From contig NZ_CP078069.1 in NCBI RefSeq assembly GCF_019195435.1, positions 2,170,001 to 2,234,000 on the forward strand: a DNA stretch of 64,000 bases, read 5' to 3'. Each line of letters opens with the position of its first letter. The first letter of the stretch is position 1. A program made the translations under genes and the position numbers. Under the pieces are notes generated by a model. That model was not told the DNA's origin. It made no database searches and saw only the letters and a program-made list of their open reading frames with translations. Positions 1 to 64,000 of this stretch are shown piece by piece. The DNA comes from Comamonas sp. NLF-1-9 (GTDB lineage: Bacteria; Pseudomonadota; Gammaproteobacteria; Burkholderiales; Burkholderiaceae_C).

Positions 1-331
1 GCAGCGAGAGCGCGACGATGACCAAGGTGACCGAGGCTTTCCAGCCCTTTTCGGGCATGGACAGGGCCAGCACGATGCCAAGGGGGATTTCGACGGCAAG
101 TACCGCCAGCGAGAAGCGGATCTGGTTCCAGAGCGCGTCGTGCAGGTCGGCGTCGCGCATCACGTTGGCGAACCACTCGGTGCCTACGAACACGCGCCGG
201 TCGGGGCTGATGATGTCCTGCACCGAGTAGTTGACTACCGTCATGAAGGGGACGATGGCCGAGAAGGCGACGCAGACAATGACCGGCAGCACCAGCCACC
301 AGGCCTTCTGGTTGACGGGTTTTTCTGTCAT
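1..331 (-). CDS. glpP: Glycerol ABC transporter permease, N-terminal part (cut by window start)
   Basis: This is the 5' part of an inner-membrane permease, truncated by the window edge, about 110 residues visible. The start is the ATG at 331, whose ATGA overlaps the stop of the upstream ATPase gene by 4 bases, so the two are translationally coupled. A hydrophobic segment (about residues 11-31) and a second one near residues 87-100 fit a MalF/UgpA-type permease. Two ATPases precede it and glpR and glpK lie on the other side of the divergent promoter, so it matches the GlpSTPQ-type glycerol importer described in Rhizobium. The glycerol substrate is inferred from this context, not from the partial sequence. 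Confidence 0.8.
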   Translation of the reverse strand, partial: MTEKPVNQKAWWLVLPVIVCVAFSAIVPFMTVVNYSVQDIISPDRRVFVGTEWFANVMRDADLHDALWNQIRFSLAVLAVEIPLGIVLALSMPEKGWKASVTLVIVALSL

Positions 332-1401
332 GCGACCAACTCCTCGTTGCGGTACAGGCAGGTGAACGCACTCAGCAGTACCAGGCCGGTGACGGTGCCA
401 GGCGCAGGCGGCACCACATCGGCGGCGCAGCGCGCCTTGAGCCGCGTCTCACCAATGCGGCAGCTGAGCATCCAGTGCGTGCCCTGGTCTTGCGTGTGTT
501 CGACGATCGCGGCGGCAGCGCCGGGCGTGTCGCTGGCCGCAAGAGTCAGGTGCTCGGGGCGAATACCCAGTTTGAGCGGTCCGTCGGCCAGATTCGCGGG
601 CGCTGCGCCCAATGCGTGCTGCGCGAGCCAGATCTGGCCGCCGCGCACGGCGACGTCGACGAAGTTCATGCCGGGCGAACCGATGAAGTGTCCGACGAAG
701 GTGTGCGCGGGGCGCTCGAACAATTGCTCGGGTGTGCCCGCCTGCACCACGCGGCCGCGCGCCATGACCACCACCTGGTCGGCAAAGGTCAGGGCTTCCA
801 CCTGATCGTGCGTGACGTAGATCAGCGTGAGCTTGAGTTCGTGGTGAATCTGCTTGAGCTTGCGTCTGAGCTTCCATTTCAGATGCGGATCGATCACGGT
901 GAGCGGCTCGTCGAACAGCACGGCGGCCACGTCGGGGCGCACCAGGCCGCGCCCGAGCGAGATCTTCTGCTTTTCGTCGGCCGACAGGCCGGCCGCGCGC
1001 CGGTCAAGCTGGTGGCTCATCTCCAGCATTTCGGCGATCTGGCCCACACGCTCCTTGATGCGCGCTAGCGGCACCCCGCGGTTCTTCAACGGAAAGGCGA
1101 GGTTCTGCGCCACCGTCATGGTGTCGTAGATCACGGGGAACTGGAACACCTGGGCAATGTTGCGCTGCTGGGGCGAGGCGTGCGTGACGTCGACACCATC
1201 AAAGCGCACCGTGCCGCTGGACGGCGCCAGCAGGCCGGAGATGATGTTGAGCATGGTGGTCTTGCCGCAGCCCGAGGGGCCGAGCAGCGCGTAGGCGCCG
1301 CCGTCCTCGAAGCTCATCTTCAGCGGCAGCAGCGCGTAGTCCTCGTCACCGCGCGGGTCGCTGCGGTAGGAATGGGCCAGGTCCAGGTCGATGCGGGCCA
1401 T
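328..1401 (-). CDS. glpT: Glycerol ABC transporter ATPase (GlpT-like)
   Basis: This is a 357-residue cytoplasmic ATPase subunit of an MsmK/UgpC-type importer. Walker A is GPSGCGKT (41-48), Walker B is VLFDEP (161-166) and the H-loop His is near 198. The ABC signature is degenerate: LSADEKQ (139-145) replaces LSGGQ, while the neighbouring ATPase has a normal LSGGQ. The two therefore probably form a heterodimer with one weak catalytic site. A C-terminal regulatory TOBE-like region follows residue 240. It starts 2 bases after glpS ends and overlaps glpP by 4 bases, so this is a tight operon. GlpT here means the Rhizobium ABC subunit, not the E. coli glycerol-3-phosphate antiporter. Confidence 0.85.
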   Translation of the reverse strand: MARIDLDLAHSYRSDPRGDEDYALLPLKMSFEDGGAYALLGPSGCGKTTMLNIISGLLAPSSGTVRFDGVDVTHASPQQRNIAQVFQFPVIYDTMTVAQNLAFPLKNRGVPLARIKERVGQIAEMLEMSHQLDRRAAGLSADEKQKISLGRGLVRPDVAAVLFDEPLTVIDPHLKWKLRRKLKQIHHELKLTLIYVTHDQVEALTFADQVVVMARGRVVQAGTPEQLFERPAHTFVGHFIGSPGMNFVDVAVRGGQIWLAQHALGAAPANLADGPLKLGIRPEHLTLAASDTPGAAAAIVEHTQDQGTHWMLSCRIGETRLKARCAADVVPPAPGTVTGLVLLSAFTCLYRNEELVA

Positions 1402-1403
1402 GC

Positions 1404-2504
1404 TCAGCCCTCCTGTCCGGTGCGGGCCGGGGCATGCATGAGCGCGCCGGAATCGTCAAAAACATAGACGTCGGCAGCGCTCAGGTACAAGGTGATGGAC
1501 TGCCCCAGCGTGAAGTGGTGCACCCCGGGCAATTGGGCGACCAGCTCGCCGACGGCGGAGCTGGCATAGATGTAGGTATCGGAGCCGGAGATCTCCGCCA
1601 GTTCCACCCGCCCGGGCAGAGGCAGTGCCTGCGCCTGAGCGCTCAGGTGCAAGGCGCTGGCGCGCACGCCCAGGGTGACGGTCTTGCGGGTCTGGCCGAT
1701 GCCATCGCGGGCCTGCGCCAGCTTCAGCGTCAGGCTGAGGCCGCCGGGCAGGCGCACGCCGTCCGGCAGGCGTTCGCCGGTGATGAGGTTCATCGGCGGG
1801 TCGCTGAAGGCGCGCGCCACCTGAACGGAATCGGGGCGGTGAAACACTTGGGCAGTGGGGCCGTATTGCAGCAGCCGCCCTTCATGCAGTACGGCGGTGT
1901 AGCCGCCCAGCAACAGGGCTTCGCCCGGTTCTGTAGTGGCATAGACCACGGTCGATTCGCCAGCGGCGAACAACTGCGTCAGCTCTTCGCGCAATTCCTC
2001 GCGCAGCTTGTAGTCCAGATTGACCAAGGGCTCGTCCAGCAGCATCAGCGGCGCCTGCTTGGCCAAAGCCCGCGCCAGCGCCACGCGCTGCTGCTGGCCG
2101 CCGGAGAGCTCTGCCGGCAGGCGCTGCAGCAAGGCTTCGATATGCAGGCGCTCGGCCAGTTCGCTCACCCGCGCGTCGATCTCGCTGCGGGCGGCTCCGC
2201 GCAGGCGCAGCGGCGCGGCAATGTTTTGCGCCACGGTCAGCGAGGGGTAATTGATGAATTGCTGATAGACCATGGCGACGTTGCGCTCGCGCACCGGCAG
2301 GCCGGTCACGTCCTTGCCATCTACCAGCACACGTCCGCCGCTGGGCGCATCCAGCCCGGCCATCAGACGCATCAGGCTGGTCTTGCCTGCGCGCGTAGCC
2401 CCTAGCAGCACGGTCACGCAGTGTTCGGCGAGAGCCAGTGTCAGCGGCGCGATCCACGTCTCCTGCCCGACGCGCTTGCTCACCTGCTCTAGCACCAGTT
2501 GCAT
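1404..2504 (-). CDS. glpS: Glycerol ABC transporter ATPase (GlpS-like)
   Basis: This is a 366-residue ATPase that partners the next gene. Walker A reads GATRAGKT (35-42), an atypical GxxRxGKT form, followed by a canonical LSGGQQQR signature and LLDEP Walker B. The ATG at 2504 is chosen over an upstream in-frame ATG at 2537 because GGAAGGA lies just before it and family members begin with this type of beta strand. It is the first gene of a leftward operon, divergent from glpR across a short AT-rich region. The likely role is glycerol import, supplying substrate for GlpK. The assignment rests on the paired unequal ATPases plus glpR and glpK context. Confidence 0.83.
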
Positions 2505-2639
2505 TGCTTCCTTCCCCGCAGGCCGACGTGCCCGCATCTGAAGTGTTTCGCTATTTTTCTATTATTTTCTAATTTGATCGAAATGCATGGGTAATTACCC
2601 CTAGATTTGTTCGTTTTCGTTCGCATTACAGTCTCGGGG
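2505..2639. promoter_or_regulatory. Divergent glpS/glpR control region with possible GlpR sites
   Basis: This 135-base gap between divergent genes is strikingly AT-rich for the window. It holds a perfect 12-base palindrome, GGGTAATTACCC (2589-2600). It also has an inverted TTTCG (2546-2550) / CGAAA (2579-2583) pair and three TTCG tetrads at 2610-2613, 2616-2619 and 2620-2623. DeoR-family regulators, including GlpR, commonly bind TTCG-containing repeats, so these are candidate operators. No promoter hexamers could be fixed with confidence. Confidence 0.45.
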
Positions 2640-3407
2640 GTGAAGGATCTGAACCCCCGTCAAGTCAAGCTGCTGGAAGCCGTGCGTGTTCGCGGCGCGA
2701 TGCAGGTGGAAGCGCTGGCCCATGAGTTGGGCGTGACGCTGCAAACCATACGGCGGGATGTGCAGCGCCTTGCCGACAAGGGGGTGCTGGCGCGCTTTCA
2801 CGGCGGCGTGCGGCTACCGGGCTCGACCACAGAGAACCTGGCGCATGCGCAGCGCCAGGCGCTGCACGCCGACGCCAAGCGCCATATTGCAGAGGCGGTA
2901 GCGCGCGATGTGCCCGACGGCAGCTCGCTCTTGATCAACATCGGCACTACCACGGAGGCGGTGGCGCAGGCGCTGCTGCAGCGGAACAACCTGCGCGTGA
3001 TCACCAACAACCTGAACGTGGCGACGGTGCTCTGCGGCAATCCGACGCACGAGGTGATCGTGGCCGGCGGCGTGGTGCGCGGGCGCGACCGGGGCGTGGT
3101 CGGCGGCGCGGCAGTCGACTTCATCAGGCAGTTTCGCGTGGACATCGGCATCATCGGCATCTCGGGCATTGAGGTCGACGGCAGCCTGCGCGACTACGAT
3201 CTGCGCGAGGTGCAGGTAGCGCAGACCATCATCGCCCAATCGCGCGAGGTCTGGCTGGTGGCCGACGCCAGCAAGTTCAACCGGCCGGCAATGGCGGGGG
3301 TGGGCAAACTCGCGCAAATCGACCGGCTCTATACCAGCGCGGCGCCACAGGCGCCTTTTGACCGCCTGCTTGAGGAGGCCGGCGTGGACTGCAGAATCTG
3401 TAGCTGA
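2640..3407 (+). CDS. glpR: Glycerol operon repressor, DeoR family
   Basis: This is a 255-residue transcription factor. The N-terminal DeoR helix-turn-helix (about residues 5-57) contains the hallmark [17 protein letters not shown]-terminal sugar-phosphate sensor domain follows, with the [11 protein letters not shown] and [13 protein letters not shown] segments typical of DeoRC. The GTG at 2640 is preferred to a TTG at 2607 because the HTH begins within a few residues of the start in E. coli GlpR. In that protein glycerol-3-phosphate is the inducer, and the adjacent glpK and divergent importer suggest the same logic here. It lies 73 bases upstream of glpK on the same strand. Confidence 0.88.
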
Positions 3408-3480
3408 GGGCGGGACACCAGGCCATGGTTCAAGCGGCATGTCGCGCGCGGATCCCCAGCCCCGCAGGAAACGAGAGACC

Positions 3481-5004
3481 ATGAAAACCTATCTTCTCGC
3501 GCTCGACCAGGGAACTTCCAGTTCACGCAGCATCCTGTTTGACCGTGACGGCCATATCGTGGCCATCGCGCAGCAGGAGCTGCCGCAGATCTATCCACTC
3601 CCCGGCTGGGTCGAGCACGACCCGATGCAGATCTGGCACACCCAGCTGGCCACGGCGCGCGAGGTGCTGGCACGCGCAGGGGTGAGTGCGGCGCAGCTGG
3701 CAGCCATAGGCATCACCAACCAGCGCGAGACCACGGTCGTCTGGGATCGGCGCAGCGGAGAGCCGGTACACCATGCCATCGTCTGGCAAGACCGGCGCGC
3801 CGAAGCCACCTGCGCGCGCCTGCGCGAGGCGGGTTTGTCGCAACATGTACGCGAACGCACCGGGCTGATCATCGACGCGTACTTTTCCGCTACCAAGCTG
3901 CACTGGATACTGCAACACGTGCCAGGCGCACGCGAGCGCGCCGAGCGGGGCGAACTGGCGTTTGGCACGGTAGACAGCTGGCTGATCTGGCAGCTCACCG
4001 GGGGCCACGAGGCCAGCACGCGCGCCGGCGCCCGCCACGTGACCGACGTGAGCAACGCCGCGCGCACCATGCTGTTTGACGTGCACGCCAACCGCTGGGA
4101 CGAGAAACTGCTGGCGGCGCTGAAGATTCCGCCAGCCATGCTGCCCCAGGTGCTGCCCTCCAGCGGCGAATTCGGCCACACCAGCGCCGACCTGCTGGGC
4201 GCGCCGGTGCTGATCGGCGGCGCGGCGGGCGACCAGCAGGCGGCGCTGTTCGGCCAGGCCTGCTTTTCTGCCGGCATGGCCAAGAACACCTATGGCACGG
4301 GCTGCTTCATGCTGATGCACACCGGGCAGAGCTTCCAGACCTCGGCCAACGGCCTGATCACCACCGCAGCGGCGCAGCCCGGCGCGCAGGTGCAGTACGC
4401 GCTGGAGGGCAGCGTCTTCGTCGGCGGCGCAGTGGTGCAGTGGCTGCGCGACGGGCTGCACGCGATCAAGGCGAGCAGCGAAGTGCAGCAGTTGGCCGAA
4501 AGCGTGCCCGACTCGGGCGGCGTGGTCTTCGTGCCCGCCTTCACCGGCCTGGGCGCGCCCTACTGGACGCCGGACGCGCGCGGCAGCATCACGGGACTGA
4601 CGCGCGGCAGCACCATTGCGCACATTGCGCGCGCGGCGCTCGAATCGATTGCCTACCAGAGCGCGGCGCTGCTGGCTGCCATGGGGCGCGACGCCGTGGC
4701 CGCTGGCGGCCAGCCGGTGCGCGAGCTGCGCGTGGACGGCGGCGCCTGCGTGAACGATTTGCTGATGCAATTCCAGACCGATTTGCTCGGCATTCCCGTG
4801 GTGCGCCCGCAGTGCGTGGAAACCACCGCGCTGGGCGCGGCCTATCTGGCGGGCCTGGCCGCAGGGGTGTATGCCAGCCTGGAAGAGCTCTCGGCGCAGT
4901 GGCGGGTGCAGCGGCGCTTCACCCCGCAGATGCCGCCCGAGCGCGCGGCCGAGCTGATGGCACGCTGGGAGCATGCGGTAGCGCAGACCCGGCTGACGCA
5001 ATAA
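3481..5004 (+). CDS. glpK: Glycerol kinase
   Basis: This cytoplasmic FGGY-family kinase makes sn-glycerol-3-phosphate from glycerol and ATP. It has 507 residues, close to E. coli GlpK (502). The N-terminal phosphate-binding DQGTSSSRS is at 9-17, and the FGGY signature region [15 protein letters not shown] is in the middle. The start ATG at 3481 follows a purine-rich GGAAACGAGAGA; an upstream extension to 3358 overlaps glpR and is not used. It sits directly behind glpR and probably shares its transcript. No glpD follows, so the dehydrogenase must be elsewhere. The TAA stop abuts a degenerate copy of the dispersed repeat. Confidence 0.96.
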
Positions 5005-5055
5005 ATTTCATAGCTGTCCGCGCATGCCAACATTGAGTTCATGATAGATATTCTT
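5004..5055 (+). repeat. Degenerate dispersed AT-rich repeat, copy 1
   Basis: The AT-rich stretch after glpK starts with the ATAGCTGT core that opens the stronger copies at 19709 and 35215, then diverges. It is listed as a probable decayed copy of that family; the match beyond the core is weak. Confidence 0.4.
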
Positions 5056-5107
5056 CTAAAAACCCTATAGATACAGCGCGAGATGCTCTCTTTTTGAAAG
5101 GCCACCC

Positions 5108-5944
5108 ATGACATCCACCCAAGCCCCCTTGATCGCCTGCATAGGCGGCGGCAACATGGCCAGCGCGATTCTGGGCGGCCTGCTCGGCCAGGGCCTGGCG
5201 GCAGAGCAGGTGACGGTGGTCGAACCCTCCGAGGCCGCACGCGCTGCGCTGCACCAGCGCTACGGCCTGCAGAGCGCGCCCGACGCGCTGGCCGTGGCGC
5301 CGGCGCTCGCGCACGCCGATCTGGTGCTCTGGGCGGTCAAGCCGCAGGTTTTTCGCGCCGCCGCCGAGCCAGTGGCGCCGCACGTGGGCGCGGCGCTGCA
5401 CCTGAGCGTGGCCGCCGGCATTCCCACCGACAGCATCGCGCGCTGGCTGGGCACCGGGCGCATCGTGCGCGCCATGCCCAATACGCCGGCGCTGATCGGA
5501 CAAGGCATCAGCGGCCTGTTTGCCCGCCCCGAGGTGAGCGAGGCCGACAAGGCCTTGATCGAGCGCGTCATGGCCAGCACCGGCCAGTCGCTGTGGGTGC
5601 ACAGTGAGGCGCAGCTCGACGCGGTGACCGCGCTCTCGGGCTCGGGCCCGGCCTATGTGTTCTTTTTCCTCGAAGCCATGATGCAGGCCGGCCAGGAGAT
5701 GGGCCTGAGCGCAGCGCACTGCCGCCAGCTGGCCCTGGCCACCTTCGGCGGCGCCACCGAGCTGGCGCGGCGCGCCGATGAATCCCCGGCAGAGCTGCGC
5801 GCGCGCGTGACCAGCGCCGGCGGCACCACGCACGCGGCCATCACGCATCTGCAGCAGCAGCGGGTGGACGCGCACTTCATCGCCGCGCTCAAGGCCGCGC
5901 AGGCCAGGGCCGGGGAGCTGGCGGCCGAGTTCGGCAAGGACTGA
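5108..5944 (+). CDS. proC: Pyrroline-5-carboxylate reductase
   Basis: This enzyme catalyses the last step of proline synthesis, NAD(P)H reduction of pyrroline-5-carboxylate, in the cytoplasm. It has 278 residues, normal for the family. The Rossmann dinucleotide-binding motif is GGGNMASAI near residue 14. The conserved VTALSGSGPAYVFFFLEAM segment and the AGGTTHAAI region, where SAGGTT is typical, lie in the C-terminal helical dimerisation domain. A GAAAGG Shine-Dalgarno precedes the ATG at 5108. It stands alone between glpK and the convergent ubiA. Confidence 0.96.
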   Translation: MTSTQAPLIACIGGGNMASAILGGLLGQGLAAEQVTVVEPSEAARAALHQRYGLQSAPDALAVAPALAHADLVLWAVKPQVFRAAAEPVAPHVGAALHLSVAAGIPTDSIARWLGTGRIVRAMPNTPALIGQGISGLFARPEVSEADKALIERVMASTGQSLWVHSEAQLDAVTALSGSGPAYVFFFLEAMMQAGQEMGLSAAHCRQLALATFGGATELARRADESPAELRARVTSAGGTTHAAITHLQQQRVDAHFIAALKAAQARAGELAAEFGKD

Positions 5945-6033
5945 GCAGCAAAGGCCTGCGCTCGCCGGGCGCACAGAGCGCATGCGGCCATGGCGCCGTC
6001 CCGCGCCGCACGTCGACCGGGCAGGCCGGCCGC

Positions 6034-6924
6034 TCAGCGCGCGTACGCCAGCGCCACGCCGGCAAACAGGCAGGCGCCCATCCAGTGGCTCTGGCTGAAG
6101 GCGGTAAAGCAACCCGCGCGCTCGCGCTGGCGGATCAGGCGGTAGTGCCAGGGCACCTGCGCCGCTGCGGCCAGCCAGCCGAGCCAGAAGGGCCAGCCCA
6201 GGCCCAGGGGCGCGAGCAGCCAGGCGGTGAGCAGCAGGCAGGCGCTGTAAAAACCGATGACGCAGGCCACGTCCCAGCGGCCAAAGGTGATGGCCGAGGT
6301 CTTGATACCTATCTTCAGGTCGTCGTCGCGGTCCACCATGGCGTATTCGGTGTCGTAGCCCAGCACCATGCCCATGTTGGCCAGCAGCAGCAGCCAGGCA
6401 AGCAGCGGCACGCCGCCCGTCACCGCCGCAAAGCCGATCACGATGCCGAAGCTGAAGGCCACGCCCAGCACTGCCTGGGGCACCGAAAGAAAGCGCTTGG
6501 TGTAGGGATAGACCACCGCCACCAGCACGCCGACCGCGGCCCAGGCCACGGCCTCCAGGCGCGTGGTGAGCACCAGCGCCAGCGCGAGCCCGGTGAGTAC
6601 CATGCCGACCATGCCGGCCTCGGCCACCGACAGCTCGCCGGTAGTGAGCGGGCGCCCGCGCGTGCGCTTGACGTGGCGGTCGAACTCGCGGTCGGCAATG
6701 TCGTTGATCACGCAGCCGGCCGAGCGCGTGAGGATGGTGCCGGCCACGAAGACCGCCAGCAGATGCCAGCCCGGAAAGCCGCCCGAAGCCACCCACAAGG
6801 CCACCAGCGTGGGCCAGAGCAGCACCAGCCAGCCGGCCGGGCGGTTGAAGCGGATCAGGTCGAGGTAGAGCGCCAGCCGCGTGCGCGGCGCGCGGGCAGG
6901 CAGGGGCAGCGCGGAATCGGTCAT
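6034..6924 (-). CDS. ubiA: 4-hydroxybenzoate polyprenyltransferase
   Basis: This integral membrane enzyme attaches the polyprenyl tail to 4-hydroxybenzoate in ubiquinone synthesis. It has 296 residues and about eight hydrophobic segments. The two Asp-rich prenyl-diphosphate/Mg sites are visible: NDIADREFD in the first half and [13 protein letters not shown] in the second. The ATG at 6924 (MTDSALPL) is chosen; longer readings begin with a low-complexity Arg-rich stretch not seen in the family. It is convergent with proC and preceded by a mobile-element remnant. No ubiC is next to it. Confidence 0.93.
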
Positions 6925-6988
6925 GGGGCGAAATTGTCCGCAAAAGCCGCGCGCCCTGCACGCACGCCCGAATGCGCGCGCCCACTGC

Positions 6989-7157
6989 TTAGGGCGACGC
7001 TGAACAAGCCCCCGTGATTGCGCGCGCCCAGCCTGGGGATGGGCTGCAAGGCGCAAACCGCAGCAATAGCCGAAGCTATTGCGAGGATTTGCAAGGCCGC
7101 AGACCGCCGTAGGCTGGGATGCGCGACGCGCGAGGGGCTTGTTCAGCGTTGCCTTAG
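6989..7157. mobile_element. Miniature IS5-like element (MITE) with TTAG target duplication
   Basis: A 161-base element (6993-7153) is bounded by 20-base terminal inverted repeats that differ at one position: GGCGACGCTGAACAAGCCCC on the left and GGCAACGCTGAACAAGCCCC as the complement of the right end. TTAG flanks both ends (6989-6992 and 7154-7157), fitting the YTAR target duplication of IS5-group elements. The interior is an imperfect long palindrome centred on AATAGC-CGAA-GCTATT, so the RNA or single strand would fold into one hairpin. There is no transposase. It lies between the ubiA start and the dps stop. Confidence 0.7.
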
Positions 7158-7212
7158 GTGTGCGGCGCGGCGGGCGCCTCTGAGGGCGCTCAGGCCCGAA
7201 GCGGCCGAACGC

Positions 7213-7737
7213 TCAATCCTGCAGCAGCGCGCGCAGCATCCAGGCCGTCTGCTCGTGCACCGTCAGGCGCTGGGTGAGCAAGTCGGTGGTGGGTTCGTCG
7301 TCGGCGTCGTCCACCAGGTCGAGCATGCCGCGCGCGGTGCGCGCGACCGCCTCGTGGCCCTCGACAAGGATGCGCACCATCTCCAGCGCCCTGGGCGGCG
7401 TGGCCGGGGCGTCCGCCAGCGAAGACAGCTTGCCGAACGCGGCATAGGAGCCCGGCGCCACGTGGCCCAGGGCGCGGATGCGCTCGGCGATCGGGTCCAC
7501 CGCGTTCCACAGCTCGGTGTACTGCTCCATGAACATCAGGTGCAGGGTGTTGAACATCGGACCGGTCACGTTCCAGTGGAAGTTGTGCGTGGTCAGGTAC
7601 AGCGTATAGGTGTCGGCCAGCAGGTGCGACAAGCCGTCGGCAATGGCCGCGCGGTCCTTCTCGCTGATGCCGATGTTGATCTGCAGGCCGGCGCTGCTCG
7701 GGCGTGCGCTGCGGGGTTGGTTGGGCTTCTTGGCCAT
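7213..7737 (-). CDS. dps: Dps-type DNA-binding ferritin
   Basis: This is a 174-residue ferritin-like protein expected to form a 12-subunit shell that oxidises Fe(II) with peroxide and coats DNA. The ferroxidase ligands of the Dps family are visible: H51 and H54 in [13 protein letters not shown]66, and the D81/E85 pair in DPIAERI. A Lys/Arg-rich N-terminal tail (about residues 1-20) suits DNA contact. The ATG at 7737 has AAGGAG upstream; a much longer in-frame reading runs antisense through oxyR and is not a fusion protein. It lies 113 bases downstream of oxyR on the same strand, consistent with peroxide control. Confidence 0.95.
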
Positions 7738-7777
7738 GCGTGCTGCTCCTTGCTTGGGGTAAATGGGCGTGCTGAAT

Positions 7778-7805
7778 ACGATAGCAGCAAGCGCCGATTT
7801 TTCAA
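7778..7805 (-). promoter_or_regulatory. Candidate sigma-70 promoter for dps
   Basis: On the minus strand TTGAAA (complement of 7800-7805) is followed after 16 bases by TATCGT (complement of 7778-7783), then 40 bases to the dps ATG. The spacer contains GGCGCTTGCTGC, which resembles part of the dispersed repeat. The position within the oxyR-dps gap would allow dps to be transcribed separately from oxyR. Confidence 0.4.
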
Positions 7806-7850
7806 GGGTTTGGCGATGGTTTCTGGCTATCGCGCAAATAGCCATGCGCC

Positions 7851-8813
7851 TCAGGTGAGCATGCGCACGCCGGGCAGCTTGCAGGCGTAGATGGAATTGC
7901 GCAGCGCCGCAATCGCCTCGTAGCGCGTGAAGCTGCGCCGCCAGGCCAGCACCACGCGGCGGCTGGGTACCGGCACGCCCGGCGCCTCTTCCAGCGGCAG
8001 GTAGCGGATGGAGGGCTCGTCCGAGCGGCGCCGACGCACAGGCGAGAGCGCGTCCTGGGGCACGGCCAGGCGCGGCACCAGCGTCACGCCCATGCCGGCG
8101 GCCACCATGTGCTTGATGGTCTCCAGCGACGAGCCCTCGAAGGTGCGGCGTATGCCCTCGGCATTGGTGGCAAAGCGCGCAAACTCGGGGCAGACCTGCA
8201 GCACGTGGTCGCGAAAGCAATGGCCGGTGCCCAGGAGCAGCATGGTCTCGTTCTTCAGTTCCAGCGCCGATACCGCCGCCTGGCGCGCGAACGGATGGGT
8301 CGCGGGCACCGCCGCGAGAAATGGTTCGTCGTACAGCGGCGCCAGCGCCAGTCCGGTGTCGGGGAAGGGCTCGGCCAGGATGGCGCAGTCGATCTCGCCG
8401 GTGCGCAGCATCTCCAGCAGGCGCACGGTGAAGTTCTCCTGCAGCATCAGCGGCATCTGCGGCGTGCGCCGTATCGACTGGTACACGAGCTGCGGCAGCA
8501 GGTAGGGTCCTATGGTGTAGATGATGCCCAGGGTCAGCGCGCCGGCCAGCGGGTCCTTGCCGCGCTTGGCGATCTCGTGGATGGCCGCGGCCTGCTCCAG
8601 CACGCTCTGGGCCTGGCGCACGATCTCCTCGCCCAGCGTGGTCAGCGTGACTTCGGCGGCGCTGCGCTCGAAGATCTTCACCTCCAGCTCTTTTTCCAGC
8701 TTCTTGATGCCCACGGAGAGCGTCGGCTGGGCCACGAAGCAGGCCTCGGCCGCGCGGCCAAAGTGGCGCTCGCGCGCCACGGCCACGATGTATTTGAGTT
8801 CGGTCAGCGTCAT
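7851..8813 (-). CDS. oxyR: Hydrogen peroxide-sensing regulator OxyR
   Basis: This is a 320-residue LysR-type activator with an N-terminal winged HTH (about 1-60) and a substrate-like sensor domain. The redox cysteines fall at C199 and C208 in [12 protein letters not shown], exactly the E. coli OxyR numbering, so peroxide sensing by disulfide formation is well supported. The ATG at 8813 ([10 protein letters not shown]) matches family starts; the upstream ATG at 8834 adds seven unrelated residues. It follows recG by 51 bases and precedes dps. A recG/oxyR pair is known from Pseudomonas; gene order here is recG-oxyR-dps. Confidence 0.95.
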
Positions 8814-8864
8814 GGGCGGGCCTGCCAGGTGCAATGGGTCGCGGATCGGGCGCCGGCGGCGCGC

Positions 8865-10991
8865 TCAAGCCTTGAGATATTCCGATTTTCCCCCGAGCCA
8901 GCGCGCAATGTGTGCGCTGGCAAGCTCAGGGTACTCGGCGAGCATGCGCGGCGCGGTATCGCGCGCCCATTGCAGCAGCGCGCCGTCGGTGGCCAGGTCG
9001 GCAAAGCGCAGCATCGCGTCGCCCGACTGACGCGCACCGAGGAATTCGCCGGGGCCGCGGATGTCCAGGTCGCGCCGCGCAATCTCGAAGCCGTCCTGGC
9101 TTTGCACCATGGCCCGGAGCCGCTCGCGCGCGCCCGGGCCCAGCCGCCCGCCTTCGCCCGTGCCGTAGAGCAGCACGCAGGCCGAGGCCGCCGCGCCGCG
9201 GCCCACGCGCCCGCGCAGCTGGTGCAGTTGCGACAGGCCAAAGCGCTCGGCGTGCTCGACCACCATCAGGCTGGCATTGGGCACGTCCACTCCGACCTCG
9301 ATCACCGTGGTGCAGACGAGCAGCGCCAGCGCGCCCGCCTGGAAGGCCTGCATCACCGCCTGCTTCTCGGGCGCCGGCATGCGCGAATGCAGCAGGCCCA
9401 CCTGCACGCCGGGCAGCTCCCCGGCCAATTCCATGTGGGTGGCGGTGGCATTGCGCAGGTCCAGTGCCTCGCTCTCTTCGATCAGCGGACAAACCCAGTA
9501 GGCCTGGCGCCCGCCCGCGACCTGATCGCGCAGCCGGGCTATGACCTCGTCGCGGCGGCTGTCGGCGATCAGCCGGGTGACGATGGGCGTGCGCCCCGGC
9601 GGCAGCTCGTCGATGGTGGAGACGTCCAGATCCGCGTAATAGCTCATCGCCAGCGTGCGCGGAATCGGCGTGGCGGTCATCATCAGCAGGTGCGGCTCGC
9701 CGCCCGCAGCGGCGCCGGGCTTTTGGCGCAGCGCCAGGCGCTGGGCCACGCCGAAGCGGTGTTGCTCGTCGATCACCACCAGGCCCAGGCGCGCGAGCTG
9801 CACCTGCTGCTGGATGACCGCGTGCGTGCCCACCACCAGCGCGGCCTGGCCGCTGGCGATCTGCGCGAGCATGGCGGCGCGCTCCTTCTTCTTCTGCCCG
9901 CCGGCGAGCCAGGCCACGGCCTGCCCGCGCGCTTCGAGCAGCGGCGCGAGCCATTGCACCAGCTTGGCAAAGTGCTGGCGCGCCAGGATCTCGGTTGGCG
10001 CCATGAGCACGCATTGCCAGCCCGCATCCATGGCCTGGCAGGCGGCCAGCGCCGCCACCACCGTCTTGCCCGCGCCCACGTCGCCCTGCAGCAGGCGGTG
10101 CATGGGCTGGGCCCGTGCCAGGTCGGCCGCAATCTCGGCGCCCACGCGCTGCTGCGCTGCGGTGAGAGCGAAGGGCAGACGCGCAAGCAGCGCCGCATGC
10201 AGACCCTGGCCAGCCTGCGGCAGCGCCAGCACCGGCGCGCGTTGGCGTGCCCGCTGGGCGCGCGCCGTGGCCTGGGAGAGCTGCTGCGCCAGCAACTCTT
10301 CGGCCTTCAGGCGCTGCCAGGCGGGGTGGCTGTGGTCTTGCAGCGTGGCCAGCGCCACGTCGGGCGTCGGGTGGTGCAAAAACAGGAGCGACTCGCGCAG
10401 TCCCCACCAGCTTTTTCTGCCATTTCCCATCTGAATTTGTGGCGGCAGCGGTGGCAGCAGCGCCTCGGGCACGGTGTCGGGCAGTTGCACCCGCGCCAGC
10501 GCCGTGGCCACTGCGCGGCGCAGATAGGCCTGGGGCAGCTGCGCGCTGGCCGGATAGACAGGGGTGAGCGCGGCGGGCAGCGGCCCTTCGGCCTTGCGAA
10601 ACGCCGGATGCACCATCTGGCGCCCCCAGAAACCGCCGCGCATTTCGCCGCGCACGCGCAGGCGCTCGCCCACGGCCAGGGTCTTGAGCTGTGAAGGGTA
10701 GAAGCTGAAAAAGCGCAGCTCGCAGCGGTCGCTGCCGTCGTCCAGCACCACCACGAGCTGGCGGCGCGGGCGCTGCTGCACCTCGCTGTGCACCACCACG
10801 CCCTCGATCTGCGCAACCTCGCCGTCGCGCGCGTTGCGTATCGCGGTGATGCGGGTTTCGTCCTCGTAGCGCAGCGGCAGATGCAGCGCCAGGTCGATGT
10901 CCCTGAGCAGTCCCAGCCGCTCCAGCGCCTGCTGCGCAGGGCTGCGCCGTACAGTTGACAATTTCGCGGAATTGCGGGGTGCCTCGCTCAC
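8865..10991 (-). CDS. recG: ATP-dependent DNA helicase RecG
   Basis: This is a 708-residue superfamily 2 translocase that remodels stalled replication forks and Holliday junctions. An N-terminal wedge/OB domain (about 60-170) is followed by the helicase core with Walker A GDVGAGKT, the DEQH box (DEQHRFG), MTATPIPRT, and the motif VI region QLRGRVGRG. It begins with GTG at 10991, close to the divergent HD-GYP gene (54 bases). Length is slightly above the E. coli protein (693). It probably leads the recG-oxyR transcript. Confidence 0.96.
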
Positions 10992-11045
10992 CCAAACAGG
11001 CTACCATGGCCGCCATCCATTGCAGCCGATTCTGCCGCCCGGGGC

Positions 11046-12311
11046 ATGCTCAAGCGCATACACGTCCGCCATCTTGCCGCAGGCATGTATATCCACGAGT
11101 TTTGTGGCTCGTGGATGGAGCACCCGTTCTGGCGCACGCGCTTTCTGCTCAGGAACGCGCAAGACATCGCGCGCATCCGGGACAGCTCCATCCAGGAGGT
11201 CTGGATCGATACCGCCAAGGGCCGCGACGTGGCCCAGGCCGCCGAGCCGGTGCTGCCGGACGAGGCTGAGGCCCAGATCCAGAGCGCGCTGGCCGAGCTG
11301 CAGCCCGAGCTGCCCACCACGCCACTGCCCCAGGCCGCGCCGCTGGCCGACCTCTCCCCCACCAGCACCAGCGAGGAGCTGCAGCGTGCGCGCAGCATCT
11401 GCAATCGTGCGCGCGAGCAGGTGCTGTCGATGTTCGAGGAGGCGCGCATGGGCCAGGCGATCAACGCCCAGGGCGCGCAGGCGACGGTAGACGAGCTCGC
11501 CGGGTCGCTCGCGCGCAACCCTGGCGCGCTGATCAGTCTGGCGCGGCTGAAGACGGCCGACGAATACACCTACATGCACTCGGTGTCGGTCTGCGCGCTG
11601 ATGATGGCGCTGGCGCGCCAGCTGCAGCTCGACGAGGCCACGGTGCGCATGGCGGGCCTGGCGGGGCTGATGCACGACGTGGGCAAGGCGCGCATTCCCG
11701 ACGCCATCCTGAACAAGCCGGCGCGCCTGAGCGAAGAGGAGTTCGACATCATGCGCAGCCACCCGGCCTTCGGCCTGGAAATCCTGCGCGTGAGCAAGAT
11801 GCCGATGCAGGTGCTCGACGCCTGCCTGCACCACCACGAGAAAATGGACGGCAGCGGCTACCCGCACCGCCTGACCGGGCCCGACATCCACCTGCTGGCG
11901 CGCATGAGCGCGGTCTGCGACGTCTACGACGCCATCACCTCCAACCGCCCCTACAAGAACGGCTGGGACCCGTCGGACGCGCTCCGACGCATGGCCGAAT
12001 GGACGCGCGGGCACTTTGACAGCCGCATCTTCCAGGCCTTCGTCAAGTGCATGGGCATCTACCCCACGGGTTCGCTGGTGCGCCTCGCCTCAGGGCATCT
12101 GGCGGTGGTGCAGGAGCAATCCCCGGGCACCCTGCTGGCGCCGCGCGTCAAGGCCTTCTACAGCCTGCACAGGGGCGAGCGCATCGCGCCGCAGCTGATT
12201 GACCTGTCGCGCGCCGGCGCCGAGGACCGGATCGCCGCGCGCGAAGACCCCGCCCGGTGGGGCTTTTCCGATTTGAATACCCTCTGGTCTGGCCTGCCCC
12301 TGCCCCCCTGA
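11046..12311 (+). CDS. HD-GYP domain cyclic-di-GMP phosphodiesterase, paralogue 1
   Basis: This is a 421-residue cytoplasmic protein. An N-terminal DUF3391-like domain (about 1-130, with [13 protein letters not shown]) is followed by an HD-GYP domain (about 165-360). Metal and GYP motifs are present: HD at 210-211 in [12 protein letters not shown] at 263-265, and GYP at 271-273. In the usual HHExxDGxGYPxGL signature the last part is altered here to GYPHRL. These proteins hydrolyse c-di-GMP to pGpG or GMP. There are no membrane segments. A close paralogue follows after 34 bases, so this is a tandem duplication. Confidence 0.9.
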
Positions 12312-12345
12312 ACACCGCGGTGCCCAAGCACCATTTTTTCGCCCA

Positions 12346-13590
12346 ATGCTCAAGCGTATTTCCGTTGATGACCTCGCCCTCGGCATGTTCGTGCACGAGT
12401 TCTGCGGCTCCTGGATGGACCATCCGTTCTGGCGCGCACGCTTTGTGCTGGACAGCGCGCGCGACCTGGAGCGCATCCGCGCCACGCCCATCCGCGAAGT
12501 GATCATCGACACCGCCCGCGGCAAGGACGTGCAGCGCGCGCCCGCCGACACCGCTGGCAGCGCGCCGGCTACCGCCTCCGTCCCCGAGTCCGCCCCCGAG
12601 CCGCCGCCCGAATCCGGCGCAGCGCAGCGCAGCCCCGCCAGCATGCAGGACGAAATGCGCCGCGCCGCGCTGATCTGCAACAAGGCACGCCAGGCGGTGG
12701 TATCCATGTTCAGCGAGGTGCGCCTGGGCAAGGCGCCCGACACCGTGCTGGCCAGCGGCCTGGTGCAGGAGATTTCCGATTCGGTGATGCGCAACCCCGG
12801 CGCGCTGATCAGCCTGGCGCGGCTGAAGACGGCCGACGACTACACCTACATGCATTCGGTCGCGGTGTGCGCGCTGATGGTGGCGCTGGGCCGCCAGCTC
12901 GGCCTGGACGAAGCCCAGCTGCGCACCGCCGGCATGGCCGGCCTGCTGCACGACCTGGGCAAGGCGATGATGGACCAGAGCGTGCTGAACAAGCCGGGCA
13001 AGCTCACCGACGCGGAGTTCGAGCACATCAAGACCCATCCGCACGAAGGCTGGAAGCTGCTGCACCAGGCGGGCAGCGTGGACGCGGCGGTGCTGGACGT
13101 GGTGCGCCACCACCACGAGCGCATGGACGGGCGCGGCTACCCCGACGGCCTCAGCGGCGAGCGCTTTTCACTGCTCGCGCGCATGGGGGCGATTTGCGAC
13201 GTCTACGACGCCATCACCTCCAATCGCCCCTACAAGCGCGGCTGGGACCCGGCCGAATCGATACGCCGCATGGCCGAATGGACCAAGGGGCATCTGGACC
13301 CGGTGGTGTTCCAGGCCTTCGTCAAGAGCCTGGGCATCTACCCGACCGGATCGCTGGTGCGGCTGAACTCGGGCCGCCTGGCGGTGGTGCTGGAGCAATC
13401 GCGCGAGACCCTGGTCGCGCCAGTGGTCAAGGCCTTTTATTCGACCAAGTCCGGGTTGCGCATCACGCCCGAGCTCATCCACTTGGCCGCGCCGGGCTGC
13501 CGCGACGGCATCGCCGGGCGCGAAGAGCCCTCGAAATGGAATTTCCCCGACCTGGACGAACTCTGGACCGAAGCCGAAGTGGCCGCCTGA
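12346..13590 (+). CDS. HD-GYP domain cyclic-di-GMP phosphodiesterase, paralogue 2
   Basis: This 414-residue protein is collinear with the preceding gene, with the same DUF3391 start ([13 protein letters not shown]), a variable Pro/Ala-rich linker near residues 65-100, and an HD-GYP domain. Its GYP motif is canonical ([15 protein letters not shown]), but after HDLGK it reads AMMDQSVL where most members and paralogue 1 have a xxIPxxIL pattern. The two proteins therefore look complementary: each deviates at a different motif. Both end with a similar C-terminal extension after the HD-GYP core (motif SNRPYK onward), ending in NFPDLDELW here. Confidence 0.9.
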
Positions 13591-13659
13591 GCGCGCGACA
13601 ATCGGCCTCTTGCACACAGACCCGGCGTGGCCTCTTGCGCGTGAGCCACGCAACCCCCG

Positions 13660-14754
13660 ATGACGCTTCCCGCGGACCACGCCTACACGCTGGGCGATTT
13701 CGACTTCGCCCTGCCCCCCGAACTGATCGCCCAGCATCCCGCGCCCGAGCGCAGCGGCTCGCGCCTGCTGGACGCTTGCAGCTGGCCGCCGGGCGAGCGC
13801 ATCTTCAGACAGTTGCCGGCGCTGCTGGCGCCCGGCGACCTGATGGTGTTCAACGACACCCAGGTGGTGAAGGCGCGCCTGTTCGGCGAAAAGAGCACCG
13901 GCGGCCACGTGGAGCTGTTGATCGAGCGCGTGCTGGCCGATGGCGAAGTCCTCGCCCACATGAAGGTCAGCAAGAAGCCCGCGCCGGGCGCGACGCTGCA
14001 CTTTGCCGGCGGCGCGGCGCAGGGCGGCTTTGACGCGGTGCTGCTTGCGCGCTGGCCCGACGCCCATGGGCCACTGTTTCGGCTGCGCCTGCATGGCGGC
14101 GCCGGCGAAACGCCCTGGGAGCTGATGCGCCGGCACGGCCATCTGCCGCTGCCGCCCTACATCCGGCGTGAGCAAGCGGGCGGCCACGACCGCTACGAAG
14201 CCGAGGACAACGAGCGCTACCAGACCATCTTCGCGCACACGCCCGGGGCCGTGGCCGCGCCCACGGCCGCGCTGCATTTCGACCAGGGTGTGCTCGCCGC
14301 CCTGGCCGAGCGCGGCGTGCAGCACGCGCAGGTGACGCTGCATGTGGGCGCGGGCACCTTCCAGCCGGTCAAGAGCGAGAACATTGCCGAGCACCACATG
14401 CACAGCGAGTGGTATTGCATTCCACCGGAAACGCTCGCCGCCATTGCCGCCTGCCGTGCGCGCGGCGCCCGGGTGCTGGCCATTGGCACGACCACGGTGC
14501 GCACGCTCGAATCCTGGGCGCGCACGGGCCTGAGCAGCGCCGACACCGACATCTTCATCACGCCCGGCTTCGACTTTCGCGTGGTCGACCTGCTGGTGAC
14601 CAATTTTCACCTGCCCAGAAGCACGCTGATGATGCTGGTGAGCGCCTTCGCCGGCTACGAGCACGTGATGCGCCTGTACCGCCATGCGGTCGCGCAGCGC
14701 TACCGCTTCTTCAGCTACGGCGACGCGATGCTGCTGCAGCGCGCGGCGCGTTGA
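13660..14754 (+). CDS. queA: tRNA S-adenosylmethionine ribosyltransferase-isomerase
   Basis: QueA transfers and isomerises the ribose of SAM onto preQ1 at tRNA position 34, making epoxyqueuosine. The 364-residue protein shows the family start ([24 protein letters not shown]), [16 protein letters not shown], the [11 protein letters not shown] segment and the C-terminal [18 protein letters not shown]. Its TGA (14752-14754) directly abuts the stop of the convergent diguanylate cyclase gene at 14755, leaving no intergenic base. queA near recG is a common order in this group; here the HD-GYP pair lies between them. Confidence 0.96.
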
Positions 14755-17700
14755 TCACTCGTTCGCCGCCACCTGGTTGCGCCCGCGCTGCTTGGCCAGG
14801 TACAGCGCCCGGTCGGCCAGCGCCACCAGGCGCTGCGCGTCGCCCAGCTCATCGGGCACCAGCGCGGCCACACCTATGCTGACGGTGACCACGCCGGCGA
14901 CGTTCGAGCCCTCGTGCACCACCGCCAGGTCTTGCACCGCCTGGCGCAGCGCCTCGGCCTTGCGCAGGCCGCCGTCCAGGTCGCACATCGGCAGCACGCA
15001 CAAAAACTCCTCGCCGCCGTAGCGCCCCACCAGGTCGTGCGCGCGGCTCAGGCCGGCACGCAGCGCCCCGGCCACCGCCACCAGGCATTCGTCGCCCTCC
15101 TGGTGGCCATAGAGATCATTGAAGGCCTTGAACAAGTCGATGTCTATCATCAGCAGCGCCAGCGACTGGGCCCCGCGCTGGCAGCGTCCCCATTCGGCCT
15201 TGAGCGTGAGGTCGAGCTGGCGCCGGTTGGCCACGCCGGTGAGGGCGTCGATATAAGCCATTTCGCGCAGCATCTCGCTGTGCGCGTGCTGCTCGGTCCG
15301 ATCGACGAAGGCCAGCAGATAGTGCTCGCCAAAGGCCATGCCGCTCACCGACATGATGCGCTGGCCCGAGCTGCGCGTCCACATGCGCGCGTCCCCGGGC
15401 AGAATGCGCCCGCCGTGCTGCGGCGCGTTGGCCTTGGCGTCGTTCCACTGCTGCCACATCTGCGCGCGGTAGTCCTCGTCCGGATAGACCTCGTGCCACC
15501 AGCGCTCGCGCGTGATGACCTCGTCGGGGCCGTAGCCAAAGTACTGCTCGAAGGCGCGGTTGCGGTAATAGAACAAGCCGTCCTGGTCGACCATGCACAA
15601 GGCCACGGGCATCTCGCGCATCAAGTGGTCCAGCAGCTGCTGCGCCTCCTGCAGGCGAGTGGCCTGGGCGCGCGCTTCGGTTACGTCCTGCGCATAGCCG
15701 TGCCACTGCACTGCGCCGCCCGGCAGGCGCTGGGGCCGGGCCTGGGCGCGCACCCAGCGCTGCGGCTGGCCAGGCAGCTTGACCCGGTAGTCGTGGCTCC
15801 ACAGCGTCAGGTCGCGCGCGCAAGCGGCGAGCTTTTGCATGCCGCTGTCGAAGTCGGCCCGCTCGAAGCGCTCGAACACCGACTGCGCGTCGCTGCACAT
15901 CTGCTCGGGGGTGACGCCGTACAGCGCGATAGCGCCCTTGCTCGCGTAGGTGAAGTACGTGCGCCCATCGGGCTCCAGGCGCGACTGGTAGAGCAGCCCG
16001 GGCACGTTCTCGACCAGCATGTCCAGGCGCTCGCGCAGCGCGTGCTCGGCCGTCGTATCCCAGAGGTAGCCGCTCCACAGCGTGGCGCCATCGTCCGCGC
16101 GCCGCGGCTGCGACATGCCGCTGACCCAGCGCACCGCGCCGCCGGGCAGGACCACGCGATAGGAATGGCGCCAGGCGGTGAGGTTTTGCACCGACACCAG
16201 CAGGCTGCGCAGCAGCGGCGCCACATCCTGCGGATGCACGCGCTTGAGCAGGTGGCCGGCGCTTTGCCTGAGCTGCTCGGGCGTCAACTCCAGCAACTCG
16301 CGGATCTTGTCCGTGCAGAACGGAAAGCTGTCGCGTCCGCTCGGGTCGCGGCGGTACTCGAACAGCGCACCGGGCACGCCGGCACTCAGGCGCTCCAGCC
16401 GGGTTTCCAGCGCGCGCCGCTGGCTGATGTCGCTCTGTACCCCGGCCACGCGCAGCGGCCGGCCGCTGTCTTCGCGCTCCACCACGCGCCCGCGCACCTC
16501 CACCCACTGGTAGCTGCCGTCCTTGCGGCGCATGCGGTGCACGCTCTCGAAAAACACTTCCTCGCGCTGGGCTACGAACTGGCGCAGGCGCTGCAGCAGG
16601 TCCGCGCGGTCGTCGGGATGCAGCAGGCTCTCCCAGGCATGCCAGCTGCTGCCGAATTCGTCTTCGCCGTAGCCCAGCATGGTCTGCACCGCGGGCGAGT
16701 AGTACATCCGCCGCGTGCGCTGGTCCCAGTCCCAGATGCCCATGTGCGTGGCGTGCAGCACCGCACTCCAGCGTGCCTGCAGGCTCTGCAGCTCCTGCTT
16801 CTCGTCCCGGCGCTGCGCCTGGCGCGAGCGTCGGCGCCGGCGCACCCAGACGAGGCCGCCGAGCGCGGCCAGGGTGCCGAGCAGATACAACAGCGCGAGC
16901 GCCCGGGCCAGCGCATGCCAGTTGTCCATGATGGCGCGCGTGCTGCGTGCCACGCTCAGCGTGAGCGGCCGGTCGGTGACCACGCCGGGCAGGCTAAGGC
17001 TTTGCACTGCCGCGACCAGTTCGGGCGACTGCCCGTGGACGGCCACCTGCTGCACGCTGGCCGGCACCCCCAGCGCCCGATGGCGCATGAGCGCCATGCC
17101 CTGGGCCGTGGGGTCCAGGGCCGCGCCCGCTCCGTCGTCACCCAGCGGGATGAGCATGGCCTGCTCGCCGTAGATGAGTTGCGCCACCGCGTCCGGCGCC
17201 ATCCGGACGTCTGCAAAGCTGCGCTTGAGCAGCGACAGGTCGAGCGCCGCCGACACGACGCCGAGCAACTGTGCCTCGGGGGAAACAATGGCGCGCGAGA
17301 GCATCAACGCGCCGCCCGTGAGACCTTGCCTGTGCGGCGGACCGAGGTAAAGCGTGCGCGCGGACGGCGCGCGGCGAAGCGGCTCAAAGAAGGGCTCGCC
17401 GTCGCGGCGCGTGCCGATGAGCGCGCCGTCGCTCGCCGCAAGCACCACGCCCTGCCCGTCGAGCACCGCCATGAGGCCGCCGGCAAGTCGCGCCTGCGCC
17501 TGCACCTGGCGCAGCAGCCAGCCGCTGCCTGTGGCCGCTTCCTCGCGCGTGTGCTCGGGCGCATCGGCCAGTACCGCGAGCATGCCGTCGAGTGTCACGA
17601 TCTGCTGCGCCAGCAGCGAGGACAACACCCGCGCCTGCTGCGCCAGCAGCGCGCCCTCGCGCTCTTGCACCCGCCCCTGGGCCAGCCAGAGCACGCCGGC

Positions 17701-17790
17701 CAGCAACAGGCCTACCAGCAGCCAGACCAGAGCCAGCCAGCGCAGCTCACCCGCCGAGGGATTCAGCGCATGGGCGCCAGCATCCGCCAT
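14755..17790 (-). CDS. Membrane-anchored multi-PAS diguanylate cyclase
   Basis: This is a 1011-residue sensor. TM1 (about 17-38) and TM2 (about 297-317) bracket a periplasmic sensor region of about 250 residues of the Cache type. Then come about four PAS/PAC units (roughly 345-465, 470-595, 600-720, 735-850) and a C-terminal GGDEF domain with an intact active site (GGEEF) and an upstream RAHD inhibitory-site motif, so active and product-inhibited c-di-GMP synthesis is expected. The ATG at 17790 is used; a TTG at 17853, two bases after the trpC stop, is an alternative. It lies downstream of trpC on the same strand, probably by accident of order. Confidence 0.9.
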   Translation of the reverse strand: MADAGAHALNPSAGELRWLALVWLLVGLLLAGVLWLAQGRVQEREGALLAQQARVLSSLLAQQIVTLDGMLAVLADAPEHTREEAATGSGWLLRQVQAQARLAGGLMAVLDGQGVVLAASDGALIGTRRDGEPFFEPLRRAPSARTLYLGPPHRQGLTGGALMLSRAIVSPEAQLLGVVSAALDLSLLKRSFADVRMAPDAVAQLIYGEQAMLIPLGDDGAGAALDPTAQGMALMRHRALGVPASVQQVAVHGQSPELVAAVQSLSLPGVVTDRPLTLSVARSTRAIMDNWHALARALALLYLLGTLAALGGLVWVRRRRRSRQAQRRDEKQELQSLQARWSAVLHATHMGIWDWDQRTRRMYYSPAVQTMLGYGEDEFGSSWHAWESLLHPDDRADLLQRLRQFVAQREEVFFESVHRMRRKDGSYQWVEVRGRVVEREDSGRPLRVAGVQSDISQRRALETRLERLSAGVPGALFEYRRDPSGRDSFPFCTDKIRELLELTPEQLRQSAGHLLKRVHPQDVAPLLRSLLVSVQNLTAWRHSYRVVLPGGAVRWVSGMSQPRRADDGATLWSGYLWDTTAEHALRERLDMLVENVPGLLYQSRLEPDGRTYFTYASKGAIALYGVTPEQMCSDAQSVFERFERADFDSGMQKLAACARDLTLWSHDYRVKLPGQPQRWVRAQARPQRLPGGAVQWHGYAQDVTEARAQATRLQEAQQLLDHLMREMPVALCMVDQDGLFYYRNRAFEQYFGYGPDEVITRERWWHEVYPDEDYRAQMWQQWNDAKANAPQHGGRILPGDARMWTRSSGQRIMSVSGMAFGEHYLLAFVDRTEQHAHSEMLREMAYIDALTGVANRRQLDLTLKAEWGRCQRGAQSLALLMIDIDLFKAFNDLYGHQEGDECLVAVAGALRAGLSRAHDLVGRYGGEEFLCVLPMCDLDGGLRKAEALRQAVQDLAVVHEGSNVAGVVTVSIGVAALVPDELGDAQRLVALADRALYLAKQRGRNQVAANE

Positions 17791-17854
17791 GGCCGGCACA
17801 GGGGCAAAACGAGGGAGAGCATGATCGGTCCGATGAAACGTAACCGATTGCAAT

Positions 17855-18664
17855 TTACCCGAACAATTGCCCCAATGCCAGCCCCGGATCGGCCGCGCGC
17901 ATCAGCGTTTCCCCTATGAGAAAGGCGCCAATGCCGGCTTCGCGCAGGGTTCGCACGTCCTGGCGCGTGGCGATGCCCGATTCGGCCACCAGCAGCCGGT
18001 CGGGCGGCACCTCGGCGCGCAGGCGCAGCGTGGTCTGCAGGCTGACCTCGAAGCTGCGCAGATTGCGGTTGTTGATGCCTATGAGCGGCGTCTTCAGGCG
18101 CAGCGCGCGTTCGAGCTCGGGCGCGTCGTGCACCTCCACCAGCACCGCCATGCCCAGCTCGTGCGCCAGCGCCTCCATGTCGGCCATCGGGCCGTCGTCC
18201 AGGCAGGCGGCGATCAGGAGGATGCAGTCCGCGCCCATGGCGCGCGCCTCGTGGATCTGCCAAGGGTCGATCATGAAGTCCTTGCGCAGCACCGGCAGCA
18301 CGCAGGCGGCGCGCGCCTGCTGCAAATATTCGGGCGCGCCTTGGAAGTAGTGCGCGTCGGTCAGCACCGACAGGCAGGCCGCCGCCAGCGCGCCGTCGCC
18401 GCGGGCGTAGCTGCGCGCAAGCTCTGCGGGCGCAAAGTCGGCCCGGATCACGCCCTGGCTGGGGCTGGCCTTCTTGATCTCGGCGATCACCGCGGGCTGG
18501 CCAGCAGCGATGCGCGCGCGCAGGCTGCCCACGAAGTCGCGCACCGGCGCGCCGGCCTGGGCCTGGGCGCGCAGGGCGGATAGAGGCCTGCGCGCCTTGG
18601 CGGCGGCGACCTCCTCGGCCTTGGTCGCGCAGATGGCCTGCAGGATGTCGGGCACCGCGCTCAT
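17855..18664 (-). CDS. trpC: Indole-3-glycerol-phosphate synthase
   Basis: This enzyme converts CdRP to indole-3-glycerol phosphate in tryptophan synthesis. It is a stand-alone 269-residue TIM barrel, not fused to TrpF. Family motifs visible include [47 protein letters not shown] and LLVAESGI. The start ATG overlaps the trpD stop by 4 bases (ATGA), so translation is coupled. It is the last gene of the leftward trpE-G-D-C set; trpF, trpB and trpA are not in the window. Confidence 0.96.
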
Positions 18665-19695
18665 GCCTTGCAGCTCTGGGTGAAGGCGACGAAGGCGTCA
18701 AGCCGGGCGCGCGCGGCGCCGCTGGCCACCACCTGCTGCGCGCGGCGCAAGCCGTCGGCAATGCTCTGCGCCACGCCGGCGGCGTAGAGCGCGGCGCCCG
18801 CGTTCAGGCAGACCACGTCGTGCGCCGGGCCTTCCTCGCCCTGCAGCACGCCCATCAGCATGGCCCGCGATTCCTCTGGCGTCTCTACCTTGAGCGCGCG
18901 CGTGCCGGCCATGCGCAGGCCGAAATCCTCGGGGTGGATTTCGTATTCGCGCACCACGCCGTCCCTGAGCTCGCCCACGCGCGTGCCCGCGCCCAGGCTG
19001 ATCTCGTCCAGGCCGTCGCGCCCGTAGACCACCAGCGCGTGCTCGGCGCCCAGGCGCTGCAGCGCGCGCACCTGGATGCCCACGAGGTCTTCGTGAAACA
19101 CCCCCATCAGGATGTTGGGCGCGCCCGCCGGGTTGGTCAGCGGTCCCAGGATGTTGAACAGCGTGCGCACGCCCATCTCGCGGCGCACCGGCGCGACGTT
19201 CTTCATCGCCGGATGGTGGTTGGGCGCGAACATGAAGCCAATGCCGACCTCGGCCACCGAGCGCGCGATCTGCTCGGGCGTGAGCTGGATGTTCACGCCC
19301 AGTTGTTCCATCACGTCGGCGCTGCCCGACTTGCTGGAGACGCTGCGCCCGCCGTGCTTGCTCACCCGCGCGCCGGCGGCGGCGACGACGAAGGTGGCGC
19401 AGGTGGAGATGTTGAAAGTGCCGGCGCCGTCGCCCCCGGTGCCGACGATGTCCACCAAGTGCGCGGTATCGGCCACCTGCACCTTGGTGGAGAACTCGCG
19501 CATCACCTCGGCCGCGGCGGTGATCTCGCCTATGGTTTCCTTCTTCACGCGCAGGCCGGTGACGATGGCCGCGGTCATCACCGGCGAGAGCTCGCCGCGC
19601 ATGATCATGCGCATCAGGTGCAGCATCTCGTCATGGAAGATTTCGCGGTGTTCGATGGTGCGCTGCAGCGCCTCCTGCGGGGTGATGGGGGTCAT
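18661..19695 (-). CDS. trpD: Anthranilate phosphoribosyltransferase
   Basis: This enzyme adds phosphoribose from PRPP to anthranilate. It is 344 residues, the usual size. The PRPP-binding [14 protein letters not shown] and the [16 protein letters not shown] segment are plain; the second usually reads KHGNR in many species and KHGGR in several betaproteobacteria. A GGAGCATCC ribosome-binding stretch precedes the ATG. A dispersed repeat copy (19709-19762) lies between trpG and this start, so the transcript passes through a hairpin-forming repeat. Confidence 0.96.
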
Positions 19696-19708
19696 GGATG
19701 CTCCGTTT

Positions 19709-19762
19709 ATAATAGCTGTTAGCGCTTTACTGGCAAGCGTTACAATGCAATTTGACTCAAAT
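19709..19762 (+). repeat. Dispersed AT-rich repeat, copy 2 (trpG-trpD gap)
   Basis: One of the best copies. It carries the core ATAGCTGTTAGCGCTTTA, then GGCAAGCG, making an imperfect AGCGCTT/AAGCG inverted repeat, and ends AATTTGACTC. It contrasts sharply in base composition with the GC-rich trp genes on both sides and fills about half the gap between them. Confidence 0.75.
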
Positions 19763-19800
19763 TCTCGCTCTTGCAGCCCACGCCGCGAAGTGCAAGCCGC

Positions 19801-20373
19801 TCAGGCGCGCTGCTCCAGGAAATTGCGCAAGAGCGCATGCCCGTGCTCGGTCAATATGCTCTCGGGGTGGAACTGCACGCCCTCCACGGCCAGCTCGCGA
19901 TGGCGCACGCCCTGGATCTCGCCGTCCTCGCTCGTGGCCGTCACGATCAGGCATTCGGGCAGGCTGGCCTGCTCTACCACCAGCGAGTGGTAGCGGTTGA
20001 CCGTGAACTCGCGCGGCAGCCCGGCGAACACGCCCTTCTGGTCCGTGGTGATCACGCTGGTCTTGCCGTGCATCTGCCTGCCCGCGCGCACCACCTTGCC
20101 GCCAAAGGCCTCGCCGATCGCCTGATGCCCGAGGCACACGCCCAGCAGCGGAACCTTGCCGGCAAAGTGGCGTATGGCCGCGACCGAAATGCCGGCCTCG
20201 CTCGGCGAGCTCGGGCCGGGCGAGACCACGATGCGCTCGGGCGCGCGCGCGGCAATGTCCTGCAGGCCAATCTCGTCGTTGCGCACCACCTCGACCTGCG
20301 CGCCCAGCTCGCCCAGGTACTGCACCAGGTTGTAGGTGAAGCTGTCGTAGTTGTCGATCATCAAGACGTTCAT
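19801..20373 (-). CDS. trpG: Anthranilate synthase glutamine amidotransferase subunit
   Basis: This is a 190-residue class I glutaminase that supplies ammonia to TrpE. The catalytic triad is visible: Cys80 in LLGVCLGHQ, His169 and Glu171 in VQFHPESIL. The N-terminal [12 protein letters not shown] is the standard family start, which fixes the ATG at 20373. Upstream in-frame sequence runs antisense to trpE and is not coding. It follows trpE by 85 bases, close enough for co-transcription. The protein may also serve p-aminobenzoate synthesis, since no separate pabA is seen here. Confidence 0.96.
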
Positions 20374-20458
20374 GCTGCCCCCACGCTGTTCACTTTGTGT
20401 ACTGCGCTGGCCCGCGAGGGGGCCGTGCCTTGCCTGGGGCCACGGGGCGCTGCGGCAT

Positions 20459-21958
20459 TCATTGCAATCCCTCCTCGACGAGTTCGGCCGCGCGCAGCAG
20501 CGCGCGCGCCTTGGCTTCGGTTTCCTTCCATTCAAGCTCGGGCACCGAATCGGCGACGACGCCGGCCGCCGCCTGCACGTAGAGCACCCCGTCCTTGACG
20601 ATGCCGGTGCGGATCGCGATGGCCACGTCCATGTCGCCGGCGTAACTGAGATAGCCGCAGGCACCGCCGTACAGACCGCGCTTGGTCGGCTCCAGCCGGT
20701 CGATCAGCTCCATCGCATGCACCTTGGGCGCGCCGGTGAGCGTGCCCGCCGGAAAGGTCGCGCGCAGCACGTCCATGCTGCTCAGGCCCTCCCTGAGCAG
20801 GCCCTCGACATTGCTCACGATGTGCATCACATGGCTGTAGCGCTCGACGACGAAGGCCTCGGTCACCTTGACGCTGCCCACCTGCGCGATGCGCCCGATG
20901 TCGTTGCGCGCCAGGTCGATCAGCATCACGTGCTCGGCGCGCTCCTTGGGGTCGGCCAGCAACTCCTGCTCGGCCGCCTTGTCCTTCTCGGGCGTGGCGC
21001 CGCGCGGGCGGGTGCCGGCGAGCGGCCGGATGGTGATCTTGGTGCCCTCCTGGACCTGTTCCTGGCGCACCAGGATCTCGGGGCTTGCGCCCACCACCTG
21101 AAAGCCCCCGAAGTCGTAGAAATACATGTAGGGGCTGGGGTTGAGCGAGCGCAGCGCGCGGTACAGCGACAATGGCGACTCGGTATAGCGCTTGTGGATG
21201 CGCTGCCCCACCTGCACCTGCATGAACTCGCCGGCGGCGATCAACTCCTTGGCCTGCAGCACCGCGGCGATGTAGTCCGGCTTGGCAAAGCTGCGCTCGG
21301 CCGGATGACTCTCGCTTGCCCTCACCTGCGGCGCGCTGACCGAATACTTGAGCTGCTCCTTGAGTTCGCGCAGGCGCTTCTTGCCGCGCGCATAGGCCTC
21401 GGCCTGCGCCGGGTCGACCCAGACGATGAGGTAGAGCTTGCCCGAGAGGTTGTCGATCACCGCCACCTCTTCGCATTGCAGCAGCACGATGTCCGGGCAG
21501 CCCAGTTCGTCGGGCGGGCAGGTTTTTTCCAGCTTCTTTTCGATGTAGCGCACCGCGTCGTAGCCGAAATAGCCCGCAAGACCGCCGCAAAAGCGCGGCA
21601 GGCCGGGGCTGAGCGCCACCTTGAAACGCTGCTGGTAGGCGGCGATGAAGTCCAGCGGATTGCCGCTGACGCTCTCCACCACCACGCCATCGGTCACCAC
21701 TTCGGTCTTTGCCGCCTCGCCAAAGCCGCTCGCGCGCAGCAGGGTGCGCGCGGGCAGGCCGATGAAGCTGTAGCGCCCGAAGCGCTCGCCGCCGACGACC
21801 GATTCGAGCAGAAAGCTGTTGGCGCCGTCGCCGCGCCCGCGCGCGAGCTTGAGGTAGAGCGAGAGCGGCGTCTCCAGGTCAGCAAAGGCTTCCGCGATCA
21901 ATGGGATGCGGTTGTAGCCCGAGCCCGCGAGGCTCTTGAATTCCAGTTCCGTAATCAC
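20459..21958 (-). CDS. trpE: Anthranilate synthase component I
   Basis: This is the chorismate-using subunit of anthranilate synthase, 499 residues. An N-terminal regulatory domain carries the LLES motif used for tryptophan feedback inhibition ([18 protein letters not shown]). The catalytic part shows [31 protein letters not shown] and [19 protein letters not shown]. It starts with GTG at 21958, preceded by CTGGGAGA. It is the first gene of the trp set, downstream of a possible Trp leader peptide. In many proteobacteria gph and rpe lie directly upstream, but here they are displaced about 4 kb away. Confidence 0.96.
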
Positions 21959-22078
21959 GGGGGTCTCCCAGTTCCGGCGGCGCAGATGCAGAGGCCGCCG
22001 GGTTCATCGTTCGGGGATAGGCCCGGCCCCTCGTGGCCAAAGCCTTCGGGCACCCTGGGAGGTGTACCCGGGGCGCGT
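21959..22078 (-). promoter_or_regulatory. trpE leader RNA with strong hairpin
   Basis: These 120 bases lie between the leader ORF stop and the trpE GTG. A strong stem-loop (22047-22070) pairs CGGGTAC(A)CC with GGGTGCCCG around a short loop. Its CTCCCAG (complement of 22055-22061) is fully complementary to CTGGGAG (complement of 21965-21971), which contains the trpE ribosome-binding region. No U-run follows the stem, so it does not look like an intrinsic terminator. Control of translation or of Rho access is possible, but this is inference. Confidence 0.4.
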
Positions 22079-22159
22079 TCAGCACAGGTGCATGCAGCTG
22101 CGCCAGGGCCAGGCTCCCCGGTCGCTCAGACCTGCAACGAACGCGCGATGGATGAACAT
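22079..22159 (-). CDS. Possible trp operon leader peptide (26 residues)
   Basis: This short ORF runs from the ATG at 22159 to the TGA at 22079. It contains two near-adjacent tryptophan codons, W17 and W19 (AWPWR), in a 26-residue peptide; Trp is rare, so this is the arrangement expected of a leader that senses charged tRNA-Trp. It lies just after an extended -10 element and 120 bases before trpE. There is no ribosome-binding site because the predicted transcript starts at or near the ATG, so translation would be leaderless. The peptide has no other recognisable features. It could be coincidental; conservation in relatives is the deciding test. Confidence 0.45.
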   Translation of the reverse strand: MFIHRAFVAGLSDRGAWPWRSCMHLC

Positions 22160-22166
22160 GCGTGCC

Positions 22167-22175
22167 AGTGTAGCA
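22167..22175 (-). promoter_or_regulatory. Extended -10 promoter ahead of the trp leader
   Basis: On the minus strand TGCTACACT is an extended -10 (TGn plus TACACT), ending 7 bases before the leader ATG, so transcription would begin about at that ATG. No convincing -35 is seen at 17 bases upstream, which fits an extended -10 promoter. Confidence 0.45.
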
Positions 22176-22261
22176 AAGCCCGTGCGCCCTGCCCGGGGGC
22201 CCGGCCGGCGCCGAAGGCCGTTCGGCGCTACGCTGTGGCCTCAACGACACCAGGAGCCCCC

Positions 22262-22732
22262 ATGCAACAGCTACCCACCCGATCGTCCATGCGCCGCAGC
22301 CTGCTCGCTTCGGGCCTGCTCGCGGCCAGCGCCACAGCCGTAGCAGCCGCAGCCCAGGACGCCAAGGACGGCCAGGACAAGGTGATCTACCACATCGACG
22401 ACGCCGCCAGCCAGGCCACCAAGGGCCTGCGCAACATCCGCAACCACCTGGACGTGGCGCCGCAGACGCGCATCGTCGTGGTCACGCACGCCGCCGGCGT
22501 GGACTTCCTCATGGAAGCGGCCAAGGACGCGAAAAACCCCGACATCGATTACGCCGCCCTGGTCAGCGCCCTCAAAGGGCGCGGCGTGCGCTTCGAGGTC
22601 TGCGAAATCACGCTGCGCAACCGCAAGCTCAAGAAAGAGCAATTCATCATGGATGCCGACTTCACGCCCTCGGGCGTGGTGCGCATCGCCCAGTTGCAAA
22701 ACCGCGAGCAGTTCGCCTACATCAAGCCCTGA
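22262..22732 (+). CDS. Secreted DsrE-like family protein
   Basis: This is a 156-residue protein with a signal peptide that contains twin arginines (SMRRSLLASG, residues 9-18) and a long Ala-rich h-region to about residue 32, so Tat or Sec export is plausible. The mature part resembles the DsrE/DsrF sulfur-relay fold (alpha/beta with the RGVRFEVCEITLRNR segment and a single Cys there). The catalytic cysteine position of true TusD/DsrE is not certain. AGGAG precedes the ATG. It is divergent from trpE and upstream of the TpsB gene by 122 bases. The function is unknown; sulfur handling in the periplasm is only a guess. Confidence 0.75.
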   Translation: MQQLPTRSSMRRSLLASGLLAASATAVAAAAQDAKDGQDKVIYHIDDAASQATKGLRNIRNHLDVAPQTRIVVVTHAAGVDFLMEAAKDAKNPDIDYAALVSALKGRGVRFEVCEITLRNRKLKKEQFIMDADFTPSGVVRIAQLQNREQFAYIKP

Positions 22733-22795
22733 GCCCGTGACGGGGCGCGGGCGGCAGCAGGAGGGCTGGCCAGCGCCGGTGCGTGAACAGAGCTC

Positions 22796-22824
22796 TTGCC
22801 AAGATGTGACAATTGTCTTAGTCT
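22796..22824 (+). promoter_or_regulatory. Candidate promoter and palindrome ahead of the TpsB gene
   Basis: TTGCCA (22796-22801), a 17-base spacer and TAGTCT (22819-22824) form a modest sigma-70 match. The spacer contains the perfect palindrome GACAATTGTC (22808-22817), which could be a repressor site. The gene starts at 22855. Confidence 0.3.
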
Positions 22825-22854
22825 GTCTCGCACATTCTTGCGAGCACTTGCACC

Positions 22855-24504
22855 ATGGCCAACACCCGCCCGCTTCAGCGCCCGCGAGTCCTGCCGCCCT
22901 TTGGCGCCTTCTCTCCTGCTCGCTCGTGGCGCGTCCTGTGCGCCGCCGGCGCCCTGTGCCTGAGCGCTGCAGCGTGGGCCGCCCAGGCACCCGTGCCAAT
23001 CACCCAATTCGAAGTCGGCGGCAACACTCTGCTGAGCTCAGCCGAGGTTGAGCGCGCGCTGGGCGAGACAGGCGCGGCGATGACCATCGCCGACATGCAG
23101 GCTGCGGCCCAGCGCCTGCAAGATGCTTACGCGCAAGCAGGCCATGGCGCCGTGATCGTGCTGCTGCCCGAACAGACTTTTGACGACGGGCTGCTGCGCC
23201 TGCAAGTGGTCGAAGGGAAAATCAGCCAGATCAGCGTCACCGGGCAATACGGCTTCAGCCGCGAAAACATCCTGCGCAGCCTGCCCGCGCTGAGCCCGGG
23301 CCAGACGCCCCGACTCAAGGACTTGGACCGCGAGTTGTTGCTGGCCAACGCCAACCCGGCCAAGTACACACGCGTGGTGCTGCAGGCCGGCCAGAATCCG
23401 GGCGAAGTGCAGGCGCTTGCCACCGTCGAGGAACGCCCGCTGCCGCCCTGGCGCATGGACCTGGAGAACACCGGCACGCCAGACACCGGCCGCTGGCGCC
23501 TGGCGGCGAGCTACCAGAATCCCAACGTCGCCGACCGCGACATGGTGCTGGGCGTGCGCGCCGTCACCTCGCCGACCGCGCCCTCGCGCGTGGCGGTGCT
23601 GGGCAGCACGCTGCGCCTGCCGCTGTACGCGGCGCACACCGCAATCGAAGCCGCACTGCTCGCCTCCAACACCAAATCGAGCACCAACACCACCCCCGCA
23701 GGTGACTTGCGCTTTGCCGGTGACGGCCTGTCGGCGGGCGCGCGCGCGATCTGGCTGCTGCCGTTCGTGAGCGATGCCAAATCGCAGCTTTCGCTCGGCC
23801 TGGACATACGCCGCTACCGCACGCAGTGCACCCTCGGCGATCTGGGCGAGGCCGGCTGTGGTGCGGCGCGCAACAACACGCAGCACGCGCTGCCGCTGAC
23901 ACTGGGCTACACGCTGTACCGGCCCGATGCCTACCTCCTGAACCTGCAATGGGTGCGCAACCTCGCCTGGGGCAGCGCCGGACGCGACAGCGATTACGAG
24001 GCCAACCGCGCGGGCGCTACCAGCCACTACCAATTGCTGCGCGTCAACGCGCAGCTGCTGGGGCAGCTCTCGCGCCAGTGGCGGCTGAAGTGGCGCCTGG
24101 ACGGCCAGATTGCGCCACGCGCGCTGGTTGCTGCCGAGCAGATCGGCGTGACCGGCAGCCAGACCGTGCGCGGCTACCAGGAGCGCGAGCTGATCGGCGA
24201 CTCTGGCCTGTCGACCACGCTGGAGCTGAGCAGCCGCCTCGATACGCTGGTTGGCCAGCCGGTCTCGGACGCCTGGCCCACGCTCTCGCTCTTCGTGGAC
24301 GCGGGGCAGGTCTCCAACCGCCTGGGCACGCCTTGCCGCCCGGGGCATTCGCGTTGCAGCGTCTGGTCGGCGGGCCTGGGCGCCGCGTGGAACGGGGAAA
24401 ACCGTTTCTTCGTGCGCATCGAAGCGGCCCGCGCGGGCACGCGGCTGCAATTCACCGATCGCGGTGACTGGAAGCTGCACCTGGCCCTCTCCGCCCTGTT
24501 CTGA
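22855..24504 (+). CDS. Two-partner secretion outer-membrane transporter (TpsB/ShlB family)
   Basis: This is a 549-residue Omp85-superfamily porin. The signal peptide ends near residue 43 (AWA/AQ), two POTRA-like domains follow (about 50-118 and 120-195), then a 16-strand-type barrel. The VRGY motif of loop L6 is present (TVRGYQERELIGD, about 437-449), and the chain ends in Phe, as outer-membrane barrels do. TpsB proteins export large TpsA exoproteins. No TpsA is encoded here; the only co-directional downstream gene, 48 bases away, is a caspase-like secreted protein. The partner is either that protein or encoded elsewhere. Confidence 0.88.
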   Translation: MANTRPLQRPRVLPPFGAFSPARSWRVLCAAGALCLSAAAWAAQAPVPITQFEVGGNTLLSSAEVERALGETGAAMTIADMQAAAQRLQDAYAQAGHGAVIVLLPEQTFDDGLLRLQVVEGKISQISVTGQYGFSRENILRSLPALSPGQTPRLKDLDRELLLANANPAKYTRVVLQAGQNPGEVQALATVEERPLPPWRMDLENTGTPDTGRWRLAASYQNPNVADRDMVLGVRAVTSPTAPSRVAVLGSTLRLPLYAAHTAIEAALLASNTKSSTNTTPAGDLRFAGDGLSAGARAIWLLPFVSDAKSQLSLGLDIRRYRTQCTLGDLGEAGCGAARNNTQHALPLTLGYTLYRPDAYLLNLQWVRNLAWGSAGRDSDYEANRAGATSHYQLLRVNAQLLGQLSRQWRLKWRLDGQIAPRALVAAEQIGVTGSQTVRGYQERELIGDSGLSTTLELSSRLDTLVGQPVSDAWPTLSLFVDAGQVSNRLGTPCRPGHSRCSVWSAGLGAAWNGENRFFVRIEAARAGTRLQFTDRGDWKLHLALSALF

Positions 24505-24552
24505 CCAGCGCGCACCCAGGCCTTCACCGCACATCCGCCGCCGGAGCTCGAC

Positions 24553-26019
24553 ATGATTTCCTTTCTTCCCTCCCGACGCCCGGCCCTGATCGGCGCGCTC
24601 GTTGCTGCGGCGGCGTTGAACCTTGCGCCAGCGGCAGGGATCGCGCAAGTGACCGCCCCCCCGCCGTCGCCTTCACCGAGCCCTTCACCGAGCCCTACGC
24701 CCAGTCCAACGCCCAGTCCAACGCCCAGCCCTACGCCCAGTCCAACGCCGACGCCGCTACCGCCTCCTCTACCACCTCCTCCACCTCCGCCGCCGCCACC
24801 TCCTCCTCCGCCACCGCCTGCTCCCGCGCCGATACCTGCGCCGCCTCCGGCGCCAACGCCGGCACCCGCCCCGCTGCCGCCCCCGCCCCCGCCCCAAAGC
24901 AGCGACATGTGGGGCGACTGGGAGCGCGCGGCTCGCAGCATCGAGGGGCCGCGTGCGCCGCTGGGCTCATCGGCCTACCTGCTCGATGCCGTCCAGCCGG
25001 GCCCGGCCGACGCCACTGGCGCAACGCGTTGGCCCGCACCGGGCTTGCTCACGCCGCAACCGGATGGCAGCCAGTATCTGCGCGTGTTGCCCGTGCGCCA
25101 AATGTCGCGCGACGCGCTGCGCGACGTGCTGCGGGCGCGCGGCGACTACATGGACGGCTTGCTCGCCGGCGCCACCAGCCAGCTCAAGACCAATCCTCGC
25201 CTGGCGGATGCGCCGGGCTGCGACAGCGCCAGCCCCGGCTGCCTGCTGCGGCGCCAGACGCACGCGGTCTCGCCTCTGCGCCCGGCGCGACGCATGGCGC
25301 TCGTCATCGGACTCGATCGCTACCAGGATTTGCGCATTCCGCAACTCGCCAACCCGGTCTCTGACGCGCAGGCCATCGCCCGCACCTTGGGCCAGCAGAT
25401 GGGCTTCGAGGCGCGTGTGCTGCCCAACGCAGGCAAGGCGCAGGTACTGCAAGAGCTCAATCGCCTGATCGAGGAATCGGGGCCGAACGACAGCGTGGCG
25501 CTCTACTTCGCCGGGCACGGCACCGTCGTCAAGGAAACCGGCGAGGGCTACTGGTTGCCCTCGGACGCACGCGCCGACGACCCCTCGGGCTGGCTCTCCA
25601 ATGCCGACATCAACCGCGCACTTTCGGCCATTACCAGCCGACAGATCGCGGTCTTTGCCGACAGCTGCTACGCCGGCACGCTGGCGCAGGGCGACGCGCT
25701 GCTCGCCAGCGCTGGCGCGGATGCACCCCCCGACATCGATCGCATCCAGCGCCTGCGCGCGGTCGTCGTGATGGCCTCCGGTGGCAACGAGCCGGTGGCC
25801 GACGGCGGGCGGGCGGGCCATTCGGTCTTTGCCTGGAGCCTGCTGCGCCAGCTCGACGAGGCGCGCGGCTGGGTAGCGGCCGCGCGCATCTTCGGCGCGG
25901 TGCGCAGCGACGTCGAACGCGAGCTGCCGCAAACGCCGGTGTACGGCGTGGCGCAGGCCGCAGGGCATGAGGAAGGCGCGGACTTTCTGCTGCGGGCCAG
26001 CGGGCCGACAGGCCACTGA
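24553..26019 (+). CDS. Secreted caspase-like (peptidase C14) protein with Pro-rich stalk
   Basis: This is a 488-residue protein. An N-terminal signal peptide (about 1-31) is followed by an S/T-P repeat (about 38-70) and a run of 16 prolines plus P/A-rich sequence to about 115. A spacer of about 130 residues follows, with two Cys near 222 and 229. The C-terminal caspase fold (about 247-480) begins RMALVIGLDRYQDLRIPQL. The catalytic dyad is intact: His about 322 in YFAGHGT and Cys about 372 in FADSCYAG. The stalk suggests an envelope-spanning or surface protein. It is probably co-transcribed with the TpsB gene. The substrate is unknown, and no TPS secretion domain is visible. Confidence 0.85.
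   Translation: MISFLPSRRPALIGALVAAAALNLAPAAGIAQVTAPPPSPSPSPSPSPTPSPTPSPTPSPTPSPTPTPLPPPLPPPPPPPPPPPPPPPPAPAPIPAPPPAPTPAPAPLPPPPPPQSSDMWGDWERAARSIEGPRAPLGSSAYLLDAVQPGPADATGATRWPAPGLLTPQPDGSQYLRVLPVRQMSRDALRDVLRARGDYMDGLLAGATSQLKTNPRLADAPGCDSASPGCLLRRQTHAVSPLRPARRMALVIGLDRYQDLRIPQLANPVSDAQAIARTLGQQMGFEARVLPNAGKAQVLQELNRLIEESGPNDSVALYFAGHGTVVKETGEGYWLPSDARADDPSGWLSNADINRALSAITSRQIAVFADSCYAGTLAQGDALLASAGADAPPDIDRIQRLRAVVVMASGGNEPVADGGRAGHSVFAWSLLRQLDEARGWVAAARIFGAVRSDVERELPQTPVYGVAQAAGHEEGADFLLRASGPTGH
24658..24900 (+). repeat. Tandem S/T-P and poly-proline coding repeat
   Basis: This is a low-complexity DNA tract within the caspase-like gene. A 12-base unit close to ACGCCCAGTCCA recurs several times between about 24695 and 24750, then a CCN run encodes 16 consecutive prolines. 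Units are multiples of three, so slippage would change stalk length without shifting frame. Confidence 0.85.
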
Positions 26020-26114
26020 GGTCGGCCAGGCGCCTCAGGGATGTCCGGCACGGCCCGGGCGAGCCTGTGGCAGCGCCAAGCGAGATGGGCCGCAAAGACT
26101 GATGCAGGAAATCC

Positions 26115-26852
26115 TCAGCCCACGCCCATCTCTGCAAAGCTGTCCATGTAGCCATCCGCATCCACCTCGCGCACCGGCTGCCCGTGGTTGTAGCCCCAGG
26201 TGACGAGGACGACGGGGCAGCCCGCAGCCCGCGCCGCCTGGGCGTCGTTGCGCGAATCACCGACCATCAGGGTGCGCGCGGGCACGGTGCCCAGCCACGC
26301 ACAGGCCTGGAGCAGCGGCAGCGGATCGGGCTTCTTGCGCGCGAAGCTGTCGCCGCCGAAGACAGTCTCGAAAGCGCCGTCCAGCCCCTTGGCGCGCAGC
26401 AGCGCCAGGGCGTGCGCGTGCGGCTTGTTGGTCAGGCAGACCAGGCGCAAGCCGGCGCGGCGCAGGCCCGCCAGGCCCTCTTGCACGCCCGGATAGAGCA
26501 CTGCGTGGCTGCCGTTGACAAGGCCGTAGTGGTGCTGATAGCGTAAATGCGCCCGGGTGTAGAGCGCCTGGGCGCGCGCTGCGGCGTCGGCGTGCCCGGC
26601 GCGGGTGCAGGCCCAGAGCAAGACCGATTGCAACAAATGTTCCGAGCCCTTTCCCACGCGCAGCGCGATTTCCTCGCGTGGCATGGCGGGCAGGTCCAGT
26701 TCGGCCAGCGTGCGAGCCAGGGCCAGGGCGAAGTCGCCCAGCGTGTCGACCAGGGTGCCGTCCAGGTCGAGCAGCACCGCGTCCACCTGCGCCAGCCACG
26801 GCCCGCGCGCGAAGGACGCGGCATCGGCCGGGCCGGTTACATCCATTGACAT
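26115..26852 (-). CDS. gph: Phosphoglycolate phosphatase
   Basis: This is a HAD-superfamily hydrolase of 245 residues that removes phosphate from 2-phosphoglycolate formed by DNA repair or oxygenation reactions. Motif I DLDGTLVDT carries the nucleophile Asp, the motif III Lys is in ARKKPDPLPL, and motif IV is GDSRNDAQAARAAG. The start is taken at the ATG at 26852; 26846 and 26891 are alternatives. In many proteobacteria gph sits between rpe and trpE; here it is separated from rpe by a small rightward gene and from trpE by three rightward genes. Confidence 0.92.
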   Translation of the reverse strand: MSMDVTGPADAASFARGPWLAQVDAVLLDLDGTLVDTLGDFALALARTLAELDLPAMPREEIALRVGKGSEHLLQSVLLWACTRAGHADAAARAQALYTRAHLRYQHHYGLVNGSHAVLYPGVQEGLAGLRRAGLRLVCLTNKPHAHALALLRAKGLDGAFETVFGGDSFARKKPDPLPLLQACAWLGTVPARTLMVGDSRNDAQAARAAGCPVVLVTWGYNHGQPVREVDADGYMDSFAEMGVG

Positions 26853-26936
26853 GCTGCGGCACCCCGATTGCCGGCGAGGCATCCAATGCATTCACTGAGC
26901 CGGAGCTTGTTCCGGCGCACTACAAGGAGTTTGAAT

Positions 26937-27293
26937 ATGCGCAATTTTCGTCTTTCGGTTTTTCTCGGTAGCGCCTTGCTGGTATTTGGCGTGCATGCAC
27001 AGGCCGCAAGCCCCAGCGCTGCCGAGCAGTGCGCGGGCGTGGCCCCGGCGAGCCGCGCCGCCTGCATCCGCGAAGTGGGCGCCGCCGCCCAGGCAGCGCG
27101 CAATGGCCAATTGAGCAGCGCAGACGCCGCCACCTACGAGCGCAACGCCATGGCGCGCTGCCAGGTGTTCAAGACCGAGCAGGATCGCAGGGATTGCGAA
27201 AAGCGCATGGGGCCTGCCGCGGAGCTCAGCGGCTCGGTCCAGGGCGGCGGTATTCTGCGCGAGGAAACCACCACCTACACCATCACGAAGTAA
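26937..27293 (+). CDS. Small secreted protein of unknown function
   Basis: This is a 118-residue protein with a clear Sec signal peptide (about 1-23, ending HAQAA). AAGGAG lies 8 bases before the ATG at 26937, which fixes the start. The mature part has four cysteines in two pairs (C-x10-C and C-x11-C), compatible with two disulfides in the periplasm, and many charged residues. I do not recognise a characterised family. It is divergent from gph, and its last 11 bases overlap the 3' end of the convergent rpe gene. Confidence 0.75.
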
Positions 27294-27966
27294 GCCGCGC
27301 GCGCATCGCGCCTATCACCTGCGCGTAATCGGGCTGGCCAAAGATGGCGCTGCCCGCCACGAAGGTATCGGCCCCGGCATCCGCCACGGCGCGGATGTTG
27401 GCCGCCTTGATACCGCCATCCACCTCCAGGCGGATGTCCCGCCCTGAGGCATCAATTCGCCGGCGCACCGCTTCCACCTTGCGCAAGGCGCTATCAATAA
27501 AGGACTGACCACCAAAACCGGGGTTGACGCTCATGATGAGCACCAGGTCGATCTCGTCGATCACCCAGTCGAGCACGTCGAGCGCGCTGGCCGGGTTGAA
27601 CGCGAGCCCCGCCTTGCAGCCCGCGGCCCGGATGGCCTGCACGCTGCGGTGCACGTGGGCGCTGGCCTCGGGGTGAAAGCTGATCAGGTCGGCCCCCGCC
27701 GCGGCAAAGGCGGCGGCCAGCGCATCCACCGGCTGTACCATCAGGTGCACGTCGATCGGCACGGCGCTGCCGTCGCTCTTCTGTGCGTGCGGCCGTAGCG
27801 CCTGGCACACCATGGGGCCCAGGGTGAGGTTGGGGACGTAATGGTTGTCCATCACGTCAAAATGGATCCAGTCGGCGCCGGCGGCGATCACGCTGCGCAC
27901 CTCTTCGCCCAGGCGGGCGAAGTCGGCCGAGAGGATGGACGGGGCAATGCGGTAGGCGGGGTTCAT
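27283..27966 (-). CDS. rpe: Ribulose-phosphate 3-epimerase
   Basis: This enzyme interconverts ribulose-5-phosphate and xylulose-5-phosphate in the pentose phosphate pathway. It is a 227-residue TIM barrel. Metal and catalytic segments are visible: [27 protein letters not shown] (with His and Asp ligands), [17 protein letters not shown] and EVDGGI. It starts at the ATG at 27966; longer readings are Pro/Arg-rich antisense sequence. It is convergent with the small secreted protein and divergent from the antiporter operon. Confidence 0.95.
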
Positions 27967-28031
27967 GGCGGCGATTGTCGCAGCGGCGCCGCGGGGCAGT
28001 CGGCCCGGCCCCTCGAAAACAAGGATAAACA

Positions 28032-29294
28032 ATGGACGGATGGAGACAATGGTGGGCGCAGTGGCTGCCCGCCGCAACCGAGCTGGCCACGGTGCAATGG
28101 GCACTGCTGCTGGCGCTGGCTGCGGCGGCGGGTTATCTGGTGCAGCGGCGCATCGGCCTGCCCAAGATGGTGGGCTACGCGCTGGTCGGCTCGCTCGCTG
28201 GCTTGCTCGGCTTTGACGGAAGCGCCTGGCCGCTGCAGGGCACGGGCCTGTTCGTGGTGGAGCTGGCGGTGGCCGTGGTGCTGTTCGAATGCGGCGGCCG
28301 CCTGCCGCTGCGCTGGCTGCGCCACAACCCCATGGTGCTGGTGCAAAGCCTGGCCGAGTCGGCGCTGACCTGGGTCGCGGTCTATGCGCTGATGCTCTGG
28401 CTGAAGGTGCCCGAGCAGGCAGTGGGGCCGCTCGCGCTGGTGGCGGTAGCCGCATCGCCCACGGTGCTGATGCGTGTGGTCACCGACTCGCGCGCGGCCG
28501 GCGCGGTGACCGAGCGCGCCATCGTGCTGTCCACGCTCTCCACGCTCTACGTGCTGGGCTTGGGCGCGGCGCAGGCGCAGTGGCTCGGGCGCCCCGGCGC
28601 CAGCGCGGGCGCCGTGGCCGAGGCCGTGCTGACGGTGCTCGGCGCTTCGGTGCTGATCGGCGCGCTGCTCGCGCTGGCGCTGCGCGCGGCGCTGCGCGTG
28701 ATGAGCCCGCTGAGCGAGAACACCGCCATCGTGGTGCTCGCGCTGATTGCCGCGACCACGGCGCTGGCCCCGCGCGCGGGCGGCTCGGCGCCGCTGGCGG
28801 CGCTGCTGGCGGGCATGCTGCTCAAGCACTTCTACCCGCGCCCCTGGGCCTGGCCGCGCCAGGCGAGCTCGGCCTCCACCATGCTGGCGATCGTGATGTT
28901 CGTGCTGGTCTCCACGGTGGCCGCGCAAACCCCGTGGAACCTGGCCGTGGCCGCGAGCGTGCTGGCATTGGTCATTGCGCGGCTCGTGGCCAAGGCGCTG
29001 GGCGTAGGGCTGGGCAACGCAGGCAGCGGCGCAAGCTGGCGCCAGGCGCTGTGGACCAGCGCCGCCATGGCCCCGATGTCGGGCGTGGCGCTGCTGGTGG
29101 TCACCGGCTTTGCCTCTGCGGCGCCCGAAACCGGCGCGCTGGTGGCGCAGGTGGCGCTGCCTGCCATCCTGCTGATGGAGCTGCTGGGCGCGGTCATTGC
29201 CACGTTTGCGCTCTATGGCGCGGGCGAGAGCATCCGGCCGCTGGCGCACCAGATGCGCGCGCGGGCGGCCGAACAGGTCAAGGAGCAGCCATGA
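28032..29294 (+). CDS. CPA2-type cation:proton antiporter
   Basis: This is a 420-residue inner-membrane protein with about 11-12 hydrophobic helices and the Na+/H+ exchanger (Kef-like) fold: [20 protein letters not shown] at the start and [11 protein letters not shown] where CPA2 members have the LLFxxGLE segment. It lacks the C-terminal TrkA-N/RCK nucleotide-binding domain of KefB and KefC, so gating by glutathione or NAD is not expected from this chain. Ion specificity cannot be read from the sequence. AAGGAT precedes the ATG. Its TGA overlaps the next ATG (ATGA), coupling it to the ligase gene. Confidence 0.82.
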
Positions 29295-30406
29295 GCCTGG
29301 AAGCCTTTCACGACTCCGAGCCGCTGACCCTGGGCGTGGAGCTGGAGCTGCAGCTCGTCAACACCCACGACTACGACCTCGCGCCCTACGCCGAGGACAT
29401 GCTGCGCCTGATGAAGAAGACGCCGCTGCCCGGCTCCGTGGTGCCGGAGATGACCAGCGGCATGATCGAAGTCTCGACCGACATCTGCCGCTCCAGCGGC
29501 GAGGTGCTGAGCCAGCTCACCCCTATCCGCGACGCGCTGGTGCGCAGCGCCGACAAGCTCAACATCGCGGTGCTCGGCGGCGGCACGCACCCCTTCCAGC
29601 AATGGCACGAGCGGCGCATCTACGACAAGCCGCGCTTTCATGAGCTCTCGCAGCTGTACGGCTACCTGTCCAAGCAGTTCACCATCTTCGGCCAGCACGT
29701 GCACGTGGGCTGCCCCGACGCCGATGCTGCGCTCTTGATGCTGCACCGCCTGAGCCGCTACATCCCGCACTTCATCGCGCTGTCGGCCTCCAGCCCCTAC
29801 GTGCAGGCGCACGACACGCAGTTCGACTCGGCGCGGCTCAATTCGGTGTTTGCGTTTCCGCTCTCGGGGCGCGCGCCCTGCGTGCTCACCTGGGCCGAGT
29901 TCGAGCAGTATTTCGACAAGATGACCGGCACCGGCGTGGTCAAGAGCATGAAGGACTTCTACTGGGACATACGGCCCAAGCCGGGTTTTGGCACCGTGGA
30001 GATCCGCGTCTTCGACACGCCGCTCACCATAGAGCGCGCGGCCGCGCTCGCCGGCTACGTGCAGTCGCTCGCCGCCTGGTTCCTGGCCGAGCAGCCCTTC
30101 ACCCCGCAGGAGGACGACTACCTCGTCTACACCTACAACCGCTTCCAGGCCTGCCGCTTCGGGCTGGAGGGCGAGTACGTGGACCCGGTGAGCGGCGAGC
30201 ACCTGCCGCTGCGCGAGCACATCCTGCGCACCATGGACTGCATCGCGCCGTTTGGCGAGGCGCACGGCGCTACCAGCGCGCTGCAGTTGCTGCGCGCCGA
30301 AACGCTCGCCGGCCAGAACGACGCGCGCTGGCTGCGCGAGCTGATGGCGAGCGAGCAGCTGCTGGCCGAAGTCACGCGCCGGGCGGCGCTGCGCTTTCGC
30401 GGTTGA
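29291..30406 (+). CDS. YbdK-family carboxylate-amine ligase (GCS2)
   Basis: This is a 371-residue enzyme of the glutamate-cysteine ligase family 2 type. The start [19 protein letters not shown] holds the E-x-E metal/ATP ligands, and [11 protein letters not shown] and VEIRVFDTP are family segments. E. coli YbdK has weak gamma-glutamylcysteine ligase activity, but the true substrate of most members is unknown. It is translationally coupled to the antiporter upstream, which hints at a role linked to ion or thiol stress, and it is followed closely by thiL. AAGGAGCAGCC is a good ribosome-binding site. Confidence 0.88.
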
Positions 30407-30414
30407 GGCGCGCC

Positions 30415-31413
30415 ATGGGCGAGTTCGAACTGATCCGACGCCACTTCACCCGCCCGGTGCGGCGCGCAGCCCTGGGCGTGGGCGACGACTGCGCGCTGCT
30501 CTCGCCCGCGCCAGGCATGCAACTGGCCATCTCCAGCGACATGCTGCTCGAAGGCCGGCACTTCCTGGCCGGCACCGACCCCGAGCGCCTCGGGCACAAG
30601 GCGCTGGCGGTGAACCTGTCGGACCTGGCGGCCTGCGGCGCGCGCCCCCTGGCCTTCACGCTGGCGCTGGCGCTGCCACGCGCCGATGAGGCCTGGCTTG
30701 CGGCCTTTGCGCGTGGCCTGTTCGCCCTGGCCGACGCGCACGGCTGCGAGCTGATTGGCGGCGACACCACGCAGGGCCCCTTGAACATCTGCATCACCGT
30801 CTTTGGCGAGCTGCCCCAAGGCGACGCGCTCAAGCGCAGCGGCGCACGTCCGGGGGACGATCTCTGGGTGAGCGGCGCACCCGGCCAGGCGCGCCTGGCG
30901 CTGGGCGCGCTGCGCGGCGAATGGCACCTGAGCGAAGGCGCGCTGCCCGCGCTGCAGGCGCGCCTGGATGCGCCCAGCCCACGCGTCGCCCTGGGCCTGG
31001 CTCTGCGCGGCCTGGCCAACAGCGCGATCGACATCAGCGACGGCCTGCTCGGCGATCTGCAGCATGTGCTCGACGCTTCGCGCGCGGGCGCCGTGGTCTG
31101 GGCCGATGATGCTGCCAATCTGATAGCTGTTGGCGCAGACCCACAAAGTGCCGCAGGCCAATTTGATGCAGAAATTCTGACCCAGCCAGACCCGGCTTTG
31201 CTGCGCCAGTGCGCGCTGGCCGGCGGCGACGACTACGAGCTGCTCTTCACCGCCGCGCCCGCGCGGCGCACGGCGGTGCTCGAAGCCGGCCGGCGCTGCG
31301 CCACGCGGCTCACGCGCATCGGCCAGATCCAGGCCGAGCCCGGGCTGCGCCTGCTGGACGCGCGCGGGCAGCCGCTGGCCGGCGATTTCGCTTCCTTCGA
31401 CCATTTCGCTTGA
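30415..31413 (+). CDS. thiL: Thiamine-monophosphate kinase
   Basis: ThiL makes thiamine pyrophosphate from thiamine monophosphate and ATP. It is 332 residues with the family start MGEFELIRRHF, which supports the ATG at 30415 over a TTG at 30403. The ATP and Mg sites GVGDDCALL, ISSDMLLEGRHF, ELIGGDTT and SAIDISDGL are all present. Residues about 235-256 (ANLIAVGADPQS onward) are encoded by an AT-rich segment resembling the dispersed repeat, inserted in frame in a region where homologues vary. It heads a run of four co-directional genes ending in pncC. Confidence 0.94.
   Translation: MGEFELIRRHFTRPVRRAALGVGDDCALLSPAPGMQLAISSDMLLEGRHFLAGTDPERLGHKALAVNLSDLAACGARPLAFTLALALPRADEAWLAAFARGLFALADAHGCELIGGDTTQGPLNICITVFGELPQGDALKRSGARPGDDLWVSGAPGQARLALGALRGEWHLSEGALPALQARLDAPSPRVALGLALRGLANSAIDISDGLLGDLQHVLDASRAGAVVWADDAANLIAVGADPQSAAGQFDAEILTQPDPALLRQCALAGGDDYELLFTAAPARRTAVLEAGRRCATRLTRIGQIQAEPGLRLLDARGQPLAGDFASFDHFA
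31118..31180 (+). repeat. Dispersed AT-rich repeat, copy 3 (inside thiL)
   Basis: This starts GATAGCTGTTGGCGCAGAC, continues through a decayed palindrome and ends GGCCAATTTGATGC, matching the order of elements in the intergenic copies. It is read in frame as about 21 ThiL residues, and its base composition differs from the flanking coding sequence. Confidence 0.6.
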
Positions 31414-31552
31414 GCGCCGCGCCGCCCGCCGGGCTGCAGCACACAGCCCCGCACAGGCCGGCGCGCGCGCCTTGCACCCTGTTGCAGCGCGCAGCGGGCG
31501 CTGCGGCACACTAGGGGGCTTGCGTTTGAACACCTCGTCCACAGGAAAACCC

Positions 31553-33193
31553 ATGCGCCTGTCCCCGCCCGCCTTGTTGCGCCATGCCGCCGCGCTGCTG
31601 CCTCTGGCCCTGTCCCTCGCCCCCCTGCCGGCGCTGGCCGCGCTCGCCGGGGCCACGGGCGCGGACGCCTCGCGCATCCAGTCGGTCACGCTCTATCCCG
31701 GCGTGGCCACGGTGCAGCGCGTACTGCAGGTGGCGCCGGGCAGCAGCAGCGCCGTGTTCGGCTGTCTGCCGGCGCAGCTCGATGCGCGCACGCTGCAGGT
31801 GAGCAGCCCGGCCGAGGTGCGCATCGGCGACGTGAACGTGCAGACGCTGGAGCGCGCCGTCGCCAGCGGCTGCACCGGCGCGCTGGATGCGCGCATCCGG
31901 GCGGCCGAGGACGAGCTGGCGCGCGCACGCGCCGAGACCGACGCGCTGGAACTGGCCCAGACCTGGCTCAACACCCAGGCCGGCACGCCGCCGGTGCAGA
32001 CGCGCGACAGCCTGGCGCCGGCGCAGATTGCCGCCACGCTGCAGGCGCTGCGTCGCTCCTCGCTCGACACCCTGGCCGAGCTGCACCGCGCGCGGCGCGC
32101 GCTGCAGGAGCGCGAACTGGCGCTCAAGCGCCTGCAGGCCGAGCAGGGCAGCGCCCAGGCGCCGACGGTGGCAGTGGTGCGCGTGAGCCTGGCCACACGC
32201 AGCGGCGGCGAGCTGCGCCTGAGCTACCAGGTGCGCGGCCCGAGCTGGTCGCCGAGCTACCGCGCCAATCTGGACAGCGACAGCCGCCAGGTGCAGCTCG
32301 AGCGCCTGGCGCTGGTGTCGCAGACTACCGGCGAGGACTGGAGCGGCGTAGCGCTCACGCTCTCTACCGGCCAGCCGCTGGCGGCCACGCAAGGTCCGCT
32401 GCCCCGCCCCTGGACGCTGGACGTGCAGCCCAAGGAGCCGCCGCCGACGCCCAAGATGGCACGCAGCGAGGGCGTGGCGATGATGGCCGCGCCCGCGCCG
32501 CCGGCCCCGGCGCTCGCCGCCGAGCCCGATGCCGAGCCGCTGCCAAACTTTGCGCCCAGCACCCGGCAAGGCGCTTACGCCACGCAGTTCGTGCTGCCCC
32601 AGCGCGTGAGCGTGCCCTCGGGCGGCGAGCGCGTGACGCTCTCGCTGGGCGCGCAGCAGCTCGCGGCCACGCTGCTCACGCGCACCACGCCGGCGCTCGA
32701 TGCGCACGCCTGGCTCGTCGCCTTGCTCGAGCCCCTGCAAGGCAACTGGCCGGCGGGCCCGATCGCGCTGCAACGCGACGGCGCCAGCGTCGGCCAGGGG
32801 CGGTTTGACCCCATGGCCAGCGACTTCGCCCGCCTGGGCCTGGCCTTCGGGCGCGACGAGAACGTGCTGGTCAGCAGCGAGCCGGTCAAGGAATTCACCC
32901 AGAGCGCGGGCTTTACCGGCGCGCGCAGCGAACGCAGCATAGAGCGCAGCTACCGCGTGGAAAACCGCCATCGCCAGGCGATCACGCTGCAAGTGCTCGA
33001 CAGCGCACCGGTCTCGCGCAACGAGGCGATCACCGTGCAGTCGCGCTACGAGCCCAAGCCCCAGGACGACAACTGGGGCGGCAAGGGCGGCGTCGCCTGG
33101 CAGCAGCAGCTCGACGCCGGCGCCAGCGCCGTCTTCAGCGCGCGCCACGTGATCGGCCACGACAAGGACGTGCGCGTGCGCGAGGGCCACTGA
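31553..33193 (+). CDS. DUF4139/DUF4140 (MuiA-like) exported protein
   Basis: This is a 546-residue protein with a Sec signal peptide (about 1-30, ending ALAALA). The N-terminal DUF4140 part begins IQSVTLYPGVATVQRVLQV. A coiled-coil stretch follows (about 110-200, rich in Ala, Glu and Arg heptads), then a DUF4139 beta-rich part (YQVRGPSWSPSYRANLD; GEDWSGVALTLSTGQP). A flexible Pro/Ala linker interrupts it near 300-335. Members are called mucoidy inhibitor A-like, but the mechanism is unknown. It sits between thiL and pgpA, which are adjacent or overlapping in many bacteria. The start ATG at 31553 follows AGGAAAA. Confidence 0.82.
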   Translation: MRLSPPALLRHAAALLPLALSLAPLPALAALAGATGADASRIQSVTLYPGVATVQRVLQVAPGSSSAVFGCLPAQLDARTLQVSSPAEVRIGDVNVQTLERAVASGCTGALDARIRAAEDELARARAETDALELAQTWLNTQAGTPPVQTRDSLAPAQIAATLQALRRSSLDTLAELHRARRALQERELALKRLQAEQGSAQAPTVAVVRVSLATRSGGELRLSYQVRGPSWSPSYRANLDSDSRQVQLERLALVSQTTGEDWSGVALTLSTGQPLAATQGPLPRPWTLDVQPKEPPPTPKMARSEGVAMMAAPAPPAPALAAEPDAEPLPNFAPSTRQGAYATQFVLPQRVSVPSGGERVTLSLGAQQLAATLLTRTTPALDAHAWLVALLEPLQGNWPAGPIALQRDGASVGQGRFDPMASDFARLGLAFGRDENVLVSSEPVKEFTQSAGFTGARSERSIERSYRVENRHRQAITLQVLDSAPVSRNEAITVQSRYEPKPQDDNWGGKGGVAWQQQLDAGASAVFSARHVIGHDKDVRVREGH

Positions 33194-33196
33194 GCC

Positions 33197-33718
33197 ATGG
33201 TGCAGGCCACGGCCGCCGCCGTGCGCGCCGACGTGCGCTTCATGCTCGCGCACCCGGCGCACTTGCTGGCGCTGGGTTTTGGCAGCGGGCTCTCGCCCGT
33301 CGCGCCCGGCACCGTGGGCACGCTCTGGGGCTGGCTTGCCTTCGTGGTCGCGCAGCAGTGGCTCACGCCGCTGCAGCTTGGTCTGGTCACGCTGGCGGCG
33401 CTGCCCCTGGGCTGGTGGGCCTGCACGCTGACCGCGCAGCACCTGGGCGTGGCCGATCCGGGGGCGGTGGTGTGGGACGAGATCGTGGCCATCTGGCTCA
33501 TCCTGCTGCTCGTCATGCCTACGGGGCTATGGGACCAGTGCGCGGCGTTTGCGCTGTTTCGCTTTTTCGACGCGCTCAAGCCCGGCCCGGTGGCCTGGGC
33601 CGACCGCGCCTTCAAGGGCCTGGGCTGGCGCGGCGGCTGGGGCATTTTGTTCGACGACCTGGTCGCGGCGCTGTGCACCCTGCTGGTGATCGCGCTCTGG
33701 CGTCATTTTCTGGCCTGA
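33197..33718 (+). CDS. pgpA: Phosphatidylglycerophosphatase A
   Basis: This is a 173-residue inner-membrane phosphatase that yields phosphatidylglycerol. Family motifs are the N-terminal GFGSGLSPVAPGTVGTL, WDEIVAIW with catalytic acids, and FRFFDALKPGP. Three to four hydrophobic segments are visible. It begins 3 bases after the DUF4139 gene, so the two are one transcript. Upstream thiL and downstream pncC give the thiL-pgpA-cinA order that is common in betaproteobacteria, with the DUF4139 gene inserted. Confidence 0.94.
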   Translation: MVQATAAAVRADVRFMLAHPAHLLALGFGSGLSPVAPGTVGTLWGWLAFVVAQQWLTPLQLGLVTLAALPLGWWACTLTAQHLGVADPGAVVWDEIVAIWLILLLVMPTGLWDQCAAFALFRFFDALKPGPVAWADRAFKGLGWRGGWGILFDDLVAALCTLLVIALWRHFLA

Positions 33719-33723
33719 CGCGG

Positions 33724-34239
33724 ATGATGCTATCAACACAAGAGCTGCCAACGCTGGACGTACAAGCGCTGGAGCCGTTTTTGTTGCAAATTTCCCGGGC
33801 CTTGCTGGCGCGCGGCGAGATGCTGGCGACGGCAGAAAGCTGCACCGCCGGCTGGATTGCCGCCGCCTGCACCGCGCTGGCCGGCTCCAGCCAATGGTTC
33901 GAGCGCGGCTTCGTCAGCTACTCCAACGCCGCCAAGAGCGAGATGCTGGGCGTGAGCGCCGCGCTGATCGAGGCCGAAGGCGCGGTCAGTGAGCCTGTGG
34001 CCCGCGCCATGGCCGAGGGCGCGCTGCGCCACGCGCACGCCAAGGCAAGCTTGGCGGTGACCGGCGTGGCCGGGCCCGGCGGCGGCAGCGCCGACAAGCC
34101 CGTCGGCACGGTCTGGTTTGCCTGGTGCGTGGCCGGGCGCACCCACAGCCAGGTGCAGCACTTTGGCGGCGACCGCGCCGCGGTGCGCGCGGCCACGGTG
34201 CACCACGCGCTGGCGCAGCTGGCGCACCATCTGGCCTGA
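33724..34239 (+). CDS. pncC: Nicotinamide-nucleotide amidohydrolase (CinA C-terminal type)
   Basis: PncC deamidates NMN to nicotinic acid mononucleotide in pyridine-nucleotide recycling. It is 171 residues, the short form without the CinA N-terminal domain. The catalytic Ser/Lys region LATAESCTAGWIAAACT and the AVTGVAGPGGGSADKPVGTVW loop are intact. The first 22-24 residues (MMLSTQELPTLDV onward) are encoded by a copy of the dispersed repeat and do not look like the usual start, so the element seems to have supplied a new N-terminus. The start is 5 bases after the pgpA stop. Confidence 0.92.
   Translation: MMLSTQELPTLDVQALEPFLLQISRALLARGEMLATAESCTAGWIAAACTALAGSSQWFERGFVSYSNAAKSEMLGVSAALIEAEGAVSEPVARAMAEGALRHAHAKASLAVTGVAGPGGGSADKPVGTVWFAWCVAGRTHSQVQHFGGDRAAVRAATVHHALAQLAHHLA
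33727..33793 (+). repeat. Dispersed AT-rich repeat, copy 4 (5' end of pncC)
   Basis: This reads CTATCAA, then AGAGCTGCCAACGCTGG, ACAAGCGCTGGAGCCGTTTT and TTGCAAATTT. The closing GAGCCGTTTTTG is identical to the copy in the lipoprotein gene at 54158, but the two are translated in different frames. Confidence 0.7.
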
Positions 34240-34260
34240 CACGGTTTTGCCTGCGGACAC

Positions 34261-34316
34261 GCGGCAAGGCGCGAAGCCGCAGAGCGCGCTGCAGCGCAGG
34301 CCCACGCAGCCATCCG
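34261..34316 (+). repeat. GC-rich dispersed repeat, family B, copy 1
   Basis: This intergenic segment contains GGCAAGGCGCGAAGCCGCA, then GCGCTGCAGCGCAGGCC and ACGCAGCC. It aligns in the same order with 52013-52073, indicating a second, GC-rich repeat family. Confidence 0.5.
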
Positions 34317-34430
34317 CTTGAAGGCGAAGCCGCGGGAGAGCGCCGGCGCGCGCAAGACCCCGGCGCCCTTGCGGTGGCCGGAGGCGCTGCCCGCTGGCCG
34401 CGCGGCGCTGCACTACCATCGCCTGCGAAC

Positions 34431-35231
34431 ATGTCCCCGGTCGCCGTCGATCCCGCCGCCTTCCTCGCCCGCCAGTTGCCTGCACAGCAGCTGCCGCTGG
34501 CGCGCTACCGGCTGGGCGAGGAGCGCACCGTCTGGCTGCGCCGCGCCCGCCCCGGCGCGCACCCGCTGCAGCGCCGGCTGTGGGCGCTGGCGGCGCGGCT
34601 GTCGCGCGTGCCCGCGCTGCGCCCCCTGCCCATGGCGGGCGCTGCGGCCTGCGCCGCCGCCCAGGCGGCGCGCCTGCGCGAGTTTGCCGATCACGGCTTG
34701 CCCGTGGCCCAGGTGCTGGCGCAGCAAGGCGAGGGTCTGCTGCTGGCCGACGTAGGTGCGGTCTCGCTCGCGCAAGAGCTCGCGCAGGCGCCGGATGCGG
34801 CGGCGCTGATCGCGCTGTGGCAGCAAGGCTTGGCGTTGATCGACAACGCGCATGGGCGCGGGCTCAGCCTGGGCAGCGCCCTTCCGCAACATATGGTGCG
34901 CAGCCCTGAGGGCGCGCTCACCCTGGTCTACCTGCCGCCCGACCCCGGCGCGCTGCTCACGCCGGCGCTGTGCCAGGTGCGCGATGCGCTCAGCTATCTC
35001 TACGCCAGCGCCATGCTGCTGCACGCCGGCGGCGCGCGCCAGAAGGCACGCCCGCTGTGGCAGGCCTGGCTGGACGGGCCGGCGCGCGCACCGGGCTTTC
35101 GCCAGGCGCTGCAGGCGCAGCTCACGCGCCTGAGCTGGCTGCGCTATCTGCCGCCCGACGCCCGCTGGGGCCACGGCGCCTGGCAGTTGCGCGCGGCCTA
35201 TGAACAAGCGGTTTTACTACAATACAAATAG
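34431..35231 (+). CDS. Degenerate kinase-like protein (InaA/Bud32-type), uncertain
   Basis: This is a 266-residue soluble protein with Arg/Ala/Leu-rich composition. Its plan loosely resembles small lipopolysaccharide-kinase/Bud32-like proteins: a helical LREFADHGLPVAQVL region, LLLADVG, then AHGRGLSLGSALPQHM where a catalytic HxDxxxxN loop would sit, and VYLPPDPGAL where a DFG/DFE would sit. The catalytic Asp and metal residues are missing, so it would be inactive as a kinase if the relationship is real. Its TAG stop lies inside a dispersed-repeat copy. The start ATG at 34431 is supported by compositional change only. Confidence 0.55.
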   Translation: MSPVAVDPAAFLARQLPAQQLPLARYRLGEERTVWLRRARPGAHPLQRRLWALAARLSRVPALRPLPMAGAAACAAAQAARLREFADHGLPVAQVLAQQGEGLLLADVGAVSLAQELAQAPDAAALIALWQQGLALIDNAHGRGLSLGSALPQHMVRSPEGALTLVYLPPDPGALLTPALCQVRDALSYLYASAMLLHAGGARQKARPLWQAWLDGPARAPGFRQALQAQLTRLSWLRYLPPDARWGHGAWQLRAAYEQAVLLQYK

Positions 35232-35276
35232 CTGTCAGCGCTTTGTCGGCGGGCTTTTGATCGACTTTTTGCTTGA
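35215..35276 (+). repeat. Dispersed AT-rich repeat, copy 5
   Basis: A strong copy: AATAGCTGTCAGCGCTTTG, then GGCTTTTGATCGACTTTTTG. It supplies the last codons and TAG stop of the kinase-like gene and fills the gap to the MAPEG gene. Confidence 0.75.
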
Positions 35277-35287
35277 AAGGATCGGAC

Positions 35288-35677
35288 ATGAACCTCATCC
35301 ACACCGTGGCCTTGCTGGCCGTGGCCGAGTACATCGTTTTCAGTGCGCTGGTGGGCCGGGCGCGCGTGCGCGGCCACGTGATGGCGCCCAGCACCAGCGG
35401 CGACGAGGCCTTCAACCGAGCGTTTCGGGTGCAGCAGAACACGCTCGAGCAAATCGTCGCCTTCCTGCCGGCGCTGCTGCTCGCGGGCCAGTACTTCTCA
35501 CCCGCGCTGGTGGCCGGCATCGGCGCGGTCTGGCTGCTGGGGCGTCTGCTCTACCGCCAGCAGTACGTGAAGAACCCGGCGAGCCGCGCGCCGGGCTTCA
35601 TCCTCACGCTGCTGCCCACGGTGGTGCTGCTGCTGATGGCGCTGTGGGGGGCGCTGGGCCTCGCCCTGGCGCGCTGA
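35288..35677 (+). CDS. MAPEG-family membrane protein
   Basis: This is a 129-residue protein with four hydrophobic segments, the MAPEG (membrane-associated eicosanoid and glutathione metabolism) plan. The conserved helix 2-3 region RAFRVQQNTLEQIVAFLPAL contains the glutathione-contacting pattern RxxxxxxNxxE seen in bacterial members. AAAGGA precedes the ATG at 35288; a TTG at 35273 is an alternative. Function in bacteria is poorly defined, possibly glutathione S-transferase or peroxidase activity in the membrane. Confidence 0.87.
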   Translation: MNLIHTVALLAVAEYIVFSALVGRARVRGHVMAPSTSGDEAFNRAFRVQQNTLEQIVAFLPALLLAGQYFSPALVAGIGAVWLLGRLLYRQQYVKNPASRAPGFILTLLPTVVLLLMALWGALGLALAR

Positions 35678-35714
35678 AGCCGCCGCAGCCCGCCCGCGCG
35701 GGCTCAGGGTGCAC

Positions 35715-35750
35715 AAAAAAAATGCCACGCCGGACGAGACCGGGCGTGGC
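35715..35750 (-). terminator. Rho-independent terminator of the substrate-binding protein gene
   Basis: On the minus strand a GCCACGCC...GGCGTGGC stem is followed by a run of eight U. It lies about 20 bases past the stop of the substrate-binding protein gene. Confidence 0.9.
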
Positions 35751-35769
35751 GCGTTTCAGGCAGGGGCGC

Positions 35770-36969
35770 TTACTTGACCAGCGGGCACTTGCTCTCGGAC
35801 AGCGGGCGCGTCACCAGGCTTGCGGGCAGCGTGGAGACGATCTTGTAGTAGTCCCAGGGCTGCTTGGACTCTTCGGGTTTCTTGACCTGCACGAGGTACA
35901 TCTCCTGCTCGACGCGGCCGTCCTTGCGCACGGTGGCGCCATCGGCAAAGAAGTCCTTGACCGGCATCTCGCGCATCTTGTCGGCCACCTTGGCGCCGTC
36001 GGTGCTGCCTGCGGCCTTCACCGCCTTGAGGTAGTGCAGCACGCCCGAGTAGGTGCCTGCCTGCACCATGCCGGGCATGCGACCGGTCTTCTCCATGAAG
36101 CGCTTGCCGAAGGCACGGCTGGCGTCATCGCGGTCCCAGTAGAAAGGGGTTGCGGCCACCAGGCCGTGGGCGGTCTTGAGGCCCAGCGAGTGCACGTCGC
36201 TGATCACCATGGCCAGGGCCGCGAGCCGCTGGCCGCCCGCCATGATGCCGAACTCGCCGGCCTGTTTGATGGCGTTGGTCATGTCGGTGCCGGCGTTGGC
36301 CAGCGCAATCACGTTGGCTTTGGAGGATTGGGCCTGCAGCAGAAAGGAGGCAAAGTCGGAGGTGCCCAGCGGCGCGCGCGCGGCACCCACCACCTTGGCG
36401 CCCTTCTTGTTGATGGTGTCGGTCAGGTCTTGCTGCATCGCATGGCCGAAGGCGTAGTCGGTGGCCAGGATGAACCAGTTCTTGGCGCCGTCGTCGATCA
36501 TGCCGGTGGCCACGCCGCGCGGCGCCGCATAGGTGTCAAAGGTCCAGTGAAAACCCGTGGGCGAGCACGATTCATTGGTCAGCGCGGACGAAAACGGCCC
36601 GGTCGCAATGGTGATCTTGCCCTTGTCCTTGGCCAGGTTCTGCACCGCCAGCGCCACCGCCGAGTTGGTCAGGTCGGTGATCATCTCCACACCTTCGGTG
36701 TCAAACCACTTGCGCGCGACCGAGGCCGCGACGTCGGGCTTGTTGGTGTGGTCGGCATCGATCACCTCGATCTTGCGGCCCAGCACCTCGCCGCCAAAGT
36801 CTTCCACCGCCATCTTGGCTGCGGTAACCGAGGTCTTGCCGCCAAAGTCGGCGTAAATGCCCGACTGGTCATTGAGCACGCCGATCTTGAGCACGCCTTC
36901 GGCGTTCGCCGCGGTGCCGAGCTGACAGGCGCCGAACACCAGCGCCGCCATGAACCATGATGCTTTCAT
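35770..36969 (-). CDS. ABC transporter substrate-binding protein (branched-chain amino acid/urea type)
   Basis: This is a 399-residue periplasmic protein. The signal peptide is residues 1-24 (NA/EG) and is followed by a type I periplasmic-binding fold: LKIGVLNDQSGIYADFGGK, ARKWFDTEGVEMITD, TGFHWTFDTYA and YAFGHAMQQDL. GGAGG before the ATG at 36969 fixes the start over a longer Met-rich reading. It has its own strong terminator, and no permease or ATPase is nearby, so it is an orphan receptor. Related proteins bind amino acids, amides or aromatic acids; the ligand cannot be read from the sequence. Confidence 0.9.
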   Translation of the reverse strand: MKASWFMAALVFGACQLGTAANAEGVLKIGVLNDQSGIYADFGGKTSVTAAKMAVEDFGGEVLGRKIEVIDADHTNKPDVAASVARKWFDTEGVEMITDLTNSAVALAVQNLAKDKGKITIATGPFSSALTNESCSPTGFHWTFDTYAAPRGVATGMIDDGAKNWFILATDYAFGHAMQQDLTDTINKKGAKVVGAARAPLGTSDFASFLLQAQSSKANVIALANAGTDMTNAIKQAGEFGIMAGGQRLAALAMVISDVHSLGLKTAHGLVAATPFYWDRDDASRAFGKRFMEKTGRMPGMVQAGTYSGVLHYLKAVKAAGSTDGAKVADKMREMPVKDFFADGATVRKDGRVEQEMYLVQVKKPEESKQPWDYYKIVSTLPASLVTRPLSESKCPLVK

Positions 36970-37103
36970 TGTGCAAATCCTCCGGGTGAAAAAAACCATC
37001 ATGGCAGCGCCGGCCCGCATGCGCAATCGGTTCTGGCCCTGAAGCCGCCGTGAGCAGGGTGCCCGCAGTCACATCAAAGACAGCGCGGGAGAGCACCGCG
37101 CGA

Positions 37104-38889
<1,786 letters not shown>

Positions 38890-38896
38890 GCGCGGC

Positions 38897-41230
38897 TCAG
38901 CGCGTGCCGGCGCGCAGTGCGCCTATCTGCTCCTCGTACACGCGCCAGGGCAGCAGGGTCTTTTGCATGGCCGGCGGCACATCGGCCACCGGGAAGAAAT
39001 ACGGCACCGGGTAGTTGGGGTTGTTCTTGCCGATGTACTCCAGCGCGGTGTAGCTGCTTTGCAGCGTGCCCAGGTCGTACTGGGCGGCGCGAAACGTCCA
39101 ACTGGCAACCCAGCCCCCCACGGCCCTCGGCCCCATGTCGTTGCGCAGGATCACCTTCAGCGGCGTGCGCGGCGCGTCCAGGCGGAAGAAGCGCACCACG
39201 CCGGGAATCGCGCAGTGGTCGGCAAAGGCGTGCCAGTTGAAGTCCTTGGTCGGGCTGTTGAACTCCGCCAGGTAGCCGTGCTTGATGTAGTCGCCAAAGG
39301 AGTCGTCCATGTTCTTCTTGGTCGGCAGCCGCCAGTCGAAGGCCCGCACCAGCGCGTCGCTGATGCTGGCGTCGGCCAGCGCACTGGCGCTGTCCACGCA
39401 GGGCGCGTCGTAATCCACGCGCATCAGTCGGCCCAGGTCAAAGTCGCGCCGGCCCCAGGGCAGGTCGCGCGGGTACCAGACGTCCTCGGGCACCATCTCT
39501 TCCAGGCGCGCCGGCTGGTTGCAGCCACCCACCCAGGCGAGCTGGTACTGCACGTCGATGATCAGCTTGGCGCTGAGCAGGCGCTCGGGGCGCAGCCGCT
39601 GCAGCGCCAGGGTCTGGCGCTGCAGCTGCTCGCGCACCAGCGCGACCTGGTCCGCATCGTGCTGCCCGCTCAACCTGGCGACGGTGGCATGCGCGTCGAA
39701 CAGGTAGTTGCAAATGCGCGCATTCCACAGCGCATACCAGTCGAGCAAGTCGTTGTACTGGCGCTCGACCACCGCGGTGTAGTACTTCTTCTTGCGAAAC
39801 ACCGTGCACCAGCGGTAGAGCACGCTGTCGTTGCCCACCGGCCCCAGGCCGATGAAGAGCTGATGGGCGGCAACCAGCCTGGGGTAGAGCGCAATCAGTT
39901 TGCGGCTTTGCTCGAGCACGTAGTCGTCGTAGAGCCTTTGCTGCTCGGGCGAGCCGCCTACGTGGCGCCGGCGGCGCTCCTCGATCAGCTCGATCAGCGC
40001 ATTGAATTCGATGAACACGCCTATCACCTGGTCGAGCGCGCGCTTGTGCTCGGCCATGGACACCTGGGAGGCAAGCTCATCGACCTTGGAGGCGATGCGC
40101 GAGAGCTGCACCTGCATGCTCGACAGCGCCTGCTGCACCGGGTCGCTGCCGGGCAGTGCGCGGTCCAGAATGAAGTTCAGCCCTGGCTCCAGGAAGCCGC
40201 TGCCGGTGAGCGCCATGGCCTTGGCGAAGGCCATGCCCAGCACCGCCTTGCCCGCAGCGGACCAGAAGTCCTGCAGCTCGCGCCGCAGCTCGACGGGAAT
40301 CTCCCGCTCCCACGGGCCAAAGTCGGGCGGCGGCGGGCAAGCGCTGGCCACCTTGCGCGCCACGGCGCTGCCCCGGGCAGCCGGCGCGACCGCCACGGCG
40401 CCCTCGTCCAGGTCCGCGTCCAGCAACCGCACGACTTCATCGGCCAGACGGTCGAGGTAATCCGCCACCGGCAGACCCGAGCCCCGCGCCCGCAGCAACA
40501 AGGCCTGCTGGTCCAGCTCGGTATCGAAGGGGTCCAGGTCACTCAGGTTGGTGCTGTATTCCAGACCCAGGAAGTCGTTGATCACGAACTCCACCTGGCC
40601 GGGATGCACAGCCAGGCGCTGAAACACCTTGTAGAGCAGCGTGCCGGCCAGATTGACGTCGATGATGGGGTTGATCTTGGCGCCGCCGTTGTATTCGAGT
40701 CCGTACAGCACGCCCTCGCCGGTCTGGGCCTGCGCGAGCAGAAAGCGCCGGCCGGTCTGCGCGGAGGCGTACATGCCCTGGGCGTCGGTGAGGCCTTGGT
40801 CGACCAGCGTGCCGTGGATGTCGCGCACCTGCAGCGCGGCACCCGCAAGCAAGCCGCTGCCCATGGCCACGCGCACGCGAAAGCTCAGCCCCTCGGTGGG
40901 CTCGGCCAGCAGTTGGGCGCCGAGAGGCTGCGCCGGCGGCAGGGTGTGGCGCCCCTGCTGGTGCTGGTAGCCCGCTTCGTCGTGGCCGATCTCGGGGTCC
41001 AGCGGCTGCAGGGCGCGCGGGTCGCTCAGGCTGTCGCCTTCGCTCTGCTCATCGCTGCTGCCGCCGCCGCAGGCCGTCGCCACGGCCGCGACCGCCCCCA
41101 GTACGGCGCCGCGCAGCAGGGCGCGGCGCGCCAGCGGCAGGGCGTGGGCGGTGGCGTCAGAGCTGCAGGCCTGGGCGTGCGCATCGTTCAAGGCGGGAAG
41201 CGGGCTGGAGTCGCGATCGCAGCGGTGCAT
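38897..41230 (-). CDS. Large orphan lipoprotein, function unknown
   Basis: This is a 777-residue protein from the ATG at 41230. An unusually long N-terminus leads to a twin-arginine stretch (LARRALLRG, RR at 35-36) and a lipobox ATAC with Cys54, so it should be lipidated and possibly Tat-exported. A carboxypeptidase-regulatory-like beta domain is suggested at about 113-180. A hydrophobic stretch lies near 325-345. A long helical region follows (about 360-460: VQLSRIASKVDELASQVS and an ELIEERRRRH segment), loosely like helical pore-forming toxins. A Trp/Tyr-rich beta C-terminus ends the chain. No catalytic motif is recognised and no operon partner is present. Confidence 0.75.
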   Translation of the reverse strand: MHRCDRDSSPLPALNDAHAQACSSDATAHALPLARRALLRGAVLGAVAAVATACGGGSSDEQSEGDSLSDPRALQPLDPEIGHDEAGYQHQQGRHTLPPAQPLGAQLLAEPTEGLSFRVRVAMGSGLLAGAALQVRDIHGTLVDQGLTDAQGMYASAQTGRRFLLAQAQTGEGVLYGLEYNGGAKINPIIDVNLAGTLLYKVFQRLAVHPGQVEFVINDFLGLEYSTNLSDLDPFDTELDQQALLLRARGSGLPVADYLDRLADEVVRLLDADLDEGAVAVAPAARGSAVARKVASACPPPPDFGPWEREIPVELRRELQDFWSAAGKAVLGMAFAKAMALTGSGFLEPGLNFILDRALPGSDPVQQALSSMQVQLSRIASKVDELASQVSMAEHKRALDQVIGVFIEFNALIELIEERRRRHVGGSPEQQRLYDDYVLEQSRKLIALYPRLVAAHQLFIGLGPVGNDSVLYRWCTVFRKKKYYTAVVERQYNDLLDWYALWNARICNYLFDAHATVARLSGQHDADQVALVREQLQRQTLALQRLRPERLLSAKLIIDVQYQLAWVGGCNQPARLEEMVPEDVWYPRDLPWGRRDFDLGRLMRVDYDAPCVDSASALADASISDALVRAFDWRLPTKKNMDDSFGDYIKHGYLAEFNSPTKDFNWHAFADHCAIPGVVRFFRLDAPRTPLKVILRNDMGPRAVGGWVASWTFRAAQYDLGTLQSSYTALEYIGKNNPNYPVPYFFPVADVPPAMQKTLLPWRVYEEQIGALRAGTR

Positions 41231-41527
41231 GGCTGTCCTCAAGAAGCGGCATGCTCGCGCCGCCGCAGGCAATGGTTTTGGATGCGGGGTGGACGGCCGC
41301 GCCCGCCCCGATGGCAAGGGCGTGCGCCGCGCGGCGCATGCCCGGGACTGCATCCTGCCACAAACGCTTGCATTTGCTTGCAAGGCGGCCGGACTCCGCG
41401 GCCAGACCCTTTGGCGTCCCCGCGCGCTGCCGGTGGCATCCGGTTTGCCGTGCCCCTTGCCGCCTCAGGCCCCTACACTATGGCCTGTTCTTGAAGTCGC
41501 GGGGCAGGCGCCCCGCACCGAGCCGGG
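41231..41527. other. Gap without a gene between lipoprotein and nirK
   Basis: This 297-base divergent gap holds no credible gene. AATGGTTTTGGATG near 41271-41284 resembles one end of the dispersed AT-rich repeat. TACACT (41473-41478) could be a -10 for nirK, but no -35 is convincing. No FNR/Dnr-type TTGAT-N4-ATCAA box was seen, which is notable for a nitrite reductase gene. Confidence 0.5.
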
Positions 41528-43513
41528 ATGCAATCCATGAGTACCCAAACCTCCACAAGTCCGACGCCAGACACCTGGCCGGCCCTGTCCACTGCCGCGC
41601 TGCGCGTGGCCTTCGGCATCATCTGGATCGTGAACGCGGCGTTCACCTGGATGCCCAGCTTCGCCGACAACTACGCGGGCTATCTGCGCAACGCCGCCGA
41701 CGGCCAGCCGGCCTGGTCGGCCTGGTGGTTCGACACCTGGATCGCCATCGTCGAGCCGCGCGCCGACACCTTCCTGTGGCTCACGCGCATTGCCACCACG
41801 CTGCTGGCGCTTGCGCTGCTGTTCGGCTTCGCACGGCGCACGGTCTACGTGATCGGCGCGCTCTACAGCCTCTTGATCTGGAGCACCGCCGGCGGCTTTG
41901 GCGGGCCCTACACCATAGGCGCGTCCAACACCGGCGTGGGCATCATTTACGTGCTGATCTTCGCGGTGCTGATCGCCATCAACCACCGCAGCGGCACCAG
42001 CCCCTACAGCGTCGACTACTTCATCGAACGCAAGTGGCCGGCCTGGAGCTGGGTCGCCGAATGGCGCGAGCGGCGCCTGTCGGACGCGCCGCGCGTGGCC
42101 TGGTGGGCGCAGACCGGCATCCTGCTCGGCGTGGCCGCCGTCGTCTTCTTCCTGGTCGCCGGCCTGCACAGCAGCATGAACGTGAAGGCGCCCACGCCGG
42201 CGGCCGCCGCAGCCGCCGTCTCGCCGCTGCAGCTGATGAGCAAGGAGCCGGTCAAGAAGGCTTTTGACGCCAGACTGCCGGCCCTGAGCAAGGACAAGGA
42301 AGTCGTGCTCAACATCGACGTGACCGACGAGGCTGTGGAGATCGCCAGCGGCGTGAAGTACCAGGCCTGGCCTTATGGCGGCAGCGTCCCCGGCCCGGTC
42401 ATCCACGTCAAGCAGGGCCAGATGGTGCGCGTGGTGCTGGCCAACAAGGCTTCGATGCACCACTCGATCGACTTCCACTCGGCCTTCACCCCGCCCAACA
42501 CCAGCTTTGCCGACATCAACCCCGGCGAGCAGATCGAGTTCACCTTCGAAGCCAAGGTGCCCGGCACCTTCGTCTACCACTGCGGCACGCCGCCGGTGCT
42601 GCTGCACATGGCCAACGGCATGTACGGCGCGATCATCGTCGACCCGATCGACGACCCGCGCCCCAAGGCCGACAAGGAATACGTGCTGGTGCAAAGCGAG
42701 TGGTACACGCGCCAGATCTCGGGCAATCTGATGGGCCCGGACTTCGCCAAGATGGAAAGGATCCAGCCCGACGTCGTGGCCTTCAACGGCGTGGCCTTCC
42801 AGTACCAGGACCATCCGCTCACCGCCGAGCCCAACGAGCGCGTGCGCCTGTACGTGGTCAATGCCGGCCCGAGCCTGTGGAGCGCCTTCCACGTGATCGG
42901 CGCGATCTTCGACAAGGTCTACCCCGACGGCAACCCGAAGAACGCGCTCAGCGGCGTCTCCACCTACAGCGTGGGGCCGGGCGAGGGCATCGTGTTTGAC
43001 GTGGTGATTCCCGACGCGGGCAACTACGTCTTCGTGGACCACTCCTTCGCCCACCTGGAAAAGGGCGCTGCGGGGTCGCTGCGCATAGGCAACCCGGACA
43101 ACTTCATCAAGCCCAAGGTCTCGAAGATCGAAGGCCACGCAAGCGCCGCACCGGCGGCGCCCCCCGCGGCCGCGGCCGGCCCCTACAAGTTCGACGCCGA
43201 GCGCGGCGCGCAGCTCTACACCAGCACCTGCGCGGCCTGCCACCAGGCCAATGGCGAAGGGCTGCCGGGCGCCTTCCCGCCGCTGGTCAAGAACCCGGCG
43301 GTGCTGGCCGCAGACGGCACCAAGCACATCCGCTCCATCCTGCACGGGGTGAGCGGCGAGGTCATCGACGGCGTGAGCTACCCCAGCCCCATGCCGCCGT
43401 TTGGCGGCGCGCTGTCGGACGCCGACGTGGCCGACATCGCCAACCATGAGCGCACCCAGTGGGGCAACAGGGCCAAGCTGGTGACCGCCGACGAGGTCAA
43501 GGCGCAGCGCTGA
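41528..43513 (+). CDS. nirK: Copper nitrite reductase fused to membrane domain and cytochrome c
   Basis: This is a 661-residue three-module protein. Residues 20-215 hold about five membrane helices of a DoxX-like domain. Residues 250-530 are two cupredoxin domains of the NirK/AniA class. The type 2 copper and catalytic residues D315, H317, H351, H454 and H505 and the type 1 ligands H312, C352, H360 and M365 are all present (HHSIDFH, HCGTPPVLLHMANGM, AFHVIGAIFDKVY, VDHSFAH). Residues 552-661 are a class I cytochrome c with CAACH (568-572) and the Met ligand about 622. Expected reaction: nitrite to nitric oxide, tethered at the inner membrane with its own electron donor. The ATG at 41537 is an alternative start. 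Confidence 0.88.
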   Translation: MQSMSTQTSTSPTPDTWPALSTAALRVAFGIIWIVNAAFTWMPSFADNYAGYLRNAADGQPAWSAWWFDTWIAIVEPRADTFLWLTRIATTLLALALLFGFARRTVYVIGALYSLLIWSTAGGFGGPYTIGASNTGVGIIYVLIFAVLIAINHRSGTSPYSVDYFIERKWPAWSWVAEWRERRLSDAPRVAWWAQTGILLGVAAVVFFLVAGLHSSMNVKAPTPAAAAAAVSPLQLMSKEPVKKAFDARLPALSKDKEVVLNIDVTDEAVEIASGVKYQAWPYGGSVPGPVIHVKQGQMVRVVLANKASMHHSIDFHSAFTPPNTSFADINPGEQIEFTFEAKVPGTFVYHCGTPPVLLHMANGMYGAIIVDPIDDPRPKADKEYVLVQSEWYTRQISGNLMGPDFAKMERIQPDVVAFNGVAFQYQDHPLTAEPNERVRLYVVNAGPSLWSAFHVIGAIFDKVYPDGNPKNALSGVSTYSVGPGEGIVFDVVIPDAGNYVFVDHSFAHLEKGAAGSLRIGNPDNFIKPKVSKIEGHASAAPAAPPAAAAGPYKFDAERGAQLYTSTCAACHQANGEGLPGAFPPLVKNPAVLAADGTKHIRSILHGVSGEVIDGVSYPSPMPPFGGALSDADVADIANHERTQWGNRAKLVTADEVKAQR

Positions 43514-43527
43514 ACGCCCTCTCCTGC

Positions 43528-43554
43528 AAAGGCCACCCTCGCGGTGGCCTTTTT
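43528..43554 (+). terminator. Rho-independent terminator after nirK
   Basis: AAAGGCCACC-CTCGC-GGTGGCCTTTTT forms a 7-bp GC stem plus an A-T extension with a U-run, 15 bases after the nirK stop, separating it from the chemoreceptor gene. Confidence 0.9.
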
Positions 43555-43632
43555 CGGGCCGATTAATTGTCACGTCAGATATTACATTTACGATTTGTCA
43601 AAACTATCGAGAATCCAACTGGGGAGAGCCGC

Positions 43633-45357
43633 ATGAGAGACATGAAAATTACCACCCGCCTGGCCCTGGGTTTTGCGCTGATGGCGCTGCTGCTGGTGGT
43701 CACCGGGCTGGTCGCGCTGTGGAAGGCCACGCCCGTAGAGCAAAGCTTCAAGGCAGTGACCGAAGAGCGCATTCCGCGCGTGCTGGCGCTGCATGAGGTG
43801 CAGCAGCAGATCAATCTGATTGCGCTGGCCATGCGCGACGTGCTGCTGGAGAGCGACATCGAAGCCTTCCAGAACGCCAAGAACCAGGTGCCCGCCTCGC
43901 GCCAGCGCATCGCCGAGATACTGGGCGAGCTCAAGCAGCAGATGCGCGCCCCGCGTGCGCAGGAGCTGCTCGGCGCGGTCTTCGCCCAGCAGGCGCGCTA
44001 CGTCCAGGCGCAGGAGCAGTTCTTCGAGGAATACACCAAGGCCGGCGCCGGCGCGGCCCAGGGCTTCCTGTCGGAGCAGGCCAAGGCGGTGCGCAGCGAC
44101 TACCTGAAGGCGATTGCCGACCTGCAGGCCTTCCAGCGCCAGGTGCTCGAAGGCGACAGCCGCGCGGCGGGCGAGAACGTGCGCGCCATCCAGACCGCCG
44201 TGGCCATCACTTTGCTGATCGGGCTGCTGGCGGCGGTGCTGCTGGCGCTGTGGATCATCCGCGCCATCACCCGCCCGCTGAACCAGGCGGTGCGCGTGGC
44301 CCAGGCTGTGGCCGCGGGCGACCTGTCCCAGCAGATCGAGGCGCGCGGCAACAACGAGACGGCGCAGCTGCTGCGCGCGCTCGCGCAGATGCTCGAAGGC
44401 CTGCACCAGGTGGTGGCGCGGGTGCGCGGCAACTCGGAAAACGTGGCCACGGCCAGCGCCGAGATCTCCCAGGCCACGCTGGACCTGAGCGCGCGCACCG
44501 AAGAGCAGGCCAGCGCCCTGGAGCAGACCGCCGCCTCGATGGAGCAGCTCAACGCCACGGTGCGCCAGAACGCGGACAACGCGCGCCAAGCCAACCAGCT
44601 CGCGCACAGCGCCTCCAGCGTCGCGCGCGAAGGCGGCGATGTCGTGGGCAACGTGGTGCAAACCATGCGCGGCATCAGCGGCGACAGCCAGAAGATGGCA
44701 GAGATCATCACCGTCATCGACTCGATCGCCTTCCAGACCAACATCCTGGCGCTCAACGCCGCGGTGGAAGCGGCGCGCGCCGGTGAGCAGGGACGGGGCT
44801 TTGCGGTCGTCGCAAGCGAGGTGCGCCAGCTCGCGGGCCGCTCGGCCGCCGCGGCCAAGGAGATCAAGCAGCTCATCGACGACAGCACGCGGCGCATAGG
44901 CGAAGGCACGACGCTGGCGGACAAGGCCGGCGCCACCATGGAGCAGGTGGTCGCGGGCATACAGCGCGTCTCCGACCTCATGGGCGAGATCAGCGCCGCG
45001 AGCCAGGAGCAGAGCCAGGGCGTGACCCAGGTGGGTGAGGCCATCACCCAGATGGACCAGGTGACGCAGCAGAACGCGGCGCTGGTCGAAGAGATGTCGG
45101 CCGCCGCGGCCAGCCTGCAAAGCCAGGCGCAGGAGATGGTCGGCTCGGTCGCCACCTTCAAGCTGCAGCCAGGCAGCGCCCCCGCACCTGCAGTGCGCGT
45201 GCAGCGGCCGGCCACTGCGGCTCCCGTGCAGGCGCCCGTGCAAGTGCCGATACCAGCGCCCGCGCCCTCTGCCCGACCACTTGCCGCGCCCGCCCCTGCG
45301 GTGCGCCCCAAGGCCTTGCCGGACAAGGGCAGCGATGCCGAATGGGAAAGCTTCTGA
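43633..45357 (+). CDS. Methyl-accepting chemotaxis protein with CheR/CheB tether
   Basis: This is a 574-residue chemoreceptor. TM1 (about 11-30) and TM2 (about 195-217) flank a four-helix-bundle periplasmic domain. HAMP is at about 218-270. The cytoplasmic signalling hairpin contains [20 protein letters not shown] at its tip. A Pro/Ala-rich tail of about 60 residues ends in EWESF, a good match to the NWETF-type pentapeptide that binds CheR and CheB, so adaptation enzymes should dock. GGGGAG precedes the ATG. The last 23 bases overlap the start of the GGDEF-EAL gene, so the two are coupled. The ligand is unknown. Confidence 0.92.
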
Positions 45358-48211
45358 TTCCGCGGCGCGCTGGCGCCTGAGCCTGCCCACGAGCCTGCGC
45401 GGCAAGGCGCTGCTCGCGCTTGCGCTGATTGCGCTGATCGCGCTGGCCAATGTGCTGACGGTGCATGCGCTGCTGCGCCGCTCGGAGAGCATTGCCGCCA
45501 CGCTGAACGTCGCCGGCAAGCTGCGCATGCTGGGCCAGCGCGCGGCACTGCAGGCGCTGGCCGCCCCCGGCGCCGAGGGGGCGGCGGCGCTGCGCGAACA
45601 CGAGCGGGAGTTTGCCGCTGCCTGGGGCGCGCTGCGCTCGGGCGGCAGCGCCTTCGGGCTGCAGCTGCCGGCGCTTGCGGCGCCGCTGCAACCGGCGCTG
45701 GCGCAGTTGCAGTCGGCCTGGCAAGACTACCGGCGCCTGATGGCAGAGATCGTCTCGGCCCCGCGCGCCAGCGGCGCCCAGGCGGCGCAGCTGCTGCAGG
45801 CCAGTGGCCTCATGCTGGCGCACAACGAGGCGCTGATGGATGCGCTGGTGCAAGAATCGGCCCGGGTGCAACGCAACGCCATCGCCGCCAGCGCGCTGCT
45901 GTTCGCGCTCGATCTGCTGCTGCTGGCGCTGGGCTACGCGCTCTTCATGCGCCACGTGCTCGCGCCGATCCGCATGCTCACCCACCAGGCGCGTGCCATG
46001 GGCGAAGGGCGTTACCTGACCGAGGTGCTGTTGCCCGCCGGCGCCGAATTCGCCGAGCTGGCGCACGCGCTCAACGCGTCTTCGCGGCGCATCGCCGAAC
46101 TGCTCGAAGAGGTGCGCGGCGAGCGCGCGGCGCTGGCGCAGATGCAGGCGATGTTCGAAGGCCTGGCGCAAAACGACGTGGCCGGCATCTACATGGTCAA
46201 CGCCGACATGCGGCTGACCTACGTCAACGCCCGCTTTGCCGAACTCACCGGCCATGCGCGCGAGACGCTGTGCGCGCATTTCGAGGTGCGCCGCCTGTAC
46301 AGCGAGGCAAGCTGGCCGCAGGCCGCGCGCAGCATGGCCGAGCGCCTGAACGGACAGACGCGCAGCACGCGCTACGAAAGCCGCATACGGCGCGCCGACG
46401 GGCGCGAGCTCGAGGTCGAGATCTTCGGCTCGGCCATGCGCCTGGGCGATGCGCCCGCCACGATAGGCCTGCTGATCGACATCAGTCAGCGCAAGCGCGC
46501 CGAAGCCTCGATGCGCCGCGCCAACATCGTCTACCAGAGCACGCGCGACGCCATCGTCGTGACCGACGCCGACGGCGTGGTGCAGGACGTGAACCCCGCC
46601 TTCACCGCGATCACCGGCTTTGCGCCGACGGACATCATCGGGCGGCGCATGAATCTGCTGAGCTCGGGCAAGCAGGACCGGGCCTTCTACCACGCGATGT
46701 GGCAAAGCCTGCACGACAGCGGCAGCTGGAGTGGCGACATCCACAACCGGCGCAAGAGTGGCGAGGAGTTCATAGAGCACCTGGAAATCTCCACCGCATA
46801 CAACGACGACGGCAGCGTGAACTGCCGCGTAGGCCTGTTCTCCGACGTGACCGAGGAGCGCATGCGCGAAGCGAGCATCTGGCGCCAGGCGCACTTCGAC
46901 CACCTCACGGGCCTGGCCAACCGCCAGATGTTCGAGCAGCGCCTGGCCACCGGCATGGAGCACGCGCGCACCACCGGATTGCCGATGGCGCTGGTCTTTC
47001 TGGACCTGGACTTCTTCAAGGAAGTCAACGACACCTTCGGCCACGACGAGGGCGACGCGCTGCTGCAGGAAGTGGCGCGCCGGCTGCTGGCCTGCGTGCG
47101 CTCCTCGGACCATGTGGCGCGGCTGGGCGGCGACGAGTTCACGCTGATCCTGCAGGACGTGCAGCACGAGAGCGACGTCGCGCTGGTGTGCGAGAAGGCG
47201 CTGCACAGCATCGTGCGGCCTTACGCGCTCAAGCAAAACACGGTGCACATCTCGGTCAGCGCCGGCATCGCCTTCTACCCGCAGGACGCGAGCGACAGCG
47301 CCCAGTTGCTGCGCCACGCGGACCTGGCGATGTACGCCTCCAAGGAAAAGGGGCGCAACCGCTTTTCCCGCTTCGCGCCCGAGATGCTGCGCGAGGAGCA
47401 GTGGCGCCTGCAGCTGCTGCACGAGCTGGAGAAGGGCCTGGCGCGCGAGCAGTTCATGCTGCACTACCAGCCCATCGTGGGCATGGCCAGCGGGCGCACC
47501 GTCAAGGCCGAGGCGCTGGTGCGCTGGGAGCACCCGCTGCACGGCGTGCTGAGCCCGGCGGAGTTCATCCCGGCGGCGGAAGAGTCCGGCCTGATCGTGG
47601 CGCTGGGCGACTGGGTGTTTCGCGAAGCCACGCGCCAGCTGGCCGAATGGCGGCATCTCGTGGCGCCGGCGTTTGCGCTCAGCGTCAACGTCTCGCCGCG
47701 CCAGTTGCATGCGAGCGAGCATGCGGTGCAGGACTGGCTCGACTGGCTGCAGCAACTCGCCCTGCCCAGCGACAGCCTGACCGTGGAGATCACCGAAGGC
47801 GTGCTGCTCGACGGCGACCAGGCCACGGGCGCAAAGATGCTGGCGCTGCAGGGCGCAGGGCTGAAGGTGGCGCTGGACGACTTTGGTACCGGCTATTCGT
47901 CGCTGTCCTACCTCAAGCGCTTTGCCATCGACTATCTCAAGATCGACCGCAGTTTTGTCAGCAAGCTGCCCGAGTCCCAGGAAGACCGCGTGCTGTGCAG
48001 CGCCATCATCGCGATGGCGCACCAGCTCGGCATCGCCGTGGTGGCCGAAGGCGTGGAGACGCGCGAGCAGCACATCTTCCTGCGCGGCCAAGGCTGCGAC
48101 TACGGCCAGGGCTACTGGTACGGGCGGCCGATGAACGCGCGCTCGCTGGGCGAGCGCCTGCAGGCCGAAGCGGGGCAAGCAGACCCGCTCGGCGCAGCAC
48201 CGGGCCAGTGA
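45335..48211 (+). CDS. Membrane GGDEF-EAL protein with PilJ-type sensor
   Basis: This is a 958-residue protein with TM1 (about 25-45) and a PilJ/NarX-like periplasmic helical sensor ([17 protein letters not shown]). TM2 (about 180-200), HAMP (to about 250) and two PAS units (about 265-385 and 390-505) follow. The GGDEF domain has intact GGDEF and an RSSD inhibitory site, and the EAL domain has intact [17 protein letters not shown] and VVAEGVET. Either cyclase or phosphodiesterase activity is possible. The start ATG at 45335 lies inside the chemoreceptor gene's 3' end; this overlap suggests joint expression and perhaps a shared stimulus, as PilJ-type sensors in other proteins respond to nitrate or pilus signals. 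Confidence 0.9.
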
Positions 48212-48252
48212 GCGGCGCGCCGGGCACCCCGCTCGCGCTGCCGGCCGATTCC

Positions 48253-48279
48253 TTGCAAAGGCAATTACTGCCGGCGCAA
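48253..48279 (+). promoter_or_regulatory. Inverted-repeat operator for the MarR regulator
   Basis: A symmetric 27-base site TTGC-N3-GGCA-N5-TGCC-N3-GCAA lies immediately upstream of the -10 hexamer of the marR-like gene. The matched inner and outer arms and 13-base-scale spacing fit a MarR dimer site, so autorepression is likely. Confidence 0.6.
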
Positions 48280-48280
48280 A

Positions 48281-48286
48281 TATAAT
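48281..48286 (+). promoter_or_regulatory. Consensus -10 TATAAT for the MarR-emrAB operon
   Basis: A perfect TATAAT ends 5 bases before the ATG at 48292. Transcription would begin at about the start codon, implying a leaderless or nearly leaderless message. The -35 would overlap the operator. Confidence 0.55.
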
Positions 48287-48291
48287 CGGGC

Positions 48292-48774
48292 ATGCCTTGC
48301 CATCCGCCCTCCGACGCAGCCGTGCCCGTGCGCTACGACAGCCGCACCAGCCTGGGCATGCAGCTGCGCCGCGTGGTCACGCAGCTGGTTGCGCGCATCG
48401 AGCGGCGCATGGAGCCGCTGGGCCTGACCGATGCGCAGTGGCGCCCGCTGCTGTGCCTGCGCGAGGGCTCGCCGGCCACCGCGACCGAACTCGCGCGCCG
48501 CTGCAACCTGGACACCGGCGGCCTCACCCGCCTGGTAGACCGCCTCGCCGCCAAGGGCTTGTGCGTGCGCGAGCGCTCGGAGCTGGACCGGCGCGTGGTG
48601 CACGTGTCGCTCACCGCCGAAGGCACGCGTGTGGCCGAGCAGCTGCCCGCCGTGCTCTGCGCGGTGCAGCGCGAGCTGCTGGCCGGTTTCAGCAGCGCGG
48701 AAGAAGCCCAGGTGCGTGCGCTGCTGCTGCGCATGGAGCGCAACGCCGCCGCGCCCGACGACCCAGGCAATTGA
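48292..48774 (+). CDS. MarR-family transcriptional regulator (EmrR-like)
   Basis: This is a 160-residue repressor with the winged HTH typical of MarR: TDAQWRPLLCLREGSPATATELARRCNLDTGGLTRLVDRLAAKGL followed by the wing RSELDRRVVHVSLTAEG. The helical N- and C-termini form the dimer. It directly precedes emrA and emrB, so it most likely controls the efflux pump and itself through the inverted repeat at 48253-48279. Inducers of such regulators are usually phenolic or hydrophobic compounds; the actual ligand is unknown. The start is the ATG at 48292, with no ribosome-binding site. Confidence 0.92.
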   Translation: MPCHPPSDAAVPVRYDSRTSLGMQLRRVVTQLVARIERRMEPLGLTDAQWRPLLCLREGSPATATELARRCNLDTGGLTRLVDRLAAKGLCVRERSELDRRVVHVSLTAEGTRVAEQLPAVLCAVQRELLAGFSSAEEAQVRALLLRMERNAAAPDDPGN

Positions 48775-48832
48775 GATAGAAATCTGCCTCAAACGTTTGC
48801 CACGCAAGCGCTAATAGCTCCTGTTTTCATAG
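48775..48832 (-). repeat. Dispersed AT-rich repeat, copy 6 (marR-emrA gap)
   Basis: On the minus strand it reads GAGCTATTAGCGCTTGCGTG, then GGCAAACGTTTGAGGC and AGATTTC. This matches the core order of the 19709 copy in the opposite orientation. Confidence 0.7.
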
Positions 48833-48869
48833 TTCCCGAGGCAGCCGCATCCCCGGTTGCCACTCCGCC

Positions 48870-50123
48870 ATGACCGCAACTGAAACCTCCACCGCCGCGG
48901 TGCACGCCAAGGCCCGGCGCCGCAAGCGCCTTGCTGCACTGGTGCTCGTCGCCCTGGTTGGCCTGATCGCCTGGGGCGGCTACGACGCGCTGATCGCCAG
49001 CCACGAGGAAAGCACAGACAACGCCTACGTGCAGGGCAACATCGTGCAGATCACGCCCCAGGTCGGCGGCACGGTGATGGCCATCCTTGCCGACGACAAC
49101 GACTTCGTGCATGCCGGCGCGCCGCTGGTGCGCCTCGATCCGGCCGACACCCAGGTGGCGCTGCACCAGGCCGAAGCCGCACTGGCGCAGACGGTGCGCC
49201 AGGTGCGCCAGCTCTACGCCAACAACGCCACGCTGGCCGCCCAGGTCACGCTGCGCGAGAGCGAAGTGGCCAGCGCCGACGCGCTGCAAGCCCAGGCAAG
49301 AACCAGTCTGGAGCGCGCCGAGCAGGACGTGCAGCGCCGCCTGCAACTGGGCGCCAGCGGCGCGGTCTCGGGCGAAGAGCTCAAGCATGCGCAAAGCGCG
49401 GTCGACACCGCACGCACCCAGCTCGCGGCCGCGCGGGCCGGCCAGGCCGCGGCCAAGGCGGGCGTGGCCGCAGCGCGGCAGCAGCTGGCGAGCAACCAGG
49501 CGCTGACCCAGGGCGTGCAAGTGGGCGAACACCCCAGCGTGCAGGCCGCTGCCGCCCAACTGCGCCAGGCCTGGCTGGCCGCGCACCGCACCGAATTGCC
49601 CGCGCCGGTGGACGGCTACATCGCTCGGCGCAGCGTGCAACTGGGCCAGCGCGTGGCCGCCGGCGCACCGCTGATGGCCGTGGTGCCACTCAAGGGCGTG
49701 TGGGTGGACGCCAACTTCAAGGAAACCCAGTTGCGCAATCTGCGCCTGGGCCAGCGCGCCACGCTGACGGCCGACCTCTATGGCAGCCAGGTGCGCTACA
49801 CCGGCACCGTGGCCGGCCTGGGCGTGGGCACGGGCGCGGCCTTTGCGCTGCTGCCGCCGCAAAACGCCACCGGCAACTGGATCAAGGTAGTGCAGCGCAT
49901 TCCGGTGCGCATCGCGCTGGATCCCGAGCCACTCGCCCGGCACCCGCTGCGCCTTGGCCTGTCCATGCAGGTCACGGTCGATACGCGCGAGCACGGCGGC
50001 GCGGCGCCCACCACTGCCGCACGCACCGAGCCGCTGGCCGAGACCAGCGTGTATGCGCTGCAGGACGGCGACGCCGACACCGAAATCGCGCGCATCATCG
50101 CCGCCAACGTGGGCACGCCATGA
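48870..50123 (+). CDS. emrA: Multidrug efflux membrane-fusion protein, EmrA family
   Basis: This is a 417-residue periplasmic adaptor. One N-terminal membrane helix (about 20-40) is followed by the ESTDNAYVQGNIVQITPQVGGTV lipoyl half-motif, a long coiled-coil hairpin (about 95-215), the second lipoyl half (LPAPVDGYIARRSVQLGQRV) and a beta-barrel domain with VWVDANFKETQL. It couples the MFS pump EmrB to an outer-membrane channel. The TGA overlaps an ATG (ATGA at 50120-50123) that starts a frame ended by repeats, not emrB itself, which begins 301 bases later. Confidence 0.93.
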   Translation: MTATETSTAAVHAKARRRKRLAALVLVALVGLIAWGGYDALIASHEESTDNAYVQGNIVQITPQVGGTVMAILADDNDFVHAGAPLVRLDPADTQVALHQAEAALAQTVRQVRQLYANNATLAAQVTLRESEVASADALQAQARTSLERAEQDVQRRLQLGASGAVSGEELKHAQSAVDTARTQLAAARAGQAAAKAGVAAARQQLASNQALTQGVQVGEHPSVQAAAAQLRQAWLAAHRTELPAPVDGYIARRSVQLGQRVAAGAPLMAVVPLKGVWVDANFKETQLRNLRLGQRATLTADLYGSQVRYTGTVAGLGVGTGAAFALLPPQNATGNWIKVVQRIPVRIALDPEPLARHPLRLGLSMQVTVDTREHGGAAPTTAARTEPLAETSVYALQDGDADTEIARIIAANVGTP

Positions 50124-50147
50124 ACCTGCCGATCGCGCTTCGGTTTT

Positions 50148-50261
50148 CTCTCCTTCCCCCGTTGGGGGAAGGCCGGGATGGGGGCCTACGCCTCGATGAA
50201 GCAGCGCCCCTCGCCACGCCCGTCGCCCCCACCCCGACCCTCCCCCAAAGGGGGAGGGAGC
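50148..50261. repeat. Palindromic intergenic repeat, copy 1 (emrA-emrB gap)
   Basis: The left hairpin CCTTCCCCCGTTGGGGGAAGG and the right hairpin CCCTCCCCCAAAGGGGGAGGG are joined by GGCCGGGATGGGGGC and its near-complement GCCCCCACCCCGACC, so the 114-base unit folds as a branched stem. Similar elements are common between genes in Burkholderiales. Confidence 0.85.
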
Positions 50262-50288
50262 ACCCGCCCCGCCACGCGATGCGCTTTC

Positions 50289-50404
50289 CTCTCCTTCCCC
50301 CTTCGGGGAAGGCCGGGATGGGGGCCTGCGCCCGGGCGCATGAAGACCTGCCTTCTGCGCAGCCCGTCGCCCCCACCCCAAGCCTCCCCCAGCAGGGGAG
50401 GGAG
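50289..50404. repeat. Palindromic intergenic repeat, copy 2 (emrA-emrB gap)
   Basis: This is a second copy in direct orientation 27 bases after the first, with the same arms (CTTCCCCCTTCGGGGAAGG left; CCTCCCCCAGCAGGGGAGG right) and the same GGCCGGGATGGGGGC joining arm, but a different central segment. The pair fills nearly all of the 301-base emrA-emrB gap; no gene is present in it. Confidence 0.85.
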
Positions 50405-50424
50405 CAATCACACCAGCCACCACC

Positions 50425-51990
50425 GTGACCTCCGCCCATACCCCTCCCGCCGAACAGCAGCCCCTGAGCGGCTCGGCACGAGCCTGGGGCACCCTGGCGC
50501 TGTCGGCGGCCACCTTCATGAACGTGCTGGACACCTCGATCGCCAACGTGTCCCTGCCGGCGATTGCGGGCGACGTGGGCGTGAGCCCCAACCAGGGCAC
50601 CTGGGTGATCACCAGCTTTGCCGTGGCCAACGCGATCTCGGTGCCGCTCACCGGCTGGCTCGCGCAGCGCTTCGGGCAGGTGCGTCTGTTCGTGGCCAGC
50701 GTGCTGCTCTTCGTCGCCGCATCCTTTCTGTGCGGGCTGGCGCCGAGCATGCCGCTCTTGATCGCCGCGCGCGTGCTGCAGGGCTTTGTCGCCGGGCCGA
50801 TGATTCCGCTCTCGCAGGCCTTGCTGCTGTCGAGCTACCCGCGGGCGCTGGCCGGCCTGGCCATGGCGATGTGGTCCATGACCACGCTGATCGCGCCCGT
50901 GATGGGGCCGCTTTTGGGCGGCTGGATCACCGACAACATCAGCTGGCCCTGGATCTTCTACATCAACATTCCCGTGGGCATCGTCGCCGCCATGGGCACG
51001 ATGGCGATCTACGCCGAGCGCGAGAGCGCCACGCGCAAGCTCCCGATCGACGCCGTGGGCCTGGCGCTGATGGTTCTGGGCGTGGGCAGCCTGCAGATCA
51101 TGCTGGACATCGGCAAGGAGCACGACTGGTTCTCCTCCACCATGGTCATCGGCTTCGCCGTGGCGGCCGTCTTGGGCCTCGTGGCCTTCGTGTTCTGGGA
51201 ACTGGCCGAGGAACACCCCATCGTCGACCTGTCGCTGTTCAGAATCCGCAATTTCTGGGCCGGCACCATCGCCACGGCCGTGGGCTACGGCGTGTTCTTC
51301 GGCAACGTGGTGCTGCTGCCGCTGTGGCTGCAGCAGTACATGGGCTACACCGCCACGGCGGCAGGCGGGCTGATGGCGCCGGTGGGCATTCTGGCCATGC
51401 TGCTCTCGCCCATCGTCGGCAAGAGCATAGGCAAAGTGGACCCACGCCGCTACGCCACCATCGCGTTCTTCGTGTTTGCGCTGGTGCTGTGGCTGCGCTC
51501 GCGCTTTGCCACCACGGCGGACTTCAGCACCATCATGATTCCGACCATCGTGCAGGGTGCGGCGGTGGCCTTCTTCTTCGTGCCGCTGGTCACGCTCACG
51601 CTGTCGGAAATTCCCGCGCACCGCGTGCCCGCCGCCTCGGGTCTGACCAACTTCGTGCGCATCACCGCCGGCGCCGTGGGCACCTCGGTCACGACCACGC
51701 TGTGGGAGCGGCGCGCGACGCTGGCGCACGCCAACCTGATCGAGCACCTGCACGAGGGCCACGGCCCGCTGGCCCAGAGCCTGGCGACGCTGCAGTCGCT
51801 CGGCCTCACGCCCGAGCAGGCGCTGGCGCAGGTGGAGCGCCTGGTCACCCAGCAAGCCTTCACGCTCGCGGCCAACGACGTGAACTGGGCGTCGGCGCTG
51901 CTCTTTCTGCTGCTGGTGCCGCTGGTCTGGCTGGCCGACGCACCCCGGCGCGGCGGCGCGGGCGCGGGTGCAGCGGCGGGCGCGCACTGA
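50425..51990 (+). CDS. emrB: Multidrug efflux MFS transporter, EmrB family (DHA2)
   Basis: This is a 521-residue inner-membrane proton-drug antiporter with about 14 hydrophobic helices. DHA2 markers are visible: FMNVLDTSIANVSLPAIAGD in helix 1, NQGTWVITSFAVANAI, GWLAQRFGQVR in loop 2-3, and the antiporter motif C region MTTLIAPVMGPLLGGWI. It starts with GTG at 50425, next to the second palindromic repeat, and has only a weak CACCACC upstream instead of a clear ribosome-binding site. It works with EmrA in a tripartite pump under the MarR regulator. Confidence 0.92.
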   Translation: MTSAHTPPAEQQPLSGSARAWGTLALSAATFMNVLDTSIANVSLPAIAGDVGVSPNQGTWVITSFAVANAISVPLTGWLAQRFGQVRLFVASVLLFVAASFLCGLAPSMPLLIAARVLQGFVAGPMIPLSQALLLSSYPRALAGLAMAMWSMTTLIAPVMGPLLGGWITDNISWPWIFYINIPVGIVAAMGTMAIYAERESATRKLPIDAVGLALMVLGVGSLQIMLDIGKEHDWFSSTMVIGFAVAAVLGLVAFVFWELAEEHPIVDLSLFRIRNFWAGTIATAVGYGVFFGNVVLLPLWLQQYMGYTATAAGGLMAPVGILAMLLSPIVGKSIGKVDPRRYATIAFFVFALVLWLRSRFATTADFSTIMIPTIVQGAAVAFFFVPLVTLTLSEIPAHRVPAASGLTNFVRITAGAVGTSVTTTLWERRATLAHANLIEHLHEGHGPLAQSLATLQSLGLTPEQALAQVERLVTQQAFTLAANDVNWASALLFLLLVPLVWLADAPRRGGAGAGAAAGAH

Positions 51991-52012
51991 TACAGCTTGG
52001 CATGCCAGCACG

Positions 52013-52073
52013 GAGCGAGGCGGGAAGCCGCAAGTCCCGCTGCGGCGCTGCAAGCCAAACCAACGCAGCCGCA
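52013..52073 (+). repeat. GC-rich dispersed repeat, family B, copy 2
   Basis: GCGAGGCGGGAAGCCGCA, then GCTGCGGCGCTGCAAGCC and ACGCAGCCGC, aligns in order with 34261-34316. The GCGGGA/TCCCGC arms could also form a hairpin past the emrB stop. Confidence 0.5.
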
Positions 52074-52097
52074 CCCTGGACGGCAACTGCGCGTGAA

Positions 52098-52787
52098 TCA
52101 GCGCAGGTGCCCGCCAAAAAAAGCCAGCGTGCGATCGCGCGCGCGCACCGCGCTGGCTTCGTCGTAGCTGGCGCGCAGGTCGCAGTTGAAGCCGTGGTCG
52201 GCATCGTACAGATGCACCTCGGCCTCGGGGTGGGCGGCGGCCAGTTGCTGCACGCCGCTGAGCGGGATGTGCTTGTCGCGCCGGCCAAAGTGGGCCAGCA
52301 CCGGCACGCGCGGCTGGCGTGCGATTTCTGCTGCGCTCGTCATGCCGCCGCCGTAATAGGGCACTGCGGCCGAGAGCCCCGAGCACAGCGCCGCCGCGCG
52401 CCAGGCCAGCAGTCCGCCCCAGCAAAAGCCGACGATGCCGACCTTGGCGCCGCTGGCGCTGGCCGCATGATCGATGGCCGCCTGGATGTCGGCCAGGACA
52501 CCGGGCGCCGGCAGCTGCTCGACCTGGGCCTTGAGCGCCCTGCCCACGGCCACGTCCGAGGCGCTGTAACCCAGGTCCACGCCGGGGCGCACGCGCTCGA
52601 AGGTGGCCGGCGCGATCGCCCACCAGCCGCGCGCGGCCAGGCGGTCGACGACGGCGCGGATGTGGGCGTTGACGCCAAAAATCTCCTGCAGCACCACGAT
52701 GGCGCCGCGCGCGGCAGCGTCCGGTGCGGCCTGCCAGGCGGGCACGGCAAAGCCGTCGTGGCTGGTGAGCGTGGTCCATTGCCCCAT
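52098..52787 (-). CDS. Dienelactone hydrolase family protein
   Basis: This is a 229-residue alpha/beta hydrolase. The nucleophile elbow is GFCWGG with Cys, as in dienelactone hydrolases rather than Ser esterases. The acid is in the FGRRDKHIPL region, and the catalytic His is in DADHGFNCDLR. VVLQEIFGVNAHIRAVVDRLA is the family N-terminal signature with the conserved Glu. The start ATG at 52787 has AAGGAG. There are no aromatic-degradation genes nearby, so a specific chlorocatechol role is not supported; it may be a general carboxymethylenebutenolidase-type enzyme. Confidence 0.92.
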   Translation of the reverse strand: MGQWTTLTSHDGFAVPAWQAAPDAAARGAIVVLQEIFGVNAHIRAVVDRLAARGWWAIAPATFERVRPGVDLGYSASDVAVGRALKAQVEQLPAPGVLADIQAAIDHAASASGAKVGIVGFCWGGLLAWRAAALCSGLSAAVPYYGGGMTSAAEIARQPRVPVLAHFGRRDKHIPLSGVQQLAAAHPEAEVHLYDADHGFNCDLRASYDEASAVRARDRTLAFFGGHLR

Positions 52788-52885
52788 GCGGTCTCCTTTT
52801 TCCTGAAAATGCGGTCCATGCCGAGTTTGCCGCCTTCTGCCGCCCGCTGCCAGAAGCACCGAGGCCGACGGCGCAAGGAGCTTCG

Positions 52886-53521
52886 ATGGAATTTCTCAAG
52901 CCGCTGATCGCGCTGCTGGCGATCGTCAACCCGCTGGCGGTGGTGCCCTTTTTCATCCACTACACCGAGGGCTTCAACACCGCGCAGAAGCGGCGCACGG
53001 TGCAGGTGGCGGCGTTCACCGCGTTCTGCGTGATCGCGGTCTGCGCCATGGTGGGCTTGCAGATCCTCGCCTTCTTCGGCATTTCGCTGGCGAGTTTCCA
53101 GGTGGGCGGCGGCATGCTGCTCCTGATCAGCGCGCTGAACATGCTCAACGCGCACCCCGCCGAGGCCAAGCCGCACGCGCCCGAGCTCGAAGGCGCCGCC
53201 GACAAGGCCGCGCAGGGCGACAGCATCGCGGTGGTGCCGCTGACCATTCCGCTGCTGACCGGGCCGGCGGCGATGTCCACGGTGGTGATCTACGCCGACC
53301 GCGCGAGCAACTTCTGGCAGCACCTGGCGCTGGTGGGCTATGGCGTGGTGGTGGCGGGCGCCACGGCGCTGTGCTTTTCGCTGGCCACGCCGATCTCGCG
53401 CGTGCTCGGGCGCACCGGCATCAACGTGATGACGCGGCTCATGGGCCTGATCCTGGCGGCCCTGGCGGTGGAGGTAATGGCCGGGGGCCTGGCCCGGCTG
53501 TTTCCGGCGCTGCGCGGCTGA
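52886..53521 (+). CDS. MarC-family integral membrane protein
   Basis: This is a 211-residue protein with six hydrophobic segments of the MarC/UPF0056 family (LIALLAIVNPLAVVPFFI at the start; VVPLTIPLLTGPAAMSTVVI in the middle, the conserved helix-breaking pair). The function is unknown despite the name; it was once linked wrongly to multiple antibiotic resistance in E. coli. AAGGAG precedes the ATG. It is divergent from the hydrolase and convergent with the lipoprotein gene of the MCE operon. Confidence 0.92.
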   Translation: MEFLKPLIALLAIVNPLAVVPFFIHYTEGFNTAQKRRTVQVAAFTAFCVIAVCAMVGLQILAFFGISLASFQVGGGMLLLISALNMLNAHPAEAKPHAPELEGAADKAAQGDSIAVVPLTIPLLTGPAAMSTVVIYADRASNFWQHLALVGYGVVVAGATALCFSLATPISRVLGRTGINVMTRLMGLILAALAVEVMAGGLARLFPALRG

Positions 53522-53533
53522 CGCCGCACGCCC

Positions 53534-54226
53534 TCAGCGGCCGGCGCCAGACCCCGGCGCGGCCGGCGCAGGCAGGCCGGCAAGCCAGGCGGCAAGCTCG
53601 TCGGCGAGCTGCGCCGCGGCCGCGGCCAGCGCCTGCGCACCGCCGGCGGCGTCGGGCGTGGCGGCCGGGCGCTGCACCACGAAGAGCTGCTGGGCGCGCA
53701 AGCGGGTGTCGCCCGCGGCGCTTGCAAACAGCGAGGCGCGCGCGCGCACCAGCGCGTGGCTCGCCTGCGGTGCATCGAACACCTGGCTGAATTCCTCGAG
53801 CTCGACCTTGAGCAGTTCGGGCTCGTCCGCAGCGGCGCCGACCAGCGGCGCGCCCGGGGACAAGACCGGGCGCTCCTGCCCCAGGCGGGTGCGCAGGGTC
53901 TGGGCCAGCAGCGTCGCGGGGCTCTGGCTCCAGCGCGCCAGGCTGTAGGGGCGCAGCTGCTGCGCGTTGGCATAGGCCAGGCGGTAATAGAGCGCGTTGT
54001 CGTTCACCGGCACGCCGCCCGTGGCCACGCTGCTGAGCACGATGGCCGGCTGGCGCGCGCCCTGCACGGCGCTGGCGGGGCCGGGTCCGAAGTCGTAGAC
54101 GGCGCTGCGCACCGGCGGCTGCGGCAGCGCGGAACAGGCCAGCAGCAGCAGGCTGATTGCAATGCCAAAAACGGCTCTAGCGCCCGTCCTGCAAGCGCCT
54201 GCAGCAATGGTTTTGATAGTAGTCAT
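53534..54226 (-). CDS. ABC-type transport auxiliary lipoprotein (PqiC-like) of MCE operon
   Basis: This is a 230-residue outer-membrane lipoprotein with lipobox LLAC (Cys about 31), followed by a PF03886-type fold (YDFGPGPAS; LAYANAQQLRPYSLARWSQSP). It would receive phospholipid or partner MlaD in the periplasm. The ATG overlaps the mlaD-like stop by one base (TGATG). The first 24 codons (MTTIKTIAAGACRTGARAV) coincide with a dispersed-repeat copy, which therefore supplies the start codon and the positive n-region of the signal peptide. It is the last gene of the leftward four-gene operon. Confidence 0.88.
   Translation of the reverse strand: MTTIKTIAAGACRTGARAVFGIAISLLLLACSALPQPPVRSAVYDFGPGPASAVQGARQPAIVLSSVATGGVPVNDNALYYRLAYANAQQLRPYSLARWSQSPATLLAQTLRTRLGQERPVLSPGAPLVGAAADEPELLKVELEEFSQVFDAPQASHALVRARASLFASAAGDTRLRAQQLFVVQRPAATPDAAGGAQALAAAAAQLADELAAWLAGLPAPAAPGSGAGR
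54158..54221 (-). repeat. Dispersed AT-rich repeat, copy 7 (5' end of lipoprotein gene)
   Basis: On the minus strand it reads CTATCAAAACCATTGCTGC, AGGCGCTTGCAGGACGGGCG and CTAGAGCCGTTTTTG. It is one of the best-preserved palindromic copies and lies wholly inside the coding sequence. Confidence 0.75.
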
Positions 54227-55215
54227 CAGCGGTTTCCTTGCGTGGCGGCAGGGGGCGGCACGAAGCCGGGCTCGCCCGGCCCGGGGGCGGCGCGCGGCGC
54301 GCCATAGACCAGGCCTTGCGGGTTCTCGCTCACCGCGTCGGCGGCGCGGGTGAGCGCGCGCGCGGCCTGGGCGGCTTCGTCGGCCACGCGGTCGATCTGC
54401 GGCAGCGTGCGCCGGCTCGCGCGCTCGGCCAGGCCGCTGTAGCTGCGCATGCCGCTGCCCATGTCCTCGAGCAGGCCGCCCGGCGCATTGATGCGACGTG
54501 CCACCGCGCCCACATCCTGCACGGCCTTGGCGGTCTGGCTGCCGGCTTCGCGCAGCGTGCGCAGGGTCTGGCGCGTTTCACCGACGAGCGCCGGCAGCTG
54601 GGCGAGCGCCGGATCCACCCCGGTCTTGACGGTGTGCTCCAGGCTCAGCGCCAGCCGGTCCATGCTTTGCGCGGTGGCATTGATGCGCCCGAACATGGTG
54701 TGCACCAGCGCCAGGTTGTCGTCGCCCAGCAGGCGGTTGAGCCGGTCGGCCGCATCCTGGATCTTGCTCAGCAGCAGCGGCCCCTGCTCGGCCAGCTGGC
54801 TGAAGGGCGACTCCTTCATCGGAATGCGCGGCAGGCCGCTGGCGCCGCGCGCCTGTTTTTGCAGCGGCTCGCGCGCGTCGCTCAGCAGGATGTGGGCCAG
54901 GCCGGTGATGCCCTGGTAGCCCAGCGTGGCGTAGGTGGTGGCGCTGATCGGGGCATTGCTGTCCACGTCGATGTGGATGATCACGCGCCCGGCTTCGCGC
55001 GGATCGAAACCGATGGAGAGCACCCGCCCCGCGGGTACGCCCTTGTAGCGCACCGGCGCCTGGGGCTGCAGGCCGCTGACGTTCTCGGTGGTGGACAGCT
55101 CGTAGGTGGTGTGGGCGACCTCGTCGCTCGAAATCCAGTAGCCCAGGGCCACCAGCAGCGCGCCCACCAGCAGGACGAACAGCCCGGCTGCCATGGCATG
55201 TGCTTTGTTTTCCAT
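54226..55215 (-). CDS. MlaD-type MCE-domain substrate-binding protein
   Basis: This is a 329-residue protein with one N-terminal membrane anchor (about 8-28) and an MCE domain (about 38-120: YELSTTENVSGLQPQAPVRYKGVPAGRVLSI). A long helical C-terminal part (about 150-290) follows and probably forms the tunnel or needle of the hexamer. Such proteins shuttle phospholipids between inner and outer membranes. It is longer than E. coli MlaD (183), nearer to PqiB/LetB-like single-MCE proteins of the STAS-permease type. It overlaps the ATPase stop by one base and the lipoprotein start by one base. Confidence 0.9.
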   Translation of the reverse strand: MENKAHAMAAGLFVLLVGALLVALGYWISSDEVAHTTYELSTTENVSGLQPQAPVRYKGVPAGRVLSIGFDPREAGRVIIHIDVDSNAPISATTYATLGYQGITGLAHILLSDAREPLQKQARGASGLPRIPMKESPFSQLAEQGPLLLSKIQDAADRLNRLLGDDNLALVHTMFGRINATAQSMDRLALSLEHTVKTGVDPALAQLPALVGETRQTLRTLREAGSQTAKAVQDVGAVARRINAPGGLLEDMGSGMRSYSGLAERASRRTLPQIDRVADEAAQAARALTRAADAVSENPQGLVYGAPRAAPGPGEPGFVPPPAATQGNR

Positions 55216-56042
55216 CAGGACTCCTCGGCCCGCGTCGGGGCGGTTGGCGCAGGCGCCATGGCACGCAGCCCGCGCTGCCCGCGAAAGAAATGCTCGACGA
55301 AGGGGTGGTCGAGCTGCGCCACCTCGGCCGCCGGCGCGTGCGCAATCACCCGCTTTTCGGCCAGCACCGCCACCTTGGTGGACAGCGCATACAGCGTATC
55401 GAGGTCGTGCGTGACCATGATCACCGTCAGGCCCAGGGTGGCGTGCAGCCCGCGCAGCAGGTCGCAAAACTCGTCCGAGCCATTGGGATCCAGCCCGGCG
55501 GTGGGTTCGTCGAGCAGCAGCAGCGGCGGGTCCATCACCAGCGCGCGCGCAAGCGCCACGCGCTTGATCATGCCACCGGAGAGGTCGGCCGGCATGCGCA
55601 GCGCGTGCTCGGGCTTGAGGCCCACCATGCGCAGCTTGACCATGGCCACCTCTTGCGCCAGCGCGCGCGGCAGGGTGCGCAGCTCGTAGAGCGAGAAGGC
55701 GACGTTGTCCAGCACGTTGAAGGCGGTGAACAGCGCGCCGTGCTGAAACAGCATGCCCACGCGGCTACTGGCGCCGTCGCCGCCGAGCTCGCGCGCCGGG
55801 CGCCCGAGCACCGTGACCGTGCCGTGCGTGGGCTCGGTCAGCCCGAGGATGTGGCGCAGCAGCACCGTCTTGCCGGTGCCCGAGCCGCCCACCAGCGACA
55901 GCAGCTCGCCGCGCTGCACCGTGAGATTCAGGTGCTCGTGCACGCTGAAGGCCTGCGCGCCCGTGCCGAAGACGGTGGACAGGTCGCGGATCTCGACCAC
56001 TGGCGTGGCCGGGGCAGCGGGCGCGGCGCCAGCGGCGCTCAT
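55215..56042 (-). CDS. MCE-system ABC ATPase (MlaF-like)
   Basis: This is a 275-residue ATPase. Walker A GGSGTGKT is about 52-59, the signature is [15 protein letters not shown] (LSGGM is typical of MlaF), Walker B is LLLLDEPTAGLDP, and the H-loop is in VTHDLDTLY. It powers lipid transfer through the MlaE-type permease. The ATG overlaps the permease stop by 4 bases. The C-terminal extension after 245 is Pro/Ala-rich. Confidence 0.93.
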   Translation of the reverse strand: MSAAGAAPAAPATPVVEIRDLSTVFGTGAQAFSVHEHLNLTVQRGELLSLVGGSGTGKTVLLRHILGLTEPTHGTVTVLGRPARELGGDGASSRVGMLFQHGALFTAFNVLDNVAFSLYELRTLPRALAQEVAMVKLRMVGLKPEHALRMPADLSGGMIKRVALARALVMDPPLLLLDEPTAGLDPNGSDEFCDLLRGLHATLGLTVIMVTHDLDTLYALSTKVAVLAEKRVIAHAPAAEVAQLDHPFVEHFFRGQRGLRAMAPAPTAPTRAEES

Positions 56043-57160
56043 TGGAACCCCACGTTGCGAAACACGATGGCAAACAGCGCATCCACCAGAATCACCATGG
56101 TGATGGCGCTGACCACCGAGGCGGTAGTGCCCTCGCCCAGGCTCTGGGTGTTGGGCTCGACGCGCATGCCCCAGACGCAGGCAATCAGTGCGATCAGCAC
56201 GCCAAACACCACCGACTTGGCCGTGGCCAGCACCAGCGTGCTGCCCTGTACCGCCAGCGGCAGCGCCTGAAAGAAGTAGCCCGGCGTGATGCGCAGCACC
56301 ACGTCCGAGGCGATGATGCCCCCGGCCAGCGCCGCCGCCGTGGTCCAGGCCGACACCAGCGGCATCGCCAGGCCCAGCGCAATCGCGCGCGGCATCACCA
56401 GCCGATAGCTGTGCGAGATGCCCATCACGCGCATCGCGTCGAGCTCCTCGGTCACGCGCATCACGCCGATCTGCGCGGTGATGGCCGAACCCGAGCGTCC
56501 GGCCACGAGGATGGCCGCGAGCATGGGCCCGAGCTCGCGGATCAGCGAAATGCCCAGGATGTTGACGATGAAGGTCTCGGCGCCAAAGCGCTGCAGCTGC
56601 AGGCTCATCAGATAAGCCAGCACCACGCCGATCAGAAAGCCCACGAGCGCGGTGATCGGCAGCGCCGTCGCCCCCATCTGGTAGAGATGGCCCGAGATGT
56701 CGCGCCAGGGCCCGCGGCGCGGCACGCGCAGCAGGCGCGCCAGGTCGAGCACGAGCTGGCCGACGACCTGCACCAGCTGCATGAAGAATTCCACGGCCGC
56801 CAGCACCATCGCGCCCAGCCGGTCCCAGGCCTCGCCCCAGCCGCGCGGCGCGCGCGGGGCCGCCGTGGGCGTGAGCTCGGCCACGCGCTCGAGCAGCTGG
56901 CGCTGCGCGGCGCTCGCGTGCAGCACCTCGGGCCAGCGCCCGCCCCAGTGGTGCCAGAGCAGCTGCGCGCCCACGTGGTCGATGTGCTGCACCGCCTGCA
57001 AGTCCCAGGCAAGCGGCCCCGCAGCGGCGCGCAGTTGCGCGGCCAGCGCCTTCCAGCGGGCGCGTTCGGCCAGGGCTGCGGCCACCCAGTCGCCGCGCGC
57101 GCGCGCCAGGGGCGCGGCGCCCCGGTCTATCGTCACGGTAGGAGCGGTCAAGGCTTGCAT
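56039..57160 (-). CDS. MCE-system permease with N-terminal STAS domain (MlaE-like)
   Basis: This is a 373-residue inner-membrane permease. Residues about 1-100 form a STAS-like domain (LAWDLQAVQHIDHVGAQLLWHHWG), which in E. coli is the separate protein MlaB. The MlaE core with about five helices follows, including ELGPMLAAILVAGRSGSAITAQIG and VTEELDAMRVMG. The ATG at 57160 is chosen; the upstream in-frame ATG at 57229 adds 23 unrelated residues. It is first in the operon permease-ATPase-MCE-lipoprotein. Confidence 0.92.
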   Translation of the reverse strand: MQALTAPTVTIDRGAAPLARARGDWVAAALAERARWKALAAQLRAAAGPLAWDLQAVQHIDHVGAQLLWHHWGGRWPEVLHASAAQRQLLERVAELTPTAAPRAPRGWGEAWDRLGAMVLAAVEFFMQLVQVVGQLVLDLARLLRVPRRGPWRDISGHLYQMGATALPITALVGFLIGVVLAYLMSLQLQRFGAETFIVNILGISLIRELGPMLAAILVAGRSGSAITAQIGVMRVTEELDAMRVMGISHSYRLVMPRAIALGLAMPLVSAWTTAAALAGGIIASDVVLRITPGYFFQALPLAVQGSTLVLATAKSVVFGVLIALIACVWGMRVEPNTQSLGEGTTASVVSAITMVILVDALFAIVFRNVGFQ

Positions 57161-57257
57161 GGCTGCGGGCAGGAAACCGATAGTTTCACACACGGCATTG
57201 CAAAGCCGGCCACGGCGCACGGCTTGCACAGGGAAAACCGGCTGTAACGCCCGTCCC

Positions 57258-57286
57258 GCTTGCGCGAACAGCTATGGTTTTGAATG
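57258..57286. repeat. Partial dispersed AT-rich repeat, copy 8
   Basis: CGCTTGCGCGAACAGCTATG followed by GTTTTGAATG in the divergent gap matches one half of the 54158 copy (GCTTGC...AATGGTTTTGAT on the plus strand). Confidence 0.45.
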
Positions 57287-57357
57287 ATCATGGTCTTTTG
57301 CCAAAGCGCCGGAGCGTGTTGCACAATGGTCCGCTGCAGGGCAGCCGGTCCAGGGCC

Positions 57358-59025
57358 ATGAGCGACACCACCTTCGACACCATCATCATCGGCGCCGGTA
57401 CGGCCGGCTCGCTGCTGGCCAACCGCCTCAGCGCCGACCCCAAGCGCCGCGTGCTGCTGCTGGAAGCGGGCGGGCGCGACAACTACCACTGGATTCACAT
57501 CCCCGTCGGCTACCTCTACTGCATAGGCAATCCGCGCACCGACTGGCTCTACCAGACCGAGCCCGACGCCGGCCTCAACGGCCGCCAGTTGCGTTATCCG
57601 CGCGGCAAGGCGCTGGGCGGGTGCTCGAGCATCAACGGCATGCTCTATCTGCGCGGCCAGGCGCAGGACTACGAGCACTGGGCCGATGTGACCGGCGAAG
57701 ACGCCTGGCGCTGGCCCAATGTGCTGCAGACCTTCCGGCGCCACGAAGACCATTGGCGCCTGGACCGCCCCGACAGCGTGCCCGAGGACTTCAAGCGCCT
57801 GCACGCCAACTTCTCCACCGGCAGCAGCGGCGAATGGCGCGTGGAGCGCCAGCGCCTGCGCTGGGAAATTCTGGACGCTTTTGCGCGCGCGGCGGTGCAG
57901 GCCGGCATCCCCGCCACGAGCGACTTCAACACCGGCGACAACGAGGGCGTGGGCTACTTCGAAGTCAACCAGCGCCGCGGCTGGCGCTGGAACACCGCCA
58001 AGGCCTTCCTGCGCCCGGCCTGCGAGGGGCGGCCCAACTTCACGCTCTGGACCGGCGCCCAGGCCATAAAGCTCATCACCACGGTGGACGCCCAGGGGCG
58101 CAAGCGCTGCGCCGGGGTGCAGCTCGTGAAGGACGGGCAGCAGGTGACGGTGCATGCGGTGCACGAAGTCGTCCTGAGCGCCGGCGCGATCAATTCGCCG
58201 CAGTTGCTGCAGCTTTCGGGCATAGGGCCGGCGGCGCTGCTGCAGCAGCACGGCATCCCCGTGGTGCACGATCTGCCCGGCGTGGGCGCCAACCTGCAAG
58301 ACCATCTGCAGATCCGCGCGGTGTTCAAGGTGCAGGGCGTGCAGACGCTCAACACCCTGGCCAACGACCCTTTCGGCAAGGCCTGGATAGGCATGCAATA
58401 CCTGTTCAACCGCAGCGGCCCGATGAGCATGGCGCCGTCGCAGCTGGGCGCGTTCACCCGCTCGGACCCGCAGCGCGAGCGCGCGAACCTCGAATTTCAT
58501 GTGCAGCCGCTGTCGCTGGATGCCTTCGGCGAGCCGCTGCACGACTTCCCCGCGTTCACCGCCAGCGTGTGCAACCTGCAGCCCACGAGCCGCGGCAGCG
58601 TGCGCATCAAGAGCGCCAACTTCCGCGAGGCGCCGGCGATCGCGCCCAACTACCTCTCGACCGACGAAGACCGGCTGATCGCCGCCAACAGCCTGCGCCT
58701 GACGCGGCGTATCGCCTCGCAGCCGGCGCTGGCGCGCTACCGGCCCGAGGAATACAAACCCGGCGTGCAGTTCCAGAGCGATGAAGAACTCGCGCGCCTG
58801 GCCGGCGACATCGCCACCACCATCTTTCACCCCGTGGGCACCACGCGCATGGGCCGCGCGGACGACGCGCAAGCCGTGCTCGATCCGCACTTTCGCGTGC
58901 GCGGCATCGACGGCCTGCGCGTGGTGGACGCCGGCGCCATGCCCACCATCACCAGCGGCAACACCAACAGCCCGACGCTGATGATGGCCGAGATGGCCGC
59001 GGGCTGGATCGCCGCCGGGCAGTAG
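57358..59025 (+). CDS. GMC-family FAD-dependent oxidoreductase (choline/alcohol dehydrogenase-like)
   Basis: This is a 555-residue flavoprotein. The N-terminal FAD site is IIIGAGTAGSLLANRLS with LLEAG, GMC signature 1 is GKALGGCSSINGMLYLRG, signature 2 is GAINSPQLLQLSGIG, and the C-terminal active site is HPVGTTRMG with the catalytic His. This group oxidises alcohols or choline and passes electrons to quinones. There is no betaine aldehyde dehydrogenase or betI nearby, so choline use is not supported. The ATG at 57358 (MSDTTFDT) is the start. Two terminator-like hairpins follow. Confidence 0.92.
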   Translation: MSDTTFDTIIIGAGTAGSLLANRLSADPKRRVLLLEAGGRDNYHWIHIPVGYLYCIGNPRTDWLYQTEPDAGLNGRQLRYPRGKALGGCSSINGMLYLRGQAQDYEHWADVTGEDAWRWPNVLQTFRRHEDHWRLDRPDSVPEDFKRLHANFSTGSSGEWRVERQRLRWEILDAFARAAVQAGIPATSDFNTGDNEGVGYFEVNQRRGWRWNTAKAFLRPACEGRPNFTLWTGAQAIKLITTVDAQGRKRCAGVQLVKDGQQVTVHAVHEVVLSAGAINSPQLLQLSGIGPAALLQQHGIPVVHDLPGVGANLQDHLQIRAVFKVQGVQTLNTLANDPFGKAWIGMQYLFNRSGPMSMAPSQLGAFTRSDPQRERANLEFHVQPLSLDAFGEPLHDFPAFTASVCNLQPTSRGSVRIKSANFREAPAIAPNYLSTDEDRLIAANSLRLTRRIASQPALARYRPEEYKPGVQFQSDEELARLAGDIATTIFHPVGTTRMGRADDAQAVLDPHFRVRGIDGLRVVDAGAMPTITSGNTNSPTLMMAEMAAGWIAAGQ

Positions 59026-59155
59026 GCGCGCCCCCCGGGAAAGTCCCGATGCGCGGCGCCCGCGCCAGCCCTTACATTGCGCACACCCAAGGCACGCAGC
59101 CGCGCGTCCAGCGAGGGGCCGGGGAGACACCGCCAACAACAACAGCAACAGACAA

Positions 59156-59181
59156 GGCGCCCATGAAGAGGCGCCCTATTT
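59156..59181 (+). terminator. Hairpin with U-run downstream of the GMC gene (first)
   Basis: GGCGCC-CATGAAGA-GGCGCC forms a 6-bp GC stem followed by CTATTTTT. It is a moderate terminator; a C/A-rich unstructured tract (CCAACAACAACAGCAACAGA) lies just before it. Confidence 0.6.
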
Positions 59182-59186
59182 TTGCC

Positions 59187-59214
59187 AGCACCCGCGTTGC
59201 GGGTGCTTTTTTTT
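59187..59214 (+). terminator. Rho-independent terminator downstream of the GMC gene (second)
   Basis: The AGCACCCGC-GTT-GCGGGTGCT stem is followed by a run of eight T. A strong terminator 28 bases before the next ATG. Confidence 0.9.
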
Positions 59215-59241
59215 GCCCCGGCCGATGGGAAAATCCGCGCA

Positions 59242-60000
59242 ATGGATTCCGTCGTCGTTGCGCTGGCCTCGCTGCTGGCCGGTTTCATCGATTCGATCGT
59301 CGGTGGCGGAGGCCTGATCCTCGTGCCCGCGCTGTTTGCCACCTACCCCAGCGCGGTGCCGGGCGATCTGCTGGGCACCAACAAGAGCGCCTCCATCTGG
59401 GGCACGGGCGTGGCCACGCTGCAGTACGCGCGGCGCGTGCGCATCCGCTGGCAGGCCATGCTGCCCGCCGCGCTCACCAGCTTTGCCGCCGCGCTGCTCG
59501 GCGCCTGGACGGTGACCCAGGTCTCGGCCGAGCTGCTGCGCAAGCTGCTGCCGCTGATCCTGCTGGCCCTGCTGCTCTACACGCTGGCGCGCAAGGAACT
59601 GGGCCGCGTGCACGCGCCCACGCTCAGCCCGGCGCGCGAACGCCTGGTGGCCTGCGCGATTGCGCTGGTCATCGGCTTCTACGACGGCTTTTTCGGCCCG
59701 GGCACCGGCAGCTTCTTCATCTTTTTCTTCGTGCGCTTTCTCGGCTACGACTTTCTCAACGCCTCGGTCTCGGCCAAGCTGCTCAACCTCTCGACCAACG
59801 CCTCTTCGCTGATGCTGTTTGCGGCGCTGGGCCACGTGTGGTGGCAGCTCACGCTGTGGCTTGCCGCGGCCAACATCGTCGGCAGCATCCTGGGCGCGCG
59901 CCTGGCGCTGCGCCATGGCGCGGGCTTCGTGCGCGGCATCTTCATCGTCGTGGTCGGCGCGCTGATCCTGAAGACCGCGCGCGACGCCTTCCTCGGCTGA
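59242..60000 (+). CDS. TauE/SafE (TSUP) family sulfite/anion exporter
   Basis: This is a 252-residue inner-membrane protein with about eight hydrophobic helices in two repeats. The family half-motifs are LLAGFIDSIVGGGGLILVPAL in the first half and GFYDGFFGPGTGSFFIFFFV in the second. TSUP proteins move sulfite, sulfoacetate or other organosulfur anions; the substrate here is unknown. The ATG at 59242 is preferred to a TTG at 59182 located inside the terminator. It is convergent with mrdA, 5 bases apart. Confidence 0.92.
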   Translation: MDSVVVALASLLAGFIDSIVGGGGLILVPALFATYPSAVPGDLLGTNKSASIWGTGVATLQYARRVRIRWQAMLPAALTSFAAALLGAWTVTQVSAELLRKLLPLILLALLLYTLARKELGRVHAPTLSPARERLVACAIALVIGFYDGFFGPGTGSFFIFFFVRFLGYDFLNASVSAKLLNLSTNASSLMLFAALGHVWWQLTLWLAAANIVGSILGARLALRHGAGFVRGIFIVVVGALILKTARDAFLG

Positions 60001-60005
60001 GCGCC

Positions 60006-61952
60006 TCAGCGGCTGGTAGCCAGCGGCACGTCTTCGGCGCGCCGGGGCGTGCCCATGGGCACCGATGCCTGGCCGCGCGCCACCGCGGCGATGTCCTCCT
60101 CGCTCGGGTACTGGCCGAGCAGCCAGTAGTCGAAGACGCGGCGCACGATGGGCGCCGCGGCGGCCGCGCCAAAGCCGGCGTTCTCCACGATCGCGGCAAC
60201 CACGATGCTCGGCTCCTCCAGCGGCGCAAAGGCGGCGAACAGCGAGTGGTCGCGCTGGTGCTCCTCTAGCAGCTTGGCGTTGTATTTGACGTTCTGCCCC
60301 AGGCTCACCGCCTGGGCCGTGCCGGTCTTGCCCGCCGAGGTATACGGCGCACCGGCAAACACCCGCCGTCCGGTGCCGGCCTCGTTCACCGCCGCCAGCG
60401 CATTGCGCACGATGGCGATGTCCGCCGGGCGGTAGCCCAGGTGCTCGCCGGGCGGCTGCGCCACCGCGCTGACCTGGCCGCTGACCTGGTCGCGCACCGC
60501 CTTGGCCACGTGCGGGCGGTAGCGCGTGCCGCCGTTGGCCAGCACGCTCTCGGCCACCGCCAGCTGCAGCATGGTGAAGTTGTTGTAGCCCTGGCCTATG
60601 CCCAGCGACACCGTCTCGCCCGGGAACCAGCGCTGCATGTCGACGCGCTTGTAGGCGTGCTTCTTCCATTCGGTGCTTGGCAGGATGCCGCGCACCTCGC
60701 CGCCCAGGTCGATGCCGGTGATCTGGCCAAAGCCCAGCGGCGCCATCACGTCGTGGATGGCGTTCACGCCCATCTCCACCGCCAGCGAATAGAAATAGGT
60801 GTTGCTCGAATACTGGATGGCGCGCGTCATGTCCACGCCGCCCAGCCCCCCTTCGTGGCTGCGAAAACTGCGCCCGCCGAAGTTGTAGTAGCCCGGGTCG
60901 TTGACCACCAGCTTGGGGTCGCGCTTGCGCAGTTGCAGCGCGCCCAGCGCCATGAAGGGCTTGTAGGTAGACCCCGGCGGGTAGGTGCCGCGCAGCGCGC
61001 GGTTCAAGAGCGGCTTGTTGATCGATTCGTTGAGCGCCTGCCAGTTTTCCTGGTCTATGCCTTCGACGAAGAGGTTGGGGTCGAAGGTCGGCATGGACAC
61101 CAGCGCCAGCACCTCGCCGTTTCTCGGGTCGAGCGCGACCAGCGCGCCGCGGCGTTCGCCGTAGAGCTCTTCGACGAGCTTTTGCAGCTTGATGTCGATG
61201 GACAGCATCAGCGTGTCGCCCGGCGTCGCCGGATGGTGCTCGAGCCGGCGCACCGCGTAGCCGCCGGCCGAGGTCTCCAGCAGCTCGAAGCCGGTCTGGC
61301 CGTGCAACCGCTCTTCGTAGCTCTGCTCCACGCCGAGCTTGCCGATGTAGTCGGTGCCGCGGTAGTTGGCCGCCTCGTCCGAGTCCTCGATGCGCTCCTT
61401 CTCCTTCTGGTTGATGCGCCCGATGTAGCCGATCGCGTGGCTGCCCACCGGCCCCAGCGGGTAGGTGCGAAACAGCCGCGCCTTGACCTCCACGCCGGGA
61501 AAGCGCCAGCGCTGCGCGGCAAAGCGCGCCACCTCCTCGTCGGAGAGGCGGGTGCGCAGTGGCAGCGAATCAAAACGGCGTGAATCGTCCATCAGGCGCT
61601 TGAAGCGGCGCTTGTCGCGCGGCTGGATGTCAACGATCTGCGCGAGCTGCTCTATCGTGGCGTCGACGTCGAGCGCGCGCGAGGGCGTGATCTCCAGCGT
61701 GTAGGCCGAATAGTTGGTCGCCAGCACCACGCCGTTGCGGTCCATGATCTGCCCGCGCATGGGCACGATGGGCACGACCGCGGTGCGGTTGCTCTCGGCC
61801 TGTTCGGCCAGGTCGTCGTGGCGCTGCACCTGCAGCACGTACAGCCGCCAGGCAATCAGCGCAAACGCCAACAGCACCATGAGCGCGACCGCCCACAGGC
61901 GCAGGCGAAAGCGCCCCGCCTCGGCCTCGGCGCTACGCAGTTCGTTGATCAC
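60006..61952 (-). CDS. mrdA: Penicillin-binding protein 2 (rod-shape transpeptidase)
   Basis: This is a 648-residue class B PBP that crosslinks peptidoglycan during elongation. One N-terminal membrane helix (about 20-40) is followed by a pedestal domain and the transpeptidase domain with STYK at 328-331 (catalytic Ser328), SSN at 382-384 and KTGTA at 542-546. It starts with GTG at 61952, overlapping the mreD stop by 4 bases. rodA (mrdB) usually follows; here the next gene is the convergent TSUP exporter, so the SEDS partner must be elsewhere. Confidence 0.95.
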   Translation of the reverse strand: MINELRSAEAEAGRFRLRLWAVALMVLLAFALIAWRLYVLQVQRHDDLAEQAESNRTAVVPIVPMRGQIMDRNGVVLATNYSAYTLEITPSRALDVDATIEQLAQIVDIQPRDKRRFKRLMDDSRRFDSLPLRTRLSDEEVARFAAQRWRFPGVEVKARLFRTYPLGPVGSHAIGYIGRINQKEKERIEDSDEAANYRGTDYIGKLGVEQSYEERLHGQTGFELLETSAGGYAVRRLEHHPATPGDTLMLSIDIKLQKLVEELYGERRGALVALDPRNGEVLALVSMPTFDPNLFVEGIDQENWQALNESINKPLLNRALRGTYPPGSTYKPFMALGALQLRKRDPKLVVNDPGYYNFGGRSFRSHEGGLGGVDMTRAIQYSSNTYFYSLAVEMGVNAIHDVMAPLGFGQITGIDLGGEVRGILPSTEWKKHAYKRVDMQRWFPGETVSLGIGQGYNNFTMLQLAVAESVLANGGTRYRPHVAKAVRDQVSGQVSAVAQPPGEHLGYRPADIAIVRNALAAVNEAGTGRRVFAGAPYTSAGKTGTAQAVSLGQNVKYNAKLLEEHQRDHSLFAAFAPLEEPSIVVAAIVENAGFGAAAAAPIVRRVFDYWLLGQYPSEEDIAAVARGQASVPMGTPRRAEDVPLATSR

Positions 61953-62467
61953 AGCGGTCGGTTCTCATCCTGGTCGGGCGGGCGGCGCTGCGGCGCCAGC
62001 AGCAGCCAGCTTGCCAGCGGCCACAGCAGCGCCTCCAGCAGCGGCGCCAGCAGCGTCTCCCAGCCCGGCACTACACCCGAGCCGGCCAGGCGCAGCAGCA
62101 GCTCCAGCAGGTGCGCGGCGGCAAACAGCGGCAAGAGCTGCAGCGCCTGCCAGAGCACGCCGAACCACAGCAGGCGCCGCTGCAGCAGCTGCACCGCGAA
62201 CACCAGCAGGCAATAGACCAGCGCATGCTGGCCCAGCAGCGTGGACTGGTCCACGTCGATCGCCAGGCCGAGCACGAAGGCCGCGCCCATGCCCACGTCG
62301 CGCGGCTGGTGCAGGCCCCAGAAGGCAAGCAACACCATCAGCCAGTCGGGCGTCCAGGTCACGCGCCCCAGCGGCAGCAGGTTCAGCGCCAGCGCCAGCA
62401 CCAGGCTGGCCAGCATGAAGGCGGGGTTGACCGGCAGCAGCAGCTGCTGGCCCTTGGGCAGGATCAT
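61949..62467 (-). CDS. mreD: Rod shape-determining protein MreD
   Basis: This is a 172-residue inner-membrane protein with about five hydrophobic helices, very rich in Leu and Ala as MreD proteins are. The N-terminal ILPVN-like LLLPVNPAFMLASLV and WTPDWLMVLLAFWGLHQPRDVGMGAAFVLGLAIDV match the family. It links MreC to the elongation machinery. It overlaps mreC and mrdA by 4 bases each, so it is strictly coupled. Confidence 0.93.
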   Translation of the reverse strand: MILPKGQQLLLPVNPAFMLASLVLALALNLLPLGRVTWTPDWLMVLLAFWGLHQPRDVGMGAAFVLGLAIDVDQSTLLGQHALVYCLLVFAVQLLQRRLLWFGVLWQALQLLPLFAAAHLLELLLRLAGSGVVPGWETLLAPLLEALLWPLASWLLLAPQRRPPDQDENRPL

Positions 62468-63408
62468 GGCTGCCCCCGCTTGCGTTCACGCGGCGCGCCC
62501 GTCGCCCGGGCAGCGGGCTGGGCCGGCTCGGCCTGCTCCTGGGCGCCCGGCTGAGGCAGGGGGCCGAGCACCAGCACCTGGCGCGCGCCGTACATCTGCG
62601 CCAGTGGCGCGCAGTAGATGCGCGCAAAGGTCGAATCGGCACGCCGCTCGATGTGCACCACGCGCGCTACCGGCAGGCCGCCGGGGTAGACGCCGTCCAC
62701 GCCGCTGGTGATGAGCAGGTCGCCCTCCTGCACGTCGGCATTGCCCGGCGTGAAGCGCAGCTCCATGCCGCCGCCGTGGCTGGTCAAGGGGTCGCCAAAC
62801 GCGATGCTGCGCGCGCCGGTGCGCGCGTTGAGTACCGGTATGGTCTGGTCGCGGTCGATCAGCAGCGTCACTTCGCTGAGCGTGGCAAACACCCGCGTGA
62901 CCTGCCCGAGCACGCCGCGCGCATCGAGCACCGGCGAGCCCGCCTGCAGCCCGGCGAGCTGCCCCTTGTCTATCGTCACCTTGCGGCTGTAGGGGTCGGC
63001 GGTGTCGTAGAGCACCTGCGCGGCGAGCGACGGCGGCTCGATGCGCGCACGCAGCGCCAGCAACTCGCGCAGCTGCGCGTTCTCGCGCTGCAGCAGGTCG
63101 GTCGCGCTGGCGCGCACCGCCATCTGCGCCATCTGCCGACGTGCCTCCTGCAGCGCCTGCTGGGCCTCGTCGAGCGACTGGAAATAGCCCGCGCCGCGCC
63201 CGGCAAACTCCACCGGCTGCAGCATCAGCCACTGCAAGGGGTAGATCACCACCGCCACCGCCTGGCGCAGCGGCTCGGTGACGTGAAAGCGCGCATCGGC
63301 CACCATGAAAAACAGCGCCAGGGCGCTGTAGATGACGAGGCGCGAGAGGGCCGAGGGCCCCTGCCGGAAAAAGGAAGGGGCCTTGCGCTCCAGGGTGCCC
63401 AGCGGCAT
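62464..63408 (-). CDS. mreC: Rod shape-determining protein MreC
   Basis: This is a 314-residue protein with an N-terminal membrane anchor (about 24-44), a periplasmic coiled coil (about 75-115, QSLDEAQQALQEARRQMAQM) and the MreC beta domain (AQVLYDTADPYSRKVTIDKGQLAGLQAGSPV; GDLLITSGVDGVYPGGLPVARV). It activates PBP2 and scaffolds the elongasome. The C-terminal tail is Pro/Ala/Arg-rich. It follows mreB by 15 bases. Confidence 0.95.
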   Translation of the reverse strand: MPLGTLERKAPSFFRQGPSALSRLVIYSALALFFMVADARFHVTEPLRQAVAVVIYPLQWLMLQPVEFAGRGAGYFQSLDEAQQALQEARRQMAQMAVRASATDLLQRENAQLRELLALRARIEPPSLAAQVLYDTADPYSRKVTIDKGQLAGLQAGSPVLDARGVLGQVTRVFATLSEVTLLIDRDQTIPVLNARTGARSIAFGDPLTSHGGGMELRFTPGNADVQEGDLLITSGVDGVYPGGLPVARVVHIERRADSTFARIYCAPLAQMYGARQVLVLGPLPQPGAQEQAEPAQPAARATGAPRERKRGQP

Positions 63409-63423
63409 GCGCGCGGCCCGGCG

Positions 63424-64000
<577 letters not shown>

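Follow-up and report, generated by a model that had tools for sequence, protein, structure and literature searches.

Layout of the locus

The window, a 64,000-nucleotide stretch from Comamonas sp. NLF-1-9, belongs to a genome (G000) assembled as one contig of 3.03 Mb with a completeness of 100. Within it, two rightward genes lie in a block flanked by trpE and gph on the minus strand, as the initial annotation had described. The first encodes a TpsB of the ShlB/FhaC type (549 aa; 22855..24504, plus strand; Pfam POTRA_2 and ShlB), and the second a short secreted caspase-fold protease (488 aa; 24553..26019, plus strand; Peptidase_C14). Their coordinates and the 48 bases between them were confirmed. 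A DsrE-like secreted protein is encoded upstream (22262..22732, plus strand; PF02635, 7.9e-14). Its presence had been noted correctly, but its place in the unit does not hold: the gene is also found at three of four congeneric sites without the cassette and is therefore a resident neighbour outside the tpsB-caspase unit.

No promoter-like site emerged from a promoter scan of the locus, while a terminator scan returned four weak terminator-like sites, all on the minus strand, with 2.5 expected by chance. A plasmid search at the 'near' setting matched no plasmid-borne close relative, and a PF13505 search added nothing.

The TpsB transporter

TpsB comprises a signal peptide, two POTRA domains, a beta-barrel and a VRGY motif. 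Both the motif and the paired POTRA domains had been proposed earlier. The motif is present, and the first POTRA domain is confirmed by Pfam, which detects a single POTRA_2 stretch (aa 48-121, 1.2e-13) alongside ShlB (1.1e-18); the second is visible in an AlphaFold2 model (pLDDT 87.7), which among PDB structures matches CdiB and FhaC best. This is the only ShlB match in a Pfam search of the genome. With POTRA domains and an ShlB barrel carrying VRGY, the protein has the build of a TpsB (ShlB/FhaC/HecB), and its partner is missing: a TPS-domain protein accompanies the transporter in C. flocculans and is lacking in the window genome.

Three genomes carry this arrangement, here called the short form: the window genome and two Comamonas metagenome-assembled genomes (MAGs; G002 and G004). 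The first POTRA domain of the window TpsB is 64% identical to that of both other short forms, compared with 76-87% for the barrel. The resulting POTRA1-barrel gap between the window genome and G002 is 0.23, against a maximum of 0.21 in 15 fused pairs of similar divergence. This lower POTRA1 similarity could reflect loosened or changed recognition. Faster change of POTRA2 in the short forms was not seen in the same comparison.

The caspase-like protein

The second gene encodes a protein with a PF00656 match (1.8e-21), the only Peptidase_C14 match in a Pfam search of the genome. A signal-peptide-like start of about aa 1-31 (24553..24645, plus strand) was judged by eye from a three-species comparison, and residues 1-16 are identical between the window genome and G002. 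It is followed by the proline stalk recognised initially, spanning aa 34-118 with 53 prolines in 85 residues (24652..24906, plus strand), for which locus L035 provides a full-length counterpart. A linker between stalk and caspase (aa 119-245; 24907..25287, plus strand) is conserved in alignments and contains helices in the model, and the C14 domain occupies aa 246-463 (25288..25941, plus strand). The protein database entry for this gene, P0001, begins at aa 119. That start is disfavoured, because each of the three species has a signal-peptide-like start and proline stalk ahead of it.

The caspase fold and an intact His/Cys dyad, the latter as first described, place the protein among the C14 peptidases. 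Catalytic His322 (25516..25518, plus strand) is kept in 112 of 112 alignment rows, which were not de-duplicated and include some genes fetched twice. The same holds for Asp271 in helix 1 (25363..25365, plus strand), a predicted acidic S1-pocket residue, and for the Asp and Cys of Asp370-Ser371-Cys372 (25660..25668, plus strand), a D-x-C motif that joins a further acidic S1 residue to the catalytic cysteine. Acidic S1 residues are described in an excerpt of PMC4357240 for TbMCA2 (Asp95/Asp211) and MALT1 (Asp365/Asp462). Because of Asp271 and Asp370, and by analogy with these enzymes, the window caspase is predicted to cut after Arg or Lys. No subfamily is claimed, as MALT1, metacaspases and caspases match the model within about two Z units of each other.

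Full-length relatives

At the same site in C. flocculans (G008), TpsB is directly followed by a single gene that encodes a TPS domain, a passenger, a proline-rich stalk and a caspase in one frame (TPS 1.2e-25; Peptidase_C14 4.1e-18). Residues 54-481 of the window caspase align with residues 867-1299 of this C. flocculans TpsA at 55%; in the window, the stalk directly follows the signal peptide, whereas the full-length relative has the TPS domain and passenger in between. By this alignment, the window caspase represents the C-terminal part of what was a large TpsA.

Caspase-tailed TpsAs beside a TpsB are widespread. A survey of named loci kept 80 from 220 relatives; it may omit records near the window genome, and C. 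flocculans is absent from it. In 50 of these loci TPS domain and caspase share one frame (50 of the 61 that are not cut at the 5' end), two have a TpsB without a TPS domain, nine are solo caspases and 19 are cut at the 5' end. Both loci with TpsB but no TPS domain are Comamonas short forms. Among the 49 fused loci where a TpsB was located, 48 have it upstream in the same orientation. The exception is L148, with TpsB downstream; in L124 it lies 2.7 kb upstream of the fused gene. Both are MAGs labelled Bordetella parapertussis, a doubtful label. In L204 and L206 the TPS part and the caspase occupy separate frames, and L096 clusters with fused genes from Nitrosomonas despite its solo label, which may stem from a short stretch.

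Across 54 fused loci, TpsB and caspase distances are correlated (r 0.89; none of 999 shuffles reached this value). The two genes are neighbours in relatives, and the absence of such adjacency, which was to have counted against a functional pair, was not observed. None of the papers listed by full-text literature searches described caspase-tailed TpsAs beside a TpsB.

Downstream genes were compared in 70 stretches, which were not de-duplicated and include some genes fetched twice. A cluster of 19 (its member in L087 being OmpA-like) and a cluster of seven (its L078 member having a CHASE2 match just under the cut-off) were recovered, and no gene cluster was common to all. A toxin-immunity pair gains no support from this comparison.

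Search for a TPS-domain partner

A PF05860 (TPS) search gave no match in the window genome, nor in the other short-form genomes, G002 and G004. The same search was positive in seven of 16 genomes, including the congeners G003 and G008. A TPS profile built from the caspase-tailed family found only noise in the window genome (E 0.11, against 2.8e-108 in G008) and nothing above noise in the window (best E 0.09). This profile is narrow: it misses the TPS protein, detected by PF05860, of a separate TPS/TpsB pair located elsewhere in G003, a congener lacking the cassette. The general absence of TPS domains consequently rests on PF05860.

These results agree with the initial annotation that no TpsA substrate accompanies this TpsB; the caspase itself also lacks the domain. 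A linked TpsA elsewhere in the genome, proposed as grounds for discarding the pairing, was looked for and none was found by either profile. The suggestion that the caspase processes a distant TpsA has no support: such a TpsA was sought in the window genome with both profiles and rejected, and PF05860 is silent in all three short-form genomes. The alternative that the caspase is the cargo gains support by descent, in that it corresponds to the C-terminal domain of a TPS protein encoded beside TpsB. Without an N-terminal TPS secretion domain, the window caspase descends from a TpsA but is no longer one.

Evolution of the cassette

In the caspase tree, the three short forms constitute one clade (100/99) whose sister is the fused C. 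flocculans gene (100/99), and fused and 5'-cut genes surround this group. The same relationships appear in the TpsB tree (short-form clade 100/100; C. flocculans sister 100/99). Read from these topologies, the short-form clade is one that lost the TPS domain and passenger.

The cassette also differs between sister species. By blastn, flanking DNA of the window genome and C. flocculans is 89.5% identical up to 22736 and 86% again from 26148, so that the differing cassette spans 22736..26148 (no strand assigned). The similarity breaks off shortly past the DsrE stop codon and is regained within the 3' end of gph. The two species are sisters by TrpE (100/100) and their cassettes are only 58-61% identical, which means that the deletion did not occur on the branch between them and that the cassette was exchanged. 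Their dS values are 0.60-0.78 for TpsB and caspase versus 0.19-0.33 for trpE, DsrE and rpe, a contrast on which vertical descent of both cassettes from the common ancestor of the two species was rejected. Dating the cassette from dS was abandoned, because the high GC3 (0.86) suggests that dS is near saturation.

Three congeners have no cassette at this site. A fourth congener, the close relative G005, retains two decayed fragments that match TpsB-region DNA of G002 (118 bp with 86% identity, 85 bp with 85%), which identifies the absence there as loss. The description of the pair as inserted between gph and trpE thus captures only part of its history.

A probable two-partner system without a TPS domain

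We consider it probable that the pair is a two-partner secretion system in which only the C-terminal domain of TpsA remains and TpsB still serves this stripped caspase. The parent is a TpsA that begins with a signal peptide and TPS domain, continues through a large passenger and a linker or stalk, and ends in a C14 protease at its extreme C-terminus; its own TpsB is encoded alongside. Comparison shows that an ancestor of the short form lost the segment between signal peptide and proline-rich stalk, and TpsB, which is intact, conserved and constrained, was apparently retained in working form. The caspase would cross the inner membrane by Sec, meet TpsB in the periplasm and then be either exported or retained at the outer membrane by way of its extended stalk, which would replace the TPS domain. 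There it may act as an envelope or extracellular protease.

That TpsB still serves the stripped caspase is the most likely reading; its export without a TPS domain is an inference. Against export stands the TPS domain's role as the element recognised by POTRA domains, as given in a portion of PMC5422565; having just a signal peptide, the caspase could simply remain in the periplasm. More tentatively, and with somewhat less than even confidence, TpsB may have been re-specialised for TPS-less cargo, the stalk engaging the transporter, so that a caspase reaches the surface by a minimal two-partner route. In G350, a second, distantly related TpsB lies beside a short caspase, and no TPS domain was found in that genome. 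This pairing hints that re-specialisation happened more than once. G037, which shares its genus code, has six TPS matches.

A rather less probable alternative is that the caspase, with only a Sec signal, is now periplasmic and that TpsB has another task, either as a pore or in exporting some cargo that is unlinked and unrecognised. The nine named solo caspases lend it some weight, having neither TpsB nor TPS domain in the fetched stretch (with only about 3 kb of upstream DNA in four of the nine). Eight of them form a group with L041 that is separate from the main fused clade (96/85) and to which the fused L148 is weakly attached (85/49); the start of L041 resembles that of a secreted protein. 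Secreted caspases of this kind can accordingly exist without a linked TpsB. In the short forms, however, TpsB and caspase have stayed adjacent and constrained in all three genomes, none of which yielded a TPS protein.

It is improbable that the locus is a decaying system, with a broken TpsA and with TpsB and the caspase tail as leftovers being lost. The remnant in G005 and the three further congeners without a cassette would fit such a course, but both genes are open in the three short forms, with catalytic residues and 44 of 44 conserved TpsB columns (defined from the 54 fused TpsBs kept) intact, and all three have an in-frame junction of signal peptide and stalk. Despite protein differences of 13-28% among these genomes, dN/dS is 0.26-0.33 for TpsB and 0.18-0.30 for the caspase part (0.18-0.33 overall), values that are rough as dS is perhaps near saturation in such GC-rich genes. 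Finally, an ancestral short form, later joined to a TPS passenger to make the fused gene, is scarcely credible: solo caspases exist and most named ones lie near the base of the fused clade under midpoint rooting, but both trees place the short forms inside the fused genes, with their own clade and the C. flocculans pairing supported, and the short form needs one loss only.

Relation to known systems

The window TpsB, with its POTRA domains, barrel and VRGY motif, resembles the transporters of two-partner secretion (type Vb; FhaB/FhaC, CdiA/CdiB), and the full-length relatives resemble their substrates in having an N-terminal TPS domain and a large passenger beside TpsB. The window cargo candidate differs in lacking both. 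Export of a protease by this route, predicted for the window, has a parallel in LepA and its partner LepB. LepA of Pseudomonas aeruginosa is a TPS-secreted protease (PMC5422565, in part); here the protease is a caspase-fold (C14) cysteine peptidase at the extreme C-terminus, and the window form has no TPS part.

Polymorphic toxins also carry caspase-like domains as the C-terminal-most part of large secreted proteins. In the sections of Zhang 2012 (PMC3482391) that treat export, caspase toxins are assigned to T2SS, T6SS, T7SS, PVC and TcdB/TcaC routes, and HINT is the sole protease listed in the T5SS row. Here, no gene, for immunity or otherwise, was common to all downstream stretches. From bacterial orthocaspases and metacaspases, and from MALT1, the window caspase differs in its signal peptide, proline stalk and descent from a TpsA with its TpsB.

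As a rule, proteins are exported by two-partner secretion on the strength of their TPS domain. In three species no TPS-domain protein was found in the genome, yet a well-conserved TpsB is kept next to the caspase that formerly ended its cargo. Either TpsB can export without a TPS domain, or it has a role besides the export of a TpsA. The full-length relatives, predicted to be secreted and to end in a caspase-like protease at their C-terminal tip, are widespread as a class and provide a defined setting in which to study the extracellular role of bacterial caspases.

Caspase domains as the tail of TpsA proteins

In a search of 100 relatives, the matches nearest to the window caspase came from three congeners (83%, 70% and 57%). 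More distant matches in G019, G059, G074 and G075 lie within open frames of 1,357-2,152 residues, and reading these long frames revealed a TPS domain early in the sequence and the caspase at the opposite end. The Comamonas flocculans genome (G008) has the same locus order as the window, trpE-DsrE-TpsB-X-gph-small gene-rpe, where X is a protein of 1,304 residues carrying both a TPS domain and Peptidase_C14. Residues 54-481 of the window caspase align with residues 867-1299 of this protein at 55%, and the approximately 830 residues between its signal peptide and stalk are missing from the window caspase. No Pfam match was found in this passenger; YDG and MBG repeats occur in the passenger of two other family members, and a beta-helix would be predicted by analogy with the TPS family.

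The short form, lacking TPS domain and passenger, is also present in Comamonas sp. SCN 65-56 (G002) and SCN 67-35 (G004), and a search of these two genomes with the TPS-domain profile PF05860 gave no match. The anatomy and ancestry of the window pair are firm. The protein-database entry for the window caspase, P0001, begins at aa 119 of the gene at 24553-26019, and thus lacks the signal peptide and Pro stalk.

Direction of change and co-inheritance

In a caspase tree of 104 rows, the three short Comamonas genes form one clade (100/99); the fused G008 gene is sister to it (100/99), and fused and 5'-cut genes surround them. A TpsB tree of 59 rows agrees, recovering the short clade and the G008 pairing at 100/100 and 100/99. 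The short form is therefore derived. Distances of TpsB and caspase correlate over 54 fused loci (r 0.89, reached by none of 999 label shuffles), showing that the two genes travel as a pair.

At the set threshold, trpE was found in eight of nine genomes of the genus (not in G007). The cassette occupies the trpE site in four of them, as the short form in G002, G004 and the window's genome (G000) and as the full form in G008, and is absent from the site in G001, G003, G005 and G006. G005 is the TrpE sister of G002 (100/98), and its spacer after DsrE and before the small gene (locus L185, ~3428-3626) holds a decayed cassette remnant in which two stretches still match the TpsB region of G002, 118 bp at 86% and 85 bp at 85%. 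Since this remnant persists, the cassette was lost in G005. The cassette-free congener G003 has a TpsB elsewhere, on contig C200 (L053, L063); it looks ordinary and precedes a TPS-domain frame of 2,243 residues.

G000 and G008 are TrpE sisters (97% identical, 100/100), and their cassettes are 61% (TpsB) and 58% (caspase) identical. TrpE, Rpe, DsrE, the small protein and Gph are all closer between G000 and G008 than between G000 and G002. DNA similarity between G000 and G008 breaks off at window 22736, just beyond the DsrE stop codon, and returns at 26148 in the end of gph. The simplest reading of these sequences would be allele replacement at a fixed site via recombination in the flanks. The small protein (26931-27293, between gph and rpe) is secreted-looking, has 120 aa and no Pfam match, and is present in all eight trpE-bearing members, with 52-80% identity to the window's in the others.

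Spread of the family

A genome-collection scan (84,980 species by its description) gave 288 pattern matches, of which 220 were relatives. Among the best 80 of these 220, 49 were fused with a TpsB in the stretch, one was fused without it, 19 were cut at the 5' end, nine were solo caspases and two, both Comamonas, had TpsB without TPS. In 48 of these 49 fused loci, TpsB lies upstream on the same strand. Going by record titles, hosts are mostly Betaproteobacteria.

Of 399 genomes from the window's taxonomic family, 32 gave a match (E <= 1e-45), and the 40 places concerned comprise 20 fused, one fused without TpsB in the stretch, five cut, eight solo, two whose TPS and caspase fall in different frames, and four with TpsB but no TPS (G000, G002, G004 and G350). 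The solo places have far lower scores (168-218 bits) and fall separately in the caspase tree. At L204 (G341) and L206 (G406), the TPS and caspase parts of a TpsA occupy separate adjacent frames, either separate genes or a frameshift. L124 and L148 are divergent fused genes in MAGs labelled Bordetella parapertussis, labels that look doubtful.

Genes downstream of the fused genes hint at envelope operons. In L078 one gene has a CHASE2 match just below the cut-off (11040-13227; cluster in 7 of 70 stretches), and L087 has an OmpA-like gene (11111-12359; cluster of OmpA-like genes in 19 of 70).

On contig C73 of G350 (L210, 3953-13449), a divergent TpsB, scoring 157 bits against the family profile, immediately precedes a 396-residue caspase that belongs to the window caspase's family and lacks TPS. 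Four further caspase-fold genes with secreted-looking starts bring the number around this TpsB to five. PF05860 has no match in G350, an absence that is less firm because the genome is 96% complete in ~200 contigs; in G037, which shares its genus code, there are six matches.

Conservation of the enzyme

His322, Cys372, Asp271 and Asp370 are conserved in all 112 rows of at least 250 bits (eight of 120 fell below and were dropped), and in these rows the caspase is the last domain, with 2-22 residues after the profile match. PMC4357240 places Asp95 and Asp211 in the S1 pocket of the metacaspase TbMCA2, and Asp365 and Asp462 in that of MALT1. Arg/Lys specificity is predicted for the window caspase because Asp271 and Asp370 correspond to these residues, positions being equated by motifs.

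Constraint on TpsB and possible export of the caspase

Zhang et al. 2012 (PMC3482391) assign caspase domains of polymorphic toxins to several routes of secretion, with HINT as the only entry under T5SS in the table consulted. The main text of Asplund-Samuelsson et al. 2012 (PMC3501461) lacks the terms 'hemag', 'haemag', 'tps' and 'ydg', and the available text of a TPS review (PMC5422565) includes LepA among proteases and lacks the word 'caspase'. A Janthinobacterium genome paper (PMC8929069), in the text available, names many genes, those for caspase-family and for ShlB proteins included, and draws no link between the two. Among the papers listed by full-text searches of one literature library, we recognised no description of a caspase-tailed TpsA or of a TpsB without TpsA.

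All three short-form TpsBs retain 44 of 44 conserved columns, defined by invariance of 95% or more across 54 fused TpsBs; in leave-one-out comparison, fused TpsBs keep a median of 98% (minimum 84%). Among short forms, NG86 dN/dS spans 0.26-0.33 in TpsB (barrel 0.18-0.27, POTRA domains 0.24-0.44) and 0.18-0.30 in the caspase part, values taken as a sign of constraint rather than as exact because dS may be near saturation in these GC-rich genes. As PF05860 finds no TPS-domain protein in the short-form genomes, their TpsB either has a different target or has recently become idle. The caspase, being adjacent and co-inherited, would be the obvious candidate substrate of this conserved TpsB, and the route by which the stripped caspase would be exported is what makes the case interesting.
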